This document shows, piece by piece, positions 1 to 64,000 of a stretch of DNA of 64,000 nt. The translations under genes and the position numbers were made by a program. Location: NCBI GenBank assembly GCA_902615025.1, contig CACMNV010000002.1, forward strand, positions 1 through 64,000. The letters are read 5' to 3'. A model generated the notes under the pieces. That model worked only from the letters and a program-made list of their open reading frames with translations. It was not told the DNA's origin and searched no databases. How positions within the stretch are numbered: the first letter of the stretch is position 1; every line of letters begins with the position of its first letter. Origin of the DNA: an uncultured SAR116 cluster alpha proteobacterium (GTDB taxonomy: Bacteria > Pseudomonadota > Alphaproteobacteria > Puniceispirillales > Marisalimonadaceae).

Positions 1-1
1 T

Positions 2-361
2 GGCAAAATTGATCAATGGATTGATTGGGGTAGTTTTACTTTTGCAGCTCCATGTTCTCTTCTTACAGCACATAAATTAAGTTTACCTCAAGATCAAAGA
101 GATGAATTAATTGCTGACAAGGCAAAAAATGATATTTTCAATCTATTAAAGATATTAAACCTTCATTTAGCTAAAAAAGATTTCATTGTAGATGAAAAAT
201 TTAGTTTAGCAGACATACCACTTGGAATTTGGTGTAATAGATGTGTTAATCTAAAGATATCTTTTGATAATTTTCCAAATATTAATAATTGGTATATTAA
301 ATTGAAAGAAATGAACTCTTTCCAAAATACCGTGGTAAGTGCACCATTACCGCCTAATTAA
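2..361 (+). CDS. Glutathione S-transferase family protein, C-terminal part (5' end outside window)
   Basis: An open frame runs in from the left edge and stops at 359-361. The translation fits the all-helical C-terminal domain of a glutathione S-transferase: a helix beginning IDQWIDW and, further on, FSLADIPLGIW, the conserved S/T-x-A-D-I segment that stabilises the domain. The thioredoxin-like glutathione-binding domain lies off the window. The stop overlaps the 3' end of leuA on the other strand by 8 bp, so the two genes are convergent with no terminator between them. The family conjugates or isomerises electrophilic substrates with glutathione in the cytoplasm; the substrate cannot be told from this part. 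Confidence 0.8.
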   Translation, partial: GKIDQWIDWGSFTFAAPCSLLTAHKLSLPQDQRDELIADKAKNDIFNLLKILNLHLAKKDFIVDEKFSLADIPLGIWCNRCVNLKISFDNFPNINNWYIKLKEMNSFQNTVVSAPLPPN

Positions 362-2012
362 TTTTATTTATTGCACTAATTACAGCTAGGATTGGAGCTA
401 AAGTTATACTGGTGTGAATTCCACATCCAAAAATAGATTGATCATTTTTATCTTTTAATTCAACGTATGCCGCAGATTCTGCTTTTGAGGTGGCGCTTCT
501 AGTATTTTGTCCAAAATCCTTAAGTGTAAATTCTAAATTATAATTTTCTCTTATTCCATTTACGAATGCAGATATAGGCCCATTTCCTTCACTAGTGAAA
601 TTATCTATTCTTCCGTTGTATTGTATCTCAGCGTTAATTATTTCTAGACCAGAAGTTTTATTTGAAGCTTTAGAAACAAAGTTCATCAATTTAAAAGGAT
701 CAGTTTTTATGAATTGGTTTTGAAATATTTCCCAAATATCATTGCTAGAAATTTCAAGTCCAGATGTATCAGCTAGTTTTTGAACATATTTTGATAGCTC
801 GATTTCTGCTTGTTTTGGAATCTTTACATGATGTTCAGTTTCTAATATCCAGGCGGAACCACCTTTTCCTGATTGACTGTTAACCCTGATAATTGCTTCA
901 TAAGTTCTTCCAATATCTGCGGGGTCTATCGGCAAGTATGGAACTTCCCATTTTTGAGAATTCGATTTTTCAATAGCATCCATTCCTTTTCTTATCGCAT
1001 CTTGATGACTTCCTGAAAAAGCTGTGTGTACAAGTTTTCCAGCATATGGATGTCTCTCATGTATTGGTAACCTATTACAGTATTCTGTTGTTTCAATTAA
1101 AGAATTTATATCTGAAAAATCAATCTGAGGATTTATTCCTTGCGTAAATAAATTTAGACCTAAAGTTACTAAATCTACGTTACCAGTTCGTTCTCCATTT
1201 CCAAAAAGAGTTCCTTCAACTCTATCTGCTCCTGCCATCAATCCTAATTCTGTAGCAGCAACAGCAGTGCCTCTGTCATTATGAGGATGTAAAGAAAGCA
1301 AAATTCTTTCTCTATCAGAAAAGCTTTTGCTCATCCATTCAATTTGATCAGCATATATATTGGGAGATGACATTTCAACAGTTGCTGGAAGATTTATTAT
1401 TACAGGTTTAAGTTCGTTTGCCTCCCAAGTGTCTAAAACTTCTTCGCATACTTCAAGAGCATATGGCAACTCAGTCCCAGTAAAACTCTCTGGTGAATAT
1501 TCTAATCTAACATTGGTATTATTTAAAATACCAATGTTATCACTAATTATTTTTGCACCATCAGTAGCAATCTTTTTTACGCCGTTCATATCTTCTTTAA
1601 AAACAACTTTTCTTTGCAGAGTACTTGTAGAGTTATAAAGATGTATAATTGCGTTCTTTGATCCTTTTAAACTATCAATTGTTTTAATAATTAATTCTTC
1701 CCTTGATTGTGTTAAGACTTGAATGGTTACATCGTCTGGTATGTGGCCATCATTAATAAGTTCCCTTATAAAATTAAAATCCGTGTCTGAAGCTGATGGA
1801 AATCCAACTTCTATTTCTTTATACCCTACGTCTACAAGTTTTTTAAAAAATTTCATTTTACGGACACTGTCCATTGGTTCTGCCAATGCTTGGTTTCCAT
1901 CCCTTAAGTCAACTGAACACCAAATAGGACATTTACTTAAAGGGTTATTAGGCCAATCCCTTTGTTTAATATCTACCATTTTGTATTGAGTATATTTGTT
2001 ATATTTTGTCAT
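354..2012 (-). CDS. leuA: 2-isopropylmalate synthase (long LeuA form)
   Basis: Condenses acetyl-CoA with 2-oxoisovalerate, the first committed step of leucine synthesis. The 552-residue length and the N-terminal block WPNNPLSKCPIWCSVDLRDGNQ match the long LeuA group known from actinobacteria and many alphaproteobacteria. DLRDGNQ supplies the catalytic Arg and metal-binding Asp; HPHNDRGT gives the HxH metal ligands; FGNGERTGNVDLV is the family glycine-rich signature. Residues from about 430 onward form the regulatory domain expected to bind leucine. The start at 2012 is favoured over the Met at codon 12 because the TGA of a short upstream ORF overlaps it as ATGA. No other leu genes are in the window. 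Confidence 0.95.
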   Translation of the reverse strand: MTKYNKYTQYKMVDIKQRDWPNNPLSKCPIWCSVDLRDGNQALAEPMDSVRKMKFFKKLVDVGYKEIEVGFPSASDTDFNFIRELINDGHIPDDVTIQVLTQSREELIIKTIDSLKGSKNAIIHLYNSTSTLQRKVVFKEDMNGVKKIATDGAKIISDNIGILNNTNVRLEYSPESFTGTELPYALEVCEEVLDTWEANELKPVIINLPATVEMSSPNIYADQIEWMSKSFSDRERILLSLHPHNDRGTAVAATELGLMAGADRVEGTLFGNGERTGNVDLVTLGLNLFTQGINPQIDFSDINSLIETTEYCNRLPIHERHPYAGKLVHTAFSGSHQDAIRKGMDAIEKSNSQKWEVPYLPIDPADIGRTYEAIIRVNSQSGKGGSAWILETEHHVKIPKQAEIELSKYVQKLADTSGLEISSNDIWEIFQNQFIKTDPFKLMNFVSKASNKTSGLEIINAEIQYNGRIDNFTSEGNGPISAFVNGIRENYNLEFTLKDFGQNTRSATSKAESAAYVELKDKNDQSIFGCGIHTSITLAPILAVISAINKIN

Positions 2013-2074
2013 TTTACATAAATCCTATAAATAAAAGTTTTAACATCCCTGGCTCCAAAGAGACAGGGCATCAT
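2009..2074 (-). CDS. Possible 21-codon upstream ORF coupled to leuA
   Basis: ATG ATG CCC TGT begins a 21-codon frame (MMPCLFGARDVKTF...) whose TGA overlaps the leuA ATG as ATGA. Its early codons lie in a strong hairpin at 2047-2068: CCCTG pairs with CAGGG and CTC with GAG around a TTTG loop, with one T-C mismatch. No clear Shine-Dalgarno precedes it, and it holds only one Leu codon, so classic leucine attenuation is not evident. Translation of this peptide could open or close the leuA start. It may instead be a chance frame inside a structured leader. Confidence 0.35.
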   Translation of the reverse strand: MMPCLFGARDVKTFIYRIYVK

Positions 2075-2219
2075 AGGATCAAGAGATTATATATTGACAA
2101 ATCATATAAATTCATAATTTAACCTAACAATATAACGAGTTTAGTCAAGAGGATTTAAACTTAAAATAAAATTACGAATATCAAATTGTAAATTTTTTTT
2201 TAATAGTTAAATTACTTAA

Positions 2220-4013
2220 ATGGAAGACATAAAAAAAATCAGAAATTTTTCAATTATAGCCCATATAGATCATGGAAAATCAACTTTGGCAGATAGATTG
2301 ATACAAGAATGTGGAGCTCTACAAGATAGAGAAATGAAAGAACAAGTTCTTGATAACATGGATATAGAAAGAGAAAGAGGAATTACTATAAAAGCTCAAA
2401 CAGTTCGTTTAAAATATCGACATGATGATGGAGAAATCTATACTTTGAATTTAATAGACACTCCTGGACACGTTGATTTTTCTTACGAAGTGTCAAGATC
2501 TTTATCTGCCTGTGAAGGATCTTTATTGATTGTGGATTCTTCTCAAGGAGTTGAAGCGCAAACTCTTGCAAATGTCTATCAAGCAATTGATGTTGATCAC
2601 GAGATAGTTACTGTTTTAAATAAAATTGATCTTCCTGCATCAGAGCCTGAAAGAATTAAAAAGCAAATAGATGAAGTTATAGGTTTGCCAGGTGCAGACG
2701 CAATTGAGGTTTCTGCAAAAACTGGGGCTGGAATTAAATCACTTTTAAGTTCATTAGTTGAAAAACTTCCTCCCCCACAAGGAAAAATTGATAATCAATT
2801 AAAAGCAATGTTAATCGACAGTTGGTTTGATCCTTATTTAGGAATTTTAATTTTAGTTAGAATTGTGGATGGTAAATTATTCAAGGGTCAGAAGATAAGG
2901 TTTATGTCAACTGGATCAAGTTATACTGTAGATAGCTTAGGAATTTTTACTCCTAAAATATTAAATGTAGACACAATCGGACCTGGTGAAATTGGTTTTT
3001 TCACAGCTTCAGTTAAAACTGTAGCTGACTGTAATGTTGGGGATACAATTACTGATGACAAAAAACCTACAAATTCAATGTTAGAAGGGTTCAAACCTTC
3101 AATACCTGTAGTTTTTTGTGGTCTTTTTCCAACTGATAGTGCTGATTTTAGTGATCTTAAAGATGCTTTAGAGAAATTATCCTTAAATGATTCATCATTT
3201 AGTTTTGAAGCAGAAACTTCTGCAGCATTAGGGTTTGGTTTTAGATGTGGATTTTTAGGTTTATTGCATATGGAAATCATTAGAGAGAGGTTAAGTAGAG
3301 AATTTAATTTAGAACTAATTTCTACTGCACCCTCAGTTGTGTATGAAATCAAAAAAGTTAATGGTGATATAGTTAAACTACATAATCCAGCTGATTTACC
3401 GGATGCTAATAATCTAGATTCTATTCAAGAGCCCTGGATAACTGCTACAATTTTTGTTCCTGATCAATATCTAGGTTCAGTTTTAACCTTATGTACTGAA
3501 AGAAGAGGAGAACAAGTTGATCTTAATTATGTTGGGACAAGAGCTATGTTGATTTATAAGCTTCCTTTAAACGAAGTTGTTTTTGATTTTTATGATAGAC
3601 TGAAAAGTATTTCTTCAGGATATGCTAGTTTTGATTACCAGTTTGATAAGTATAGATTAGGAGATCTCGTAAAGGTTTCAATTTTAGTTAATGGAGATCA
3701 AGTTGACGCATTAGCAATGATTACAAATAAAGATCATGCTGAAAAAAGAGGTAGAGCTATTTGTTTGAAATTAAAAGAATTGATACCTAGACAATTGTTT
3801 AAGGTTGCCTTACAAGCTGCCATTGGCACTAAAGTTATAGCTCGTGAAACCATAAGTGCTGTTAGAAAAGATGTTACAGCTAAATGTTATGGAGGAGATA
3901 TTTCTAGAAAAAGAAAACTTCTCGAGAAACAGAAAGCTGGGAAAAAGAAAATGAGACAATTTGGACAAGTTGAGATTCCTCAAAACGCTTTTTTTGAAGC
4001 TTTAAAGATTTAA
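2220..4013 (+). CDS. lepA: Elongation factor 4 (LepA) translational GTPase
   Basis: 597 residues, the normal LepA length. GTPase motifs are all present: AHIDHGKST (P-loop), the RGITIKAQ switch I region, DTPGHVDF (switch II) and NKIDLP (base recognition). Domains II, III and V follow, and the LepA-specific C-terminal domain ends with [20 protein letters not shown]. It binds ribosomes and affects tRNA translocation and ribosome assembly under stress. It stands alone; the stop overlaps by 4 bp the end of a convergent small membrane-protein gene. The usual lepA-lepB (signal peptidase) pairing is absent here. Confidence 0.97.
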
Positions 4014-4351
4014 CTGGTTTTATTTATTCTTCTTTTTTTGGTTCCAAAATAAATAAAAAAAATTGTTAAGATGCCAAATGTTAATCCGGCGGGGAAGATT
4101 AAAAATGTGGATATGATTGGATGCCACACAAAACCTGAACAATTTAAAATATCTAAAGATGAACATGGATCAATATATCTACTTACAATTGCTTCAGCAA
4201 TTTGTAAACTGTTAGGAGCATACTTGTACCATATTTGTCCTATCTTGGTGTATCCGACATTACCATCTATATGCAACAAAACATCTAAATAAATACCAAG
4301 AACTGATATTGCAAAAAAAATTAAACCAAATGTAATAAATATTCTTCCCAT
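4010..4351 (-). CDS. Small membrane protein, function unknown
   Basis: 113 residues with two hydrophobic helices, one at the N-terminus ([17 protein letters not shown]) and one near the C-terminus ([20 protein letters not shown]). Between them is a probably periplasmic stretch of about 65 residues with two Cys, and the C-terminus is basic (KKRRINK), which predicts a cytoplasmic end by the positive-inside rule. It is convergent with lepA and lies 55 bp from the tRNA-Ser gene. I recognise no family. Codon use and composition match the neighbours. Confidence 0.65.
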
Positions 4352-4406
4352 CTTATGCTATTTTTTAATATGATTAATGTAATTTTTCAATTATAAAAAT
4401 CACTAT

Positions 4407-4496
4407 GGAGAGGTGGCCGAGTGGTTTAAGGCGCACGCCTGGAAAGTGTGTAGGGGTGAAAGCCTCTCGAGGGTTCGAATCCCTCTCTCTCCGCCA
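4407..4496 (+). tRNA. tRNA-Ser(GGA)
   Basis: A class II tRNA of 90 nt with encoded CCA. The acceptor arm starts GGAGAGG and ends TCTCTCC plus G discriminator and CCA. The D arm contains GGCCGAGTGGTTTAAGGC, the anticodon stem-loop is CACGC-CTGGAAA-GTGTG with anticodon GGA, there is a long variable arm (about AGGGGTGAAAGCCTCTC), and the T arm reads GGGTTCGAATCCC. It decodes UCC and UCU. Its 3' end is the apparent integration site of the island that follows. Confidence 0.97.
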
Positions 4497-4497
4497 T
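4483..4497 (+). repeat. Left attachment core (attL-like), 3' end of tRNA-Ser
   Basis: The 15 bp CTCTCTCTCCGCCAT at the tRNA 3' end recur exactly and in the same orientation at 36156-36170, next to a P4-type integrase gene. Tyrosine integrases commonly use tRNA 3' ends as attB, leaving an intact tRNA at one end and a fragment at the other, as seen here. Confidence 0.75.
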
Positions 4498-4550
4498 AAT
4501 ATTTATATAATATATTGATATTATTATATTTTTAAATTTAATATATTTTT

Positions 4551-4572
4551 TACCCACAATCCTACCCACAAT
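4551..4572 (+). repeat. Paired TACCCACAAT direct repeats, left end
   Basis: TACCCACAAT occurs at 4551-4560 and 4563-4572, a 12-bp period. A matching pair with the same period lies at 36016-36025 and 36028-36037, just inside the other island end and upstream of the integrase gene. The position inside both ends fits arm-type integrase binding sites. This role is inferred; the repeats themselves are plain in the sequence. Confidence 0.6.
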
Positions 4573-4632
4573 AAAGTATAATCTTAAACTCAAATGTTGT
4601 TGGGGGTTACTGCACCCTTTTCCTAATCAACA

Positions 4633-4725
4633 ATGGTCAATAATCAGGGGGGTGGTCTGCCCATTGACCGTAGTCCATGGAACACTGACCAGGGTTCAAT
4701 GATGGGTTGGTGGAGTTGGTGTTAG
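4633..4725 (+). CDS. Possible 30-residue peptide within repeat A
   Basis: A frame starting ATG GTC AAT AAT CAG encodes a Gly/Trp-rich peptide containing LPIDRSPWNTDQGS and ending in GWWSWC. In the diverged second copy at 8703 the core is kept without insertions, and the changes are two silent and three replacement (I to T, R to S, M to L). The second copy lacks an upstream start. This suggests a once-coding segment, or its remnant. No Shine-Dalgarno is evident and I recognise no family. Confidence 0.25.
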   Translation: MVNNQGGGLPIDRSPWNTDQGSMMGWWSWC

Positions 4726-4763
4726 GAAGTTTGGTTTAAAATTTATACTTTTGTTTAATTAAT
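4653..4763 (+). repeat. Repeat A, copy 1
   Basis: About 110 bp starting TGGTCTGCCC that recurs at 8703-8812. The first 57 bp differ at only five positions, then both copies diverge before ending in a shared ATTTATACTTTTGTTTAA-type tail. The two copies are direct repeats that bracket the thiOSGEF operon. Confidence 0.8.
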
Positions 4764-4860
4764 CTCGTCATCTTCAAATAATCTTGCCGCTTCCATGTCT
4801 GCTGCAACAATTGCTAACAATTTTCTTTCCGTGAAATCTCTAAAATAATGTAAAATAATT
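4755..4860 (-). pseudogene. Remnant C-terminal reading frame
   Basis: Read on the reverse strand, the frame gives a protein-like tail, HYFRDFTERKLLAIVAADME, then ARLFEDDEIN and a stop at 4755-4757. Upstream it hits a stop within about 35 codons and has no ATG start except an internal one. Its charged, helix-forming composition looks like a real protein end, so it is probably the leftover of an island gene. The family is not recognised. Confidence 0.3.
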
Positions 4861-4932
4861 GAAGTTTAATTATAATTAATTATTGTAATATTTATATTTA
4901 AAATGAATTATTAAAACATTATTTCGGAGTAT

Positions 4933-5937
4933 TTGTTGTTTCAAATTAAAATTATAGGTTCAGGCGTAGCTGGATTGTGTGTTGCCAAGGAACTTATAGA
5001 AAAAAAAACTAATATAACAGTAATAGATAAGTGTAATGTACCCGGTCCTGAAAGTTGTTCATGGTGGGCTGGAGGAATGCTTGCACCTTGGTGTGAGGGA
5101 GAATCTACAGAGAAAATAATTGTTGATCTTGGCCAAGAGTCTATTCCTTGGTGGTCTAAAAATGTTAAAAATGTAGTTCAAAATGGCTCTTTAATTGTAG
5201 CTTTATCAAGAGATGAAAGAGAACTTAAAAGGTTTCAAAGAAGAACAGAAAATTATGATATTCTTGAAAATGAAGGAGTATGTGAATTAGAGCCAGATCT
5301 AGGGAAAAAATTTAATAAGGGTCTTTTTTTTAAAAATGAAGCACACCTGTCTCCAAGGGATTCACTCTCTGAACTTAAAAATGATCTTATTAAAAATGGG
5401 GTTGAATTTGTTAATGAAGAATTTCAATTTGATGAGAACACATATGATAAAAAAGAAATTATTATTGATTGTAGAGGTTTAGCTTCCAAAGATGAACAAA
5501 AGAGCCTTAGGGGGGTTAAGGGCGAAATGTTAATTATTGAATGTCCAGAAATTAATTTTACACGCCCTATAAGGTTATTACACCCAAGAATTCCATTATA
5601 TATTGTTCCAAGAGGTAAAGGAATATACATGCTTGGTGCAACTATGATCGAAAGTAATGATAATAAAAATATTTCTGCTAGATCTCTAATGGAATTGTTG
5701 AATGCTGCGTATGCAATTAACCCTATTTTTGGAGAGGCGAAAATTAAAGAAATAGGCGTAGATGCAAGACCTTCTTATCCTGATAATATACCTAGTATAA
5801 GAAGGAAAGATAATGTAATTTCAGTAAATGGACTTTTTCGTCATGGTTTCCTTCTTGCTCCTGCTTTAGCTAGAATGGTATCAGAACTTATATTTGAAAA
5901 TAAAGTACCGGAGATTATAAGTGAATATAGTAGTTAA
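4933..5937 (+). CDS. thiO: Glycine oxidase ThiO (FAD-dependent)
   Basis: Oxidises glycine to the imine (dehydroglycine) needed for the thiazole part of thiamine. The 334-residue protein begins with a Rossmann FAD-binding motif (IIGSGVAGLCVAKEL). It also has the substrate-domain segment SWWAGGMLAPWCE typical of ThiO, and a C-terminal FAD segment VNGLFRHGFLLAPALA. The start is a TTG at 4933 or 4936, with GGAG a few bases upstream. It is the first gene of thiOSGEF and overlaps thiS by 17 bp. Use of ThiO rather than the radical enzyme ThiH means an oxygen-dependent pathway. Confidence 0.93.
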   Translation: MLFQIKIIGSGVAGLCVAKELIEKKTNITVIDKCNVPGPESCSWWAGGMLAPWCEGESTEKIIVDLGQESIPWWSKNVKNVVQNGSLIVALSRDERELKRFQRRTENYDILENEGVCELEPDLGKKFNKGLFFKNEAHLSPRDSLSELKNDLIKNGVEFVNEEFQFDENTYDKKEIIIDCRGLASKDEQKSLRGVKGEMLIIECPEINFTRPIRLLHPRIPLYIVPRGKGIYMLGATMIESNDNKNISARSLMELLNAAYAINPIFGEAKIKEIGVDARPSYPDNIPSIRRKDNVISVNGLFRHGFLLAPALARMVSELIFENKVPEIISEYSS

Positions 5938-6118
5938 TGGTGAAAACAAAAAAATTACAAGTTTAAATTTGCAGCAAGCTATGAGTGAACTTGGCTATAA
6001 GAAAGTAAAATGTGCAACAGCTTTGAATGGTCAATTTGTGTCTGTAGAAGATAGAAATATTACCACTTTAAAAGAAGGTGATAAAATAGAGGTAGTCTCA
6101 CCACAGCAAGGTGGATAA
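5921..6118 (+). CDS. thiS: Sulfur carrier protein ThiS
   Basis: 65 residues with a ubiquitin-like fold and the C-terminal PQQGG tail. The terminal Gly-Gly is adenylated by ThiF and then carries sulfur as a thiocarboxylate to ThiG. Start is GTG at 5921, inside the end of thiO. It ends 4 bp before thiG. Confidence 0.95.
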   Translation: MNIVVNGENKKITSLNLQQAMSELGYKKVKCATALNGQFVSVEDRNITTLKEGDKIEVVSPQQGG

Positions 6119-6122
6119 TTAG

Positions 6123-6905
6123 ATGAAAAAATTTTATGGAATAGAGATTGAAAGCCCATTGATGTTAGGCACAGCACAGTACCCTTCTCCATCAATTTTA
6201 ATTTCATGTTTTAATAAAAGTAAAGCTTCAGTTGCAACAGTCTCCCTAAGAAGAGAAAGCAGTACTAGTCAATCAGGTAATAATTTTTGGTCAATAATTA
6301 AAAAACTGAATGTCCGAATTCTTCCAAATACTGCTGGCTGCCATACTGTTAAAGAGGCAATTACTACTGCACATATGGCCCGTGAAATCTTTAGCACTAA
6401 ATGGATAAAATTAGAAGTTATAGGAGAAGAAGATACTCTACAACCAGACGTTTTTGGATTAGTTGAGGCTTCTAAAATACTTTCAGATGAAGGTTTTGAA
6501 GTTTTTCCATATACAACTGAGGATCTTGTAGTTGCAGAAAAACTATTAAATGCTGGATGCAAAGTTTTGATGCCATGGGGCTCACCTATTGGATCTGGTC
6601 AAGGATTAAATAATATTTTTGGATTAAAAGCATTAAGGTCTCATTTCCCAGAAATACCAATGGTAATAGATGCTGGAATTGGTGTACCATCTCATGCTAC
6701 AAAAGCAATGGAATTAGGCTTTGATGCAGTCCTATTAAATACAGCAGTTGCTAAAGCTAGAGACCCTATAATGATGGCAGAGGCTTTTTCTTATGCAATT
6801 TTATCTGGATCTTTAGGCAAAAAAGCTGATCCTATGGAGCCAAGAGAAATGGCAGTTCCCTCAACCCCAATTTTTGGCAAGGCGTTCTTAGACTATGATC
6901 AGTAA
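6123..6905 (+). CDS. thiG: Thiazole synthase ThiG
   Basis: Forms the thiamine thiazole ring from deoxyxylulose 5-phosphate, dehydroglycine and ThiS thiocarboxylate. 260 residues, usual length, TIM-barrel. The Schiff-base lysine is Lys96 in [32 protein letters not shown] and [17 protein letters not shown] are family signatures, including the phosphate-binding glycines. It overlaps the next gene by 11 bp. Confidence 0.96.
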
Positions 6906-7494
6906 ATTTTATCCAATCTTTGATTCCTCTCTTTGGTTAAAAAAACTAATTCCAGGTGGGATAAAGTTTGTACAACTTAGAATAAAAAACCAACCTAAAA
7001 CTAAAATTAGGTATGAAATCCAAAAAGCAAAATTAATATGTGATAAGTATGACGCCATTTTAGTGATAAACGATTATTGGGAAATGGCTTTAGAGGAAAA
7101 TTGTAGCTTTGTTCATATAGGCCAAGAAGATTTACTAAATTGTGATATTAAAAAATTAAAATTAAATAGTATTAAAATTGGTATTAGTACACACGATCAA
7201 GATGAGTTAGAAACAGCACTTTCGAATTCTCCTGATTATATTGCGTTAGGACCCATATACCCTACCATTCTAAAAAAAATGAAATGGGGACACCAAGGAG
7301 TAAGAAAATTAACAGACTGGAAAAAGCAGATTGGGGAAATTCCATTAGTTGCAATTGGCGGGATGACGCCGGAGAGATCATTAGAGGCTTTTGATGCAGG
7401 AGCTGACATTGTTTCAGCTGTAACTGACATAACGTTAAACGAAAATCCAAAAAATAGAGTAATAAAGTGGTTAGAAACAGTAAATAATGTTTGA
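6895..7494 (+). CDS. thiE: Thiamine-phosphate synthase ThiE
   Basis: Joins hydroxymethylpyrimidine diphosphate and thiazole phosphate to make thiamine phosphate. 199 residues. Visible motifs are QLRIKN near the N-terminus, [31 protein letters not shown] and AIGGMTPE, all typical of the ThiE barrel. It overlaps thiG upstream and thiF downstream (8 bp), which implies one coupled operon. The pyrimidine side (thiC, thiD) is not in the window. Confidence 0.93.
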
Positions 7495-8482
7495 GAGATA
7501 TGTAAGACAGCTAACGGTACCAGAAGTATCAAAAAATGGACAGTCTCTTTTAAATGATACTAAAATTTTAGTAGTAGGTGCAGGGGGGCTTGGCTGTTCT
7601 GCCCTTCAATTTTTAATAGGAGCAGGTTGTTGTAATATTACAATATGCGATAAAGATCTAATCAATCAAACTAATCTTCATAGGCAAACTTTATACAACG
7701 AAACTAATATTGGTTTAAAAAAAGTTGAAGTTGCCAAATCAATCCTAAGTAAATTAAACTCAAATTGCAAAATTACCATCGTAGATGACAATATTAATTC
7801 TGAAAATGCTTTTGAAATTATTGAAGATCATAGCGTTATAATTGATTGTGGAGATAGTTTTTTTTTAAGTTACATCCTTTCAGATGCATGTTATAAGCTC
7901 AAAAAACCATTTTTTACCTCGTCTGCAATAAGGTTTGAAGGTTATGTTGGTGGTTTTTGTGGTGGTGGCCCTTCCCTAAGAGCAGTTTTTCCAGACCTTC
8001 CTGACAATATTGAAAATTGTAATACTGCAGGTATCCTTGGCCCAGTTGTTGGTGTGCTAGGATCAATGCAAGCACAAATGGTTATAAATTATATTCTTAA
8101 TTTAAGTCCAAACCCTATCGGTCAAATGATTTCTATAAATCTTAAAAATTATCAATTTTCATCCTTCAGATTTGATAATGCATCTGAACCCAAAAAATCT
8201 AACTTTAAATTTATAAGTCTCAATCAAATCCAAAAGGATGACATAGTGATTGAATTAAGAGATGACAAAGAAATGCCTGTTAACCGAACTAACAATATTA
8301 TCAGAATTCCAATAGCAAATATTGAAAAAAGAATTTCAGAGTTTGATAAAAACAAACACCTAATCTTCATGTGTAGAAGTGGAGTACGTGCCTGGAAAGC
8401 AGCAAAATCAATAGAAGATAAATGGAATAATAAAATTAGTTTAATTGCTGATAATGAAATTATTTCTAGTTATGGAAAATAA
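7487..8482 (+). CDS. thiF: ThiF sulfur-carrier adenylyltransferase with C-terminal rhodanese-like domain
   Basis: Activates the ThiS C-terminus as an acyl adenylate. 331 residues in the HesA/MoeB/ThiF family. N-terminal RYVRQLTVPE is followed by the nucleotide-binding GAGGLGCSALQFL, then DKDLINQTNLHRQ and DCGDSFFLSY. Residues from about 245 form a rhodanese-like domain with MCRSGVRAWKAA, where Cys in CRSG could carry persulfide sulfur. This suggests the gene covers both adenylation and sulfur transfer. Last gene of the thi operon; repeat B starts 10 bp after its stop. Confidence 0.9.
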   Translation: MFERYVRQLTVPEVSKNGQSLLNDTKILVVGAGGLGCSALQFLIGAGCCNITICDKDLINQTNLHRQTLYNETNIGLKKVEVAKSILSKLNSNCKITIVDDNINSENAFEIIEDHSVIIDCGDSFFLSYILSDACYKLKKPFFTSSAIRFEGYVGGFCGGGPSLRAVFPDLPDNIENCNTAGILGPVVGVLGSMQAQMVINYILNLSPNPIGQMISINLKNYQFSSFRFDNASEPKKSNFKFISLNQIQKDDIVIELRDDKEMPVNRTNNIIRIPIANIEKRISEFDKNKHLIFMCRSGVRAWKAAKSIEDKWNNKISLIADNEIISSYGK

Positions 8483-8492
8483 ATAGACATTT

Positions 8493-8573
8493 ATATGTAA
8501 AATTTATTAAGAAAACACTCCGCTGATAAGTTTATTATTTTTTGTTATTATAAAACCCATGTTCGGTGAAATT
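8493..8573 (+). pseudogene. Repeat B copy 2: decayed 5' end of an HGGxSTGP-type gene
   Basis: 81 bp matching 34120-34200 without gaps and with about five mismatches. It covers the upstream region and first codons of the gene at 34186. Here the frame reads MFGEIQKIVS and then stops (TGA), and nothing of the later conserved HGG region is seen. The -10 box is altered (TATTAT instead of TATAAT). Confidence 0.7.
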
Positions 8574-8637
8574 CAAAAGATAGTTAGTTGAGGAACTAGA
8601 AAAATATAAATACATAGCATGGTTAAGATGAATTAGT

Positions 8638-8668
8638 GAGGAGATAACCTCCTCTTTATTTTATTTTA
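8638..8668 (+). terminator. Terminator-like hairpin
   Basis: GAGGAG and CTCCTC form a 6-bp stem around ATAAC, followed by TTTATTTTATTTT. It lies 156 bp after thiF and could end the thi transcript. It may also be left over from the decayed element around it. Confidence 0.5.
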
Positions 8669-8702
8669 ATCATCATCAGCTATTGGTTAATATTCATTAA
8701 TC

Positions 8703-8812
8703 TGGTCTGCCCACTGACAGTAGTCCATGGAACACGGACCAAGGTTCATTGATGGGTTGCTAAGTTTGTTATTTGTTAGTTTTATTTAAATTTTATACTT
8801 TTGTTTAAATAA
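8703..8812 (+). repeat. Repeat A, copy 2
   Basis: Matches 4653-4763 in direct orientation, strongest over the first 57 bp (five differences). With copy 1 it brackets thiOSGEF. In copy 1 this sequence sits next to the tRNA attachment site, so this copy may mark the former left end of a second island. Confidence 0.8.
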
Positions 8813-8867
8813 CTTTTTCTGTTTTGAGTTAAAAATAAAAATTTTCAAAAAACAAAGATTTTTATTT

Positions 8868-8927
8868 GAATGGTATATGTATTATTTGTCTTAAGGAGGA
8901 GTCAATGTGTCAATGCATATACCATTC
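8868..8927. repeat. 16-bp inverted repeat flanking a strong ribosome-binding site
   Basis: GAATGGTATATGTATT (8868-8883) is matched by AATGCATATACCATTC (8912-8927) with one mismatch. The loop holds AAGGAGG (8893-8899), then ATG at 8905 opening a 17-codon frame (MCQCIYHSIYKIIICLY) that ends at 8958. Perfect AAGGAGG sites are uncommon elsewhere in this window. It may be a mobile-element end or a structured leader. Confidence 0.5.
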
Positions 8928-8968
8928 AATATACAAGATCATAATTTGTCTGTATTAAATTTTTATTT

Positions 8969-9046
8969 CAAAAATGTTAAATTTTTATAAACACTTAAAT
9001 TCAGTCAATATAAGGCTAGAGTATAATTAGAAATTTTAAGTCTTTT
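8969..9046 (+). repeat. Repeat C, copy 1 (right part)
   Basis: 78 bp matching 11391-11468 at 76 positions without gaps. In the other copy the last bases are the 3' end of the ACR3 gene. The two copies are direct repeats and bracket the plcP-glycosyltransferase operon. Confidence 0.85.
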
Positions 9047-9068
9047 GATTGGCAAGTCATCTTTAATG
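9047..9068 (-). pseudogene. Fragment of phnM 3' end fused to repeat C
   Basis: GATTGGCAAGTCATCTTTAA at the start of this stretch matches 12554-12575, inside the 3' end of the intact phnM, with one difference over 22 bp. On the reverse strand it encodes IKDDLPI, as in PhnM. The region 8969-9068 therefore looks like a deleted copy of the repeat C-ACR3-phnM locus. The stop codon of the adjacent glycosyltransferase-kinase gene (9063-9065) falls inside it. Confidence 0.6.
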
Positions 9069-10457
9069 GATATTATTAAATAAAATTAATCCATGAATTA
9101 CGACCCATAAAATTAATGTTAACATTACAGCAGCTGATCCATAATCTTTAGCTCTTTTAGATAAACCATGATAATCATATGATATTCTGTCAATTGCAGC
9201 TTCTATACTAGAATTTAATAATTCTATGATCAAGACAAGGGAAGTTGTGAAAATCATTAGCACGATTTCAATAGTACTAACTTCGGCAATCAATATTATA
9301 GATAATGAAATTATTGATAAAAACATTTCTTGTCTAAAAGCACTTTCTTCTCTCAAAGCAAAATTTAAACCTGACAACGAGTTTTTAGCCGCATGATATG
9401 CTCTTGTAATCCCAGTATTACCCTTATGAGGATTGTCTTCAATATTATACGTAGTGTCTTTTTTTCTTATGCTTACCAGATAAGACTCAAAGGTTTTACT
9501 TGTTGATACCCATGAAAATGTTTTAGCGTATTCTCTTGGCACTTTTCTTGGTATTAGCAAAGCCTTCTTACATGCTTCTTTTAGGTTAGAATCAAGAATA
9601 CCTGCATTTGAGTTACCAATAACATCTAAAGGACCACTTATAGGGAAAGCCGCAACAGGCAAACCACATGCCATAGCCTCTAATAATACCAAGCCAAATG
9701 TGTCAGTTTTGCTTGGAAAAACAAATATATCCGCCTTGTTATAGTAGTATTCCAACTCTTCTTTACTCTTAGCGCCATGGAAAATAACCTTAGGGTATTT
9801 TTTTTTTAATTCTCTTAATGCAGGGCCGTCTCCTACAACCCATTTTTCATATGGCAGATCTATTTTTAAAAACTCTTCTAAATTTTTTTCTACAGATACT
9901 CTTCCTACATTTAACATAATAGGTTTTTGATTTTTTTTTCTGCCTCTTTTGGGCTTAAAAATCTCTAAATCTACACCTCTTGACCATATTTTAGGGTTGC
10001 TAATTTTGTGTTTTATTAAATCTTTTTTGACTTCTTCTGTAGGAACCATTACAAGATCAGAGCTATTATGAAACCATCTTAAGAATGAATAAGTAATTTT
10101 AAGTGGAAGTTTTGTCCTTGCATGAACATACTCTGGAAATCTCGTATGATAGGCTGATGTAAAAGCTAAACCATTTCTATTAGCATATCCACGCGCGGAA
10201 AGACCTAAAGGACCTTCAGTAGCAATATGTAAACGATCTGGATTAAATTCTCTGATCATAGATGAAACTCTAGCACCAGGGAAAAGAGATAATTTTATTT
10301 CAGGATAAGTTGGACATGGTATTGTTAAAAAACCCTCTGGTGTAATTAACTTTACCTCATGACCAAATTTCTTTAATTGCTTAGATGTCTCATCTAAAGT
10401 TCTTACTACCCCATTGACTTGAGGATACCAAGCGTCTGTTACAATTAAAATTTTCAT
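9063..10457 (-). CDS. Glycosyltransferase (Agt-like GT4) fused to a DgkA-type diacylglycerol kinase
   Basis: 464 residues. Residues 1 to about 335 are a GT4 glycosyltransferase: N-terminal DAWYPQVNGVV, HIATEGPLG, the donor-site block LNVGRVSVEKNL, GDGP, and FVFPSKTDTFGLVLLEAMACG. Residues from about 349 are a DgkA-like integral membrane kinase: ALREESAFRQE, ELLNSSIEAAIDR with Glu412, Asn415 and Glu419 at the spacing of E. coli Glu69, Asn72 and Glu76, then KRAKDYGSAAV. GT4 enzymes next to plcP glycosylate diacylglycerol in phosphate-starved marine and soil bacteria; DgkA phosphorylates the same diacylglycerol back to phosphatidate. The fusion may let one polypeptide decide the fate of diacylglycerol. 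It overlaps plcP by 4 bp. Confidence 0.9.
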   Translation of the reverse strand: MKILIVTDAWYPQVNGVVRTLDETSKQLKKFGHEVKLITPEGFLTIPCPTYPEIKLSLFPGARVSSMIREFNPDRLHIATEGPLGLSARGYANRNGLAFTSAYHTRFPEYVHARTKLPLKITYSFLRWFHNSSDLVMVPTEEVKKDLIKHKISNPKIWSRGVDLEIFKPKRGRKKNQKPIMLNVGRVSVEKNLEEFLKIDLPYEKWVVGDGPALRELKKKYPKVIFHGAKSKEELEYYYNKADIFVFPSKTDTFGLVLLEAMACGLPVAAFPISGPLDVIGNSNAGILDSNLKEACKKALLIPRKVPREYAKTFSWVSTSKTFESYLVSIRKKDTTYNIEDNPHKGNTGITRAYHAAKNSLSGLNFALREESAFRQEMFLSIISLSIILIAEVSTIEIVLMIFTTSLVLIIELLNSSIEAAIDRISYDYHGLSKRAKDYGSAAVMLTLILWVVIHGLILFNNIH

Positions 10458-11254
10458 GCTATTTTTTTAACTTTAGTTAGATCGTTTTGATATAAATGAT
10501 CATGACTCAATTCAGCCCAATTAATAATTTCCAGTTCTCCATTTTGGTGTTCAACTAAAGCTGAAATAGATTCAACCCAATCACCATCATTTGCGTAAAT
10601 TTTATTATTGATTGTTTTCAATTCAGGTTTATGTATATGACCACATACCACACCATCACATCCTCTTCTAGACGCCTCTTTTACCATAAGAGTTTCAAAT
10701 GCATTTATAAAAGAAACTGCTTTTTTAACTTTTAATTTTAAATACTTGGATAGTGACCAATACGGTAATTTAAAAAAACGTCTTATTTTGTTAAACCACC
10801 TATTTAGCCATAATAGAAAAGTATATGCTGAGTCTCCTAAATATGCTAGCCATCTGGCATGTTGCATTACTTCGTCAAAAAGATCACCATGAACTATCCA
10901 TAATTTTTCTTTCTTTGCAGTTATATGAAAAGCCTCATTTTTTATCTTAATATCACCAAATGCAATACCTAAAAAAGTTCTTGCCCCTTCATCGTGATTG
11001 CCTGGAATAAATGTAATTTTTGTGCCTTTTCTAGCTTTTCTTAAAATTTTTTGGATAACATCATTATGTGATTGAGGCCAATACCACTTTTTCATTAAAC
11101 GCCACCCATCTATAATATCACCAACTAAATATAGATATTTACTTTCATTATATTTTAAAAATTCAAGAAGATGTTCAGCTTGTGCACCAGTTGAACCTAA
11201 ATGAATGTCAGAAATCCAAATAGCTCTATAATTTTTATTTTGATACTTATCCAT
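10454..11254 (-). CDS. plcP: PlcP-type metallophosphoesterase (phospholipase C of lipid remodelling)
   Basis: 266 residues, calcineurin-like fold. Metal-site motifs in order: SDIHLG, LVGDIIDGW, PGNHDEG, VHGDLFD and CGHIHKP. Length and sequence match the PlcP family, relatives of UDP-2,3-diacylglucosamine hydrolase that cleave phospholipid headgroups under phosphate limitation and leave diacylglycerol. The gene comes first in a two-gene operon with the glycosyltransferase-DgkA fusion, the expected partner for converting diacylglycerol to glycolipid. The upstream region shares a 50-bp block with the phosphatase gene at 33349. An LpxH-like role is possible but less likely given the partner. Confidence 0.85.
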   Translation of the reverse strand: MDKYQNKNYRAIWISDIHLGSTGAQAEHLLEFLKYNESKYLYLVGDIIDGWRLMKKWYWPQSHNDVIQKILRKARKGTKITFIPGNHDEGARTFLGIAFGDIKIKNEAFHITAKKEKLWIVHGDLFDEVMQHARWLAYLGDSAYTFLLWLNRWFNKIRRFFKLPYWSLSKYLKLKVKKAVSFINAFETLMVKEASRRGCDGVVCGHIHKPELKTINNKIYANDGDWVESISALVEHQNGELEIINWAELSHDHLYQNDLTKVKKIA

Positions 11255-11305
11255 ATCTAAATAGAATTTTTTAGAATTAATTTAAAATCCTTATACATAG
11301 GTTTT

Positions 11306-11312
11306 ATTACAG
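11306..11312 (-). promoter_or_regulatory. CTGTAAT heptamer, possible Pho-box half-site upstream of plcP
   Basis: On the plcP strand CTGTAAT lies 52 bp before the start. The same heptamer precedes phnM (13694-13700) and phnC (33330-33336). It resembles the CTGTCAT half of the alphaproteobacterial Pho box, but the second half-site is poor in each case and the background is AT-rich. Confidence 0.25.
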
Positions 11313-11356
11313 ATTTATTTCTAAAAAATTAAATAAATAAAATTAAGCTTATAATA

Positions 11357-11468
11357 ATTTTCATACATATAAATATACTTTTATTGATTACAAAAATATT
11401 AAATTTTTATAAACACTTAAATTCAGTCAATATAAGGCTAGAGTGTAATTAGAAATTTTAAGTCTTTT
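11357..11468 (+). repeat. Repeat C, complete copy (copy 2)
   Basis: The left 50 bp (11357-11406) match 33914-33963 at 48 positions. The right 78 bp (11391-11468) match 8969-9046 at 76 positions. On the reverse strand the left part reads TTGTAA, 16 bp, then TATATG, a plausible promoter reading towards plcP; the right part includes the last codons of the ACR3 gene. The other two copies are partial. Confidence 0.8.
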
Positions 11469-12510
11469 TAAAATATTTTTCTTTAAATTTTAAAGCAACT
11501 GAAACTAGTAATATTAGTATTGGTACTTCGACAAGTGGACCAACGACAGTTGCGAAAGCCTCTTTTGATGCAAGTCCAAAAGTAGCTATTGAAACTGCAA
11601 TAGCTAATTCAAAATTATTTGAAGCAGCTGTGAATGATAAAGAAGTAGCTTTTGGATAATCTATACTCGTAAATTTACTCATACCAAAACTAATAAAAAA
11701 CATAATTAGAAAATATATAATAAGAGGAATTGCTATTAAGATAACATCATAAGGAAGCTTAAAAATTTCATTTCCTTTTAGAGTAAACATAATAATTATT
11801 GTAAACAAAAGCGCAAATAGTGTAATGGGACTTATTCTAGGTATAAATTTTTTTTCATACCATTCCTCTCCAAATTTCTTGACTAATAATGATCTTGTAA
11901 CAAAACCAGCTAAAAATGGAATACCTAGATAAATTATAACTATTTTGGCTACGTATAATATTGAAATATCAAAAATCTGTCCACTAAACCCAAAAAATTC
12001 AGGCAAAAATTTTAAAAAAAACCATGCATAAGGTGCGAAGAAAATAATTTGAAAGATTGAATTAAAGGCAACTAACCCTGCTACATATTCTGAACTCCCC
12101 CTAGCCAAATCATTCCAAACAAGAACCATCGCTATGCATCTTGCTAAACCAATTAATATAACACCAGTCATGTATTCAGGCTTATCAGAGAGAAAAGTAA
12201 CAGCTAAAAAAAACATTAATACAGGACCAATTATCCAATTTTGGAATAAAGACAAAGCTAAGACTTTCTTATCTTTAAATACTTCAATTATTTTTTCATA
12301 TTTCACTTTTGCCAAAGGTGGGTACATCATTAAGATAAGACCTATTGCAATAGGAATATTCGTATTACTATAGGTTATTGAATCAAGAAATTTAGGCATA
12401 TTACTAAAAATATTACCTAAAGCTAAGCCTATAATCATTGCAAGAAATATCCAAAAAGTAAGATATCTATCTAAAAATGAAAGATTTAATTTTTTGTGTT
12501 TAAGATTCAT
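11458..12510 (-). CDS. ACR3-family arsenite efflux permease
   Basis: 350 residues and about ten hydrophobic helices. The family signature around the essential cysteine is present ([16 protein letters not shown]), as are the helix-breaking [20 protein letters not shown] block and the C-terminal [10 protein letters not shown]. It exports arsenite across the inner membrane using the proton gradient. I chose the ATG at 12510, five bases after the phnM stop; an ATG at 12543 would add 11 residues and overlap phnM. No arsenate reductase or ArsR is visible. Its place behind phnM fits a phosphate-starvation set, since arsenate enters through phosphate uptake. Confidence 0.9.
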
Positions 12511-12515
12511 GTTTT

Positions 12516-13667
12516 TTAAGCAACTTCCTGACCATTTACCCATACTTTTCTAATGATTGGCAAATCATCTTTAATGCTTAATCTTACCAAATCTGCTTTT
12601 AAACCTTCTTTGATTAGACCTCTGTCATTCAAGCCAGTTGCTTTACAAGGGTTTGTAGTTACAGCAGAGATACTTTTAGGTAAATTATTTGACCTTATAC
12701 CCCACATTATAGCTGCCATTAATAATGATGACGGAACATAATCAGAACTTAAAATATCAAGAAGGTCTTCATCAATAAGTGATTGAGCTGAAACATTACC
12801 CGAATGAGACCCTCCTCTTACTAAATTTGGAGCTCCCATTATTATTTTCATATTACTACTATGACACTTTGTTGCTGCTTCAAGAGTTGTTGGAAATTCA
12901 GCTAAATTTATACCTTGTGAACAACTCTCTTCTACATCGGAAATTGTAGTATCATCATGACTAGCTAATACTGCATTAATTTTTTTACTAAATTTTATTG
13001 TTTCACTTTTATGTTTTTTACCAAACATTTTTTGTAAATCTTTTAAATGCAAAAAGTGTTGTTCAATCTGTGGTTCTGAAAGACCAAATTTTCCTGATAA
13101 ATAAAGTTTGAACTGTGAAATATCACGAAACTGTCTTTGGCCAGGTGTGTGATCCATTAGGCTTACTATTTTTACCTTATCTTGAGTATTAAACTCTTCT
13201 AATTCTTGAATTAAATTTTCTGAACATATTTCAGCTCTTAGATGGATAAAATGGTCAATCTTAAACGATTTTTCTTTTGATAATTTATTAATAGAAGTAG
13301 CTGTTTCTCTTGCATATTTGTCATATCTATGTACACCATCTTTGTTTATAGATCCTACTCTTAAAGCATCGAACACTGTTGTAATTCCCACAGATGCTAA
13401 TTCACCATCATGAGCTATAAGAGCATTATTTATAGGCCAATTAACTCCAGGTCTAGGTTTCATATGTCTTTCTAAGTTGTCTGTGTGTAATTCTACTAAA
13501 CCTGGGATTAAATAATCTTCATTGCAATCAATAGATCTGGGTATAGAGCTTTTTCCTTTGTTGATACTTTTAATTAGCCCATCTTTTAATTGGACATTTC
13601 CCAAAAAGACTTCGTCATGAGTTACAATATTAATATTATTTAAGATTACGTCAGACAAAATAAACAC
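12516..13667 (-). CDS. phnM: PhnM, alpha-D-ribose 1-methylphosphonate 5-triphosphate diphosphatase
   Basis: Removes pyrophosphate from the C-P lyase intermediate, giving the 5-phosphate used by PhnJ. 383 residues, amidohydrolase superfamily. Motifs: [18 protein letters not shown] (metal-binding HxD variant), [16 protein letters not shown], and [19 protein letters not shown], all diagnostic of PhnM. It is followed closely by the ACR3 gene and is divergent from the DUF1045 gene at 13761. A second, more diverged PhnM lies at 20277. Confidence 0.95.
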
Positions 13668-13693
13668 CTCTAATCTACAAATACAAATCTAAT

Positions 13694-13700
13694 ATTACAG
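13694..13700 (-). promoter_or_regulatory. CTGTAAT heptamer upstream of phnM
   Basis: Lies 27 bp before the phnM start, in the 93-bp region shared with the divergent DUF1045 gene. It is the same heptamer as before plcP and phnC. A regulatory role is inference from recurrence only. Confidence 0.25.
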
Positions 13701-13760
13701 TTTTTTTAAATGTAAAAAAAATTTAATTAAATTGAAATAAAACTACTATAAATAAAGCTT

Positions 13761-14468
13761 ATGGAAAAAAATTATAAAAGATATGCAATATATTACGCAC
13801 CTATAGAAAATCCGGAGCTTGATCTGTTCGGAAAATGTTGGCTTGGTTGGGATCCTTACAAAGGTGAAGAAACAACAAAGTCAGATCTTTCAAAATTACC
13901 TAGTTTCAAAAAATTTTCTGGCTTAGTTCTTACACCAAAACAATATGGATTTCATGGCACTATAAAAGCTCCATTTAGATTAAAAAATAAATATACGTAT
14001 AATGATCTTGAAAATAAAGTTTGTGAAATATCAAAACAAATACAAAGTTTTCATTTAGATAAATTAGTTATTAAAAAATTAGGTAATTTCATAGCATTAA
14101 CTCCATCTAAAAACCTCAAAGTAAATAACGTATCTAATAAATTTGTAGAAGGATTAGATTTTTTAAGAGATGATCTTTCTGAAGATGAAATTAAAAAAAG
14201 ACATCCTCATAAATTGTCTTTTAACCAAAAAAAAATGCTCTTCAAATGGGGTTATCCTTATGTATTTAATGAATTCAAATTTCATTTAACTCTTACAGGT
14301 AAACTTAGAATTGAAGAAATAGACAATGTTTATAAATATCTTCAAACAATTTTAAAGAGTGTAAATTTAAGAAAAATACACTTTAAAAGTATTTGTATTT
14401 TTGGACAAAAGACTGATGAAAAATTTTATTTTATTAAAAAAATTAATTTTACCCATTCAAAGCATTAA
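13761..14468 (+). CDS. DUF1045 phosphonate-metabolism protein (2H phosphoesterase-like)
   Basis: 235 residues of the family long known as a phosphonate-operon protein of unknown role. Two H-x-T motifs typical of 2H phosphoesterases are seen: YGFHGTIKAPF near residue 65 and FKFHLTLTG near residue 177. N-terminal RYAIYYAPI and WLGWDP are family features. 2H enzymes open cyclic phosphates, and C-P lyase makes a 5-phosphoribosyl 1,2-cyclic phosphate that PhnP normally opens. No phnP is in this cluster, so this protein is a reasonable stand-in; that is inference. It is convergent with phnN with a 20-bp overlap. Confidence 0.85.
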   Translation: MEKNYKRYAIYYAPIENPELDLFGKCWLGWDPYKGEETTKSDLSKLPSFKKFSGLVLTPKQYGFHGTIKAPFRLKNKYTYNDLENKVCEISKQIQSFHLDKLVIKKLGNFIALTPSKNLKVNNVSNKFVEGLDFLRDDLSEDEIKKRHPHKLSFNQKKMLFKWGYPYVFNEFKFHLTLTGKLRIEEIDNVYKYLQTILKSVNLRKIHFKSICIFGQKTDEKFYFIKKINFTHSKH

Positions 14469-14985
14469 TTAAATTATCAACTCCCGATTCTAAATCAGAG
14501 TCATTTTCGACATAAATTGTATCAGAAGGCAAATTTTCTATTTTTCTATTAAGTCTTTTATTGATTTCATCTTTGTTTTCTCTGTTTCTTATAAGAAGTC
14601 GATTTTCAATATTTTTTTTTGATGCAACAATACAAATAATTTTTGCGTTAGGATATTTTTTTTTTATTTCCTTCAAAGCATGTCTTGAACCATTAAAAAT
14701 TACATTTGTACCTTTTTTTAAGAATTCATCTATTTTTTTTGGGATACCGTAAGATAAGGAATGAGCATCCCAAGTTATCGTAAAAAAGCTATCTTTAACC
14801 TTTTTTTGGAAATCTTTATCGGATATTGATACGTGGTCTTCATTATTGTCATCGGGAGTTCTTGTAATATACCTTTTGACAAAATAAAAATTTTTAAATT
14901 TATCTCTTATTTCGTTTAATAAAGTATCTTTACCAACACCAGAAGCACCTACAATCACAAATAAATTACCATTAAGTTTGTTCAT
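14449..14985 (-). CDS. phnN: PhnN, ribose 1,5-bisphosphate phosphokinase
   Basis: Phosphorylates ribose 1,5-bisphosphate to PRPP, the last step that salvages the C-P lyase sugar. 178 residues of the guanylate-kinase-like fold. The P-loop is GASGVGKDTL, followed by RYITRTPDD (RxxTR base-side motif) and ITWDAHSLSYGIP, which differs from guanylate kinase as expected for PhnN. It is last in the phnGHIJKLN run, 15 bp after phnL. Confidence 0.93.
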   Translation of the reverse strand: MNKLNGNLFVIVGASGVGKDTLLNEIRDKFKNFYFVKRYITRTPDDNNEDHVSISDKDFQKKVKDSFFTITWDAHSLSYGIPKKIDEFLKKGTNVIFNGSRHALKEIKKKYPNAKIICIVASKKNIENRLLIRNRENKDEINKRLNRKIENLPSDTIYVENDSDLESGVDNLINALNG

Positions 14986-15000
14986 CTGATTACAAAATCT

Positions 15001-15666
15001 CTATAAATTTTCTAAATTAACTTCCCTGGTAGCAACTTTGTTTCTAGCTATTTCATCATGGAATATTCCAATTATTGCTGAGCCATTTAGTTTAGCTTTT
15101 TCTATCAAATGCAATACAATATTTTTATTATTGTGGTCCAAACTTGCAGTTGGTTCATCTAAAAGTAGGTATGGGTAATTATGAATAAAACCTCTTGCAA
15201 TATTTACTCTTTGTTGTTCACCTCCAGAGAAAGTTAAAGGAGATAAGTTCCATAAATTTTTAGGAATTTTTAGGATTTCTAAAATTTCTTGTCCTTTTTT
15301 TAATGCTATTTTCTTTTCACATCCAATATCAAGTAAAGGTTCTATTACAACTTCTATTGTTGGCACTCTAGGAACAACTCTTAAGAATTGACTAACATAG
15401 CCTAGCTTATTTTTTCTTAATTTCAAAATATCTCTTGCACTTGATTTTCTAACGTTTACATCTGCGATAAGAACATCACCTTTGCTTATAACATAACTTC
15501 CATATATCAATTTTAGTAAAGTAGATTTACCTGTTCCAGAGTTTCCTGTAAGAGCAACAACTTCCCCTTTATCCACTTTGAAGTTTATATTTTTAAAAAC
15601 ATTTATGTTTGTATTATTTTGATTATAAAGTTCGAAAGATTTATTTAAATTTTTTATTTGTATCAT
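15001..15666 (-). CDS. phnL: PhnL, C-P lyase system ABC-type ATPase
   Basis: 221 residues. Walker A is GNSGTGKST, the signature is FSGGEQQRV, Walker B is YLLLDEPTASL, and the switch His is in IGIFHDE. PhnK and PhnL bind the PhnGHIJ core as ATPase subunits rather than driving transport. It starts right after the phnK stop. The relative order K-L-N is the classical one. Confidence 0.93.
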   Translation of the reverse strand: MIQIKNLNKSFELYNQNNTNINVFKNINFKVDKGEVVALTGNSGTGKSTLLKLIYGSYVISKGDVLIADVNVRKSSARDILKLRKNKLGYVSQFLRVVPRVPTIEVVIEPLLDIGCEKKIALKKGQEILEILKIPKNLWNLSPLTFSGGEQQRVNIARGFIHNYPYLLLDEPTASLDHNNKNIVLHLIEKAKLNGSAIIGIFHDEIARNKVATREVNLENL

Positions 15667-15667
15667 G

Positions 15668-16444
15668 CTACACCTGAAGTACTGAACTTACTAATAATTG
15701 TGAATATTTATGTTGTGGATCATCTAAAACCTGATCACACAAACCAGCTTCTATTACATTTCCATTTTGCATTACAATGATACGATCAGCTAATAGTCTT
15801 ACAACTGCAAGATCATGTGTAACTATTATTGCTGCAATGCCAAGTTCTCTTACAAGGTTTCTCAATAAATCTAAAATTTTTGCTTGAACAGATACGTCCA
15901 AACCCCCAGTAGGTTCGTCCATAAAAATAAGTCTTGGTTTAGTTACTAGGTTTCTTGCAATTTGAAGCCTTTGTTGCATTCCTCCAGAAAAAGTACTTGG
16001 CTTATCGTCAATTCTACTAACATCAATTTCAACTTTTTCTAACCAACTTGAAGCAATCTCGCGAATTTCTCCATAATTTCTATGACCTATTGCCATTAAT
16101 CTTTCCCCAATATTTCCTCCTGCACTTATATTCATTCTGAGACCATCACGAGGATTTTGATGCACAAATGCTAGATCAGATCTTTGAATTAAACGAAGTT
16201 TTGGTTCATCGATTTTAGTGAAATTGAGGATTTTTTTTGATTTATCGTTTAAAAGAATATCTCCTTCATCAACTTTTAAATTTCCATATATACAGTTTAA
16301 TAATGTAGATTTTCCAGAGCCGGATTCGCCAACAATTCCAAGGACCTCACCAGAATTAATATCTAAAGATACATTTTTACACCCTACATTTTGGCCATAG
16401 TATTTGGAAATATTTGAAGCTTTAAATAAGAAATCTTGCATCAT
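15668..16444 (-). CDS. phnK: PhnK, C-P lyase complex ATPase subunit
   Basis: 258 residues when started at the ATG that overlaps the phnJ stop (TAATG). An in-frame ATG at 16507 would run 63 bp into phnJ and add a basic tail not typical of the family. Walker A GESGSGKST, signature TFSGGMQQRLQIARN, Walker B LIFMDEPTGGLD, and VTHDLAVVR are seen. PhnK docks on PhnJ in the E. coli complex and is needed for catalysis in vivo. Confidence 0.94.
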   Translation of the reverse strand: MMQDFLFKASNISKYYGQNVGCKNVSLDINSGEVLGIVGESGSGKSTLLNCIYGNLKVDEGDILLNDKSKKILNFTKIDEPKLRLIQRSDLAFVHQNPRDGLRMNISAGGNIGERLMAIGHRNYGEIREIASSWLEKVEIDVSRIDDKPSTFSGGMQQRLQIARNLVTKPRLIFMDEPTGGLDVSVQAKILDLLRNLVRELGIAAIIVTHDLAVVRLLADRIIVMQNGNVIEAGLCDQVLDDPQHKYSQLLVSSVLQV

Positions 16445-17325
16445 TATTGATCTTCTTCTTTTGAATTTAATTGTGTTTGTTCTTTGCAATAATCCGTGTC
16501 TGAACATATGTATGATCTTTTACCATCATCAGAGACTATAATTTCATCTAAATAACTATCACTGGATCCACATATTGAGCATTTGAAATTGGCTTTCATA
16601 GCTTCAAAAGGATAGTCTTCAAAATCAAGACTTTTAACATTTGTGTAAGGTGGGATAGCATAAATCCTTTGTTCTCTTCCTGCACCAAAAAGTTGAATAG
16701 CTGGATTATTATTCATTTTGGGATTATCAAATTTTGGAATAGGAGAAGGATCTGTAACATAATTACCGTTTGTTTTTACTGGATATGCATATGCTGTCTC
16801 AATATGACCGTGTTTTGCAATATCTTCATAAAGTTTCACAAACATTAATCCGTATTCAGAAAGAGCATGCATTTTTCTTGTTTCTGTCTCTCTAGGTTCT
16901 AAAAATCTGAGAGGTTCTGGAATTGGAACCTGATATACTAATATTTGTTGCTCTTTTAATTTTGTCTCTGGAATTCTATGTCTAGTCTGTATAAGAGATG
17001 CATCGGAGGTTTTTTCAGTTACAGCTACATTTGCAGTTTTTTGAAAAAATTTTCGAATTGATACAGCATTTGTAGTGTCATCTGCACCTTGATCTATCAC
17101 TTTTAAGACATCTTTAGGTATTAAACATGCAGATGTTACCTGAATCCCACCAGTCCCCCAACCATATGGCATTGGCATTTCTCTTGAGGAAAAAGGAACT
17201 TGATATCCAGGAATGCATAAAGCTTTTAATAGCGCTCTCCTAATCATTCTTTTTGTATTTTCATCTAAATAAGCAAAATTATAAATTTGAATATCTATAT
17301 TTTTATCTTTACTCATATCATTCAT
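16444..17325 (-). CDS. phnJ: PhnJ, carbon-phosphorus lyase (radical SAM)
   Basis: The catalytic subunit that cleaves the C-P bond of ribose 1-methylphosphonate 5-phosphate, releasing methane when the substrate is methylphosphonate. 293 residues. Cys249, Cys252, Cys274 and Cys280 follow the CxxC-x21-C-x5-C spacing of E. coli PhnJ (Cys241, 244, 266 and 272), giving three cluster ligands and the thiyl-forming Cys. The core YGWGTGGIQVT and IQLFGAGREQRIYAIPPY segments are well kept. The C-terminus is a little longer and acidic (SKEEDQ). Confidence 0.97.
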   Translation of the reverse strand: MNDMSKDKNIDIQIYNFAYLDENTKRMIRRALLKALCIPGYQVPFSSREMPMPYGWGTGGIQVTSACLIPKDVLKVIDQGADDTTNAVSIRKFFQKTANVAVTEKTSDASLIQTRHRIPETKLKEQQILVYQVPIPEPLRFLEPRETETRKMHALSEYGLMFVKLYEDIAKHGHIETAYAYPVKTNGNYVTDPSPIPKFDNPKMNNNPAIQLFGAGREQRIYAIPPYTNVKSLDFEDYPFEAMKANFKCSICGSSDSYLDEIIVSDDGKRSYICSDTDYCKEQTQLNSKEEDQ

Positions 17326-17326
17326 T

Positions 17327-18406
17327 TTATAACCTTTTTACATTTCGTTTAGCATCAGCCCTAATTTTTCTAATAAGTTCAAGTTCAGATTGAAAGTCAA
17401 CATAATGTGGCAATTTTATATGCTCTAGAAACCCAGTTGCTTGAATATTGTCACAATGTGAAATTACAAACTCCTCATCTTGTGCTGGTGCACCAGAATA
17501 GTCTTCACCTAGTTCCTTCCATCTTAATGCTCTATCAATTAAGGCCATAGCTAGAGCTTTTCTTTCCGTTTGTCCAAATACAAGACCATAGCCTCTTGTA
17601 AATTGTGGAGGTTCAATTTTTGATCCTTGAAATTGATTAACCGTTTCACATTCAGTTAAGATAATTTCTGCAACATTAATATCAAAACCTAATTCAGGTA
17701 TATTAAGTTCAATTTCAACTATACCTATTCTAAGCTCTCCTACAAATGCATGATTTCTTGCATATCCTCTCTGAGTAGAATATGCAAGACCTAGCAAAAA
17801 ACCTTCATCACCTCTTGATAATGCTTGTAATCTAGCTGCACGTGATGTTGGAAAGCTAATAGGCTCTCGAGTAATATCAATAGGATCAAGATTATTGTCT
17901 TTTTCTTTTTGCATTAAATCTTCTTGATTTAAAAAGCTCAAAACATGAGGTACTTTTTTATTTTCAAATTGTTGTGTTGGGCTTAAGGGAGTTTCATTTT
18001 CAGCTAGTAATTTAAAATCTAAAAGTCTATGGGTATAATCAAAAGTAGGACCTAGTTTTTGACCACCTGGTATGTCTTTAAATGTTGCTGAGATGCGTCT
18101 AAGACATAGCATATTAGCTGTATCAATAGGTTTGCTATAACTAAATCTTTTAAGAGTAGTTCTGTAGGCTCTCAACAAAAAAATCGCTTCAATCAAATCA
18201 CCTCTGGATTGTTTTATAGCTAATGCTGCCAAATCTTTATCATAAAGAGATCCTTCAGACATTACTCTATCTACTCCAAGTGTAAGCTGTTCTGTAATTT
18301 GGTTTAGAGAAACATTTGGAACAGAAGGATCGCCTCTTCTTATCTCTGACATCCAAGAGTGTGCATTATCAATTGCTTTCTCTCCACCTTTAACTGCTAC
18401 ATACAT
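17327..18406 (-). CDS. phnI: PhnI, C-P lyase core subunit (purine ribosyl-transfer nucleosidase)
   Basis: 359 residues against 354 in E. coli. With PhnG, H and L it swaps the adenine of ATP for phosphonate to form ribose 1-phosphonate 5-triphosphate. The N-terminus YVAVKGGEKAI, the segment RGDLIEAIFLLRAYRTTL, LGLAYSTQRGYARNHAF and the C-terminal SHCDNIQATGFLEHIKLPHYVDF are typical. It starts just after the phnH stop. Confidence 0.96.
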   Translation of the reverse strand: MYVAVKGGEKAIDNAHSWMSEIRRGDPSVPNVSLNQITEQLTLGVDRVMSEGSLYDKDLAALAIKQSRGDLIEAIFLLRAYRTTLKRFSYSKPIDTANMLCLRRISATFKDIPGGQKLGPTFDYTHRLLDFKLLAENETPLSPTQQFENKKVPHVLSFLNQEDLMQKEKDNNLDPIDITREPISFPTSRAARLQALSRGDEGFLLGLAYSTQRGYARNHAFVGELRIGIVEIELNIPELGFDINVAEIILTECETVNQFQGSKIEPPQFTRGYGLVFGQTERKALAMALIDRALRWKELGEDYSGAPAQDEEFVISHCDNIQATGFLEHIKLPHYVDFQSELELIRKIRADAKRNVKRL

Positions 18407-18979
18407 TTAATACTCCGAATTTGTGACGCTAATTTTTGTTGAACGAGGAATAGATAAAATGTCTAAATCATTTGTAAAATAGAAATCTAAACCTAGAGGA
18501 TAAAGATGACTATTATTAATAAATAGTTCTGGATTAGGTAATTCAATTTGCAGTTTATCTTTTATACCCGGCCCATTAATATTACATTTTATTTTCTTAT
18601 AATTTGACTCTTCTATTATTAAAGTTGCAGATCGTTCTGGATACTCAGGCACTCCAGTTTTGAATTCATCCAAAGGTAGTAAAGATTCCCAATCTCCAAC
18701 TGCAAAATTAGCATTTTGTTTGTCAGAAACAATAGCTCCAGTATTAAAAATTAACCAATCTTTAACTTCGTCTGTACTAAAATCTTTAGAGAGGTAAACA
18801 TTACTTTCATTATCACATAATGTAATCAATATTGTAGCGGCAGCATTTGACAAAATATTTGGTTTTTTAAGTTTAGTGATTTGAAAGTGTCTACCTGGAT
18901 AAGAGGTAGCATTAACTAAAGATCTAAAAGAAATAGAACTATTTATAGATTCTTCTGAAAAATGATAATTATTTTCCAT
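18407..18979 (-). CDS. phnH: PhnH, C-P lyase core subunit
   Basis: 190 residues; E. coli PhnH has 194. FRSLVNATSYPGR near the N-terminus and the C-terminal GLDFYFTND plus IPRSTKI match the family. The ATG is chosen at the TGATG overlap with the phnG stop; a TTG one codon upstream is possible. The protein has a PLP-transferase-like fold without catalytic residues and dimerises within the PhnGHIJ complex. Confidence 0.94.
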   Translation of the reverse strand: MENNYHFSEESINSSISFRSLVNATSYPGRHFQITKLKKPNILSNAAATILITLCDNESNVYLSKDFSTDEVKDWLIFNTGAIVSDKQNANFAVGDWESLLPLDEFKTGVPEYPERSATLIIEESNYKKIKCNINGPGIKDKLQIELPNPELFINNSHLYPLGLDFYFTNDLDILSIPRSTKISVTNSEY

Positions 18980-19419
18980 CAATCACTCTCTCCTCTTACA
19001 AGAGTAAAAAAATCAACCTTAGTAGCTTCAGCTTTTGAAAGAATTTTATCTCTTTTATCTTTTTTAATTTTCTCTAAAGGAATTATAATATTTTCATTAA
19101 CTTCCTTGGACATTTTAGTCTGTAAAAGGGCATCACATACAGCGCTTATTTCAGCTTTTCTTTTACTTCTTCCTTGAACATAACTATGACCAATTGTACC
19201 ACAATCTAATTTTACGGAGCATCTAGTTATTGTGACCTCGCCAATATTAAATTTATCACCAGTAACACCCATTTTCCCTTGGGCCATTATGCTACCAATC
19301 TCAGGTTGTCTTAGCCATTCATAAGAAATTTTTATTTTTTTTTGATCCCAAAGATTTAGCAAATCATTCTGATCAGATATTGCTAACAAACTCATCCAAG
19401 ATTTTCTTTTTTCAATCAT
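18979..19419 (-). CDS. phnG: PhnG, C-P lyase core subunit
   Basis: 146 residues from the ATG at 19419; a TTG at 19443 would add eight. RKSWMSLLAIS, WLRQPEIGSIMAQGKMG, and YVQGRSKRKAEISAVCDALLQ are the expected PhnG blocks. First gene of the phnGHIJKLN run and divergent from the GntR regulator, so the 106 bp between them should hold both promoters. Confidence 0.94.
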   Translation of the reverse strand: MIEKRKSWMSLLAISDQNDLLNLWDQKKIKISYEWLRQPEIGSIMAQGKMGVTGDKFNIGEVTITRCSVKLDCGTIGHSYVQGRSKRKAEISAVCDALLQTKMSKEVNENIIIPLEKIKKDKRDKILSKAEATKVDFFTLVRGESD

Positions 19420-19525
19420 TATAAATATGTCTTTACTATACAACTATACAACTTTTAATTAAATATAGTTATGTTATATTAATTGCACAACATTATTTTT
19501 GTTAAAGTTTTGTTACATAAATTTT
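19420..19525. promoter_or_regulatory. phnG-phnF divergent promoter region
   Basis: Contains the direct repeat ACTATACA-ACTATACA (about 19433-19449) just upstream of phnG and TGTTAAAGTTTTGTTAC, an 11-bp-period repeat, just upstream of phnF. Either could be an operator for PhnF or a degenerate Pho box. The assignment is by position only. Confidence 0.4.
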
Positions 19526-20224
19526 ATGTCTATTTATTATCAAATATATGAATCTTTAAAAAAAGATCTCAGTAATAACTTATATAAACCAGGTGAGAAG
19601 TTACCTTCTGAAAATGTTCTCTCAAAAAGATTTGGAGTGAATCGACATACTATAAGAAGGTCTTTGCAACTTTTAAAAGATGAGGGAATTTTATTTTCTA
19701 AAAGAGGGTCTGGTATAATTGTCCATGATAATAGATTTAAATATAAGATTGGAAAAAGAGTGAGATTTTCTCAAAATATTTTAAACGAAAACTATGTTCC
19801 CGAAACAACTATACTTAGGTCAGAAATTAGAAAAGCTTCAAAAATAGAGGCAAAAAATTTAGAAATAAATTCAAAACATGAAATTCTTTTAATTGAAACA
19901 ATAGGAAAAATTAACAACGTTCCATCAATTAAAACTAAGAGAATAATTTCAAATAAAAGATTTCCTGATTTTTTTGATATATTTCAAAAACAATTATCAA
20001 TAACAAAAACACTTAAAATATTAGGCGTAAATGATTTTTTTAGAAAAAATACTCTTGTGACTGCAGAACAGGCTGACAGTATTCAAGCTAATTTACTTCA
20101 TTGTAAGATAAATAGTCCTCTCCTTAAAACAACATACATTAACCAAGATCTAAATCTCATTCCAATAGAGTATAGTCAAACATGGTTTGTAGGGGAGCGA
20201 ATTCAATTAGCATTAGAAAATTAA
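19526..20224 (+). CDS. phnF: PhnF-like GntR/UTRA transcriptional regulator
   Basis: 232 residues from the ATG at 19526; a TTG at 19499 would add nine. The N-terminal winged helix-turn-helix is clear: GEKLPSENVLSKRFGVNRHT, then IRRSLQLLKDEGILFSKRGSGI. The rest is a UTRA ligand-binding domain ending in the family-typical IEYSQTWFVGERIQL. GntR/UTRA members beside phn genes repress them and respond to phosphate or phosphonate metabolites. It lies between the divergent C-P lyase genes and the second PhnM-like gene, and probably regulates both sides. Confidence 0.88.
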   Translation: MSIYYQIYESLKKDLSNNLYKPGEKLPSENVLSKRFGVNRHTIRRSLQLLKDEGILFSKRGSGIIVHDNRFKYKIGKRVRFSQNILNENYVPETTILRSEIRKASKIEAKNLEINSKHEILLIETIGKINNVPSIKTKRIISNKRFPDFFDIFQKQLSITKTLKILGVNDFFRKNTLVTAEQADSIQANLLHCKINSPLLKTTYINQDLNLIPIEYSQTWFVGERIQLALEN

Positions 20225-20276
20225 ATATTTTAATATTTGTAATAAAAATTTCATAAAAACAAGCTAATTACAACTA

Positions 20277-21491
20277 ATGAACCATTTTAAATCAGTTAAT
20301 ACCTCAGGGTACATTTTACACGGAGCAAAAATTTTACATAACTGTCAAATGCAGTCAGGGACTTTGACCATTGAAGATGACTTTATCTCATCAATTGAAG
20401 CTAACAAAAAATTAGAAAATTTGAAAAAAAGTTATCCAGTTGTAGATTTGACAGGTTTTTGGGTATTACCTGGAATAATAGATTTGCATGGAGATGGCTT
20501 TGAAAGACAATTGTTTCCTAGACCAGGTGTAAGTTTTGATATAAGTGAATCGCTAAAAATTGTTGATAAAGAGCTATCTATAAATGGAATTACAATGGCT
20601 TATTTAGCATGCAGTTTTAGTTGGGAAGGAAAAGTGAGAAGCCCAGAGTATGCTAAAACATTTCTAGAAAATTTAAATAAATACAAACAATCTATGATTA
20701 CGAATATTGATATTCAGATAAGATATGAGACACACCTAGTAGAAAAAGTTCAAGAGCTTATTAATTTAATAAAAAAATATAATCTTAACTATGTTGTGTT
20801 CAATAATCATATTCCAGATGCTCTAGATAAAATTAAAAATAAACCATTCGCATTTTCTGTATGGGCTAATAAAATGTCTCTTAAGAATAGTGAACTTGAA
20901 AATATAGTTCGTTATCGAGTATCAAAAGAAAAGCAAGTAAGTCATAGTTTGAAAATATTAAGCGATTTTCTGAAATCAAAGAATATTAAATTTGGTTCGC
21001 ATGACGATGAAAGCATTGAAGATAGAAAATGGTTTAGAAGTTTTGGTGCTAAAATTTGTGAATTTCCAACAACTATTTTAGCTGCTAAAGAAGCACACTC
21101 TAAAAATGAAAATGTAATAATGGGTGCGCCTAATTTAGTAAGAGGTGGTTCACATAATGGAAATATATCTACCTTAGAATTATTAAAACTAGGATACTGT
21201 AGTATTTTAGTATCAGATTATTATTATCCATCACTACTTCAGTCAATTTGGTATTTATTAGATCATAAGATTTGTTCTATTGAAAATGCATGGGCATTAA
21301 TATCAGAAAATCCTGCGAAGGCACTAAATATTGACAAAAGAGGAGCTATAAAAGTAGATAATTACGCAGATTTAGTAATTATAAACCCAAAAACAAGAGA
21401 GATAGAAGCAACAATATGTAATGGAGAGATTGCAAATATATGTAAAAGTGTTGCTGACAGGTTTATTAGGTCATCTAATTCTGTATTCTAA
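20277..21491 (+). CDS. Second PhnM-like amidohydrolase
   Basis: 404 residues, clearly homologous to PhnM but well diverged from the copy at 12516. Motifs: PGIIDLHGDGFERQLFPRPG (HGD in place of HTD), GSHDDES, EFPTTILAAKEA, and [18 protein letters not shown]. It follows phnF by 52 bp on the same strand. The metal-site residues seem kept, so it is probably active, either as the real PhnM partner for PhnGHIJ or on another phosphonate-derived nucleotide. The substrate cannot be read from sequence. Confidence 0.88.
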   Translation: MNHFKSVNTSGYILHGAKILHNCQMQSGTLTIEDDFISSIEANKKLENLKKSYPVVDLTGFWVLPGIIDLHGDGFERQLFPRPGVSFDISESLKIVDKELSINGITMAYLACSFSWEGKVRSPEYAKTFLENLNKYKQSMITNIDIQIRYETHLVEKVQELINLIKKYNLNYVVFNNHIPDALDKIKNKPFAFSVWANKMSLKNSELENIVRYRVSKEKQVSHSLKILSDFLKSKNIKFGSHDDESIEDRKWFRSFGAKICEFPTTILAAKEAHSKNENVIMGAPNLVRGGSHNGNISTLELLKLGYCSILVSDYYYPSLLQSIWYLLDHKICSIENAWALISENPAKALNIDKRGAIKVDNYADLVIINPKTREIEATICNGEIANICKSVADRFIRSSNSVF

Positions 21492-21492
21492 T

Positions 21493-22107
21493 CTATTTAT
21501 ATTTTGATATAAAATCTTCAACACTTAAAGTTCTAAAGTCGTCTAAGGAAGATCCTATTTTCTCATGAGACCAATTCCACCATTGAATTTCAGACAATTG
21601 AATTGCAATTTTTTCTGAAAACCTTCTTCTTATAATCTTAGCAGGATTTCCTGCTACAATAGTATAACTTTCTACATCTTTGGTAACAACAGAACCAGCT
21701 CCAATTATAGCACCATCCCCAACAGTAATTTTAGGTTTAACAATAGCAGCATGTCCTATCCATGTATCATTGCCAATTATAGTTTTTCTGGAATATCGAT
21801 TTTTAAAAAAATCTTTGTCATGTTCTTTGTCTTCCCAATAGTCAGTTGATCTATATAAAAAATGATGAAGACTTGCTTTTTCCATTGGATGGTCCGTTGG
21901 ACCTATTCTAACAGAGCTTGCAATATTAGAAAATTTTTTTATGTCTGTATTGGCTATATCACAAAATCTTGTACAATAAGAATAATCACCGAATTTTGAA
22001 TTTGAAATAATAGAATATTCGCCTATTTCAACAAATGAACCAAAATTACTGTCTACAATTTGACAATCTGAATGAATTAAAGGCTTGTTTTTATTTAGTT
22101 TTTTCAT
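21493..22107 (-). CDS. Hexapeptide-repeat acetyltransferase of the phosphonate-cluster type
   Basis: 204 residues of left-handed beta-helix, with hexad repeats IGNDTWIGHAAIVKPKITVG and DGAIIGAGSVVTKDVE, ending IVAGNPAKIIRRRF as in xenobiotic and chloramphenicol acetyltransferases. RIGPTDHPME and the SDYW-like insert match the family found in many phn clusters, thought to acylate aminoalkylphosphonates or a related intermediate. Convergent with the second phnM-like gene, two bases apart. Confidence 0.85.
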   Translation of the reverse strand: MKKLNKNKPLIHSDCQIVDSNFGSFVEIGEYSIISNSKFGDYSYCTRFCDIANTDIKKFSNIASSVRIGPTDHPMEKASLHHFLYRSTDYWEDKEHDKDFFKNRYSRKTIIGNDTWIGHAAIVKPKITVGDGAIIGAGSVVTKDVESYTIVAGNPAKIIRRRFSEKIAIQLSEIQWWNWSHEKIGSSLDDFRTLSVEDFISKYK

Positions 22108-22111
22108 GATT

Positions 22112-22150
22112 TTAAAAAAGAAGTTAAAATGGTACTAATACCATTTTAAC
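22112..22150 (-). terminator. Rho-independent terminator after the Ugp-like binding protein gene
   Basis: GTTAAAATGGTA (22123-22134) and TACCATTTTAAC (22139-22150) form a perfect 12-bp stem with a 4-nt loop. On the reverse strand a run TTCTTTTTT follows. It sits eight bases after the stop of the gene at 22159 and before the acetyltransferase, so the latter needs its own promoter or readthrough. Confidence 0.85.
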
Positions 22151-22158
22151 TTTTAAAG

Positions 22159-23418
22159 TTATCTTGGAAGTAAATCTTTAACTTCCTCATCCATTTGTTG
22201 TTGAAGTTCTTTCATATCATTATACTCGTCAGTAACAATCCCTTCAATACTGTCGAAAATAACTTGAGTGATAGCAAGACCTTTATCACCAGGATATGCT
22301 TGCCAATCGCTCAGCAAGGGAAGTTGTCGAACTGCAGTCGCTTTATTAGGATTTTCTGAATAAAAGTCTTTCAAAACAATTTCGTTTGCTGCTTGGTTAG
22401 GTGGCATATAACCAGTTGTTCTAGCTACATCTGCAGCTCCCTCGCCTGAAGTAATAAATTTGAGCCACTTCCAAGAAGCATCAATTACTTTAGGATCTTT
22501 TGATTGTGATACTAACATTGCAGCATTACCACCAGCAGGCAAACCTTTTGGGCCTGATTTCATTAATCCAGGATACTCATTGGTTTTGAAGGTAAAATCA
22601 GTTTTATTTCTTTCTACAGCCGCCACTGAAGAAGTTGACCAAAAAAACATTCCTGAGTTTCCTGAATTAAAAAATGCTTGAGCTTCGCCGGTACCTAAAT
22701 TAGGCATATTACAGCCTTCAAAAAGCATTTTCATCGTCTCAAGGGCTTTTAGTCCTTCGGGAGTATTAATCATAAATTTTCCATTTTCCATAAGCGCTTG
22801 ACCCTGACTCCACATCAATGCTTGCAAAAACCAATTTCCAGTTATGTTCCATCCCCAAAACATCGGTTGCTTAACACCTGCGGCAATTAATTTTTTGCAA
22901 GCACCCACTACGTCTTCCCAAGTTTTAGGTAGATCATTTACTGATTTTACGCCTGCTTTGGCCATAACATCCATATTATAATAACCAATTGGCAATGAGA
23001 TTGAGAACGGTAATCCATACACTTTATCATTAAATTTTGATAAATTTAACATGGACGCATGGTAACCATCTTTTTTAAAGTTAGCTTCTTTAGCTATAAA
23101 TGGCTCTAACGATTTTGCTATTCCTTTTTCTACTAGAATAGCCTGTCTGTTCAAACCTTGCATTGTTACATCTGGAAGTTTGTTAGCAACAGCTTCTCTA
23201 AGAATTGAATTTGTACCGTCTTCATAATTTTCATATGGAGCTCTTATTTTAATCTCAATATCTGGATGAGCTTTGTAAAATTTGGGAAGTATCTTTTCAT
23301 ACGTAATTTCAAAAAGACCAGCATAAGGATAAGCAAATTCTACTACAACCTTAGCTTGTGCTACACCTAGAAATATTGTAATCAAATATATTAGAGTAGC
23401 TGAGTAAAAGTTTTTCAT
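22159..23418 (-). CDS. ABC transporter substrate-binding protein, UgpB-like
   Basis: 419 residues with a signal peptide (hydrophobic core TLIYLITIFLGVAQA, cut near residue 22). Family 1 solute-binding protein with a UgpB-like order: EFAYPYAGLFE at the start of the mature protein, PDVTMQG, VYGLPFSIS and KFITSGEGA near the C-terminus. Periplasmic. Context (a Ugp-type ATPase, two phosphoesterases, phn genes) favours a phosphorus-containing ligand such as glycerol 3-phosphate or a glycerophosphodiester, but a sugar cannot be excluded. It is last in its transporter operon, after an intercistronic hairpin. Confidence 0.85.
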   Translation of the reverse strand: MKNFYSATLIYLITIFLGVAQAKVVVEFAYPYAGLFEITYEKILPKFYKAHPDIEIKIRAPYENYEDGTNSILREAVANKLPDVTMQGLNRQAILVEKGIAKSLEPFIAKEANFKKDGYHASMLNLSKFNDKVYGLPFSISLPIGYYNMDVMAKAGVKSVNDLPKTWEDVVGACKKLIAAGVKQPMFWGWNITGNWFLQALMWSQGQALMENGKFMINTPEGLKALETMKMLFEGCNMPNLGTGEAQAFFNSGNSGMFFWSTSSVAAVERNKTDFTFKTNEYPGLMKSGPKGLPAGGNAAMLVSQSKDPKVIDASWKWLKFITSGEGAADVARTTGYMPPNQAANEIVLKDFYSENPNKATAVRQLPLLSDWQAYPGDKGLAITQVIFDSIEGIVTDEYNDMKELQQQMDEEVKDLLPR

Positions 23419-23435
23419 TATTTTTTCTCCTATTC

Positions 23436-23470
23436 GAGGGGTTCTATGACCTTAAAACTTAGAACCCCGT
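23436..23470 (-). promoter_or_regulatory. Intercistronic hairpin before the binding-protein gene
   Basis: GGGGTTCTA (23438-23446) pairs with TAGAACCCC (23460-23468) around a 13-nt loop. On the transcribed reverse strand no T-run follows; instead the leader continues into TAGGAG and the binding-protein start. It may stabilise the 3' message and give the binding protein a higher yield than the permeases. Confidence 0.6.
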
Positions 23471-23508
23471 TTTATCATTTAGCTTGATTGCTAAATGAAT
23501 TCTTTTAA

Positions 23509-24498
23509 TTATTTCATTCCTGAAAAAGTAATTCCTTCAATAAATCTTTTTTGAGCGATAAGAAACGCAACTATAAGTGGTGTGACAATAGTAACAGCTA
23601 CTGCCATCATAGGTCCGTGCAAATCACCTTCGGTATCTTGTTTAAAAACTCTCATTCCAAGAGGAGGAGTAAATAAGTCAGGATCACCAGTTATAACTAC
23701 TCTTGGCCAAAAATAATCATTCCAATGAGCGACCACAGAAAAAATTGCAAAAGCTAACAATGCTGGTACGGCAGTAGGAAGCATAACCCTCCATATTATG
23801 GAAAACTCACTCATCCCATCCATTCTTCCGGCATCAATATAATCATCAGGTACAGTCATAAAAAATTGTCTCATAAGAAAAATTCCAAAAACAGATATAG
23901 TCCAGGGGATAATTAGTGCAGCATAAGAATTTGTTAAACCTAATTTTGCAAGCATAATGTATAAAGGCAAGGCAACAGCATGAATAGGAATTAGTAGACA
24001 TAGTAAAACTAATGTGAAAATAAATTCTCTTCCTACGAATCTTAATTTTGCGAGGGCATAAGCTGCTGGTAAAGCAACAACAACTTGTAATAAAAATATT
24101 GAAGCTGTTACTATTACACCATTTAATAAATATCTCAGCAATGGTGCTTTTGTAAAAGCTTGAGTGTAATTCATAAATGCAGGTTTTTTTAGACAATTTT
24201 CAGTTACATTTTTTAAAAGAATATTGTAGACCTCTCTTTCGGTTTTACCTGGCATTTTAAGCATTAAAGAATTAACTTCTTCTTTCTCAGGTGTATTAGA
24301 TTTAAAGCAAAATTGATCAACAATTTTTTCCTGTGTTCCTAAAAAACCTGCTTTTTCTCCTTTGGAATTTTTCCCAGTTTCTATCTCTCCTTGTGACTGA
24401 AAGGAATAGCTAATCATGCTATAAAAGGGGAGGATTACAATAATTGCTCCCAATATTAGTAAAAAATGTTTTATAGGTTGACCAATGTCATAATTCAT
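23509..24498 (-). CDS. ABC transporter permease, UgpE-like, with a periplasmic insert
   Basis: 329 residues, about 50 longer than usual. After the first helix (residues 11-31) comes an insert of about 70 residues rich in Lys and Glu, with Cys64 and Cys102, before the normal permease core. The coupling motif EAA-like GRMDGMSEFSIIWRVMLPTAVP is present. Together with the UgpA-like permease it forms the membrane channel. The C-terminus (KRFIEGITFSGMK) matches MalG/UgpE proteins. Confidence 0.85.
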   Translation of the reverse strand: MNYDIGQPIKHFLLILGAIIVILPFYSMISYSFQSQGEIETGKNSKGEKAGFLGTQEKIVDQFCFKSNTPEKEEVNSLMLKMPGKTEREVYNILLKNVTENCLKKPAFMNYTQAFTKAPLLRYLLNGVIVTASIFLLQVVVALPAAYALAKLRFVGREFIFTLVLLCLLIPIHAVALPLYIMLAKLGLTNSYAALIIPWTISVFGIFLMRQFFMTVPDDYIDAGRMDGMSEFSIIWRVMLPTAVPALLAFAIFSVVAHWNDYFWPRVVITGDPDLFTPPLGMRVFKQDTEGDLHGPMMAVAVTIVTPLIVAFLIAQKRFIEGITFSGMK

Positions 24499-25457
24499 GA
24501 GTAGTGAACCTTTCTTTCAACTAGAAAACGTTGAATTAAGGTAATAGACAAAACTAAAATTAAAAATATAACAGAAATAGCTGCTCCAACTCCAATAAGG
24601 TTTTGTTTAATCCCTTTTTCAAAAATTGCAAACATCATTACATATGCTGTTTTGGATGGTCCTGCGCTTCCAAATCCATAAAAAGCTTCAACTATATCAA
24701 ACACCTGAAAGGCTTTTATGAATGATATAGTTACAACAAAAACTGTTGTAGGTCCTAAAGCAGGCCATGTTACCAACTTAAATCTTTCCCATCCAGATTT
24801 TGCTCCATCCATTTCAGCTGCCATGTAAAGTTCTCTTGAAACACTTGTTAAACCAGCCAAATAAAGAACCATATTAAAACCAAACCCCTGCCAAACGCCA
24901 ACAAAGCAAACTACCCAAATCGCATATTTTTTATCTCCTAACCAGTTAGGCATATTGCCGTTACATATAGAGCCATACCAACTTTCTGAGGCTTCCTGTC
25001 CAACAAAGGATAGGGTAAATAAATTGTATATATAATCAATTTCACATCCGGAAGAGAGCAATCTATTTATTGAGCCTGCAGTAGGATGAAGCATAACTTG
25101 CCAAACTATTGCCATTGCCATCAAAGTTGCCATAACAGGTAAAAAATAGATTGTTTTATATATTTCACTAAATCTTGTAATTGAATTTATTAAAAGAGCA
25201 GCACCTAAGCCTAGTCCAACAGTAAGTGGCACAACAACAATTACATATCTAAGCGTTGCTCCCCACATTTTTTCATATGATGATCTAGTGAAAATTTTGA
25301 AATAATTTTCAAAACCTACAAATTCAAAAGTTTTGTTGCCTAGTGAATAATCTGTGAAGCTTAAGAAAATTGCGATAGCAATTGGGATTCCAAATATTAG
25401 TAACATTAAAATTAATGCAGGAGATACAAACCAATAATGTGCTCTTTGTGAATTCAT
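24495..25457 (-). CDS. ABC transporter permease, UgpA-like, with a periplasmic insert
   Basis: 320 residues, MalF/UgpA class. N-terminal YWFVSPALILMLLIFGIPI, coupling motif region AAEMDGAKSGWERFKLVTWPALGPT. Between helices 3 and 4 (about residues 130-170) it carries an insert with Cys138 and Cys165 that ordinary UgpA lacks. It overlaps the UgpE-like gene by 4 bp and the ATPase gene by 1 bp. Confidence 0.87.
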   Translation of the reverse strand: MNSQRAHYWFVSPALILMLLIFGIPIAIAIFLSFTDYSLGNKTFEFVGFENYFKIFTRSSYEKMWGATLRYVIVVVPLTVGLGLGAALLINSITRFSEIYKTIYFLPVMATLMAMAIVWQVMLHPTAGSINRLLSSGCEIDYIYNLFTLSFVGQEASESWYGSICNGNMPNWLGDKKYAIWVVCFVGVWQGFGFNMVLYLAGLTSVSRELYMAAEMDGAKSGWERFKLVTWPALGPTTVFVVTISFIKAFQVFDIVEAFYGFGSAGPSKTAYVMMFAIFEKGIKQNLIGVGAAISVIFLILVLSITLIQRFLVERKVHYS

Positions 25458-26599
25458 TAAGCTATTTTTTTCTGGAAAGTATGATAAGAGGCATTAAATC
25501 TGACCCCATCTACATCAAAAAATAGAATCTTTTCTAGATTTATAGAAAAATTAATGGAACTATCAACTTTAATATTAGTAAAATCACTATGGGGTATTCT
25601 TATGATAATTTTATCGCTGAATGATTTAACTTTTAAATGTAAAAAATAGTCTGAACCTAGATTCTCAATGTGCTTTACACTACCATTAAATTGATTAGTT
25701 TTTTTATTTAAAATAATATTTTCAGACCTAAAACCAACAAAAATTTTAGTATTTTTGATTTTAGTTTTAAAATTTGATTTGAAGTTACCTATTGATAAAT
25801 AACCTAACTTGTCAGTAGTAGCAGGTAAAATATTGATTTTTGGAGAACCAATAAACTCTGCGACTTTAATACAATTTGGTTCAGAATAAATTTTGTTTGG
25901 TTCATCAAGCTGCAAAATTCTACCATCCATCATTACTGCCATTCTGTTAGACATCGTGAGCGCCTCAGCTTGATCATGAGTTACATAGATAAATGTAATC
26001 CCTAATTTCTTATGAAGTTCAGACAACTCTGATCGCATATGCACCCTTAAGGCTGCATCTAAATTTGATAATGGCTCGTCCATTAGAAAAGCAATTGGTT
26101 TTCTAACCATTGCTCTTCCAAGAGCTGCTCTTTGCCTTTGTCCTCCAGACAATTGACCAGGTTTTCTATTTAAAAGTTTTTTTAATCTTAAAATTTCGGC
26201 TGTTTCTGAAACAAGAATATCCAATTTTTCAAGTTCTTTTTTGGCAAAATACTTACCAATTAAAGGGAATCTTTGAAATGACGACAAATCTCTCAATTTT
26301 AATGGAGTTAACATATTTTCTTTTACTGTTAAATGAGGGTAAAGTGCGTATGATTGAAAAACCATTGCAAGATTCCTATCGGACGGTCTGACAAAAGTAA
26401 CATCTTTTTGGTCAATATAAATCCTACCAGAATTGATTTGTTCTAAACCAGCTATAATTCTTAATAAAGTTGATTTTCCGCAGCCAGACGGACCAACTAG
26501 TGTTATGAACTCTTTACTCTTTATTTCTATAGAAATATCTTCGATTACACTTGTATTTCCGTATGATTTATAAATTTCTTTTACTTGAATATTAGACAT
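25457..26599 (-). CDS. ABC transporter ATPase, UgpC/MalK-like
   Basis: 380 residues. Walker A GPSGCGKST, Q-loop VFQSYALYPHLTV, signature LSGGQRQRAALGRAMVRKP, Walker B FLMDEPLSNLDA and switch YVTHDQAEALT. A C-terminal OB-type domain (from about residue 240, with VGFRSENI) is the usual regulatory part. First gene of the four-gene transporter operon, an unusual order with ATPase first and binding protein last. The upstream region has TTGTAAAAAATTTGTAAT, a weak 11-bp-period repeat. Confidence 0.9.
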   Translation of the reverse strand: MSNIQVKEIYKSYGNTSVIEDISIEIKSKEFITLVGPSGCGKSTLLRIIAGLEQINSGRIYIDQKDVTFVRPSDRNLAMVFQSYALYPHLTVKENMLTPLKLRDLSSFQRFPLIGKYFAKKELEKLDILVSETAEILRLKKLLNRKPGQLSGGQRQRAALGRAMVRKPIAFLMDEPLSNLDAALRVHMRSELSELHKKLGITFIYVTHDQAEALTMSNRMAVMMDGRILQLDEPNKIYSEPNCIKVAEFIGSPKINILPATTDKLGYLSIGNFKSNFKTKIKNTKIFVGFRSENIILNKKTNQFNGSVKHIENLGSDYFLHLKVKSFSDKIIIRIPHSDFTNIKVDSSINFSINLEKILFFDVDGVRFNASYHTFQKKIA

Positions 26600-26733
26600 G
26601 ACTTTCTCGTAACCACATTAACCTATATAATTATTACAAATTTTTTACAAAATTACATAAATAGTATATTTATTTTTATAAATTATAAATTATTTCAAAT
26701 AAAAATTTATTAATAAAAACAATAACTTAATCC

Positions 26734-27558
26734 TTACCTTTTCATTGTTCCCTTGTCCCAAGAAGCGTAGTCAGGTGAACCTTCAACAATAATGTCTCCT
26801 TTGTATCCAAATTCAACCATATGTACTGTAACACTGGGTTCATTATATATAATTACTGAATATGATTCGGGTAAATATGAAGCAGATAAAAGGTATTTTT
26901 CAGAAAAGTTTGGATATCCAGCATGATTAGTTCCTCTCGGAGCACTAACTGGGATCCCACAAAATGAACCAGATAATGGCATATGACAATGACCAAAAAA
27001 TATGTGTTTAACTTTTTCTTTATATTTTCTTAAAACTTGTTCTAAATATGTTGTGTCTAATAACATTATTTTGTCTGTCGGAATAATATAAGTAGGTATT
27101 GGGTTATGATGCATAAAAATGAAACATTGATTTTCTAAATCACTTAAAGTTTTATCAAGCCAATCAGCTCTTTTTTTACAAAAAAAACCTGCATGAGTTT
27201 CTGGACCCCAAGTATCTAGAAAAATTCCATTGCCCTCAGAAAAACTTTTATGGTATTGAACAAAGCCTTCATCGTTGACAAAATTTGGGAAAATTTTTGA
27301 AAAAATTTCTCTATCATCGTGATTACCAATACAGAGGTAAGTTGGAACTGTTAACTTAGATATTTTTTCTTTCAAAAACTCATAATCCGCTTTTTCTCCC
27401 CAGTCAGATAAATCTCCTGAGATTATTAATGCTTCAATATCGTTATGATTTTTGAATGCATCATTCAATGCAAGTTCAAAATTTAAAATTGGATCTCGAC
27501 CTAAAATAGTTTTACCTGGACTAGTCAAATGGATATCTGTTAATTGTAATATTTTCAA
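26734..27558 (-). CDS. Calcineurin-like phosphodiesterase, GpdQ/class III PDE type
   Basis: 274 residues. Dinuclear metal motifs: QLTDIHLT, ISGDLSDWG, CIGNHDD, FMHHNP and FFGHCHMP. This set is typical of GpdQ, CpdA and Rv0805-like enzymes that hydrolyse phosphodiesters. Between a Ugp-like transporter and phn genes it probably cleaves imported or cytoplasmic phosphodiesters such as glycerophosphodiesters. Cyclic nucleotides are the other option. No signal peptide, so cytoplasmic. It runs 15 bp behind the PHP gene. Confidence 0.82.
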   Translation of the reverse strand: MKILQLTDIHLTSPGKTILGRDPILNFELALNDAFKNHNDIEALIISGDLSDWGEKADYEFLKEKISKLTVPTYLCIGNHDDREIFSKIFPNFVNDEGFVQYHKSFSEGNGIFLDTWGPETHAGFFCKKRADWLDKTLSDLENQCFIFMHHNPIPTYIIPTDKIMLLDTTYLEQVLRKYKEKVKHIFFGHCHMPLSGSFCGIPVSAPRGTNHAGYPNFSEKYLLSASYLPESYSVIIYNEPSVTVHMVEFGYKGDIIVEGSPDYASWDKGTMKR

Positions 27559-27573
27559 TTTCTTCTCCCGTAA

Positions 27574-28494
27574 TTAATAAATTTCATCTAACCAATAAGG
27601 ATTAGACCAAGCATATTTTCCATACTCGTTTAATACTGTTACTCTAAAAAAACTTGTATCAAGCTTATTTAAATCAAATTTGGCACTTGTAATGTTGTAA
27701 CCATTTTTGGAAAGGCAGGTATTAGAGGAGCCTGAAATCATTATGTGTGAAGCTGGACTACATTGTATTAAGAGTTCATTATCATCAAGTTCTATATTAT
27801 GTATTGCTATCCCTGTAGAAGAGTAATAATTGCCATTTTTAAGAGAATATAAAATATTTTGTATAGACAGGTTTTTGCATTTTACGAATACCCAACCTCC
27901 TAAAGCATCTTCTTTATGAAAATGCGAATCGTCAGATGCAGTTAGTAAAATTTTTTTATTATTATTTAGTAGGAAGTCAGCTGTAGCTATTCCACTACCT
28001 CTATTTGAGCTAATTGTTGCGGCGTGATTATAGATTTCAACTGCGTGAGCATTACTTACTTTAATGGCCTCATCAGAAGATAATGAATACCACTCTGGAT
28101 GAGCTATTGTTACAAATGCTCCAGTCTCTATGATTCTGTTAAGTAGTTCATCTACTGTTTCATTATCAGATGCAATTTTGAAATCCAAAGGCAAACCGTT
28201 AGCAACAAGATGCCACAAGCCAGTTCTTTCGTACTTTTTTCCTTTTACATGAATTTCAGCACTTGGAATTGTAATAAAATCTTTAAAATTAAAATCAGAA
28301 ACATCATTTACACTTTCTGCAGCAAATCTCTTGTCATGCCATAAATGATCAGAAAGACATGTAAAATCATAGCTATATGATTTGTAAAACTCAATCACAG
28401 TTTTTGGTTTAAGCAGTCCGTCAGAGTAATCGCTATGTCCATGCAAATTGCCTTTGTAAAATTTTCCAGATTTGTCAAATGGTTTTAATTTCAT
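27574..28494 (-). CDS. PHP-domain phosphoesterase
   Basis: 306 residues. PHP metal motifs in order: GNLHGHSDYSDG, CLSDHLWH, IPSAEIHV, VTIAHPEW and LTASDDSHFH. The last about 80 residues form a beta-rich tail. PHP proteins hydrolyse phosphoesters; one PHP enzyme (PhnPP of Eggerthella) opens the ribosyl cyclic phosphate made by C-P lyase. Here it is placed directly upstream of the GpdQ-like gene, so it may act in series with it to release phosphate. No signal peptide is visible. Confidence 0.82.
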   Translation of the reverse strand: MKLKPFDKSGKFYKGNLHGHSDYSDGLLKPKTVIEFYKSYSYDFTCLSDHLWHDKRFAAESVNDVSDFNFKDFITIPSAEIHVKGKKYERTGLWHLVANGLPLDFKIASDNETVDELLNRIIETGAFVTIAHPEWYSLSSDEAIKVSNAHAVEIYNHAATISSNRGSGIATADFLLNNNKKILLTASDDSHFHKEDALGGWVFVKCKNLSIQNILYSLKNGNYYSSTGIAIHNIELDDNELLIQCSPASHIMISGSSNTCLSKNGYNITSAKFDLNKLDTSFFRVTVLNEYGKYAWSNPYWLDEIY

Positions 28495-28575
28495 ACTATC
28501 CCCTTTTTTAGAAGATCATTACGAAATAATTTTTCATTTTTTTTACAAATAATTTAATAAAAAGTTAAGTTTTAA

Positions 28576-29040
28576 TTACCAAAATTTCCACCATGGCTTA
28601 TCTTTTCCACCATTAGAAGAGTTTGTATCTTTTAGTGGTTCAATATCTTTTTTAACAGTCTCTAATCCACCCGTACCAGTCTGGCCAAATCTCTCAGATG
28701 CAGCCTTTTTGGCAATATCATATGCTTCTGTTAATTTTACTTTAGCTTCCTCAGGGTTGTTCTTCGAGCAAATTTCAAAACCTTCTAACATCATCTTTTC
28801 AACTTTCTCGGCATCTGATTTATCTATTCTAGGTAATTCTAATCTTATTCTCGCCCTTAACATAAGAAGATTAACATCATCACACTTATCAATAAGCTTT
28901 TGAAAAATTTCTTCTGTATTTACAAGTTTTCCGGCACCTTGTGATGCAGCTTCTTCAGTAAGTTCATTAACTGATTTTGTTTGAGCATACGTAATAAAAG
29001 GGAAAATGGCTATTACTATGGCAATAATTAATTTATTCAT
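28576..29040 (-). CDS. Secreted alpha-helical protein in the phosphonate-uptake operon, function unknown
   Basis: 154 residues with a clear signal peptide (LIIAIVIAIFPFITYAQ, cut near residue 19). The mature part is charged and helical, with two Cys (DKCDD and EICSKN) that could form a disulfide, and ends in a Gly/Asn linker and the tail KPWWKFW. It lies 11 bp after the long phnE gene on the same strand, so it is probably co-transcribed. I recognise no family. A periplasmic accessory role is guesswork from position. Confidence 0.7.
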   Translation of the reverse strand: MNKLIIAIVIAIFPFITYAQTKSVNELTEEAASQGAGKLVNTEEIFQKLIDKCDDVNLLMLRARIRLELPRIDKSDAEKVEKMMLEGFEICSKNNPEEAKVKLTEAYDIAKKAASERFGQTGTGGLETVKKDIEPLKDTNSSNGGKDKPWWKFW

Positions 29041-29051
29041 TTAAAACTCCT

Positions 29052-30413
29052 CTAGTTATTTTTATCTTCAATACCAATTAATAATCTTCTTAGTTTGGCT
29101 GACATTGTGTCTATACACATAACTGCAATCAACACTAAGATTGCCATATATGCTACGTTTTCGAAGTCATTACCTGTCATAAGTGCACCTAAGAAATGTA
29201 AACCAATACCTCCAGCTCCCATTGCCCCAATAATAACTGCTGCTCGCGTGTTTGATTCTAAGTAATATAAACTTTGAGATATGAAGATTGGCATTATTTG
29301 TGGAATTATTCCAAATCTGTGCTGAAGGACTTTGTTTGCTCCAGTCGATTGAATTCCTTCTTTTTCTTTTTTATCAGTATTTTCAATAGCTTCAGACATT
29401 AATTTTCCGAGCGTGCCTGTATCTGTGAATGCTATTGCAAAGATACCAGTAAACAAACCAGGTCCAAAAGCTCTTAAAAATATTAGACTCCAAATAAGCA
29501 TATCAATACCACGTAACATGTCAAAAAGTCTTCTTAGGAAAAATCTAATTGAGGAAAGTGGGGTAACATTGTAAGCAGCAAGAAAAGCTAATGGAAGTCC
29601 AACAATAGAGGCTATTAACGTGCCAAGAATAGCCATTAATAAAGTTTCGACCATAGCAAATAATACAGTATCATGATGCCAAATTTCGTTTCCCCAAAAT
29701 TCTTTTATCACTAAATTAAAGTTTGAGATTTCAGGATCGATCCTATTTTTATCAAACATAAGTGCGATACCTTCGAAAAACCCTTTTCCCTCCAAGGGAC
29801 TATTAAAATCAAACCAAAAATATTTCCATCCTAACTCATATCTATGAACTTCAACTTTTGATCCGTAAACTTGAAGTCTTTCATATAAAGAAGGCCTAAC
29901 TTCAACTTTATTTTCAGTTGCACGCATCCAACTTGGTAACAACTCTTCTTTACCAACATAGTTTTCTACATAAGGTTTGCCTTGTTGATTAAGTTTGAAA
30001 ACAAAAGTTTCTTTTGTTTTTGGAAAATTTCTCATTTCAACCCTGTCAGGAAAAAAAACAAATTTTCCACCATTTTCAAAATTCACAGTTGTAGATTTCT
30101 TTTGATTGTCTCTGATCAACCATGATGGATCTTGTTTATAAACCTCTCTATATCCACCTTCAAATCGTACATCGATCTTTTCGGGCTCTTTCCAATTCAT
30201 TTTTATGTGATCTTTGTGAGCATATATATCCAGCATAAACATAGATGCTCTATCATTATTCCATTTTTTGGCTAATCCTGGTAAATTGAAATGGATTATA
30301 GACCCAATTAAGTAAATCAAAAAAACACAAGCTGAAATAATGAGAACTCTAATATGCTTTTTATGCTTTATTTCTACTTCATTGGTAATGTCATGAGTTA
30401 TAGCATAATTCAT
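29052..30413 (-). CDS. phnE: PhnE-type phosphonate/phosphate permease with large periplasmic N-terminal domain
   Basis: 453 residues. One N-terminal helix (about 24-44) is followed by about 200 mainly polar, probably periplasmic residues with many aromatics, then the permease core with five or six helices and the coupling block EGIQSTGANKVLQHRFGIIPQIMP. The C-terminal MGAGGIGLHFLGALM matches the PhnE family. Long PhnE proteins paired with short ones are known in rhizobia (PhoT/PhoE-like). It starts at the stop of the short phnE. Confidence 0.88.
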   Translation of the reverse strand: MNYAITHDITNEVEIKHKKHIRVLIISACVFLIYLIGSIIHFNLPGLAKKWNNDRASMFMLDIYAHKDHIKMNWKEPEKIDVRFEGGYREVYKQDPSWLIRDNQKKSTTVNFENGGKFVFFPDRVEMRNFPKTKETFVFKLNQQGKPYVENYVGKEELLPSWMRATENKVEVRPSLYERLQVYGSKVEVHRYELGWKYFWFDFNSPLEGKGFFEGIALMFDKNRIDPEISNFNLVIKEFWGNEIWHHDTVLFAMVETLLMAILGTLIASIVGLPLAFLAAYNVTPLSSIRFFLRRLFDMLRGIDMLIWSLIFLRAFGPGLFTGIFAIAFTDTGTLGKLMSEAIENTDKKEKEGIQSTGANKVLQHRFGIIPQIMPIFISQSLYYLESNTRAAVIIGAMGAGGIGLHFLGALMTGNDFENVAYMAILVLIAVMCIDTMSAKLRRLLIGIEDKNN

Positions 30414-31267
30414 TATTTATTATCTCCTATTAACCTACCTCTGAGAAATCTGGAGAAATAATCTAAGGAAATTATAGTGACAACTAATAAAAACATAATA
30501 GCTATAATTTCGTCCCCATATCTGAACTGAATTACAGCTGACAAAGCTTCCCCAATACCACCAGCTCCAACAAAACCTAGTATTGTTGAGGCGCGGACAT
30601 TTATTTCTAATCTTAACAGAGTATATGAAATAAAAAGAGGAACAACTTGTGGTATGACTGCAAATCTTATTCTAGCCCACCAACGAGCTCCACATGATTG
30701 CAAACCTTCAATTGGTTTGCTATCGGCGTTTTCAATTGCTTCGGAGAATAATTTTCCAAGAGCCCCAGCAGTATGAATCACAATTGCAATAACTGCAGGT
30801 AACTCTGATTTTCCCATTAAATATAAAAAAATCATAGCAATAACTAGTTCTGGAAATGATCTCAAAATATCCATAGTTCTTCTAGCGAAAGTAACGATAT
30901 ATGGATTTTTAATTAAATTTTTACTCGCAAACAAGCTTAGGAGAAGAGCAAAGATTGCCCCAAACAGAGTTGAAAAAAAAGCCATATTGATAGTAGATAT
31001 TAAATCTGGTAAATATTTAAAAACATACGCGTACCATCTCCAACCAGATTCAAAAGCTTCTTTGAAAAGATCAACAGGGTAATCGAAAAATTTACTTATT
31101 CCTCTTTCAAAACTACCAGCATTATTATTTTCTGCAATTGTAAGACCGCTTGATAGGAGAAAAATGATGGCCAAAATGCTGATTAAAGAATAAAGTAGTC
31201 TTTTAAAAGCCATAGCTTTCAAATTTTTTTCTATGGTATCAAAGCTTAATGCGATGTCTGAATTCAT
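30413..31267 (-). CDS. phnE: PhnE, phosphonate ABC transporter permease (short form)
   Basis: 284 residues. Core LFSEAIENADSKPIEGLQSC then GARWWARIRFAVIPQVVPLF, the PhnE coupling loop, and GFVGAGGIGEALSAVIQFRYGDE near the C-terminus. One N-terminal helix (LLYSLISILAIIFLLSSG) precedes a short periplasmic loop. It pairs with the long permease as the heterodimeric channel of PhnCDEE. Confidence 0.92.
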   Translation of the reverse strand: MNSDIALSFDTIEKNLKAMAFKRLLYSLISILAIIFLLSSGLTIAENNNAGSFERGISKFFDYPVDLFKEAFESGWRWYAYVFKYLPDLISTINMAFFSTLFGAIFALLLSLFASKNLIKNPYIVTFARRTMDILRSFPELVIAMIFLYLMGKSELPAVIAIVIHTAGALGKLFSEAIENADSKPIEGLQSCGARWWARIRFAVIPQVVPLFISYTLLRLEINVRASTILGFVGAGGIGEALSAVIQFRYGDEIIAIMFLLVVTIISLDYFSRFLRGRLIGDNK

Positions 31268-31301
31268 ATTGAAGTAACTCTAAAGTATAAAATTTTGTTA
31301 T

Positions 31302-31336
31302 AAAAAACGAAAGACAGTTTTTTCTGTCTTTCGTTT
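31302..31336 (-). terminator. Hairpin with T-run between phnD and phnE
   Basis: ACGAAAGACAG (31307-31317) and CTGTCTTTCGT (31324-31334) pair perfectly around a 6-nt loop. On the reverse strand TTTTTT follows. It sits 15 bp after the phnD stop and 40 bp before the short phnE, so it is likely a partial terminator that makes binding protein more abundant than permease. Confidence 0.75.
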
Positions 31337-31349
31337 AAGTATTAAATTA

Positions 31350-32315
31350 TTAGCCTTTTTTCTTTTTAGCTTCTAATTTTGCTTTTCTAGCCTTTACTAC
31401 AACTTCATAGAAAGAATGATCAACTGGAACCCAGGCTTTAACTATTCCATTAGCAACATCTTCGCTACATTTTGGATCGTTCTTAAGTATCCATTGTTTC
31501 ATTCCTACCATTACGTCTCTTGCCTCTTGAGGAAGTTTTTTAGGCATAACTATTGGACCGTTTGGAATAAGCTTTGAAGACCATACTTGTTGTAGGTCAT
31601 CCATATTTAAAATACCTTTATCTACCATTTTTCTTAAGTTACCAGATGTGTAACCTTCTTCCCATTTACCTACACCTGATACCCATGTTACACCTGCATC
31701 AACGTCACCATTTAGAACAGCTAATACGTTGTTTTCATGGCCACCAGAAAATTGTGTTCCAGAAAAATATGTATCTATATCAACATTATATAGTTCAGGA
31801 AGTTCAATAGATGGAATTAAATATCCAGATGTAGAGTTAGGGTCAGCAAAACCTAATTTTTTACCTTTTAGATCTTTCAGTGATTTAATACCAGAATCTT
31901 TTCTCGCTACCATCACTGAATAATAACCAGTATCACCAGTAGGTTGCATTCTTGTTAAAACTGGAGTAACAGCATCAGGATTTTGAAGGTAAATTCCTGC
32001 ATATCCGGAAGCTCCAAACCAACCATAGTCTAAGTTACCACCAAGCATTGATTCCATTGTTCCAGCATAATCTTTAAATGTAAACATTTTAGCTGGCACA
32101 TTATATGCTTTTTCAACATAATCTTTTAGACATCCATTTCTTGCGATGATATCCTGTGAAGCCTCGTCACCAAGAAAACCAATTCTGAACTCAGGCTGAA
32201 ATTTACTGAGGTCCATTTTTGGTCCATCGTATTTTTTATGGCCATCTGCAACTGCACTAGATACAACTAGTGCCATTGATAATGTCGTTATCATTTTTAA
32301 TAGATTTTTTATCAT
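31350..32315 (-). CDS. phnD: PhnD, phosphonate ABC transporter periplasmic binding protein
   Basis: 321 residues with signal peptide (MITTLSMALVVSSAVADG, cut near residue 24). Mature-protein motifs: FRIGFLGDEASQDIIARN, YGWFGASGYAGIY, KKLGFADPNSTSGYLIP and GVTWVSG, which line the phosphonate pocket in PhnD/PtxB-like proteins. The C-terminus is Lys-rich. Ligand range (alkylphosphonates, phosphite) cannot be set from sequence. Confidence 0.93.
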   Translation of the reverse strand: MIKNLLKMITTLSMALVVSSAVADGHKKYDGPKMDLSKFQPEFRIGFLGDEASQDIIARNGCLKDYVEKAYNVPAKMFTFKDYAGTMESMLGGNLDYGWFGASGYAGIYLQNPDAVTPVLTRMQPTGDTGYYSVMVARKDSGIKSLKDLKGKKLGFADPNSTSGYLIPSIELPELYNVDIDTYFSGTQFSGGHENNVLAVLNGDVDAGVTWVSGVGKWEEGYTSGNLRKMVDKGILNMDDLQQVWSSKLIPNGPIVMPKKLPQEARDVMVGMKQWILKNDPKCSEDVANGIVKAWVPVDHSFYEVVVKARKAKLEAKKKKG

Positions 32316-32350
32316 TATTTTCTCCTTTTTTTCCCTAAATTTTCTTATGT

Positions 32351-33163
32351 TTATGCAGTTTTCAATTCTGCATGCCCTAAAGAAACTGATGTCATAGTGC
32401 CTTCAAAAGCTTCCTCAGCCTCTGCACCGTAAATTTCTCTTGCTTTTTTATTAGTAAGTTTTGATGGTAAATCATCAAAAACCACCCTTCCATTTTGCAT
32501 TCCAATAATGCGATCGCAATACTGCTTTGCTGTATCCAAGGTATGAAGATTACAAATAACAGTAATTTTTTTCTCATCGTGAATTTTTCTAAGTGCCTCC
32601 ATTACAAGCCTTGCATTTAAAGGGTCTAATGAGGCTATTGGTTCATCGGCAAGAATTAATTTAGGTTCTTGCATCATAGCTCTGCATATTGCAACCCTCT
32701 GTTGCTGGCCACCAGAGAGTGTTTCAGCTCTTTGTAGAGCTGTTTGTATCATGCCAAACTTATCTAATAAATTTAGTGCTGTATGTCTTTCTTTAGATGT
32801 AAAAAGTTTTAAACTAGCACGAATAGTGGACATTTCATTTAATTTGCCCAACATCACGTTCGTAAGCACATCTAATCTTGGAACGAGGTTAAATTGTTGA
32901 AATATCATGGCACAATTTTTTTGCCATACGAGTTTATCTTTTTTGTTCAAATTTAATATATTTTGATTTTGGAAAAGAATTTCACCTGAGCTAGCATCCG
33001 TCAGTCTATTTATAGTTCTAAGCAAAGTAGATTTGCCAGCACCAGACCTCCCTATAATAGCTATCATTTCAGGTTTATCTACATTTATTGACACTTCATT
33101 AACTGCTTTAACTTGGTCAAAAAATTTACACACATTATTAATTTGCAGCATACGATTCTCCAT
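32351..33163 (-). CDS. phnC: PhnC, phosphonate ABC transporter ATPase
   Basis: 270 residues. Walker A GRSGAGKST, Q-loop IFQQFNLVPRLDVLTNVMLGKL (PhnC-typical), signature TLSGGQQQRVAICRAMMQEP, Walker B LILADEPIASLDP, and NLHTLDTAKQYCDRI with the switch His. First gene of phnCDEE and, by spacing, of the genes down to 26734. Confidence 0.93.
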   Translation of the reverse strand: MENRMLQINNVCKFFDQVKAVNEVSINVDKPEMIAIIGRSGAGKSTLLRTINRLTDASSGEILFQNQNILNLNKKDKLVWQKNCAMIFQQFNLVPRLDVLTNVMLGKLNEMSTIRASLKLFTSKERHTALNLLDKFGMIQTALQRAETLSGGQQQRVAICRAMMQEPKLILADEPIASLDPLNARLVMEALRKIHDEKKITVICNLHTLDTAKQYCDRIIGMQNGRVVFDDLPSKLTNKKAREIYGAEAEEAFEGTMTSVSLGHAELKTA

Positions 33164-33348
33164 AATTCTTGGATTCGTATACTGTTAATATTTCAAATTT
33201 GTTAAAATATTATTACTGAATTATTAAATTGAATTTTTATTAAAAAAATCAATAATTTAGTAATTAAAAAAAAAAATCTATTAAGTTTTTTTTATATATT
33301 ATTAATCCTCACAACAAATAATTTATTTAATTACAGAGAATCACTTTG
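33164..33348. promoter_or_regulatory. phnC upstream region
   Basis: 185 bp, very AT-rich. It carries CTGTAAT (33330-33336, phnC strand) as before plcP and phnM, then long A and T runs. No clear -35/-10 pair stands out over background. Confidence 0.35.
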
Positions 33349-33921
33349 TTAAATTTTCCAATTTAAAACAAAGTTTTTTTGTTCATTAGTATCAATGGAC
33401 CCAGGTCGATATTTTCTTATATATTGAATAGCAACTTTTGCTGTTATTCCTAATTTTACTAATAAAAGTGATGCCACTGTACCTGTTCTACCTAGACCTG
33501 CTTTACAGTGTATGACTATATTTTTTTCTTTTTTTAAAAATTTTTCTAGGTTTGAAAGAAGTAAATTTAATTCAAAAAGTGAACTTTTAGCGGGTATATC
33601 AAAGTCAGTGATAGGAAAATGAAACCAAAGAAAATTATTCAATTTAATTTTCTTTATTAAATCATCACACCCAAGTGTTTTTAATTCTGACGTCTCTACA
33701 AGAGATACAACAATATCAATCTTATGAAATTTAAAAATATTTAATGTTTTTTGAATTCCAATAATCTGATTATTAGCATCTAATATAGTTCCTGGACAAC
33801 CACACAACCCTAATTTTCCAAAATTTTGAGTATAATTAAACTCATTAAACATAGAATCTTTTAATGGAAGCCATGTAATTATATTATTTTTAACTGATTT
33901 ACTTGTTGAATTAATTTTCAT
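33349..33921 (-). CDS. Dual-specificity/tyrosine-type phosphatase
   Basis: 190 residues from the ATG at 33921; a start at 33990 would add 23 residues encoded within repeat C. The P-loop is VIHCKAGLGRTGTVASLLL, the CX5R signature with catalytic Cys and Arg, and DFDIPAKSSLFEL supplies the general-acid Asp region. The C-terminus IRKYRPGSIDTNEQKNFV resembles CDKN3-type phosphatases. Located directly upstream of phnC, it may release phosphate from a small molecule rather than act on proteins; that is inference from context. Confidence 0.85.
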   Translation of the reverse strand: MKINSTSKSVKNNIITWLPLKDSMFNEFNYTQNFGKLGLCGCPGTILDANNQIIGIQKTLNIFKFHKIDIVVSLVETSELKTLGCDDLIKKIKLNNFLWFHFPITDFDIPAKSSLFELNLLLSNLEKFLKKEKNIVIHCKAGLGRTGTVASLLLVKLGITAKVAIQYIRKYRPGSIDTNEQKNFVLNWKI

Positions 33922-33963
33922 ACATATAGATATACTTTTATTGATTGCAAAAATATTAAATTT
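33914..33963 (+). repeat. Repeat C, left part (copy 3)
   Basis: 50 bp matching 11357-11406 at 48 positions. On the reverse strand it contains TTGCAA, 16 bp, TATATG and the ATG of the phosphatase gene, so it looks like that gene's promoter and start. The matching block lies ahead of plcP. Confidence 0.75.
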
Positions 33964-34119
33964 CAAATTTTTGGTGTTTTTTGAATCCATATGATTTGAT
34001 TGTTAACGTTGGAATTTTTTTTTACCAATTTTATCTGAAACAAGCATGCATTTGACTATTGCTGATTAAACACAACAAAAAACCCCTCAGGGTCAATGGT
34101 CCCGTGATCATCGAATTTA

Positions 34120-34200
34120 ATATGTAAAATTTATTAAGAAAATACTCCGCTGATAAGTTTATTATTTTTTGGTATAATAAAACCCATGTTAGGTGACATT
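34120..34200 (+). repeat. Repeat B, copy 1 (promoter and start of the HGGxSTGP gene)
   Basis: Matches 8493-8573 without gaps, about five mismatches in 81 bp. It includes TATAAT at 34173-34178, only 7 bp before the ATG, so the mRNA would have almost no leader. Confidence 0.75.
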
Positions 34201-34572
34201 AAAAAGACAACAAAAAGAAACCTTTTAAAAGGAATACCCTGGCGTTTTGGCCCTAACTGGCCAGGTAAAAGATGTGAAGCAAAAACTAGAAAAGGCACAC
34301 CTTGTCAACGCCCAGCTAAACTACCAGTGGGTCGATGTAGGCTTCACGGAGGTGCTAGTACAGGCCCAAGGACCAAGGAAGGTTTAAAAAGATTAGCAGC
34401 CTCTAAAACTAAGCATGGACGCTATACAAAGATTGAAAGAGCAAAGGCTAAGGCTAAAGTTGAGCAAGGAAGAATAATTCGAAGTGAATTAAAAGAACTT
34501 GAAACATGGTTCATTGATCATGGATATTTGAAAAAGAATTGGCGTAAAGATTGGGATAATCTCTTAAAATAA
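34186..34572 (+). CDS. HGGxSTGP-motif protein, mobile-element associated
   Basis: 128 residues, basic. Residues about 28-60 have a Cys/His-rich block: CEAKTRKGTPCQRPAK, then GRCRLHGGASTGPRTKEG, the HGGxSTGPxT signature with a possible Cys3His metal site. The tail is helical and Lys-rich. Proteins with this motif are common in phages, plasmids and integrated islands; their function is not settled. It may bind nucleic acid. It has an intact promoter with TATAAT, and a decayed sister copy at 8493. Confidence 0.8.
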   Translation: MLGDIKKTTKRNLLKGIPWRFGPNWPGKRCEAKTRKGTPCQRPAKLPVGRCRLHGGASTGPRTKEGLKRLAASKTKHGRYTKIERAKAKAKVEQGRIIRSELKELETWFIDHGYLKKNWRKDWDNLLK

Positions 34573-34649
34573 AATTTAAAAAACTGAATCTAAGCTAAGT
34601 TGACCATTGTTACTAAACTTTTTTATCTGGAATTCATAAAGGTTTTATT

Positions 34650-34985
34650 TCATTTCATTTCATTTGATTTTGATTTTGATTCATGATGAAGAACTACAGT
34701 TCGTCCAGGACGTCTTTCAACCCAATAATCCTTCACATACTTATCAATATTTTTAAGAACTCTTGTCCTCTTGCTTCTGTCATTTATCCCAGCACTATCC
34801 CATTCTTTTAGGGTAAGTTCTAAGTAGGTCTTTATTGGTTTAGACATGTTCATATACCCACGTGCTACTAATAGCAGACGTGCAGTTGGGTCTGCAATGT
34901 TTTCCCTGATCCACCCAAAATAAATAGGACCTTTCAGAAATAACTTATCACGTTTTGCTCTTTGGGCATCTCTTAGGTTACTCAT
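34650..34985 (-). CDS. Small basic island protein, function unknown
   Basis: 111 residues, starting SNLRDAQRAKRDKLFLKGP. Mixed helical and basic, with ARLLLVARGYMNMSK and RRPGRTVVLHH. It lies 51 bp downstream of the integrase gene on the same strand. No helix-turn-helix is obvious to me. It could be an excisionase-like or element-specific factor, but nothing in the sequence shows this. Confidence 0.6.
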   Translation of the reverse strand: MSNLRDAQRAKRDKLFLKGPIYFGWIRENIADPTARLLLVARGYMNMSKPIKTYLELTLKEWDSAGINDRSKRTRVLKNIDKYVKDYWVERRPGRTVVLHHESKSKSNEMK

Positions 34986-35036
34986 ATTACTATCTCATAT
35001 TTATTATTAAGGAGAATATTAAGGATAAAGATACGG

Positions 35037-36002
35037 TTACGTGGATAGAGCATCTGTGTTACGTGGATAACGAGTCAGTTGACCTTGCCTTTTTGCCAAT
35101 AGTATCATGATTTTATCCCACATTTCCTGTCCTTGATCGTCCATATAACGGTCAGGGTATTTAACAATTTCAGCATCAACTCGGCATATTTTACCATTAC
35201 CAAGAACCCCTTCACTAGCTTCAGACATACATTCTTTCAATTTTGTAACATCTGTATCAATTTGATCATTTGATGATTCAATTAATAAAGCATCATGTAT
35301 AGGAGCACAAAGCTTCAGGTCTCGTTCTACAGCAAGAACACAATATGCGACAGCCGCATGATGTTTAACTTTCTTTACTTTAGCAGGGTTCGCTAAAAGT
35401 TTATCTAAATGGCCACGAAGGCGTGCGGGATTTTCACCATCAACATAACCTCTTGCCTTAGCCCAATCCCAGACAGTCTCAATACGCTGCCTAACACGGG
35501 TTGCAGTTTCAGTTTTAGTTATCCAAATAGGTTCGAGTGATTTAAGGATTAAATCAGTAGTTAAATCAGAAATAGATAATTTTCCAAAAACTGGATAAGC
35601 GTAAGCCTTCAATGAGTTTGACCATTGTTGGACATGTTTAACATTTTTCCATTCTGGTTTTTTACTATCAATACAACGTTCAGCTACCTCTTCAAAAGTC
35701 ATTGCCTTTGCTTGCTTTAATAGTGCGGTTTGTTTAATTCTTTTACGTTCTTCAATTGGGTCAATAGCTTTTAGTAATTGCAAATGACATTCAGAAGCTA
35801 TCTCACGAGCTTTAGCGAGAGAGACAATATTCAGTGAACCTAAGCCCATTTCACGTTGTTTGTGAGTAACTGGTGATTTATATCGAAATATCCAGGACTT
35901 GGTTCCGTTGATAGTAACTTGTAAATATAATCCACGGCCGCAACGATGATAACCTGGTTTTGTAATAGCTTCTACGCTTCTTGCTGACTTCAAAAATACC
36001 AT
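35037..36002 (-). pseudogene. P4-type integrase N-terminal half fused in frame to a DNA polymerase A-like tail
   Basis: 321 codons, open throughout. Residues 1 to about 85 are the DUF4102 arm-binding domain (GLYLQVTINGTKSWIFRY, MGLGSLNIVSLAKARE). Residues 100-190 are the SAM-like core-binding domain (WDWAKARGYVDGENPAR). At KHHAA (213-217), where P4 integrases go on into the catalytic domain, the sequence changes to CVLAVERDLKLCAPIHDALL and ends with VKYPDRYMDDQGQEMWDKI. The tail resembles the motif C end of family A DNA polymerases (HD then E). The integrase R-H-x-x-R-Y residues are absent. It probably cannot recombine DNA. Most likely made by a deletion joining two genes. Confidence 0.8.
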
Positions 36003-36015
36003 AATTAATTATGCT

Positions 36016-36037
36016 TACCCACAACTCTACCCACAAT
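36016..36037 (+). repeat. Paired TACCCACAA direct repeats, right end
   Basis: TACCCACAAC (36016-36025) and TACCCACAAT (36028-36037), with the same 12-bp period as the pair at 4551-4572. They lie just upstream of the integrase gene, inside the right attachment core. Confidence 0.6.
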
Positions 36038-36090
36038 AAATTAATAGACCTAAAAATATCTTATTATATTTGATAAGTGATTATATTTGA

Positions 36091-36124
36091 AAAATACTTG
36101 CAAATCCGCCAAAAAAAGTATTTT
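36091..36124. repeat. Inverted repeat near the right attachment core
   Basis: AAAATACTT (36091-36099) and AAGTATTTT (36116-36124) form a 9-bp stem, 32 bp before the attR-like core. It may be a terminator towards the core or an integrase or accessory-factor site. Confidence 0.4.
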
Positions 36125-36155
36125 TTAATAGTTTAACAGATAATAGTATGGGGGA

Positions 36156-36170
36156 CTCTCTCTCCGCCAT
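36156..36170 (+). repeat. Right attachment core (attR-like), tRNA-Ser 3' fragment
   Basis: CTCTCTCTCCGCCAT, identical to 4483-4497, but here with no tRNA body before it (GGGGGA precedes it). This is the expected scar at the far end of an element integrated into tRNA-Ser(GGA). Confidence 0.75.
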
Positions 36171-36357
36171 GCACCTAACTATGTTAGGTCATGCTATGTC
36201 ATAAAACTAAGGTGGGTCCCAATTTTGTTCACGAAGGCTAATAAAGCTATTTTACTCTAAATCATCAACAATCACCTAATTGTGGACTAAGACATTGTTT
36301 GAGATAAGACGATATGTTAAAATTTACTCTTAATATTGTTTAATGAAAGGTTGTTTA
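36171..36357. other. Intergenic region right of the island
   Basis: No gene seen. A small palindrome CCTAACTATGTTAGG follows the attachment core. The leader of the AhpD-like gene has AAAGG about eight bases before the ATG at 36358. Confidence 0.5.
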
Positions 36358-36774
36358 ATGTCTACCATATCATGCCCACAAAATCCTGAAGAGAATCCTC
36401 GTGTAAAATCAGTTTTTGACGATATTAGAACTACTCGTGGAAGTGATTTTATTAATAACTTATGGTATTACCTAGCTTTTGATCCTGAATTACTTGAAAA
36501 TACTTGGCGAGACGTAAAAGAAGTAATGGCAAAACCTAGTCATCTTGATGCAATGACTAAAGAACTTATTTATGCTGCTGTATCTATTGCTAATAGTTGT
36601 GAATATTGCATTCATTCACATACAGCAGCAGCACGTGCCCAAGGAATGACAGATAAACAGTATGCTGAATTTTTGTCAATAGTTTCTCTTGCAGGTCGTA
36701 CAAATAATCTTTTAAATGGTATAAAAGTTCCAGTAGACAATGAATTTGATCATTATAGAATTATTGAAAAATAA
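36358..36774 (+). CDS. AhpD/carboxymuconolactone decarboxylase-like protein
   Basis: 138 residues. The family catalytic block is SIANSCEYCIHSHTAAARAQG, with a CxxC pair and downstream His, as in AhpD-type peroxidase-reducing proteins. ATG 36358 is preferred because AAAGG is well spaced; ATG 36343 would add five residues. It is probably a cytoplasmic alkylhydroperoxidase-like reductase. First gene outside the island. Confidence 0.85.
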   Translation: MSTISCPQNPEENPRVKSVFDDIRTTRGSDFINNLWYYLAFDPELLENTWRDVKEVMAKPSHLDAMTKELIYAAVSIANSCEYCIHSHTAAARAQGMTDKQYAEFLSIVSLAGRTNNLLNGIKVPVDNEFDHYRIIEK

Positions 36775-36859
36775 AAATATTATTTTTTGAAATTTGTAGA
36801 TTACTATTGTTTGTGTTTTAATTTAAAAATTAAAATTAATAATATTTTATAGGTTAATT

Positions 36860-37195
36860 TTGGCAAGTTCAGGAATTTATTGGATAGATATTACTTTTGA
36901 TTGGTTGGTTAATTTTTTATATAAAGTTGCAGATTTACATGGCATTAGTTACGAGGAAATTAATATTTGGTTATTTGTAATAATAGGTCCTATATCATTA
37001 TTGATATCTATTTTTTTAAATTATTATTTTTATAAAAAAACAAAAAAACTGAAAAAAATAATTGAAATCCAAAAACAAGAAATTTCTGAGATTAATGAAG
37101 TTGAAGTTGAAGAAAAAAAAACAAATTATCTTAAAATTTTTGGAATTATTATTTTAATTATTTTGATTTTATATTTCTTAGAGTTAAAGAATTAG
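36860..37195 (+). CDS. Small membrane protein with coiled linker, unknown
   Basis: 111 residues from a TTG start (AGG six bases upstream). A first helix around WLFVIIGPISLLISIFLNYYF, a Lys/Glu-rich helical linker (about residues 62-88) and a second helix IFGIIILIILILYFL at the C-terminus. It may anchor a cytoplasmic coiled segment between two helices. No family recognised. Confidence 0.55.
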   Translation: MASSGIYWIDITFDWLVNFLYKVADLHGISYEEINIWLFVIIGPISLLISIFLNYYFYKKTKKLKKIIEIQKQEISEINEVEVEEKKTNYLKIFGIIILIILILYFLELKN

Positions 37196-37204
37196 AAATT
37201 TGGT

Positions 37205-37402
37205 TTATTTAAATAAATTAAATATTACAGTTAAAACAACGCTTATTATTATGCAAGTAACTATTGGAAAGAAAAAAGTTGAGTTATCTGATTTATAAAT
37301 TATGTCACCAGGTAATTGACCGAGTCCTATTTTTTTTAAGTAAGGATAAAGCAATCCTAAAGCTAAAATAACTATTCCTATGATTATCAAGATTTTTTGC
37401 AT
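37205..37402 (-). CDS. DUF2905 family small membrane protein
   Basis: 65 residues from the ATG at 37402; an ATG at 37438 overlaps the upstream gene. Two helices (ILIIIGIVILALGLLYPY and FFFPIVTCIIISVVLTVIF) flank the family motif GLGQLPGDIIY. Function of the family is not known. Confidence 0.8.
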   Translation of the reverse strand: MQKILIIIGIVILALGLLYPYLKKIGLGQLPGDIIYKSDNSTFFFPIVTCIIISVVLTVIFNLFK

Positions 37403-37427
37403 GATTGCAATTAGTGAGTAAAATTTT

Positions 37428-37790
37428 TTAGTAAACAAATGTTCTATCTGACTGCAAAGACAAACTAAGAAGAGTTTTAGGAAAAACTTTTATTGAATTA
37501 GCCTCTTTTAGATCTTTTTCTGTTACACCTCTAATCTCACAAGAAATTGCTGATACGTAAATAGGAACATTTGCATTCACTAAAATATTGAAATGCTCGC
37601 TAAGTTTACCAGTACCTAAGCCAACTAAACTATCTAAAACAGGTTTTCTAATCAAACTTACAGCATCGGCATTTAAAAAAACTTGAACTTCATGACCTTC
37701 TTCAACTGCAGTTCTAGCCAACATAAAGCCTAAAGATGCTTTGGTAGGATTGTTAGTACCATTAGTAATATTAAATAGTAATTTAGCCAT
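37428..37790 (-). CDS. DsrE/DsrF-like family protein
   Basis: 120 residues. LLFNITNGTNNPTKASLGFMLA at the N-terminus, GHEVQVFLNADAVSL in the middle, and a Cys in YVSAISCEIRGV match DsrE-like sulfur-relay or putative peroxiredoxin-type small proteins. Its single Cys could carry sulfur. Likely cytoplasmic. It runs into the DUF2905 gene. Confidence 0.8.
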   Translation of the reverse strand: MAKLLFNITNGTNNPTKASLGFMLARTAVEEGHEVQVFLNADAVSLIRKPVLDSLVGLGTGKLSEHFNILVNANVPIYVSAISCEIRGVTEKDLKEANSIKVFPKTLLSLSLQSDRTFVY

Positions 37791-37844
37791 TACTAAAAAT
37801 ATAAATTAAAATGCTTTAAGTCTAGCTATAAATACTTTTAATTG

Positions 37845-38045
37845 TTATGCACTTTTATAGTTATTCAGCTTAATACAATTTTTTTCTATAATTACTGGTC
37901 CTTTATATAAATCAATGAAGTCTTTCCGCATGTTTTCAGCTCTTACTACACATTCTTTATGAGTGTTGATTAGACCGACAGTATCTTTGAGAAGCATACA
38001 CTCCATATTAATTAAATTACATACTGAAATAATTGCTTGAAACAT
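37845..38045 (-). CDS. Small Cys-containing orphan protein
   Basis: 66 residues from the ATG at 38045, which has AAAGG in good position; the frame extends to 38072. MFQAIISVCNLINMECMLLK is followed by a charged helix with CVVRAENMRKDF. Short proteins with this kind of Cys pattern occur in marine alphaproteobacteria, but I cannot name a family. Confidence 0.5.
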   Translation of the reverse strand: MFQAIISVCNLINMECMLLKDTVGLINTHKECVVRAENMRKDFIDLYKGPVIIEKNCIKLNNYKSA

Positions 38046-38212
38046 AATAAACCTTTCTCTTCTAACATTCATTGTCTTAACATATTAGTTACATAATTAT
38101 CGGATTTAACTACAAGAGTTTGGTTGTTTTAAACATATGACTAAATAAAAATCAGTATTTCAAAAAGATGCTATTTAATTATGCAATGAAATGTGCTCAT
38201 ATAAAGAATTGC

Positions 38213-38734
38213 TTATTGCATTGAAGGGTCATTACTTCTTTTCCACAAAATTTTAGTTTTATTAATATGTTTTAATAAAAGTTTTTCTTTTTCACTATAA
38301 AGATACCCAGTTGTACCATTTATAAAATATCCACCATCTTCAGGAATATCAGTGAATAAATAATATTCTTCTTTCAATTCATCTTTTGTAACAAGATGCG
38401 TTTTCTCTTCAGTTAAAATTTTATCCCACCATTCCTCTTTAGTTCTTTTGGTAATAAAAATATCTTTAATTGTGTTATCAACATTTGTAAGTTGATGACG
38501 TATTACATTTTTTACAGTTTGACGTTTTGTTTTAAGTTTTCTAGATTTTTCAAATTTATTTTTTTTAAAACTCTCAAGACACAATTTTGAAATACCAGTC
38601 ACTTTCCATGACCATGATTCACCAACCAATAATGACTTAAATATTAGTTTTTTTTTTTCAAAACTAAGTTCACTGTCATATAATTTTAAATATATATCAA
38701 ATATTGCTGATGATTTATGGTTATAAAATCTCAT
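38213..38734 (-). CDS. Hypothetical protein
   Basis: 173 residues, basic N-terminal half (KSRKLKTKRQTVKNVIRHQL) and a C-terminal part with EYYLFTDIPEDGGYFINGTT. No signal peptide and no membrane segment. No family recognised. AT-rich gaps flank it on both sides. Confidence 0.5.
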   Translation of the reverse strand: MRFYNHKSSAIFDIYLKLYDSELSFEKKKLIFKSLLVGESWSWKVTGISKLCLESFKKNKFEKSRKLKTKRQTVKNVIRHQLTNVDNTIKDIFITKRTKEEWWDKILTEEKTHLVTKDELKEEYYLFTDIPEDGGYFINGTTGYLYSEKEKLLLKHINKTKILWKRSNDPSMQ

Positions 38735-38853
38735 CTGAAGTGCCCAAATTTAATATATAATAGATTTAAAATAGTTTAAATTAAAAGATTAACTAAAATA
38801 ATTTTTATTGAAAATTATTTTTAAAATAGTTTAGAATTATTTATAGATTAATT

Positions 38854-39072
38854 ATGTATGCTATAAAAATTATACCTAATAAGCGCAATATGGATGACTG
38901 GTTTCTTTACAGAGATCCTGACGAACTCGTAGTTCAATGTTGGAACGAAAAAGAAGATGCTGAAAATTTTATGAAAAAACTGGATTATGATCTTTGTGAA
39001 ATTACTGAAGATATACCAGAAAGCGCTATTCGAAGATATAATGAAAAGAGAAATGCAGTAAAAAAAGATTAA
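38854..39072 (+). CDS. Small acidic hypothetical protein upstream of PhyH
   Basis: 72 residues, mixed charge (DWFLYRDPDELVVQCWNEKE). It lies 6 bp before the PhyH-type dioxygenase gene on the same strand, so probably in one operon. No family recognised. Confidence 0.55.
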   Translation: MYAIKIIPNKRNMDDWFLYRDPDELVVQCWNEKEDAENFMKKLDYDLCEITEDIPESAIRRYNEKRNAVKKD

Positions 39073-39078
39073 TTACTT

Positions 39079-39933
39079 ATGGCCAGTGTATTAAATGCAA
39101 CTCAAAAAAAAGAATTTGATCAAAAAGGTTTTATTTTAATTAGAAATTTTTTTGATAAAGAAGAAACAAGTTTACTTCAACAAGCATCTTACAAAGATAA
39201 AAACATTAAAAAACATCTTTACGATAGAAAGGACTCAGAAGGATTGATAACAAAGATGGTAGCTTGGAATCATCCTGATGATAGCATTTATGGAACCGTT
39301 GCTAGATCCAATAAAATGGTTGATACCATGGAACATTTGTTAGGAGGTGAAGTCTATCATTATCATTCAAAAATCACCGCAAAAGAACCATTTGAAGGTG
39401 GTGCTTGGGAGTGGCATCAAGATTATGGATATTGGTATAATAATGGTTGTCTTTTTCCATATATGGCTAGTGCAATGATTGCTCTTGATAAATGTACAAA
39501 GAAAAATGGCTGTTTACAGGTATTATCAGGTTCAAATAAAATTGGTAGAATTGATCATGCCTTATTGGAAAGTGGACAAGTTGGTGTAGACTTAAGAAGA
39601 GTTGAAGAAGCTAAAAAACACTTAGATCTTATTTACTGTGAAATGGAACCTGGAGATGTTTTGTTTTTTCATTGTAATACTCTACATAGATCAGATAAAA
39701 ATAACTCAGATAAAAGAAGATGGACTTTATTATGTTGTTATAATTTAGCTGATAATAATCCATTTATTGAGCATCATCACCCTAATTATACGCCAATAGA
39801 AAAACTTGAAGACAAAGAAATTAAAAAAGCTGGTTTAAAATTTTTGAATCCAAATGAGGCTGCAGCTTTTTTGAATAGACCAACAGCTCCACCTCAGTTG
39901 AAAACAAGTAGTGGTGAATTATTTAGAAAATAA
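39079..39933 (+). CDS. Phytanoyl-CoA dioxygenase (PhyH) family protein
   Basis: 284 residues. Fe(II)/2-oxoglutarate site: His and Asp in WEWHQDYGYWY, distal His in FFHCNTLHRSDKN, and the 2-oxoglutarate-binding Arg in SDKRRW. GFILIRNFFDKEE at the N-terminus is typical. It hydroxylates a small organic substrate that cannot be named; EctD-like and PhyH-like enzymes share these features. Confidence 0.85.
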   Translation: MASVLNATQKKEFDQKGFILIRNFFDKEETSLLQQASYKDKNIKKHLYDRKDSEGLITKMVAWNHPDDSIYGTVARSNKMVDTMEHLLGGEVYHYHSKITAKEPFEGGAWEWHQDYGYWYNNGCLFPYMASAMIALDKCTKKNGCLQVLSGSNKIGRIDHALLESGQVGVDLRRVEEAKKHLDLIYCEMEPGDVLFFHCNTLHRSDKNNSDKRRWTLLCCYNLADNNPFIEHHHPNYTPIEKLEDKEIKKAGLKFLNPNEAAAFLNRPTAPPQLKTSSGELFRK

Positions 39934-39937
39934 ATCT

Positions 39938-40732
39938 TTAAATTTTATTTTGAAGAAATAATGCTAATTCTTTGTCATTTAAATTTGGTAAATTTTTATT
40001 CTTGATAAATTCACATATTTCTAGATCAATGTATTTATCCAAGCTTTTTTTAATTTCGTAAAGATACAAACTTTGTTTCATTGTTTGATTAATTCTAGAC
40101 GCTGTCTGGAAAATTTTTGAGTTGCTTCCTTTAAATTTTATTAACAAAAGATCTGCTGCGGATGAGTTTAATAGTTTACCAATCATTGGTTTCCAATACT
40201 CTTCTTGAATAGGTTCACCTTTTTTTCTAGACCAAGCTACTGCACCTGCTGGAAATATTGCAATAACACCATTATTATTTAAAATATTTATTGCTTCTTT
40301 TCTTATATTGACATTATTTCTCATTGCATTTTTATTATCGCTAAAATCGATTGGTAATATATTTGGTGCTAACGAAGGTTCTTTTTGCAATATACCATGA
40401 GCTATTATTTTAAAATCAGAATCATATCGTGAAGCTAACCATGAAAGTATAACTCCATCAGTCACGCCATAAGGGTGGTTAGCTGCAATAATTAATCCTT
40501 TATTTCTATTTTTTTTTGGTAAGTTTAAATTTGGAAATTGGACTCCCAAACTATTTATGGCTAAATCCCAACAATCATTCCCAATTTTATTTTGAACATT
40601 TTTTGTATAACTATCGTATCTTTTTTTTAGAGCAAACCTTGCAGAGCAAGTTTCGACGACTTCAATAAATAGTCTGTGATGAAGAGGCAACCAGGGTTCA
40701 GCATATGTAATTTTGACTGATTTTTTTAACAT
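39938..40732 (-). CDS. PlsC-like acyltransferase
   Basis: 264 residues. The acyltransferase motif NHPYGVTDG (variant of HX4D) and the later block IAIFPAGAV fit PlsC/OlsA-like enzymes that acylate lysophosphatidate or related lipids at the membrane. N-terminal region amphipathic, no clear transmembrane helix. The gene follows the amidase gene on the same strand, 15 bp apart. Confidence 0.8.
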   Translation of the reverse strand: MLKKSVKITYAEPWLPLHHRLFIEVVETCSARFALKKRYDSYTKNVQNKIGNDCWDLAINSLGVQFPNLNLPKKNRNKGLIIAANHPYGVTDGVILSWLASRYDSDFKIIAHGILQKEPSLAPNILPIDFSDNKNAMRNNVNIRKEAINILNNNGVIAIFPAGAVAWSRKKGEPIQEEYWKPMIGKLLNSSAADLLLIKFKGSNSKIFQTASRINQTMKQSLYLYEIKKSLDKYIDLEICEFIKNKNLPNLNDKELALFLQNKI

Positions 40733-40747
40733 TTATTAATCTTCCAC

Positions 40748-42148
40748 CTAATAATTTGGATTGATGGGGTGAATTTCTGGAAAAAGTTTCTCTAAATCAT
40801 ATGCTACTTTAAATAACTGATCTTCTCTAAATTTTCTACTAATAAATTGCACACCTATAGGTATTTTCTTTTCATTAACATGATTTGAAAAGCATAATCC
40901 GGGCAAACCCAGATAAGGAGGTGCAATTTGTGGTAGCATGGATGTAAAAACTTCGTCAAAATCTTTTTCAGACTTTGTGTCTTTAAGATCTTCAAAAGGA
41001 AGATCTCCCGAGATTGGACATAATATTAAGGGGTATTTATCAAAAAAATGTGACCATTTTCGTCCTAAGGTAGCTCTATTTTGAAGTGAATCCATGAATT
41101 TTTCTATAGAGGTGTCAGGACATTTTTTTGACATTTGATCAAAAACAAATATAGCTTCTTCATCTTTTTCATCAAAAATGACTTTGCCAGAAGATCTTCT
41201 AAATTCAGCAAGCCAAAGTACAGCTTGATAATGAGCAATCTCTTCAAAGTTTGGTCCTTCTACTTGATCTACAATCCAGCCCTCTTTTTCTAATTTTTTT
41301 GCTACATCTAAAAGATTTAATTTAACTTCTTTAGAGATTGTCATGCCTTTAATTTCACTTAGCAATGCAATTTTTTTATTCAATGGTGGCAAATCATTTG
41401 ATAAGGGTATCCACCATGGGTCGTCATAATTTGATTGTCTCATAGCATCATACCCCAACTCTAAATCCTTAATTGACCTTGCGAGAGGACCGGAAACAGC
41501 CATTATTTGACCACCAATATATCTATCAGGAGCAGAATAGTTTATCATTGGAACTCGACCAAGACTTGGTCTAATTCCATGAATTCCACATGCATAAGCA
41601 GGATATCTTATGGAGCCAGCTATATCAGTCCCATGACCTATACAACCTATACCACTAGCAGTTGCTGAAGCAGCACCCCCAGAGGATCCTCCTGGTGTAA
41701 TATTTTTATTATGTGGGTTAAAAGTATGGCCGTGAAGTGAGTTATTAGTAAACCATCTAATACTGAATGCTGGTGTATTTGTTCTACCAATAATTAAAGC
41801 ACCTGCCTTTTCTAAATTATCTACTACGGTACTATTTTTATGTGCGATTAAAGACTTGTTTAATCTCAAGCCATTTGTTGATGCAAAGCCGGTTTGATCA
41901 GTATTGATTTTAACAGTTACTGGAACTCCAGACAAACAACCTAATGGTTCATTATTTTTTTTATTATCGTCTAAAAGTTTAGCCTGTTTTCTTGCATGTT
42001 CAAATGTTGATTCTGGAATTGCATTAATCTTTGGGTTAACTTGGTTAAACCTTTCTTCCACAGAATTAATAATTTCATCTAAAGATATTTCATTTGAGAG
42101 ATAAAGTTTAGATATTTCACTCGCTTTTAACGACCACAAATCTTTCAT
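40748..42148 (-). CDS. Amidase-signature family hydrolase
   Basis: 466 residues. Ser-cisSer-Lys machinery: Lys in VTVKINTD, GSSGGAASATASG with the first Ser, and TDIAGSIRYPA with the nucleophile. IRPSLGRVP is typical. It cleaves an amide in the cytoplasm. It lacks the C-terminal features of GatA, so it is not the tRNA amidotransferase. Confidence 0.87.
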   Translation of the reverse strand: MKDLWSLKASEISKLYLSNEISLDEIINSVEERFNQVNPKINAIPESTFEHARKQAKLLDDNKKNNEPLGCLSGVPVTVKINTDQTGFASTNGLRLNKSLIAHKNSTVVDNLEKAGALIIGRTNTPAFSIRWFTNNSLHGHTFNPHNKNITPGGSSGGAASATASGIGCIGHGTDIAGSIRYPAYACGIHGIRPSLGRVPMINYSAPDRYIGGQIMAVSGPLARSIKDLELGYDAMRQSNYDDPWWIPLSNDLPPLNKKIALLSEIKGMTISKEVKLNLLDVAKKLEKEGWIVDQVEGPNFEEIAHYQAVLWLAEFRRSSGKVIFDEKDEEAIFVFDQMSKKCPDTSIEKFMDSLQNRATLGRKWSHFFDKYPLILCPISGDLPFEDLKDTKSEKDFDEVFTSMLPQIAPPYLGLPGLCFSNHVNEKKIPIGVQFISRKFREDQLFKVAYDLEKLFPEIHPINPNY

Positions 42149-42211
42149 TTTTTACTAATTAACAAATTATAATAAAAAAAAATAGATTTAAATATAAAAA
42201 TTTTTAAATTA

Positions 42212-42862
42212 TTATTTACTAATAGAATGTATTTTATAATTATCCAATTCTCTAATCTCATTTTCTGAATTTATATTAAAAAAAGGATCAACTTCATTTT
42301 TTTTAAAATTATAATGGATATACTCAATTTTTAAATTAGATGTAAATTGATCCACTTTTCTCAATCCGCTAGTTATTTTTATTCGTAAATCTTCTATCAA
42401 TTTTATATTCCACAGAGATATTATATGATGTTTTTTTAGATTGGATGTTACAGATATTAAATCAAAATTTTTAGTTTTATCATCTAGGAGATTATCGGCT
42501 TTTAAAAATATATCATTTGGGAAAAAGGGTACATCACAAGGAAAAGTAAAAACCCATTTATACTTTAAACGATTTGCCCAATTTAGCGCAGAATATATTC
42601 CTGACAATGGACCTAGATGACCAACAAATTTATCTTTAATTATTTCTAATCCAAATTTAGAAAATTTATCTAAATGTTCGTTAGCATTTATCGCTATCGG
42701 TAAATTATTATTTGAAATCTTTTTAATTATTGTTGAAATTACGGCATGATTATCTATTAAAACAAATGCTTTATTGACATTGTTCATTCTTGAAGACTTT
42801 CCTCCTGCCAATATTACACAGGGATATTTAACGTTTAGTTTTTTGAATTTATTATTTGTTAT
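42212..42862 (-). CDS. mobA: MobA-like molybdenum cofactor guanylyltransferase
   Basis: About 216 residues if begun at an ATA at 42862. The nucleotide-binding loop CVILAGGKSSRM is intact, as are GHLGPLSGIYSAL and FTFPCDVPFFP with the metal-binding Asp. The first ATG/GTG/TTG in frame is a TTG at 42811, inside LAGG, which would cut off the first strand of the Rossmann fold. The frame is open upstream to a stop, with AAGGA 9 bases before the ATA, which overlaps the stop of the preceding gene. MobA adds GMP to molybdopterin. Confidence 0.8.
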   Translation of the reverse strand: MTNNKFKKLNVKYPCVILAGGKSSRMNNVNKAFVLIDNHAVISTIIKKISNNNLPIAINANEHLDKFSKFGLEIIKDKFVGHLGPLSGIYSALNWANRLKYKWVFTFPCDVPFFPNDIFLKADNLLDDKTKNFDLISVTSNLKKHHIISLWNIKLIEDLRIKITSGLRKVDQFTSNLKIEYIHYNFKKNEVDPFFNINSENEIRELDNYKIHSISK

Positions 42863-44022
42863 TTTAAATTTTCCTTAACCAAACACTCCCAATATTTAAC
42901 ACCAAAAGGCAAAAGTTTGTCATTAAAATCAAAATAAGGAGAATGTAATTTTTCAGAATTATTTCCAGCGCCTAACCATATATAAGCTCCTGGTTTTTCT
43001 TTTAACATATAAGAAAAATCTTCAGAACCCATTGTAGGTGTACAATTTTCATCTATCATATCTGTTCCAAAATGTTTTTCATAAATTTCATGGGCAAAAG
43101 ATGCACTTTTTTCATCATTTACGGTCGGTGGATAACCTGGAATAATTCTAAAATCAACTCTACAATTATGTGAAATTGCAGTTTGTTCAACTAAAATTTT
43201 AATTTTGTTTAAAAGATTATCTCTATCGTGTTCATTAGTAGATCTTAATGTTCCTCCTAGATATGCACTTTCAGGTATAACATTAAAGGCTGAACCGCTG
43301 TTAATTTTCGTAATTGATAGAACAGCATTTGAAAATGGATCTAATTGTCTTGACACAATAGTTTGAAGAGAAACAATTATAAATCCTAGAGCTATTATTG
43401 GATCGTTTGAAACATTTGGTTGAGCAGCATGACCACCTTTTCCTAATATATTGATTTCAAATATATCACCACCAGCCATAGCAAACTGTTTATGTATTAC
43501 AGCTTTCCCAAGTTCAACTCCTGGCCAATTATGTATTCCCCAAACGTTATCAATTTTAAACTTTTTAAATAATCCATCATTAATCATAGATTTGGCTCCA
43601 GCTCTTCCGCCCTCTTCAGCTGGTTGAAAAATGAAATATACTTTTCCGTTAAAGTTTTTATCTTCAGATAATATTTTAGCAGCGCCTAATAGCATTGTCA
43701 CATGGCCGTCATGACCGCAAGCATGCATTTTACCTAAATTTTTTGATGAATAACTTAAATTTGTTTTTTCATCCATGGGCAATGCATCCATATCAGCTCT
43801 TAAACCTATTGACTTACTTGATTTTTTTTTGCCTTCTAAAATACCAACTAATCCTGTTTTACCAATATTTTTAATAACTTTAATTCCAAATTCCTTAAGT
43901 TTTTTTTCAATGAATTCCGCAGTTTTATACTCTTCATAAGCAATTTCTGGAAAAGAATGAATTGTTTGTCTCCACTTTTTCATTGTTGGAATTAAATCTT
44001 GTATGTTTTTATTAAATTTCAT
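42859..44022 (-). CDS. M20 family amidohydrolase (hippurate/N-acyl amino acid hydrolase-like)
   Basis: 387 residues. Dizinc-site motifs: LRADMDALPM, MHACGHDGH, FQPAEEGG, GIHNWPG and TMGSEDFSYML. It deacylates N-acyl amino acids or related amides in the cytoplasm. The substrate is open. Divergent from the N-formylglutamate hydrolase-like gene, 16 bp apart. Confidence 0.9.
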   Translation of the reverse strand: MKFNKNIQDLIPTMKKWRQTIHSFPEIAYEEYKTAEFIEKKLKEFGIKVIKNIGKTGLVGILEGKKKSSKSIGLRADMDALPMDEKTNLSYSSKNLGKMHACGHDGHVTMLLGAAKILSEDKNFNGKVYFIFQPAEEGGRAGAKSMINDGLFKKFKIDNVWGIHNWPGVELGKAVIHKQFAMAGGDIFEINILGKGGHAAQPNVSNDPIIALGFIIVSLQTIVSRQLDPFSNAVLSITKINSGSAFNVIPESAYLGGTLRSTNEHDRDNLLNKIKILVEQTAISHNCRVDFRIIPGYPPTVNDEKSASFAHEIYEKHFGTDMIDENCTPTMGSEDFSYMLKEKPGAYIWLGAGNNSEKLHSPYFDFNDKLLPFGVKYWECLVKENLK

Positions 44023-44038
44023 TATAATTTACTCAATA

Positions 44039-44914
44039 ATGGTTTCAGCATTTGATAATATATTAACAATTCTTGGGGAAAAAAACCAAACAATTCCTCT
44101 AATTTTTGATTCACCACATAGTGGAAATATTTATCCTAATGATTTTAAACACAATACAACATTTGAAAAATTAAGACAGGCAGAAGATAGTTATGTAGAT
44201 GAGCTCTACAACGAAGCCACAGATATTGGTGCTATTTTATTAAAAGCAAATTTTCCTAGATCTTATATAGATCCAAATAGAGCGGAAACAGATTTTTCTT
44301 TAAGTGAGATTTCTGATTTTAGTAAAGACATTTTAAATATAGATTTCCAACCAACAATCAAAACAAATTTAGGAATTGGTTTGATTTGGCTTAAAGTACC
44401 ACCTGATGGTGAAGATATGTATGCAAAAAAATTAACAAATGATCAAGTTGCGAATCGGATCTTAAATTATCACAGACCATATCATAAAAAACTTAAATTA
44501 ATTTTGAAAAATACATATGATAAATATAGATGTTTCTTTCATATAAACTGTCATTCTATGCAAAATAATGCAAGCGCAATGTCCACTCAAGAAAAGGGGA
44601 CACTTAGGCCAGACTTTGTTATAGGTGATAGAGATGGTACTTCTTGTAATAAAAAGTTTACAAATCTTATTGTTAATATTCTTAAAGATTTAAATTATGA
44701 TGTAGTTACAAATGATCCTTATAAAGGTATGGAGTTAGTTTCTGCTTATAGTAATCCAGCTCAAAATAAACATTCATTACAAATTGAAGTTAATCGAGGG
44801 TTATATATGGATGAAAAAACTAGAATCAAAACGGATGGTTTTAATGCTTTAAAAAAACATTTGTCGTTGATGACTAGAGAGATAAAACTGTTTGTAGAAA
44901 AGGAATTAAGATGA
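44039..44914 (+). CDS. N-formylglutamate amidohydrolase family protein
   Basis: 291 residues from ATG 44039; the frame extends upstream to 44003, which would overlap the divergent gene. LIFDSPHSGNIYP near the N-terminus, NFPRSYIDPNRAETD, HINCHSM and IEVNRGLYMDE are family motifs. The family hydrolyses N-formylglutamate (histidine breakdown) or similar N-acyl amino acids. It overlaps the next gene by 4 bp, which suggests joint function. Confidence 0.87.
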   Translation: MVSAFDNILTILGEKNQTIPLIFDSPHSGNIYPNDFKHNTTFEKLRQAEDSYVDELYNEATDIGAILLKANFPRSYIDPNRAETDFSLSEISDFSKDILNIDFQPTIKTNLGIGLIWLKVPPDGEDMYAKKLTNDQVANRILNYHRPYHKKLKLILKNTYDKYRCFFHINCHSMQNNASAMSTQEKGTLRPDFVIGDRDGTSCNKKFTNLIVNILKDLNYDVVTNDPYKGMELVSAYSNPAQNKHSLQIEVNRGLYMDEKTRIKTDGFNALKKHLSLMTREIKLFVEKELR

Positions 44915-45891
44915 ATGACCCTAGATTAAATTATGCAAATGAGTACCCAGTAGAAATTTTACCTCCTGACATATCTGGATATAAAAAAACTAACACAGGT
45001 GTAGATTATATTTTAACTTTAGATAGTGGGTTTCCAGGACCTCATGTTTTAGTAACTGCTGTTGTTCACGGTAACGAGCCTTGTGGGGCAATTGCTATAG
45101 ATTGGTATTTAAAAAATAATTTTAGACCTAAAGAAGGTAAACTCACACTTGGATTTATGAATATAGAAGCATATTTAGCTTTTGATCCAGAAAATCCTAA
45201 TAGAACTAGATGGGTAGATGAAGATTTTAACAGACTTTGGGCTCCTGGAGTTTTAGAAGAAAAAAATGGAAGTAAAACCTACGAATTTTTTAGAGCTAAT
45301 GAAGTAAAACACATAATTTCTGATGCCGATTTTCTTTTGGATATTCATTCAATGCAAAAACCATGTGTGCCTCTAATGATGGCTGGTATGTTGGATAAAG
45401 GTATAAAATTAGCTAAAAATTTAAATTATGAAATTAAAATTATTACGGATTCAGGGCATAAAGAGGGTATGAGGATGAGAGATTATGGTGATTTCTCAAA
45501 TCCAGAAAGCAAAAAAAATGCTCTACTAGTTGAATGTGGACAACATTGGGAGAAATCTTCTGAAGATGTGGCGATTGAGACATTGATTAAGTTTCTTAGA
45601 CATACCGGAGTTATGGACAATAATTTTGGAGAAGATATCATATCAAGTGAAATTGTTTCGTCTAATCAAATTGAAGTATTTAAAGTTGGTGAAATTGTGA
45701 CTATTAAAACAAAGAATTTTAAGTTTGAAAAAAATTGGCAAGGCTTCGATAAACTTCCTAAAGGTTCAATTATTGGAAAGGATGGAGATGAAATCATATA
45801 TGCTCCTTTTGAAGAAACTATATTGATAATGCCTACTAAGAGATTGTTTCCTGGTAAAACAGCAGTTAGACTTGCCTATAATGTAGATTAA
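44911..45891 (+). CDS. Succinylglutamate desuccinylase/aspartoacylase family protein
   Basis: 326 residues, M14-like zinc site: VVHGNEPCG (His, Glu), WVDEDFNRLW, LLDIHSMQKPC (His) and LLVECGQHW (catalytic Glu). It hydrolyses an N-acyl amino acid. Together with the two preceding hydrolases and the peptide-type transporter downstream it suggests scavenging of acylated amino acids or peptides. Confidence 0.87.
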   Translation: MNDPRLNYANEYPVEILPPDISGYKKTNTGVDYILTLDSGFPGPHVLVTAVVHGNEPCGAIAIDWYLKNNFRPKEGKLTLGFMNIEAYLAFDPENPNRTRWVDEDFNRLWAPGVLEEKNGSKTYEFFRANEVKHIISDADFLLDIHSMQKPCVPLMMAGMLDKGIKLAKNLNYEIKIITDSGHKEGMRMRDYGDFSNPESKKNALLVECGQHWEKSSEDVAIETLIKFLRHTGVMDNNFGEDIISSEIVSSNQIEVFKVGEIVTIKTKNFKFEKNWQGFDKLPKGSIIGKDGDEIIYAPFEETILIMPTKRLFPGKTAVRLAYNVD

Positions 45892-45908
45892 ATTTTTACG
45901 TATATTAA

Positions 45909-46787
45909 TTATTGAAGTCTAGGGTTAAACATGTCCCTTAAATGATCTCCAACTAAGTTTATAGATGCTACAGTTATTAAAAGAGCAATACCTGGAAATA
46001 TACTAATCCAAAAATCACCGCTATACATATATTCAAATCCATTACCAATAAGTAATCCTAAAGAGGGTTCTGTTATTGGTAATCCTAAACCTAAAAAACT
46101 TAATGTCGCTTCTAGTGAAATTGCATGCGCTGTTTGTAATGTGCCAACTACAATTAATGGAGCAAGACAATTTGGTAAAATGTGTTTAAACATTATCCTA
46201 GCATTGCTAAAGGCCAGACATCTTGCAGAGTCGATATATTCTTTGTTAATTTCTACAAGTGCTGAAGCTCTTGCAGTTCTCGCATAATATGCCCATTGAA
46301 CTAATATTAAAGCAATTATTGTCTTTTCAACTCCTTTTCCAAATGCAGCCAATATTATCAAAGCAACTAATATTGATGGGAAGCTAAGTTGAATATCAAC
46401 AATTCTCATTATTATTGTTTCATATTTTCCTCTAAAAAAAGCCGCAGAAATTCCAAATATTGAACCTATAATTAATGCAAATACTCCAGACAGAACTCCA
46501 ACTCCTAAACTTACTCGTAAACCATAAAATATTGCTGAAAGCATGTCTCTACCTGCTCCATCTGTTCCAAGGACATATAAATTACCAGCAAAATCTTCAG
46601 ACATTGGAGGCATTCTACTATTCATTATGCTTACATTATTCAAATCATATGGATCTGTTGGGGACACCAGTGGCGCAAAAATAGCGACGAATAATATAGA
46701 AAGAAAAATAAAAAGGGCAAATACAGCAATTTTGTTAACAGAAAAATCTCTCCAAAAATTTTTAAAGTTTTGGTCTCTACTGCTCAT
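45909..46787 (-). CDS. Peptide/nickel-type ABC transporter permease (DppC-like)
   Basis: 292 residues, six predicted helices. LGTDGAGRDMLSAIFYGLRVSLGVG and the coupling loop SARCLAFSNARIMFKHILPNCL are typical of DppC/OppC. It overlaps the DppB-like gene by 4 bp. No DppD/DppF ATPase gene is nearby, so they must be encoded elsewhere or shared. Confidence 0.9.
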   Translation of the reverse strand: MSSRDQNFKNFWRDFSVNKIAVFALFIFLSILFVAIFAPLVSPTDPYDLNNVSIMNSRMPPMSEDFAGNLYVLGTDGAGRDMLSAIFYGLRVSLGVGVLSGVFALIIGSIFGISAAFFRGKYETIIMRIVDIQLSFPSILVALIILAAFGKGVEKTIIALILVQWAYYARTARASALVEINKEYIDSARCLAFSNARIMFKHILPNCLAPLIVVGTLQTAHAISLEATLSFLGLGLPITEPSLGLLIGNGFEYMYSGDFWISIFPGIALLITVASINLVGDHLRDMFNPRLQ

Positions 46788-47761
46788 TGATTCATTCCTT
46801 TTAATCTGACTCTAGGGTCAAGAAAAGTATATAGAATATCAACGGCAAGGTTCAAAAATACAAAAAATGTAACTATTATCATTAAATAAGCAACAATTAC
46901 TGGTCTATCTAAATTATATATAGAATCGATAATTAATTTACCCATTCCTGGCCACGCAAATACAGTTTCAGTAACTGTTGAAAAAGCTATTAAAGAGCCA
47001 AATTCAAGACCTATAACTGTAACTATAGGTATTAAAATATTTTTTAAAATATGAACTAAAACTATTCGCTTTTCAGACAAACCTTTTGCTCTAGCAAAAG
47101 TTATATAATCTTGTAAGATTATTTCCCTTGTTCCAGCTCTAGTAAGTCTAATAACTGATGAAATCTTAAATAATGCTAAATTTAAAGCAGGAAGAAAAAC
47201 ATGAGATAGGCCATTTAGCGTGAATAGAGAACTTTCTATACCTAAAAAAGATCCAATTTCTCCTCTTCCCGTAGAAGGTAACCACCCTAAATATACAGCA
47301 AAAAACATTATGAAAATAATTCCTACCCAAAATGTAGGCATTGAAAACCCTAGAATTGATCCTGCCATAATAGTTTTACTAGCTTTACTATTAGGTTTAT
47401 AGCCAGCATAAATACCAAGAGGAATAGCGATAATTAAGGAGATAAAAAGAGAAAACAAAGCAAGCTCAAGTGTGGCTGGCATTCTCTGTAATATTAATTT
47501 TAGTGCTGGTTCATTATAAATAAAAGAACTTCCTAAATCCCCTTTAAGTGCATTTGTTAGAAAATACCAATATTGTTCACTTACTGGCTTATCTAAACCA
47601 AGTTCTCTAATCACGCGTTCAACTTCAGCCTGATCTGCCTCAGGATTTATTAGCATTTCAACAGGGTCGCCAACCAAATTAACGCCAACAAAAACTAATA
47701 TGGACATTATAAAGAGTACTAAGAAACTCTGTCCAAATCTTTTTAAAATATATTCTAACAT
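46784..47761 (-). CDS. Peptide/nickel-type ABC transporter permease (DppB-like)
   Basis: 325 residues. N-terminal LEYILKRFGQSFLVLFIMSILVF, then LGLDKPVSEQYWYFL, the coupling loop ARAKGLSEKRIVLVHILKN and the C-terminal LDPRVRLKG, all DppB/OppB-like. It lies after an intercistronic hairpin downstream of the binding-protein gene. Confidence 0.9.
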   Translation of the reverse strand: MLEYILKRFGQSFLVLFIMSILVFVGVNLVGDPVEMLINPEADQAEVERVIRELGLDKPVSEQYWYFLTNALKGDLGSSFIYNEPALKLILQRMPATLELALFSLFISLIIAIPLGIYAGYKPNSKASKTIMAGSILGFSMPTFWVGIIFIMFFAVYLGWLPSTGRGEIGSFLGIESSLFTLNGLSHVFLPALNLALFKISSVIRLTRAGTREIILQDYITFARAKGLSEKRIVLVHILKNILIPIVTVIGLEFGSLIAFSTVTETVFAWPGMGKLIIDSIYNLDRPVIVAYLMIIVTFFVFLNLAVDILYTFLDPRVRLKGMNQ

Positions 47762-47777
47762 ATGAAAATATTTATCT

Positions 47778-47816
47778 ATACATTAAACCCAGAAAAAAAT
47801 CCTGGGTTTAATGTTA
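47778..47816 (-). terminator. Intercistronic hairpin after the peptide-binding protein gene
   Basis: ACATTAAACCCAG (47780-47792) pairs with CTGGGTTTAATGT (47802-47814), 13 bp. On the reverse strand there is no T-run of note right after, so it is more likely an mRNA-stabilising or attenuating structure between binding protein and permeases. Confidence 0.6.
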
Positions 47817-47828
47817 TTTAAAATCAAA

Positions 47829-49418
47829 CTATTTACAATTTAGATAAGTTGCAATAGTTCTTTCATCAGTTCTCGGTGTATAAGAGCATGTAGATTTTGC
47901 TGCCCAGGTATTCATTTGATAATGAATTGGGATCACACCATAATTTTTGCCAACCGCTATCTCAGTAGCCTTAGCAAGAAGTTTTCCTCGAGCATCAGAA
48001 TCAACTGTTGCCAGAGCTTCTTGTATTATTTTGTCTACAGAGGGGTCAGAGTGTCTACCTCTATTAGCTCTTCCCATTCCTATAGATTTGTCATATGTAT
48101 GTAACAAAGCTCTTAAAGGTGAAGATGCCTCTCCAGATCCAGCTCCCCATCCAAGAACCATGAAGCTAAATTCAGGACTCTTATTTGGACCGCCCCTAGA
48201 AGCTCTTTTGAAATAAACAGCTTTTGGCATTGTCTCAACTTTAGCTTTAATTCCAATTCTTGATAACATTTGTGCTAAAGCTTCAGCGATTTTAGCATCA
48301 TTGATGTATCTATCATTTGGACCATGGATTGTCATTTCAAACCCTTTTCCATATCCAGCCTCTGCCATTAGTTTTTTTGCTGTTTCAGGATCATATGGAT
48401 CTGGCTTCATATTTGGAGATACTCCATGAAAACCTTTTGGAAGAAGTTGACCAGCTTTCACAGCGATATTTTCCATCACTTTAGATACCATCGCGTCACG
48501 ATTTATTGCTAAAGATATAGCCTTTCTTACTCTAACATCCATTAAAGGATTTTTAATTTTTCCACCCCCAATAGCTTTTATATGAGGAGAGTTTTCTCTA
48601 AATTGATCCATATGCAAATAAATTACGCGATTAGATGCTCCGCTATTGATTGATAAAGTTGGATTTTTTTTAAGTTTTGCAACATTTAAAGGTGGAACAT
48701 TATCAATAAAATCAACATCTTTTGCAAGTAGTGCAGCGATACGTGCAGGTCCAGATTTAATCGGCTTAAACAGTACATTTTTATATTTTGGTTTACCTGT
48801 TCCGGCACCATGATAATTTTCATTAGCTTTTAATTCAATCCTGTCACCTGGAACCCATTTTACAAATTTATAAGGACCAGTTCCAATTGCAGCTTTTCCA
48901 CTATTATAATCAGCTGTAGTAGCACCTTCTCCATACTTTTTTGAAATAATTTTTACCGTCATTATGTCATTAGGCATCAAGGGATAAGGTTTTTTAGTTT
49001 TGATATGAATTGTATGACTATCTATTTTAATAAAAGTTTTACCCTTTAAATATGTTCCAAAACCCGAAGGTGATTTAGGTACATTTGGAGCCCTTTGAGC
49101 AGTAAACATTACATCATCTGCTGTAAAATCACTACCATCATGCCATTTCACACCTTTTCTTAACTTAAACTCCCATGTTGTATCGTTTATAGGCTTCCAA
49201 GATGTAGCTAGGTCAGGATAATGTTGCTGATTCTCGTCACTTCCCACTAGAGTTCCAAAAATGTGAGTTGCAAATGCATTATTAGGACCTAAATTGTGAT
49301 AATGAGGGTCAATAGAACTTGGTTCTGATTTCAATCCTACTGTAAGATCTTTTGCAAATGATAGATTAGATAATAAAATACTTACAAATAGAACTAAAAA
49401 AGTTTTAATTAATCTCAT
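47829..49418 (-). CDS. Peptide/nickel-type ABC transporter substrate-binding protein
   Basis: 529 residues with signal peptide (TFLVLFVSILLSNLSFAK, cut near residue 22). Family 5 binding protein: GLKSEPSSIDPHYHN, LRKGVKWHDGSDFTADDV, and AISLAINRDAMV. Periplasmic. The C-terminus contains a Cys pair (STCSY and LNCK) that may form a disulfide. Ligand unknown; oligopeptides or acyl amino acids fit the neighbours. Confidence 0.92.
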   Translation of the reverse strand: MRLIKTFLVLFVSILLSNLSFAKDLTVGLKSEPSSIDPHYHNLGPNNAFATHIFGTLVGSDENQQHYPDLATSWKPINDTTWEFKLRKGVKWHDGSDFTADDVMFTAQRAPNVPKSPSGFGTYLKGKTFIKIDSHTIHIKTKKPYPLMPNDIMTVKIISKKYGEGATTADYNSGKAAIGTGPYKFVKWVPGDRIELKANENYHGAGTGKPKYKNVLFKPIKSGPARIAALLAKDVDFIDNVPPLNVAKLKKNPTLSINSGASNRVIYLHMDQFRENSPHIKAIGGGKIKNPLMDVRVRKAISLAINRDAMVSKVMENIAVKAGQLLPKGFHGVSPNMKPDPYDPETAKKLMAEAGYGKGFEMTIHGPNDRYINDAKIAEALAQMLSRIGIKAKVETMPKAVYFKRASRGGPNKSPEFSFMVLGWGAGSGEASSPLRALLHTYDKSIGMGRANRGRHSDPSVDKIIQEALATVDSDARGKLLAKATEIAVGKNYGVIPIHYQMNTWAAKSTCSYTPRTDERTIATYLNCK

Positions 49419-49528
49419 AATTACCTCCTTTAATAACTATAATAATAACTAACAAAAACAGTGAATGAAATAAATTAAAGAGTCAATTTAATCTGTTTAA
49501 ATTTTTTTTTGGTGTTATCTTAGTTCAT

Positions 49529-50356
49529 ATGTCGCTATCAATTATTGATGAACTTCCAAAAAATGAAATTTATAATGATGGATTTTCTGGTTTAAAACTA
49601 TCATATAGATATGTAAAAAATAAAAATAAAAAAACTATAGTTTTTTTGCATGGATACAATGGAAACAGCAGAAGTTGGGCGTATCAATTTAAATTTTTTA
49701 AAAATAAATATTCATTGATCTCATTTGATTTTCCTGGATTTGGTGAATCTGATAATATGAAAGATCCAGATATGTTCAAAGTGTCTAATTTGATAATCCG
49801 CGCATTAGAAGATTTAAAAATTAAAGAATATTATATAATTGGGCATTCAATGGGAGGCATGTTAGCTCAAATATTAAGTACAAATAACAATTCATCAGTC
49901 ATTAAAATGGTACTCTCATGCACACATAAAGGATATTCCATGAAATACAAGAAACCTCTTAGAGAGCCATACAATAAAAGACTTCAAGAAAGACATGAAC
50001 TTTCTGATGTGGAATATGGAAAATTAAGGATATCTAAAATGCTGCCAGGATTTCAAGATAAGAAAATTTTTGATTTTTTATGTTTAATTAGTCAAGAAAC
50101 TTCAAGTGAAGCAATTGTTTGTGGTGGTTCTTCCATGCAAATATTAGATACCACTGATATATTATCAAAAATTAAAGTTCCATGTTTAATTTTAACCGGT
50201 TCAGAAGATATTGTAGTTTCTAGGGAGAAGTCATTGTTTCTTTACGATAAAATAAAAAATGCTATCCATATTGAAATTAAAGGTGTTGGGCATGCTCCTT
50301 ATTGTGAAAATGCACTGGAGTTTAATGAAAAAATTAGTTCATTTTTATCAACTTAA
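49529..50356 (+). CDS. Alpha/beta hydrolase
   Basis: 275 residues. Oxyanion loop VFLHGYNGNSRSW, nucleophile elbow GHSMGGM (Ser), Asp in LTGSEDIVV and His in GVGHAPY make a full catalytic triad. Its ATG/stop overlaps the MFS gene. Substrate not predictable. Confidence 0.87.
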   Translation: MSLSIIDELPKNEIYNDGFSGLKLSYRYVKNKNKKTIVFLHGYNGNSRSWAYQFKFFKNKYSLISFDFPGFGESDNMKDPDMFKVSNLIIRALEDLKIKEYYIIGHSMGGMLAQILSTNNNSSVIKMVLSCTHKGYSMKYKKPLREPYNKRLQERHELSDVEYGKLRISKMLPGFQDKKIFDFLCLISQETSSEAIVCGGSSMQILDTTDILSKIKVPCLILTGSEDIVVSREKSLFLYDKIKNAIHIEIKGVGHAPYCENALEFNEKISSFLST

Positions 50357-51576
50357 TGACAGTTTTATCTTATAAACCATTTGCAATTTATTTTGTCAGC
50401 AATTCTCTATCATTACTTGGTCTATGGATGCAAAAAGTAAGTATAGGCTGGCTAGCATGGAATTTAACCGAATCAACATTTTGGACAAGCTTTGTTGCAT
50501 TATCTCTAATGGCACCTGCTGGCATTTTAGGTCCTTTTTTTGGAGTTTGGGCTGAAAAATGGGATATGAGAAAGGCAACAATTATTTTAAAATTCTCAAT
50601 GTTTTTTATTTCAATTGTGATTTTTTACTTACAATTTGTTCAAGCTCATTCAATTTTTTCACTAGCTGTTTTAACCTTAATATATGGTATTTTAAGTGCT
50701 ATATATCATCCTGTTAGATTAGTTTTTGTCTCAATAGTAGTAAAAAAATCTTTCTTAGGAAGCGCAATAGGTTTAAATTCGGCTTCATTTAATGCCTCGA
50801 GGGTCATTGGACCAGCTATTGCTGGTTTTCTTATGTTATATTTTGATTTACAATTAACATTTCTAGTCTCAGCTTTGTTATATTTACCAATAATATTAAT
50901 ACTTTTTTTTATACCATTGGAAAAACGAGATACTTTTTCTTTTAGAAAAGAGACTTTTAAAAAGGATTTCTTTGAGGGTTTACGATATTCTTTAAAAAAC
51001 AAAATTATTAAAATAAATTTATACATAGTTTTCATCAATGCATTATTTGTAAGAGGAGTCTTGGAAATCCAACCAACTATCGCAGGTGAAATTTTATCTG
51101 GAAGTAGTACAAGTTTATCATTAATTACTGCATCTGCAGGAATTGGAGCGTTACTTGCTTCTATTTTCCTTGGCTCTAGTAAATATTTACAAAATAATTT
51201 ATCTAAAATATTTCTACCTATGATAATTTTTGGATTTTTATCTTCATTATTCATTGGGATATTTAATGATATAGAAATCATTATTTTATTATTTTTATTT
51301 TTGGGTTTTTCTACAACTCTGATAGGAATTGGAACACAAACATTAATTCAATTAGAAGTTTCCGAACAATTTAGGGCTCGTGTACTGACATGGTGGTCAA
51401 CAATTTCATTTGGATCTTTATCTATTGGTGGTATTTTGATTGGTTTGTTTGGTGAAATAATTCCATTAGAACTAGTTTTAATTTTAACTCCCATTGTAGG
51501 GTATTTATCATATATTTATTTTCTTAGAAGATTTAATGGATCTTTTAGTCTCTCTTCGAAAAATGTAAATGCCTGA
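50356..51576 (+). CDS. MFS transporter (enterobactin exporter-like class)
   Basis: 406 residues, about 12 helices. The A-motif region is FFGVWAEKWDMRKA after helix 2, and the region around ARVIGPAIAGFLM resembles EntS-type efflux proteins. It starts at the stop of the hydrolase gene, so the pair is co-translated. Its 3' end overlaps the convergent EamA gene by 69 bp. Confidence 0.83.
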   Translation: MTVLSYKPFAIYFVSNSLSLLGLWMQKVSIGWLAWNLTESTFWTSFVALSLMAPAGILGPFFGVWAEKWDMRKATIILKFSMFFISIVIFYLQFVQAHSIFSLAVLTLIYGILSAIYHPVRLVFVSIVVKKSFLGSAIGLNSASFNASRVIGPAIAGFLMLYFDLQLTFLVSALLYLPIILILFFIPLEKRDTFSFRKETFKKDFFEGLRYSLKNKIIKINLYIVFINALFVRGVLEIQPTIAGEILSGSSTSLSLITASAGIGALLASIFLGSSKYLQNNLSKIFLPMIIFGFLSSLFIGIFNDIEIIILLFLFLGFSTTLIGIGTQTLIQLEVSEQFRARVLTWWSTISFGSLSIGGILIGLFGEIIPLELVLILTPIVGYLSYIYFLRRFNGSFSLSSKNVNA

Positions 51577-52413
51577 TATTGTAATAATAATTCCTCCAAT
51601 AATTGTATTGGTCAATGGATAAACATTCCAAATCGCTAAATCAATAATTATTGCCCAAATAATACCTGTATAATTATAAGGGCTTACGATTGAAGCTTCT
51701 GCCTTTTGCAATGCAAAGGTCATTAAACTTTGAGTTATAAAAGCGCATACACCTAATAAAATTAGCAATATATAAACATCTAAAGTTGGATCTTTCCATA
51801 CATAGGGTTGAAAAAAAGAGGTGGTTATTACACTTACTAACATAAAATAAAATACTGTTTTAAATGGATTTTCAGTTTCTCCAAGTATTCGCAAAAAGAT
51901 AATTGTTGTTGACCACATTAATGTAGCTATTAATGCTGTAATTGAAGCTATTTCTATATTAGTTGAAGGATCTAATGCAATCACAACACCAGTAAATCCA
52001 AAAATTATAGCAGTCCATCTTCTCCAGCCAATTATTTCATTTAAAAAAATTATAGCAAGAATTGAACTGAAAATAGGAACAGCCATTGAGATAACTGTAA
52101 CATCTGCAATGGGTAATCTTTGAAAAGAATAAAAAAAGAAAATATTTCCAATTACTCCAGCAACTGATCTAAAAAAATGAAGAAATGGTTTTTTTGTGTA
52201 AAGGAATTTTAATCCCCCTAATTTATTAATTATAGGTAATAATAAAATTATGACTATTATTCCCCTTATAAACGCAATTTGTATTGGGTTATACTCTGGC
52301 CCAATCAACTTTGCAATTGCACTCATTAAGGTAACACTTACAACAGCAATTATCATTGCGCAAATAGCAATAAAATTATTTGAAAAACTTATTTTCAAGA
52401 TTTTAGTTTTCAA
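51508..52413 (-). CDS. EamA/DMT family transporter
   Basis: 301 residues, ten helices, two EamA repeats. IQIAFIRGIIVIILLLP and PIADVTVISMAVPIFSSILA are typical of RhaT/RarD-like exporters. A paralogue lies at 57627. Substrate unknown. Confidence 0.85.
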   Translation of the reverse strand: MKTKILKISFSNNFIAICAMIIAVVSVTLMSAIAKLIGPEYNPIQIAFIRGIIVIILLLPIINKLGGLKFLYTKKPFLHFFRSVAGVIGNIFFFYSFQRLPIADVTVISMAVPIFSSILAIIFLNEIIGWRRWTAIIFGFTGVVIALDPSTNIEIASITALIATLMWSTTIIFLRILGETENPFKTVFYFMLVSVITTSFFQPYVWKDPTLDVYILLILLGVCAFITQSLMTFALQKAEASIVSPYNYTGIIWAIIIDLAIWNVYPLTNTIIGGIIITISGIYIFRRETKRSIKSSKKINI

Positions 52414-53698
52414 TTCGTAATTTTAAGTTTGTCAATTTTTTAGGTTCTCTCAAAAATAAAATACAAAGAAATGAAGCTAAAAATGGATATAATGAACAAA
52501 TTCTTATAGTTGAAATTGGATCTCCTAAATAGTCAATTGCAGCTGCAAAAGGTATTGGTCCAATAGATGCTCCAACAACTAAAATCATTTGTCCTGTACC
52601 TTGTATTGATCCTACATGTAATCTTCCAAAATATCTGGCCCAAATATACCCAAATAGTGAAATACTAAAAGCATTGTTGATACCAAAAATAACAGAATAT
52701 ATTATTGCATTTTGTAAAGAAGATGCAAAAGTTATCATAAGTAATGAGCATCCTGTTACTATTAAGGCTATTCCGATAATAATATGTGTTTGAAATTTAT
52801 CTAACATTTTACCTATAATAGGTATAAATAATATCATGGCAATCATCGTTGGTATAAATAATGTTGTTGCGATTTGACTTGAAAGATTAAAATATTCGTT
52901 CAAAATTGTTACTTGAAAGAAATGTAAAGCAGTTACTAACATAGAAATAGAGAAAAAGGAAAATGCCAAAATATAAAAACATTTTTCTTTAAGGGCTTCA
53001 CTAAGATTTAGACCAATAATTTTACTTTTCGTATTTTTCTCATTTGTAATTTTTTCAGCTCCATCAGGTGACATATTTACATCTTCTGGTTTATTTACTG
53101 CTAAAAATATCAATGGAGGCAACATAATTATCCAAGTTGAAAAACCAATGATGACCCATGCTATTCTCCACCCATAAACCTCTATTAGGTAATTCGAAAT
53201 AGGAGGATGCAAACCCATAGATATTGCAAATCCAAGCCCCATTAATCCAAGGGCGAATCCTCTTTTTTTGTCAAACCATTGTGTTACAATGTTGGACGAG
53301 CAAAGCATAAGAGAGCCTTGACCAAAAAACCTTAAAAATCCAAAACCTATTGCTAACATTAAAAAATTTGATGCAGCTCCAAATAATAAACATCCAAAAC
53401 CAAGCAAAATGATAGTCGTAATTAAAACAATTCTAGGCCCAAATTTATCAACAAATTTACCCATTCGTGGAAGCAAGAAAGCAGCAACTAAAGTTGCAAT
53501 CATATAAGCTGTTGATATTAAAGTACTTGATATATTAAGTTCTTTTGTAATAATTGGAAGAAACGCACTAAATGTATGGGATTGTCCTGCTCCGCTACTG
53601 AAAATACCCAAACCACCAATTGAAACGATAATCCAACCATAAAACATCTTTGTATTAATTTCATTTACAGTTTTAGAGTTAATTAAAAACATTATCAA
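52403..53698 (-). CDS. MFS transporter, oxalate/formate-monocarboxylate type
   Basis: 431 residues, 12 helices. FGWxx-type start (FYGWIIVSIGGLGIFSSGAG), LPRMGKFVDKFGPR after helix 2 and WFDKKRGFALGLMGLG between helices 4 and 5 match the monocarboxylate/OxlT branch. It overlaps the EamA gene by 11 bp. Confidence 0.85.
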   Translation of the reverse strand: MIMFLINSKTVNEINTKMFYGWIIVSIGGLGIFSSGAGQSHTFSAFLPIITKELNISSTLISTAYMIATLVAAFLLPRMGKFVDKFGPRIVLITTIILLGFGCLLFGAASNFLMLAIGFGFLRFFGQGSLMLCSSNIVTQWFDKKRGFALGLMGLGFAISMGLHPPISNYLIEVYGWRIAWVIIGFSTWIIMLPPLIFLAVNKPEDVNMSPDGAEKITNEKNTKSKIIGLNLSEALKEKCFYILAFSFFSISMLVTALHFFQVTILNEYFNLSSQIATTLFIPTMIAMILFIPIIGKMLDKFQTHIIIGIALIVTGCSLLMITFASSLQNAIIYSVIFGINNAFSISLFGYIWARYFGRLHVGSIQGTGQMILVVGASIGPIPFAAAIDYLGDPISTIRICSLYPFLASFLCILFLREPKKLTNLKLRIEN

Positions 53699-53742
53699 TT
53701 TAATTTACATGTTAATTAATTTTTAAGCAATTAAATACAAAT

Positions 53743-54636
53743 TTAATTTTTCTTACTTGCTTTTACGAACATATTTACAGCTTCTTCAAATGTTCTGGAC
53801 TCATTGTAAGTTTGTCTAGTTTCATTAGAGATTGGGGTTTTTTGAGCTAGTTTCATAATGTCAGCAGCACCTTCATGAAGTTTATGAGTCAGATTCAATG
53901 TTTTAAATGTTTTTGCTATTTCATACATTTCTCCTTCCCATCTGCTGGCATCCAATGGGATTCTGGGAGTCATATTTTTCATAGATTTTAATATTTCAGG
54001 TTTACTAAATTCAAGTTCTTCTACATATTCGTCAAACAACTTGGTTTTTGAAGCAGCAGTTATTGCTGCGGCATAAAGTGCAAAAGTACCCTTTGTAGCA
54101 CTAGCATAAATCATTTTAAATGCTGAGGCTTTCCCAATTTTAGAACCAAGACTTTTAATTATAATACCTTTATTATTAATTATTTCTAACTTTTTTGTAT
54201 CTTTACCTGAGATATAGAGACGAGTTTTACCTTTTTCTAATATTGGATTTAAACCTACGATACCTCCGTCTAAAAATTCAAAATTTTTGTTATCAAATAA
54301 TTTTTCAATTTTTAAGCAGGTATTTGGTGATATAGCATTACAATCTACATATGTTATTTTTTTTTCTATATGAGATGAAAAACTAGCAACAAAATTTGCT
54401 TGTTGAAATGCATTTTCAGGTGGAATGATGGATAATATTATGTCAACTTCTTTTAAAAAATTTTTAAAATTATCTATATTTATTACTCTTGCCTCGTTTG
54501 CAAGTTTAAGCGTTCTTTTACTTCTGCCTTTTAAAAATGTTAAAACTTTAAAATTATTTTCAACTAAAACCTTTGCAATTCCATGACCCATGTCACCAGG
54601 CATTAATACGCCAATAATTGGCTTTTGTGAAATCAC
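53743..54636 (-). CDS. NAD(P)-binding beta-hydroxyacid dehydrogenase-like protein
   Basis: 297 residues. Rossmann start GVLMPGDMGHGIAKVL, IDNFKNFLKEVDIILSIIPP, DGGIVGLNP and a C-terminal domain of DUF1932 type (YASATKGTFALYAAA). The catalytic Lys of hydroxyisobutyrate dehydrogenases aligns near ATKG. The exact substrate is open. Confidence 0.8.
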   Translation of the reverse strand: MISQKPIIGVLMPGDMGHGIAKVLVENNFKVLTFLKGRSKRTLKLANEARVINIDNFKNFLKEVDIILSIIPPENAFQQANFVASFSSHIEKKITYVDCNAISPNTCLKIEKLFDNKNFEFLDGGIVGLNPILEKGKTRLYISGKDTKKLEIINNKGIIIKSLGSKIGKASAFKMIYASATKGTFALYAAAITAASKTKLFDEYVEELEFSKPEILKSMKNMTPRIPLDASRWEGEMYEIAKTFKTLNLTHKLHEGAADIMKLAQKTPISNETRQTYNESRTFEEAVNMFVKASKKN

Positions 54637-54641
54637 TGTAA

Positions 54642-55016
54642 TTATTTATCCATAGGGCCGTTATTTTTTTCCCAATCTCCAATTCCTCCAACGTTTTTTA
54701 CGTTACTGTAACCCATTTCGATCAGGGTTTTCCCACTCAAAGCAGCTTGTCCACCAGCACCACATACTAAAATTATCTCGCTATTCTTATTTAATTTTGT
54801 ATTGAAATAGGGTGTTTGATCATCTGCAGCAAATTCTATAAAACCTCGAGGAATTGTAAGTGCATCTTTAATAGTTCCAGTTTTTTGAATATCACCACTG
54901 TCACGAACATCTATAAATATTGTTGCATCAGAACCATGTTTTTTAATTGCATCTAAAGTATCAATTTTTTCAACAATTTCGTTTGCTTCTTTTAAAAAAT
55001 CTTGTGCAGTTTTCAT
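54642..55016 (-). CDS. Rhodanese-like domain protein
   Basis: 124 residues, a single rhodanese domain. IFIDVRDSGD at the front and the active loop VCGAGGQAAL with the catalytic Cys, then LIEMGYSNVKNVGGIGDWE. It moves sulfane sulfur in the cytoplasm. Five bases separate it from the dehydrogenase gene. Confidence 0.88.
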   Translation of the reverse strand: MKTAQDFLKEANEIVEKIDTLDAIKKHGSDATIFIDVRDSGDIQKTGTIKDALTIPRGFIEFAADDQTPYFNTKLNKNSEIILVCGAGGQAALSGKTLIEMGYSNVKNVGGIGDWEKNNGPMDK

Positions 55017-55039
55017 ATATTTCTCCTATTTTATAATAA

Positions 55040-55531
55040 CTATATTATTGGGCCTAAATTTAGAGGTTGTGATACGCCTGTTGTCATCCAACAATTAGTA
55101 CATTCTTTACTTATATTACTTTTACTAAGAATCCACAAAATCTTGTATCTGTTTTTATTTTTTCCATCTAAAAAAACTTCTACTTTTGCCTCAGTTTGAT
55201 TTTTAGAAATTAATTTAGTTTCAAAAAACAGTGACCCTAGTAGTACATCATAAGGGTTTGATCTAATCATTGCAACAAACCTACCTAGTGGACCTGTATA
55301 TTTTTTATTTTCTGGATGAGCAAACAACCAACACTGATAAATACCTTTATTATCGTCAGAATTACTCTGAAGTGAAACTAACTGTATGTCTACAACTTCT
55401 AGAGGGCTGAATTTATCATTTGGTTTAATTTCAGCAAATGAAAGTTTTTCAAAATTAAAAATAAATGATACAGACAGTATAATCATTAAGGTTATAATTT
55501 TGAGTCTCTTTAAATAACTGGATTGATGCAT
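55040..55531 (-). CDS. Secreted protein, DUF4864-like
   Basis: 163 residues with a signal peptide (IITLMIILSVSFIFNFEKLSFA). QLVSLQSNSDDNKGIYQC, WLFAHPENK and GPLGRFVAMI resemble the DUF4864 pattern; the assignment is tentative. It has three Cys in the mature part. Periplasmic, role unknown. Divergent from the TPR gene. Confidence 0.6.
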   Translation of the reverse strand: MHQSSYLKRLKIITLMIILSVSFIFNFEKLSFAEIKPNDKFSPLEVVDIQLVSLQSNSDDNKGIYQCWLFAHPENKKYTGPLGRFVAMIRSNPYDVLLGSLFFETKLISKNQTEAKVEVFLDGKNKNRYKILWILSKSNISKECTNCWMTTGVSQPLNLGPII

Positions 55532-55575
55532 ATGTATATCGTAGTCACTAATATTATTTTTTAAAGAGGAACAAA

Positions 55576-56052
55576 ATGAATTTTTTAAAATTATTTATGC
55601 TAACTACTTTTTTAATTGTAAGTTCAAATAATGTTTTTTCGGCTGGATCAAGTTCAGATTCAAATAATACCAAAACTAAATCATTAGCCTATTTGTCTGC
55701 TGAAAAATTTATAAATAAAAAACAATTTTCTGACGCTATTATAAAATTAAATGAAGCATTAGCAACTGATAGCAAAGACGCAGATATATATAATTACTTA
55801 GGTTTTTCCCATAGAAAATTAGGTAAAATGGAAAAGGCTGCATTTTTTTACAATAAAGCTCTTGAAATAAATCCTAAGCATAAAGGTGCTCTTGAGTATC
55901 AAGGAGAAATGTTTTTAACTTTAAACCAAATTGGTAAAGCTGAAGAAAATTTAAAAAAATTAGATAAAATTTGCTTTCTTGGATGCTCTGAGTTTGATAA
56001 ACTTAAAAAATCAATTATGAATAAAAAATCAGGTAAAAAGAGTTCTTACTAA
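55576..56052 (+). CDS. Secreted TPR-repeat protein
   Basis: 158 residues with signal peptide (LFMLTTFLIVSSNNVFSAG). About two or three tetratricopeptide repeats: ADIYNYLGFSHRKLGKMEKA and GALEYQGEMFLTLNQIGKAE. A Lys/Ser-rich tail follows. It is likely a periplasmic scaffold. It lies 2 bp before the CoA-transferase genes. Confidence 0.82.
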   Translation: MNFLKLFMLTTFLIVSSNNVFSAGSSSDSNNTKTKSLAYLSAEKFINKKQFSDAIIKLNEALATDSKDADIYNYLGFSHRKLGKMEKAAFFYNKALEINPKHKGALEYQGEMFLTLNQIGKAEENLKKLDKICFLGCSEFDKLKKSIMNKKSGKKSSY

Positions 56053-56054
56053 CA

Positions 56055-56891
56055 ATGGTGAACTTCACGCAAATAACTGTAAAAGAGATTGCTAAAGAAG
56101 TTAAAGATAATTGCTTACTTGGTATACCTGCTGATTATTCTGGCGTTCCAATGTCAGTAACAATTGAAATAATTAAAAATAATACCAAAGGCTTGAGGTT
56201 GTATTGTTTACCACTTACTACAATTCAAGGTGATATGTTAATTGGAGCAGGCTGTGTAAGTGAAATTGAAACAGCTGCGGTCACTTTAGGAGAGTATGGA
56301 CAAGCCCCGAGGTTTCAAGATGCAGTTGAAAATAGTAAGATCAAGATTAAGGATTCTACCTGTCCGGCTTTACATGCCCAACTTCAAGCTACTGAAAAAT
56401 CAGTCCCTTTTATGCCTTTGAGAGGAATTTTAGGTTCAGATTTGTATAAGAACAGAAATGATTGGTCTGTTATTAATAACCCAATGAATTCTAAAACGAA
56501 TGATGAAAAAATTGTTATTTTACCAGCTGTACAATTAGACATTCTTATTTTTCATGCAAGTAAAGCTGATATAAATGGAAATGTACAAATCGGAAGAAGA
56601 AGAGAATTAGCTACATTGGCACATGCTTCAAAAAAAGTATTTGTTACAGTAGAAGAAATTGTAGATGAAGATTTCTTTGATTGTGAATTAAAAGCTGCTG
56701 CTACTTTGTCATCTTTGTATGTTGACGGTATATCATTGGCTAGAAATGGTGCATGGCCATGTGGATTAACAAACTGTTATGAGATAGATAGTAATGAGAT
56801 GAGCAAGTATGCTAAGTCTGCAAAATACCAAGAAACATTCGATGAATATATGAGAAATTTTATTGCACGCAATTATTATTCCAATATTTGA
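56055..56891 (+). CDS. CoA-transferase, alpha subunit (glutaconate/IpdA-like)
   Basis: 278 residues. GIPADYSGVPMSVTIEIIKN replaces the usual glycine-rich start, and GDMLIGAGCVSEIETAAVTLG, FMPLRGILGSDL and DILIFHASKADINGNVQIG match the alpha subunit of class I CoA-transferases. Its stop overlaps the beta gene. Confidence 0.82.
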   Translation: MVNFTQITVKEIAKEVKDNCLLGIPADYSGVPMSVTIEIIKNNTKGLRLYCLPLTTIQGDMLIGAGCVSEIETAAVTLGEYGQAPRFQDAVENSKIKIKDSTCPALHAQLQATEKSVPFMPLRGILGSDLYKNRNDWSVINNPMNSKTNDEKIVILPAVQLDILIFHASKADINGNVQIGRRRELATLAHASKKVFVTVEEIVDEDFFDCELKAAATLSSLYVDGISLARNGAWPCGLTNCYEIDSNEMSKYAKSAKYQETFDEYMRNFIARNYYSNI

Positions 56892-57634
56892 TCCAAGTGT
56901 CTGAAATATTTCAATCTGAAATTATAATAAGTGAAATATCTAATTTATTAAGAAATGATAGACATGTCGCAATTGGAGCAGCATCTCCAATACCTGGTTC
57001 AGCAGCTCTTTTAGCTGAAGAAGAAAGAAAAAACTCTGATTCAAAGTTAAAAGTAACAATTTTACATTCTCAGAAATTTAATAATTTTACTGATGGCTCT
57101 AGAGAATTGTTTGATGCATCAGCTCAGGGTAGAATAGACACTTTCTTTTTAGGTGGAGTTCAAATAGATGGTGAAGCTAACATAAATCTAGTTGGAACTG
57201 GTCATTACCCAAAATTGAATAAACGTTTTTCAGGATCGTTTGGTTCAGCATTAATGTATTTTGTAGTCCCCAAAATTATTCTGTTTCGTGAAGAACATTC
57301 TCCCAGAACATTAGTAAAAAAAGTTGATTTCATCTCTGCTCCTGGTATTTCGCCACCTAACGTTTATAGGCCAGGTGGTCCTAAATATTTAATCACAAAT
57401 AAAGCTTTATTTAGTTTTAATGCGAAGGATAAAAATTTTAAAATTGAAAAAATAAATCCAGAATTTACATTAGACGAGGTAATTAAAAGTACAGGTTTTG
57501 AATTTAAAACTAATGAAAATTTAAAATATTTTACTATGCCCTCTCAAAAAAGAATTGATATTTTACGAAATTTGATTGCTCCTAAAGTATTAAATTTTTA
57601 TCCACAGTTCGCAAAAAAATTATGGTTTAACTAG
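56888..57634 (+). CDS. CoA-transferase, beta subunit (IpdB/GctB-like)
   Basis: 248 residues from a TTG start overlapping the alpha stop (TTGA). GAASPIPGSAALLAEEE, FFLGGVQIDGEANINLVGTG and the later GGPKYLITNKALFSF are typical of the beta subunit. The pair may activate or ring-open a carboxylic acid as its CoA ester. Substrate unknown. Confidence 0.8.
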   Translation: MIQVSEIFQSEIIISEISNLLRNDRHVAIGAASPIPGSAALLAEEERKNSDSKLKVTILHSQKFNNFTDGSRELFDASAQGRIDTFFLGGVQIDGEANINLVGTGHYPKLNKRFSGSFGSALMYFVVPKIILFREEHSPRTLVKKVDFISAPGISPPNVYRPGGPKYLITNKALFSFNAKDKNFKIEKINPEFTLDEVIKSTGFEFKTNENLKYFTMPSQKRIDILRNLIAPKVLNFYPQFAKKLWFN

Positions 57635-58511
57635 TTTTTCTTAAAATCATTTCCCTATAAGCGAGATAACAAGTGGAACTAAGTATAATTATTCCACCAA
57701 TCCATAAAGTTATTTCAGGTGTTTCATTAAAAATCGTATAGCTGAGTAAAGCTGACCAAATTAATCTTAAAAAATCAAATGGTAAAAGCATAGCAACTTC
57801 AGCTCTTTTAAATGAGCTATTCATTAAAGTTTGTGCAAATGTTCCTGTAAGTGAAATAAACAGAAAAAATAAAATATGTATTAATGTTGGCGTTGTCCAA
57901 ACTGGTATTGCTAGAAATAATGTGGCTGGTACAAGACCTACGCCAGCATATAAAGATATTGTGTAAACTGAATCTGTAATAGTTAATCTCTTAATAATGA
58001 TAAGACAAATTGACCAAAGTAAAGATGATAGGATCACCATTAAGGATCCCATTTCAATAGTAATATCTGGTCTTAAAACTATAAGTGTGCCAATAAAACC
58101 TATTATCAAAGCTGATATCCTTCGTATCCTGATTATTTCTTTTAGAAATAAAACTGAAAAAATTGTTGTAAAAATTGGAACTGTAAAACCTAGAGCTGTG
58201 GTTTCAGCTAAATTAATTTTACTTAAACCATAAAAAAAACAGAGTAGCGCGATTGAATTTAATCCTATCCTATAAATTTGTAATTTTGGATTTTTAGTAA
58301 TTAAAATCGATTTTCCTTGATAAAATATCATTGGACTCAAAATCACAATAACAAATGCACATCTAAAAAATGCAATTTCAAAAGGATGTATTTCCTCAGA
58401 AATATATTTGACAGCTGCATGCATTATAACAAAACAAAATCCTGACAATATCATGTAGGTTATTGCTACAAAACCATCAGATTTTGCAAATTCAAATTTA
58501 CTGTTTTTCAC
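57627..58511 (-). CDS. EamA/DMT family transporter
   Basis: 294 residues, ten helices, two EamA repeats (HPFEIAFFRCAFVIVILSP and NLAETTALGFTVPIFTTIFS). A paralogue of the protein at 51508. Convergent with the CoA-transferase beta gene, 8-bp overlap. Substrate unknown. Confidence 0.85.
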   Translation of the reverse strand: MKNSKFEFAKSDGFVAITYMILSGFCFVIMHAAVKYISEEIHPFEIAFFRCAFVIVILSPMIFYQGKSILITKNPKLQIYRIGLNSIALLCFFYGLSKINLAETTALGFTVPIFTTIFSVLFLKEIIRIRRISALIIGFIGTLIVLRPDITIEMGSLMVILSSLLWSICLIIIKRLTITDSVYTISLYAGVGLVPATLFLAIPVWTTPTLIHILFFLFISLTGTFAQTLMNSSFKRAEVAMLLPFDFLRLIWSALLSYTIFNETPEITLWIGGIIILSSTCYLAYREMILRKTS

Positions 58512-58517
58512 AAAATT

Positions 58518-60452
58518 TTATTTATTTTGTCTATTATCAATTAAATCATTTACTACTGAAGGATCAGCTAATGTTGATGTATCACCTAAATCTTGGTATT
58601 CATTAGCAGCGATTTTTCTTAAAATTCTCCTCATTATTTTACCTGAACGAGTTTTTGGTAATTGCGGAGAGAATTGTAATAAATCTGGAGTAGCTATAGG
58701 ACCAATTTCTTTTCTAACCCATTTTTTTAATTCAGCATATAATTGATCTGATGAATCTACACCAATATTTAAAGTAACATAAGCATAAATTCCTTGTCCT
58801 TTTATATCATGTGGATATCCAACAACTGCTGCTTCTGCAACATCAGTATGAGCAACCAAAGCTGACTCAACTTCGGCTGTACCCATTCTATGACCAGAAA
58901 CGTTTATTACATCATCAACTCTTCCAGTTATCCAATAATATCCATCTTTATCTCTACGACATCCATCACCAGAAAAATATCGTCCTGGAAATGTTTTAAA
59001 ATAGGTGTCAATAAATCTCTGATGATCCCCATAGACTGACCTCATTTGACCAGGCCATGACATCTCAATACATAGATTTCCCTCAGCTTCACCATTTAAC
59101 TCATTATTGTCATTATCAACTAATACTGGTTTAATACCAAAAAAGGGTTTTGTTGCAGAACCCGGCTTTGCATCTATTGCTCCAGGAAGTGGAGTAATAA
59201 GTATTCCTCCAGTTTCTGTTTGCCACCATGTATCAACGATAGGACATCTTTTATCACCTACAATTTCATTATACCAATTCCATGCTTCTGGATTTATAGG
59301 TTCTCCAACTGTACCTAAAATTCTTAAACTACCTCTATGTGTTTTTTTTACTGGAGCCTCCCCTTCAGCCATTAATGCTCGAAGTGCTGTAGGAGCTGTA
59401 TAAAAAATATTTACTTCATGCTTATCAACAACTTCCCAAAATCTACTAGAAGTTGGATAATTTGGAACACCTTCAAACATTAGAGTGGTAGCACAATTTG
59501 ATAAAGGTCCATAAACTATATATGAATGTCCAGTAACCCATCCAACATCTGCTGTACACCAGTAAACTTCATTTGGTTTATAGTCAAAAATATATTCATG
59601 AGTAATAGATGTGTAAACCATATAACCGCCAGTTGTATGCATGACACCTTTTGGCTTTCCTGTAGAACCAGATGTATATAGTATAAACATTGGATCTTCA
59701 GCATTCATTTCTTCAGGTTCACAAGTTTCCGCAACTTCTTCAAACAGCTCATGATACCAAAAATCTCTGTTATTAATCCAATTGATATCACCATTTGTTC
59801 TTTTGATAACAAGACATTTTTTACATGAGGATGCTTTTTTTAATGCTTCATCAGTGTTCTGTTTTAAAGGGATTGTCTTGCCACCTCTGATACCTTCGTC
59901 AGTTGTTATTATCAAATTTGAATTACAATCCTCAATTCTTCCTGCAAGAGCTTCTGGTGAAAACCCTCCAAAAACAACAGAATGGATAGCTCCTATCCTA
60001 GTACAAGCTAACATAGCATAAGCTGCTTCTGGTATCATTGGCATATAGATGGTAATCCTGTCGCCTTTTTTAGCGCCTAATTTTTTTAAAACATTAGCGA
60101 ATTTACAAACATTTTTATATAGTTCGTTATATGTTATTGATTTTTGTTCATTTGGGTTGTCACCTTCCCATATAATTGCGGTTTTATTACCATTTTTTTT
60201 TAAGTGCCTATCAATGCAATTATAGCTGGCATTTAATGTTCCATCTTCAAACCATCTTATATATAAGTTTTTTTGGTCATATGAAAAATCTCTTACTTTT
60301 TCATAATTTTTAATCCAATCAATTCGTTTTCCATGTTCACCCCAAAATTTAATTGGATCTGAAATTGATTCCTTATACATTTCTTCATATTTCAATTTAT
60401 TAATGTGAGCATTTTCTACAATTTTATTACTTGGTTTATACAAATCGTCCAT
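58518..60452 (-). CDS. acs: Acetyl-CoA synthetase
   Basis: 644 residues, normal length. P-loop-like [58 protein letters not shown] and the acetylation-site motif [14 protein letters not shown] with its regulatory Lys. Makes acetyl-CoA from acetate and ATP. It stands as a single gene with a following EamA exporter. Confidence 0.97.
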
Positions 60453-60511
60453 TGTTTTTACCTTTGAAATTATTTTTCTAACTTACTGATACATTATAAT
60501 ATAATAAATTT

Positions 60512-61066
60512 TCAAACTGTTCTATTAATAATGTTTTCTGCTTCAGACAAATTGTCTATCTCGAAAACTTTTTTGGCTATTTCATATGAAAAACCTCTTC
60601 TTGCAAGAGCCCCAAACCATTTATTTTTTAAATTACTGGCATCTATTTTATTTAAATTTTTTTTATAAAATAGACCTATTTTTTTCTTTTTTGTATAAAT
60701 TAAAGCGGATTGAATTTCGTCTAATTTGTTAGAAAAAAACTTATCTGTAATCTTTTCAATAACGTCAGGATCAATGCCTTTCTCATCTAATTTAAATTTA
60801 AGAAGCTTTTTTGAACCACCACTGTTAAAGATTTTTTCACCCTTAATTTCAGAATATCTAAAATCATTGATATAATTTAACTTTTTCATTTTTTCTGTAA
60901 TTAAATGAATAAATTCATTTTTTTTGTAAGTACTTAAATTTGGTTCGAAAACATCAATTTTTTTCTTTAAAAAAAATTTAAATTGAAATTCTGTGGTTTC
61001 AAATTTCGATAAATATCTTAATCCATTTTTATTAAGAAATTCTAAAATTTCATTTTTATTATTCAT
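60512..61066 (-). CDS. recX: RecX-like regulator of RecA
   Basis: 184 residues, helical and strongly basic. YLSKFETTEFQFKFFLKKKI, YINDFRYSEIKGEKIFNSGG and WFGALARRGFSYEIAKKVF match the three-helix repeats of RecX, which blocks RecA filament extension. No recA nearby. It is divergent from the ABC-2 permease gene. Confidence 0.82.
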   Translation of the reverse strand: MNNKNEILEFLNKNGLRYLSKFETTEFQFKFFLKKKIDVFEPNLSTYKKNEFIHLITEKMKKLNYINDFRYSEIKGEKIFNSGGSKKLLKFKLDEKGIDPDVIEKITDKFFSNKLDEIQSALIYTKKKKIGLFYKKNLNKIDASNLKNKWFGALARRGFSYEIAKKVFEIDNLSEAENIINRTV

Positions 61067-61117
61067 TTTAAATTTGATTTTTTTTATAAATTGTATTTAA
61101 AAATAATACTAATAACT

Positions 61118-61927
61118 ATGACAAATAAAAACAAATACTTAAGTATAAGAAGAGACATAAATATTGTAAATTGGCTTGGTTTATATACTCTCTACCTAAA
61201 AGAAGTAAAACGGTTCACTAGCGTTTTTCTTCAAACTATAACAGCTCCAATGGTTACCACATTATTGTTTGTAGTTGTATTTTCTATTGCAATTGATAGA
61301 TCTGCAGGCATTAAGGGTGTTTCATATATTTCTTTTTTAATTCCTGGCCTCATGATGATGAGTGTTTTACAAAATGCTTTTGCAAACACCTCATCTGCTT
61401 TTATGACTGCTAAGGTTACAGGATCGATTGTAGATTTATTATTAGCACCTTTAGGGTCAGTAGAAATTTTTACTGCTCATAATTTGGCAGGAATTACAAG
61501 AGGTATTATAGTATTCCTTGCTTCACTTTTATTATTACTAATACTTGGAATGACAAACTTACCAATAAATTATATCTGGACATTTATATTCCTAGTATCT
61601 GGAGGATTTGCATTATCATGTATAGGCATCATTGCAGGTATTTGGGCTCAAAAATTTGATCAATTAGCGATTGTTTCAAATTTTGTGGTTCAACCTTTGG
61701 CTTTTTTATCTGGAACATTTTACTCTATTGAACGTTTACCTGAATTTTTAAAACCAATAGCGTATTCAAATCCCTTTTTTTATATAATTGATGGTTTTAG
61801 ATATGGGTTTTTAGGTGTCAGTGATATATCACCTTATATTTCATTGATAATATTATTAGGTTTCAATTTAATTTTAAGTTATTCTGCTTGGTACGTGCTT
61901 AATAGCGGTTATAGATTAAAATCATAG
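61118..61927 (+). CDS. ABC-2 type transporter permease
   Basis: 269 residues from ATG 61118; a TTG at 61091 would add nine. Six helices; LKEVKRFTSVFLQTITAPMVTTLLF at the N-terminus and AFLSGTFYSIERLPEFLKPI near the C-terminus are typical of ABC-2 exporters (capsule, lipid or drug class). Its ATPase is not seen in the window. Confidence 0.87.
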   Translation: MTNKNKYLSIRRDINIVNWLGLYTLYLKEVKRFTSVFLQTITAPMVTTLLFVVVFSIAIDRSAGIKGVSYISFLIPGLMMMSVLQNAFANTSSAFMTAKVTGSIVDLLLAPLGSVEIFTAHNLAGITRGIIVFLASLLLLLILGMTNLPINYIWTFIFLVSGGFALSCIGIIAGIWAQKFDQLAIVSNFVVQPLAFLSGTFYSIERLPEFLKPIAYSNPFFYIIDGFRYGFLGVSDISPYISLIILLGFNLILSYSAWYVLNSGYRLKS

Positions 61928-61945
61928 TCGATAGTGGAATCATAA

Positions 61946-63082
61946 ATGGTCTTTTTAAATAATGAAAAAAATGGTGTTTTACCGTCTCAATACATTAAGG
62001 AGCTAATTGATAGAAACTTTATGTTTAGCAATGAGAATATCAATGAAGACCTAATTCAACCAGCATCCATTGATCTAAGGTTAGGTTTTAAAGCCTGGCG
62101 TGTTCCTGCATCATTTTTACCTGGCAAAAATAGTACGGTTGAAGAGAAGTTAAATCAAATAGCAATGCATGAATTTAGTTTATCAAATGGTGCAGTGTTA
62201 GAATGTGGTTGTGTATACATTGTAAAATTATTAGAAGGTCTGAATTTACCAAAAAATATATCTGGTATGGCTAACCCAAAAAGCTCAACAGGAAGATTAG
62301 ATGTTTTTACACGTTTAATTGTTGATAGAACTCAGCAATTTGAAAATGTTCCAAAAGGTTATAAAGGTTCTTTATACTTGGAAATTTCTCCAAGAACTTT
62401 TTCAGTAGTTGTGAGAACTGGTACTCGACTAAATCAATTGAGGTTTTCAATTGGTGATACAAGTTTAACAGACAAACAAATGGCTGAACTTCAAAACAAA
62501 CATGATTTGATAAAAAACAATGAATCATCTGAACTATCGGATAAATTAGAAAACGGATTGCCTTTATCAGTAGATTTAAAGGGTGTTGATGGGATTGTAG
62601 GATATAAAGCAAAAAAACATTCGAAGTTAATTGATTGTGATAAAGTTAAAAATTATAAGGTCTCCTCTTTTTGGGAGAAGATAACGATTGACGATTTAAT
62701 AATTTCGGAAGAAAATCAAAATAGATCTTTAGTTTTAAGTCCAGATGCTTTTTATATATTATGTAGTAAGGAATCAGTTTCAGTTCCAAAAAATCTAGCT
62801 GCTGAAATGCGGCCTTACGATACTAATATTGGAGAATTCAGAGCTCATTATGCAGGCTTTTTTGATCCTGGATTTGGCTCTCCAGAATTGAATGCTAATG
62901 ATACCAAAGCAGTACTTGAGGTAAGATCACATGATGTGCCATTTATAATTGAAGATGGACAAACTATTTGTCGATTAGTTTATGAACCCATGTCAAATAT
63001 CCCAGATAAATTATATGGTGAAATAAAAGGCAAAAATAATTATCAATCCCAAGGTTTAAAATTATCTAAACATTTTGTATAA
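61946..63082 (+). CDS. 2'-Deoxycytidine 5'-triphosphate deaminase, two-domain form
   Basis: 378 residues, twice the usual Dcd length, as in alphaproteobacteria and rickettsiae. Two dUTPase-like halves: QPASIDLRLG and GMANPKSSTGRLDVFTRLI in the first; MRPYDTNIGEFRAHYAGFFD and PGFG in the second. It deaminates dCTP to dUTP for thymidylate synthesis. Confidence 0.9.
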   Translation: MVFLNNEKNGVLPSQYIKELIDRNFMFSNENINEDLIQPASIDLRLGFKAWRVPASFLPGKNSTVEEKLNQIAMHEFSLSNGAVLECGCVYIVKLLEGLNLPKNISGMANPKSSTGRLDVFTRLIVDRTQQFENVPKGYKGSLYLEISPRTFSVVVRTGTRLNQLRFSIGDTSLTDKQMAELQNKHDLIKNNESSELSDKLENGLPLSVDLKGVDGIVGYKAKKHSKLIDCDKVKNYKVSSFWEKITIDDLIISEENQNRSLVLSPDAFYILCSKESVSVPKNLAAEMRPYDTNIGEFRAHYAGFFDPGFGSPELNANDTKAVLEVRSHDVPFIIEDGQTICRLVYEPMSNIPDKLYGEIKGKNNYQSQGLKLSKHFV

Positions 63083-63122
63083 ATTAGATTAATATTACTA
63101 TTTTTAATTAAGGATCTTTAAA

Positions 63123-64000
63123 ATGGCTTTAAGCCCAGACATAATGAAAACATATGGTCGAATTGATATTGCATTTACACACGGTAAAGGTAGTTTTCTC
63201 TTTTCTGAGGATGGAAATAAATATCTAGATTATGCAACTGGCATTGCTGTAAATGCATTTGGGCATTCTCACCCAGATTTAATAAATGCATTGCAAGATC
63301 AAGCTTCTAAATTATGGCATGTATCAAACCTTTATAAAATCCCGGAACAAGATAAAGTTGCGAATTTACTGGTAAAGTATTCATGTGCAAACCAAGCTTT
63401 TTTTTGTAATTCTGGTGCTGAGGCTACTGAGGGTGCTGTTAAAGTAGCAAGAAGATATGCTTGGTCTAAAAAGGATACTGAAAGAGATGAAATTTTATGT
63501 GTCACAGGAGCATTCCACGGCAGAACATTAGCTATGCTTGCAGCTAATGATAGACCTCTATTTAGAGAAGGTTTTGGTCCTAAGGTTCCAGGATTTAGTC
63601 ATGCTGAGTGGGGTAATATTGAAGATTTAAAAAAGAAATTAAATAATAAAGTAGCAGCTGTATTAATTGAGCCTGTTCAAGGTGAAGGTGGTGCTAGAAA
63701 AGCACCAATTAATTATTTAAAAGAAGTTGAGGCATTAACAAAAGAAAATGGATCTTTACTGATATCTGATGAAGTCCAAATCGGTATGGGTCGTTCTGGA
63801 AAGTTATTTGCTTATCAAAATGAGAATATCGAACCTGATATAATTGCGCTTGCAAAAGGATTAGGGGGAGGTTTCCCAGTTGGAGCAGTTCTTGCTAAAT
63901 CTGAAGTAGGTGATGCTATGGTCCCTGGAACTCATGGGAGTACTTTTGGTGGCAATCCTTTAGCAATGAGAGCTGCAGAGGTGGTAATTAATTTAATCAT
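63123..64000 (+). CDS. argD: Acetylornithine aminotransferase, N-terminal part (runs off window)
   Basis: Open frame from ATG 63123 to the window edge (about 292 codons). ITS motifs: YLDYATGIAVNAFGH, FFCNSGAEATEGAVK, GAFHGRT, IEPVQGEGG, ISDEVQIGMGRSG (pyridoxal Asp) and ALAKGLGGGFPVGA (Schiff-base Lys). This is the class III aminotransferase of arginine synthesis. The C-terminus is missing because the window ends. Confidence 0.92.
   Translation, partial: MALSPDIMKTYGRIDIAFTHGKGSFLFSEDGNKYLDYATGIAVNAFGHSHPDLINALQDQASKLWHVSNLYKIPEQDKVANLLVKYSCANQAFFCNSGAEATEGAVKVARRYAWSKKDTERDEILCVTGAFHGRTLAMLAANDRPLFREGFGPKVPGFSHAEWGNIEDLKKKLNNKVAAVLIEPVQGEGGARKAPINYLKEVEALTKENGSLLISDEVQIGMGRSGKLFAYQNENIEPDIIALAKGLGGGFPVGAVLAKSEVGDAMVPGTHGSTFGGNPLAMRAAEVVINLI

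Follow-up and report, generated by a model that had tools for sequence, protein, structure and literature searches.

Why a glycosyltransferase and a diacylglycerol kinase should be joined in one polypeptide, next to an enzyme that would release the lipid on which both could act, is the question raised by a locus of an uncultured SAR116 cluster alphaproteobacterium, situated in the first 64,000 nucleotides of contig CACMNV010000002.1 (the stretch analysed here, referred to as the window). The initial annotation had described a GT4-DgkA fusion beside PlcP, and the description holds: an open reading frame of 464 amino acids lies exactly at 9063..10457 on the minus strand, overlapped by plcP, and is identified by its translation, by Pfam and by the same fusion in relatives. 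All on the minus strand, the gene encodes an Agt-like GT4 half (residues 1-330, 9468..10457), a linker that is probably flexible (residues 331-345, 9423..9467) and a DgkA half (residues 346-464, 9066..9422).

The GT half carries the Pfam domains Glyco_transf_4 (residues 14-165, E 3e-23) and Glycos_transf_1 (residues 169-288, E 6e-23), and GT4 enzymes in the PDB match it over residues 175-325 approximately. In the SAR11 enzyme GTcp, mutation has shown certain residues to be essential, and the UDP-sugar motifs GRVAXEKN and FPSXTDTFG have been described (PMC8231724). Matched to these, an alignment recovers the H104 and D252 pair, R160, W316, FPSKTDTFG and GRVSVEKN in the SAR116 protein, the last differing from the GTcp motif by a change of A to S. 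The DgkA half is a full-length match to DAGK_prokar (PF01219; residues 359-459, E 1e-28, model positions 2-102 of 102), with a score of 99.7 bits against a cut-off of 22.3. E. coli DgkA structures match residues 346-461 in a search of PDB sequences (E 1e-21), and the solved E. coli enzyme can be aligned over the full length of the last 116 residues. The six residues used to assign sequences to DgkA (E28, E69, N72, E76, K94 and D95, in E. coli numbering without the Met) are all found. The initial annotation had reported an intact catalytic Glu/Asn/Glu spacing; equivalents of E28, R32, E34, E69, N72, E76, D80, K94 and D95 are retained throughout, in 22 of 22 distinct fused domains.

An AlphaFold2 monomer model built from nine sequences (mean pLDDT 78) contains a GT-B domain, for which Foldseek retrieves MshA and PimA structures (best PDB match MshA, 3c4q), followed by an amphipathic helix and three transmembrane-length helices, as in DgkA. 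The pLDDT falls below 50 at residues 333-364, around the linker, which in the alignment of relatives varies in both length and sequence. The dN/dS values are 0.07-0.12 for the GT half and 0.12-0.15 for the DgkA half, and indicate that purifying selection is acting on both. Both halves look catalytically complete, and a dead kinase domain, which would have told against the initial annotation, is ruled out by the retained catalytic residues together with dN/dS.

The possibility raised in the initial annotation that close relatives might carry only separate genes does not apply, fused forms being the rule. Full-length fused matches occur in the genome of the window and in 39 of 100 relatives, spread over three families (101 genomes), many of the relatives being incomplete assemblies in which absence carries little weight. 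DgkA is present, always in single copy, in 47 of the 136 genomes of the order, and in 46 of these the domain is located in an open frame of fused length (464-503 amino acids). It is uncommon across the class as a whole (59 of 386 genomes). Among the named loci, a selection of the best 80 out of over 590 rather than a census, the relatives with 91-100% identity are SAR116 single-cell genomes and assemblies. The same fused frame in many independent genomes rules out an assembly or frameshift artefact. PF00781, the other diacylglycerol kinase family, is absent from all 11 genomes in which it was sought, of which three are closed. As DgkA is nearly always fused and PF00781 is absent, diacylglycerol kinase in this order comes almost only with the cassette. 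The betaine lipid synthesis family BtaA (PF11899), an alternative sink for diacylglycerol (DAG), is likewise absent from 11 of 11 genomes. Two irregular copies were noted. The sole non-fused DgkA among the 47 occurs in a genome with 5% contamination (G011; L204:2005-2499), has no adjoining GT and is a HIMB59-like sequence placed between porin-like and GAPDH-like genes; it may be a contaminant or a genuine solo copy. The fused gene of another genome (G089; L205:1340-2479), counted among the 39 relatives above, has an in-frame TAA inside the DgkA half, reflecting either decay of this copy or an error in sequencing.

Directly upstream of the fusion and on the same strand is a gene for a plcP-like metallophosphoesterase of 266 amino acids, of the calcineurin-like type (10454..11254, minus strand; Metallophos E 3e-11), the two overlapping by the four bases ATGA at the start of the fusion. 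The product stays below the NCBIfam cut-offs for LpxH (44.7 bits versus 134) and, given this and its order with an Agt-like gene, is regarded as a putative PlcP. The neighbourhood search proposed in the initial annotation gave a uniform result, as plcP precedes the GT in all the fused loci read. The cassette of the window comes after an island for phosphonate use, with the C-P lyase genes phnM, phnN, phnL, phnK (ABC ATPase), phnJ, phnI, phnH and phnG (12516..19443, minus strand) and, amid these, a TIGR03223 gene on the plus strand (13761-14468), all assigned by NCBIfam and Pfam. In relatives the cassette is found near phnCDE (L192), or has as its neighbour either a PhoR-like gene (L030) or both a PhoR-like and a PstS-like gene (L197). 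No Pho box beyond chance expectation was detected upstream of plcP in the window; among 20 loci tried, Pho-box-like sites with 9-10 of 10 matches precede plcP in six (L029, L031, L068, L072, L160 and L163). A chance neighbourhood is ruled out by the recurrence of the linkage across lineages and in differing gene orders. With both halves apparently complete, plcP upstream and phosphate or phosphonate islands around the cassette, two routes for the DAG released by PlcP are the natural reading. In this form the proposal in the initial annotation that one polypeptide holds both fates of the same lipid is supported by sequence, through the catalytic residues, the plcP linkage and the phosphorus islands.

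PlcP-GT pairs with no kinase nearby are widespread in Pseudomonadota, and separate genes in the order plcP-gt-dgkA are found in Burkholderia, Paraburkholderia, Caballeronia, Cupriavidus, Pandoraea, Trinickia and Thiomonas, while the order dgkA-plcP-gt is seen in family f179 (two genomes) and in one assembly from the Gammaproteobacteria (L113). Family f11, which is probably HIMB59, as judged from an island content like that in PMC10734472, includes one species with the fused gene and another with split genes, in which the stop is followed by four bases and the dgkA start codon. The fusion in Verticiella has a split form as its nearest relative in the tree. A single origin is rejected, one clade of alphaproteobacterial and Verticiella fusions giving an AU p of 3e-7, a value obtained with a quick tree and for a group named after the tree had been seen. 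On these trees, the fusion arose at least twice. The GT and DgkA of SAR116 are nearer to those of the betaproteobacterial three-gene operon than to most other alphaproteobacterial GTs, which suggests that the cassette has moved between classes. L069:3501-4613, which the GT tree places within the fused clade, has lost the kinase half by a natural deletion: its GT ends right at the point at which the DgkA domain would start, and only the linker and a short vestige are kept. Together with the many kinase-free PlcP-GT pairs, this loss indicates that some species can do without the kinase. A different SAR116 genus has a free-standing, kinase-less Agt-like GT (L198:6192-7190 and L199:5962-6960), which has no plcP within the 13 kb read and adjoins genes for polyphosphate kinase and an exopolyphosphatase-like protein.

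We consider it likely that PlcP and the fusion constitute a module for membrane-lipid remodelling during phosphate starvation, in which the kinase half salvages unspent DAG. PlcP would cleave phospholipids into DAG and the phospho-headgroup, and the GT half, as an Agt-type retaining GT4 enzyme, would transfer a sugar from a UDP-sugar to DAG and produce a phosphorus-free glycolipid. In the same membrane leaflet the DgkA half would convert DAG that escapes glycosylation into phosphatidate, which could enter CDP-DAG and phospholipid synthesis. The kinase branch would thereby act as a safety valve and a salvage route, supplying essential phospholipids and preventing a build-up of DAG as remodelling proceeds. 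In E. coli, DgkA forms trimers and has its N-terminus in the cytosol, so the GT half would be expected to face the cytosol, where the UDP-sugars are, and to be carried on a DgkA trimer. Supporting this module are the fusion itself, the gene order, the catalytic residues, the purifying selection, the recurrent linkage and fusion, and the lack of a second DAG kinase in the genomes checked; from these we infer the substrates and activities, a joint expression at low phosphate and the placing of the GT on the DgkA trimer. PlcP-Agt is known to produce glycolipids under phosphate stress (PMC4796936, PMC8528852), and in the one pertinent experiment found, phosphate depletion of Pseudomonas putida BIRD-1 led to a joint enrichment of PlcP and DagK (PMC5082522), which by analogy suggests that the kinase probably works while remodelling runs, rather than afterwards. 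Several points speak against the module: no Pho box was detected upstream of plcP in the window, many PlcP-GT pairs have no kinase and L069 has lost it, relatives of DgkA can act on other lipids, and phosphatidate synthesis spends ATP phosphate in a phosphorus-starved cell, an apparent waste if the branch is more than a minor one. A more specific and tentative proposal, which we hold to be possible although rather doubtful, is that the fused protein is a branch-point enzyme that fixes or channels the division of PlcP-derived DAG between glycolipid and phosphatidate, and that the two genes have been fused more than once under selection for a constant ratio.

Other roles for the kinase half have to be weighed against that of salvage. 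The initial annotation had envisaged a switch that rebuilds phospholipid once phosphate returns and, phosphatidate being a phospholipid precursor, leftover DAG could indeed feed such rebuilding. However, the substrate of DgkA is DAG rather than the glycolipid, the operon contains no gene that would free DAG from glycolipid, such as a linked DAG-releasing glycosidase, and no sensor or regulatory domain was found in the fusion by Pfam search. With one transcript and one polypeptide, moreover, the GT is never produced without the kinase. As the cassette regenerates no DAG from glycolipid and the P. putida proteins are co-enriched during depletion, a reversal is unsupported, and we regard the switch as unlikely. 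Similarly low is the probability given to the idea that the DgkA half mainly anchors the GT in the membrane and acts as a scaffold for its trimerisation, the kinase activity being incidental or lost. Known Agt-type enzymes are peripheral and must reach DAG in the membrane, to which a trimeric membrane domain would hold the GT, and PlcP-GT pairs that do without a kinase are common; a pure anchor would nevertheless have no need for the nine catalytic residues, which are invariant in 22 of 22 domains and under purifying selection, and where the kinase is a separate neighbouring gene it is unable to anchor the GT.

PF01219 also includes the Gram-positive undecaprenol kinases, and sequences do not reveal the substrate, so that the kinase half might act on undecaprenol or another lipid alcohol and be tied to the GT for co-regulation rather than for a common substrate. 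The fact that the closest solved relatives are of the E. coli DgkA type, and that the gene is found, in several arrangements, with enzymes that produce or use DAG, makes this quite improbable. Some bacterial lipid GT4 enzymes require anionic lipids for activity, and the fusion would place phosphatidate beside the GT; the kinase might hence provide phosphatidate as an anionic lipid close by, through which the GT stays bound and active as PlcP strips anionic phospholipid from the membrane, an explanation to which we attach only a very slight probability. The salvage of unspent DAG accordingly stays the favoured role of the kinase half.

Among the known systems that come closest to the cassette is the PlcP-Agt pair of SAR11 HTCC7211 and of Pseudomonas aeruginosa (PA3219-PA3218) (PMC4796936, PMC8528852, PMC8231724), with which it shares a plcP-like gene followed by an Agt-like GT4 gene, a context of phosphorus acquisition and the GT residues and motifs, whereas the SAR116 GT is fused to a DgkA kinase. 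The main texts of these three papers and of PMC9239053 do not contain any word starting with 'kinase'. The Burkholderiaceae cluster resembles the SAR116 cassette in its three enzymes and their order, with a DgkA and a GT that are closely related to those of SAR116; in Burkholderia, Paraburkholderia, Cupriavidus, Pandoraea and relatives, unlike SAR116, the three are separate genes. E. coli DgkA recycles DAG from osmoregulated glucan synthesis. The SAR116 domain is similar to this enzyme (PDB 3ze3, 3ze4, 2kdc) in being full length and in its helices and all catalytic residues, but the E. coli protein is a free-standing one of 13 kDa, while here the domain forms the C-terminal half of a GT and is accompanied by PlcP. 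PlcP and a DAG kinase also occur together in P. putida BIRD-1, described there as separate proteins and not as a fusion (PMC5082522). In HIMB59, a pst-phoBR island was reported to contain a glycosyltransferase, a diacylglycerol kinase and 'LpxH', the first two being deemed to have no direct phosphorus function (PMC10734472). The trio is probably agt, dgkA and plcP, and the SAR116 cassette suggests a phosphorus function for the first two as well; no fusion was reported for the HIMB59 islands, in contrast to SAR116, and the island genes would correspond to those of family f11. In a search of mainly open-access literature, no paper was found that describes the Burkholderia-type plcP-gt-dgkA cluster or a GT-DgkA fusion; an earlier report in subscription journals is possible.

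PlcP-Agt remodelling is an established phosphorus-saving route in marine bacteria, and the new element is a kinase tied to the GT. The fate of DAG that is not glycosylated is little addressed in the PlcP-Agt papers cited. That the kinase is joined to the GT in a marine clade of high abundance, and is encoded next to it in Burkholderiaceae as well as in the HIMB59-like group, makes the DAG branch point a concrete and testable enzyme, and a single molecule may decide what becomes of recycled membrane lipid.

Two further features adjoin the cassette in the window. The acr3 gene for an arsenite efflux transporter (11458..12543, minus strand; TIGR00832, 436 bits against a cut-off of 282.8) is situated within the phosphonate island, which fits the uptake of arsenate by phosphate-starved cells. 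The plcP-fusion cassette is also flanked by an 85-bp direct repeat (8962-9046 and 11384-11468, 95% identical), one copy of which overlaps the 3' end of acr3. A structured RNA is not indicated for the repeat, as its fold is no better than that of shuffled sequences. These are its only two copies in the genome, and it is common to relatives of the same genus; other genera lack the repeat and have the cassette placed elsewhere. The repeat looks like the scar of an insertion of the cassette next to acr3.
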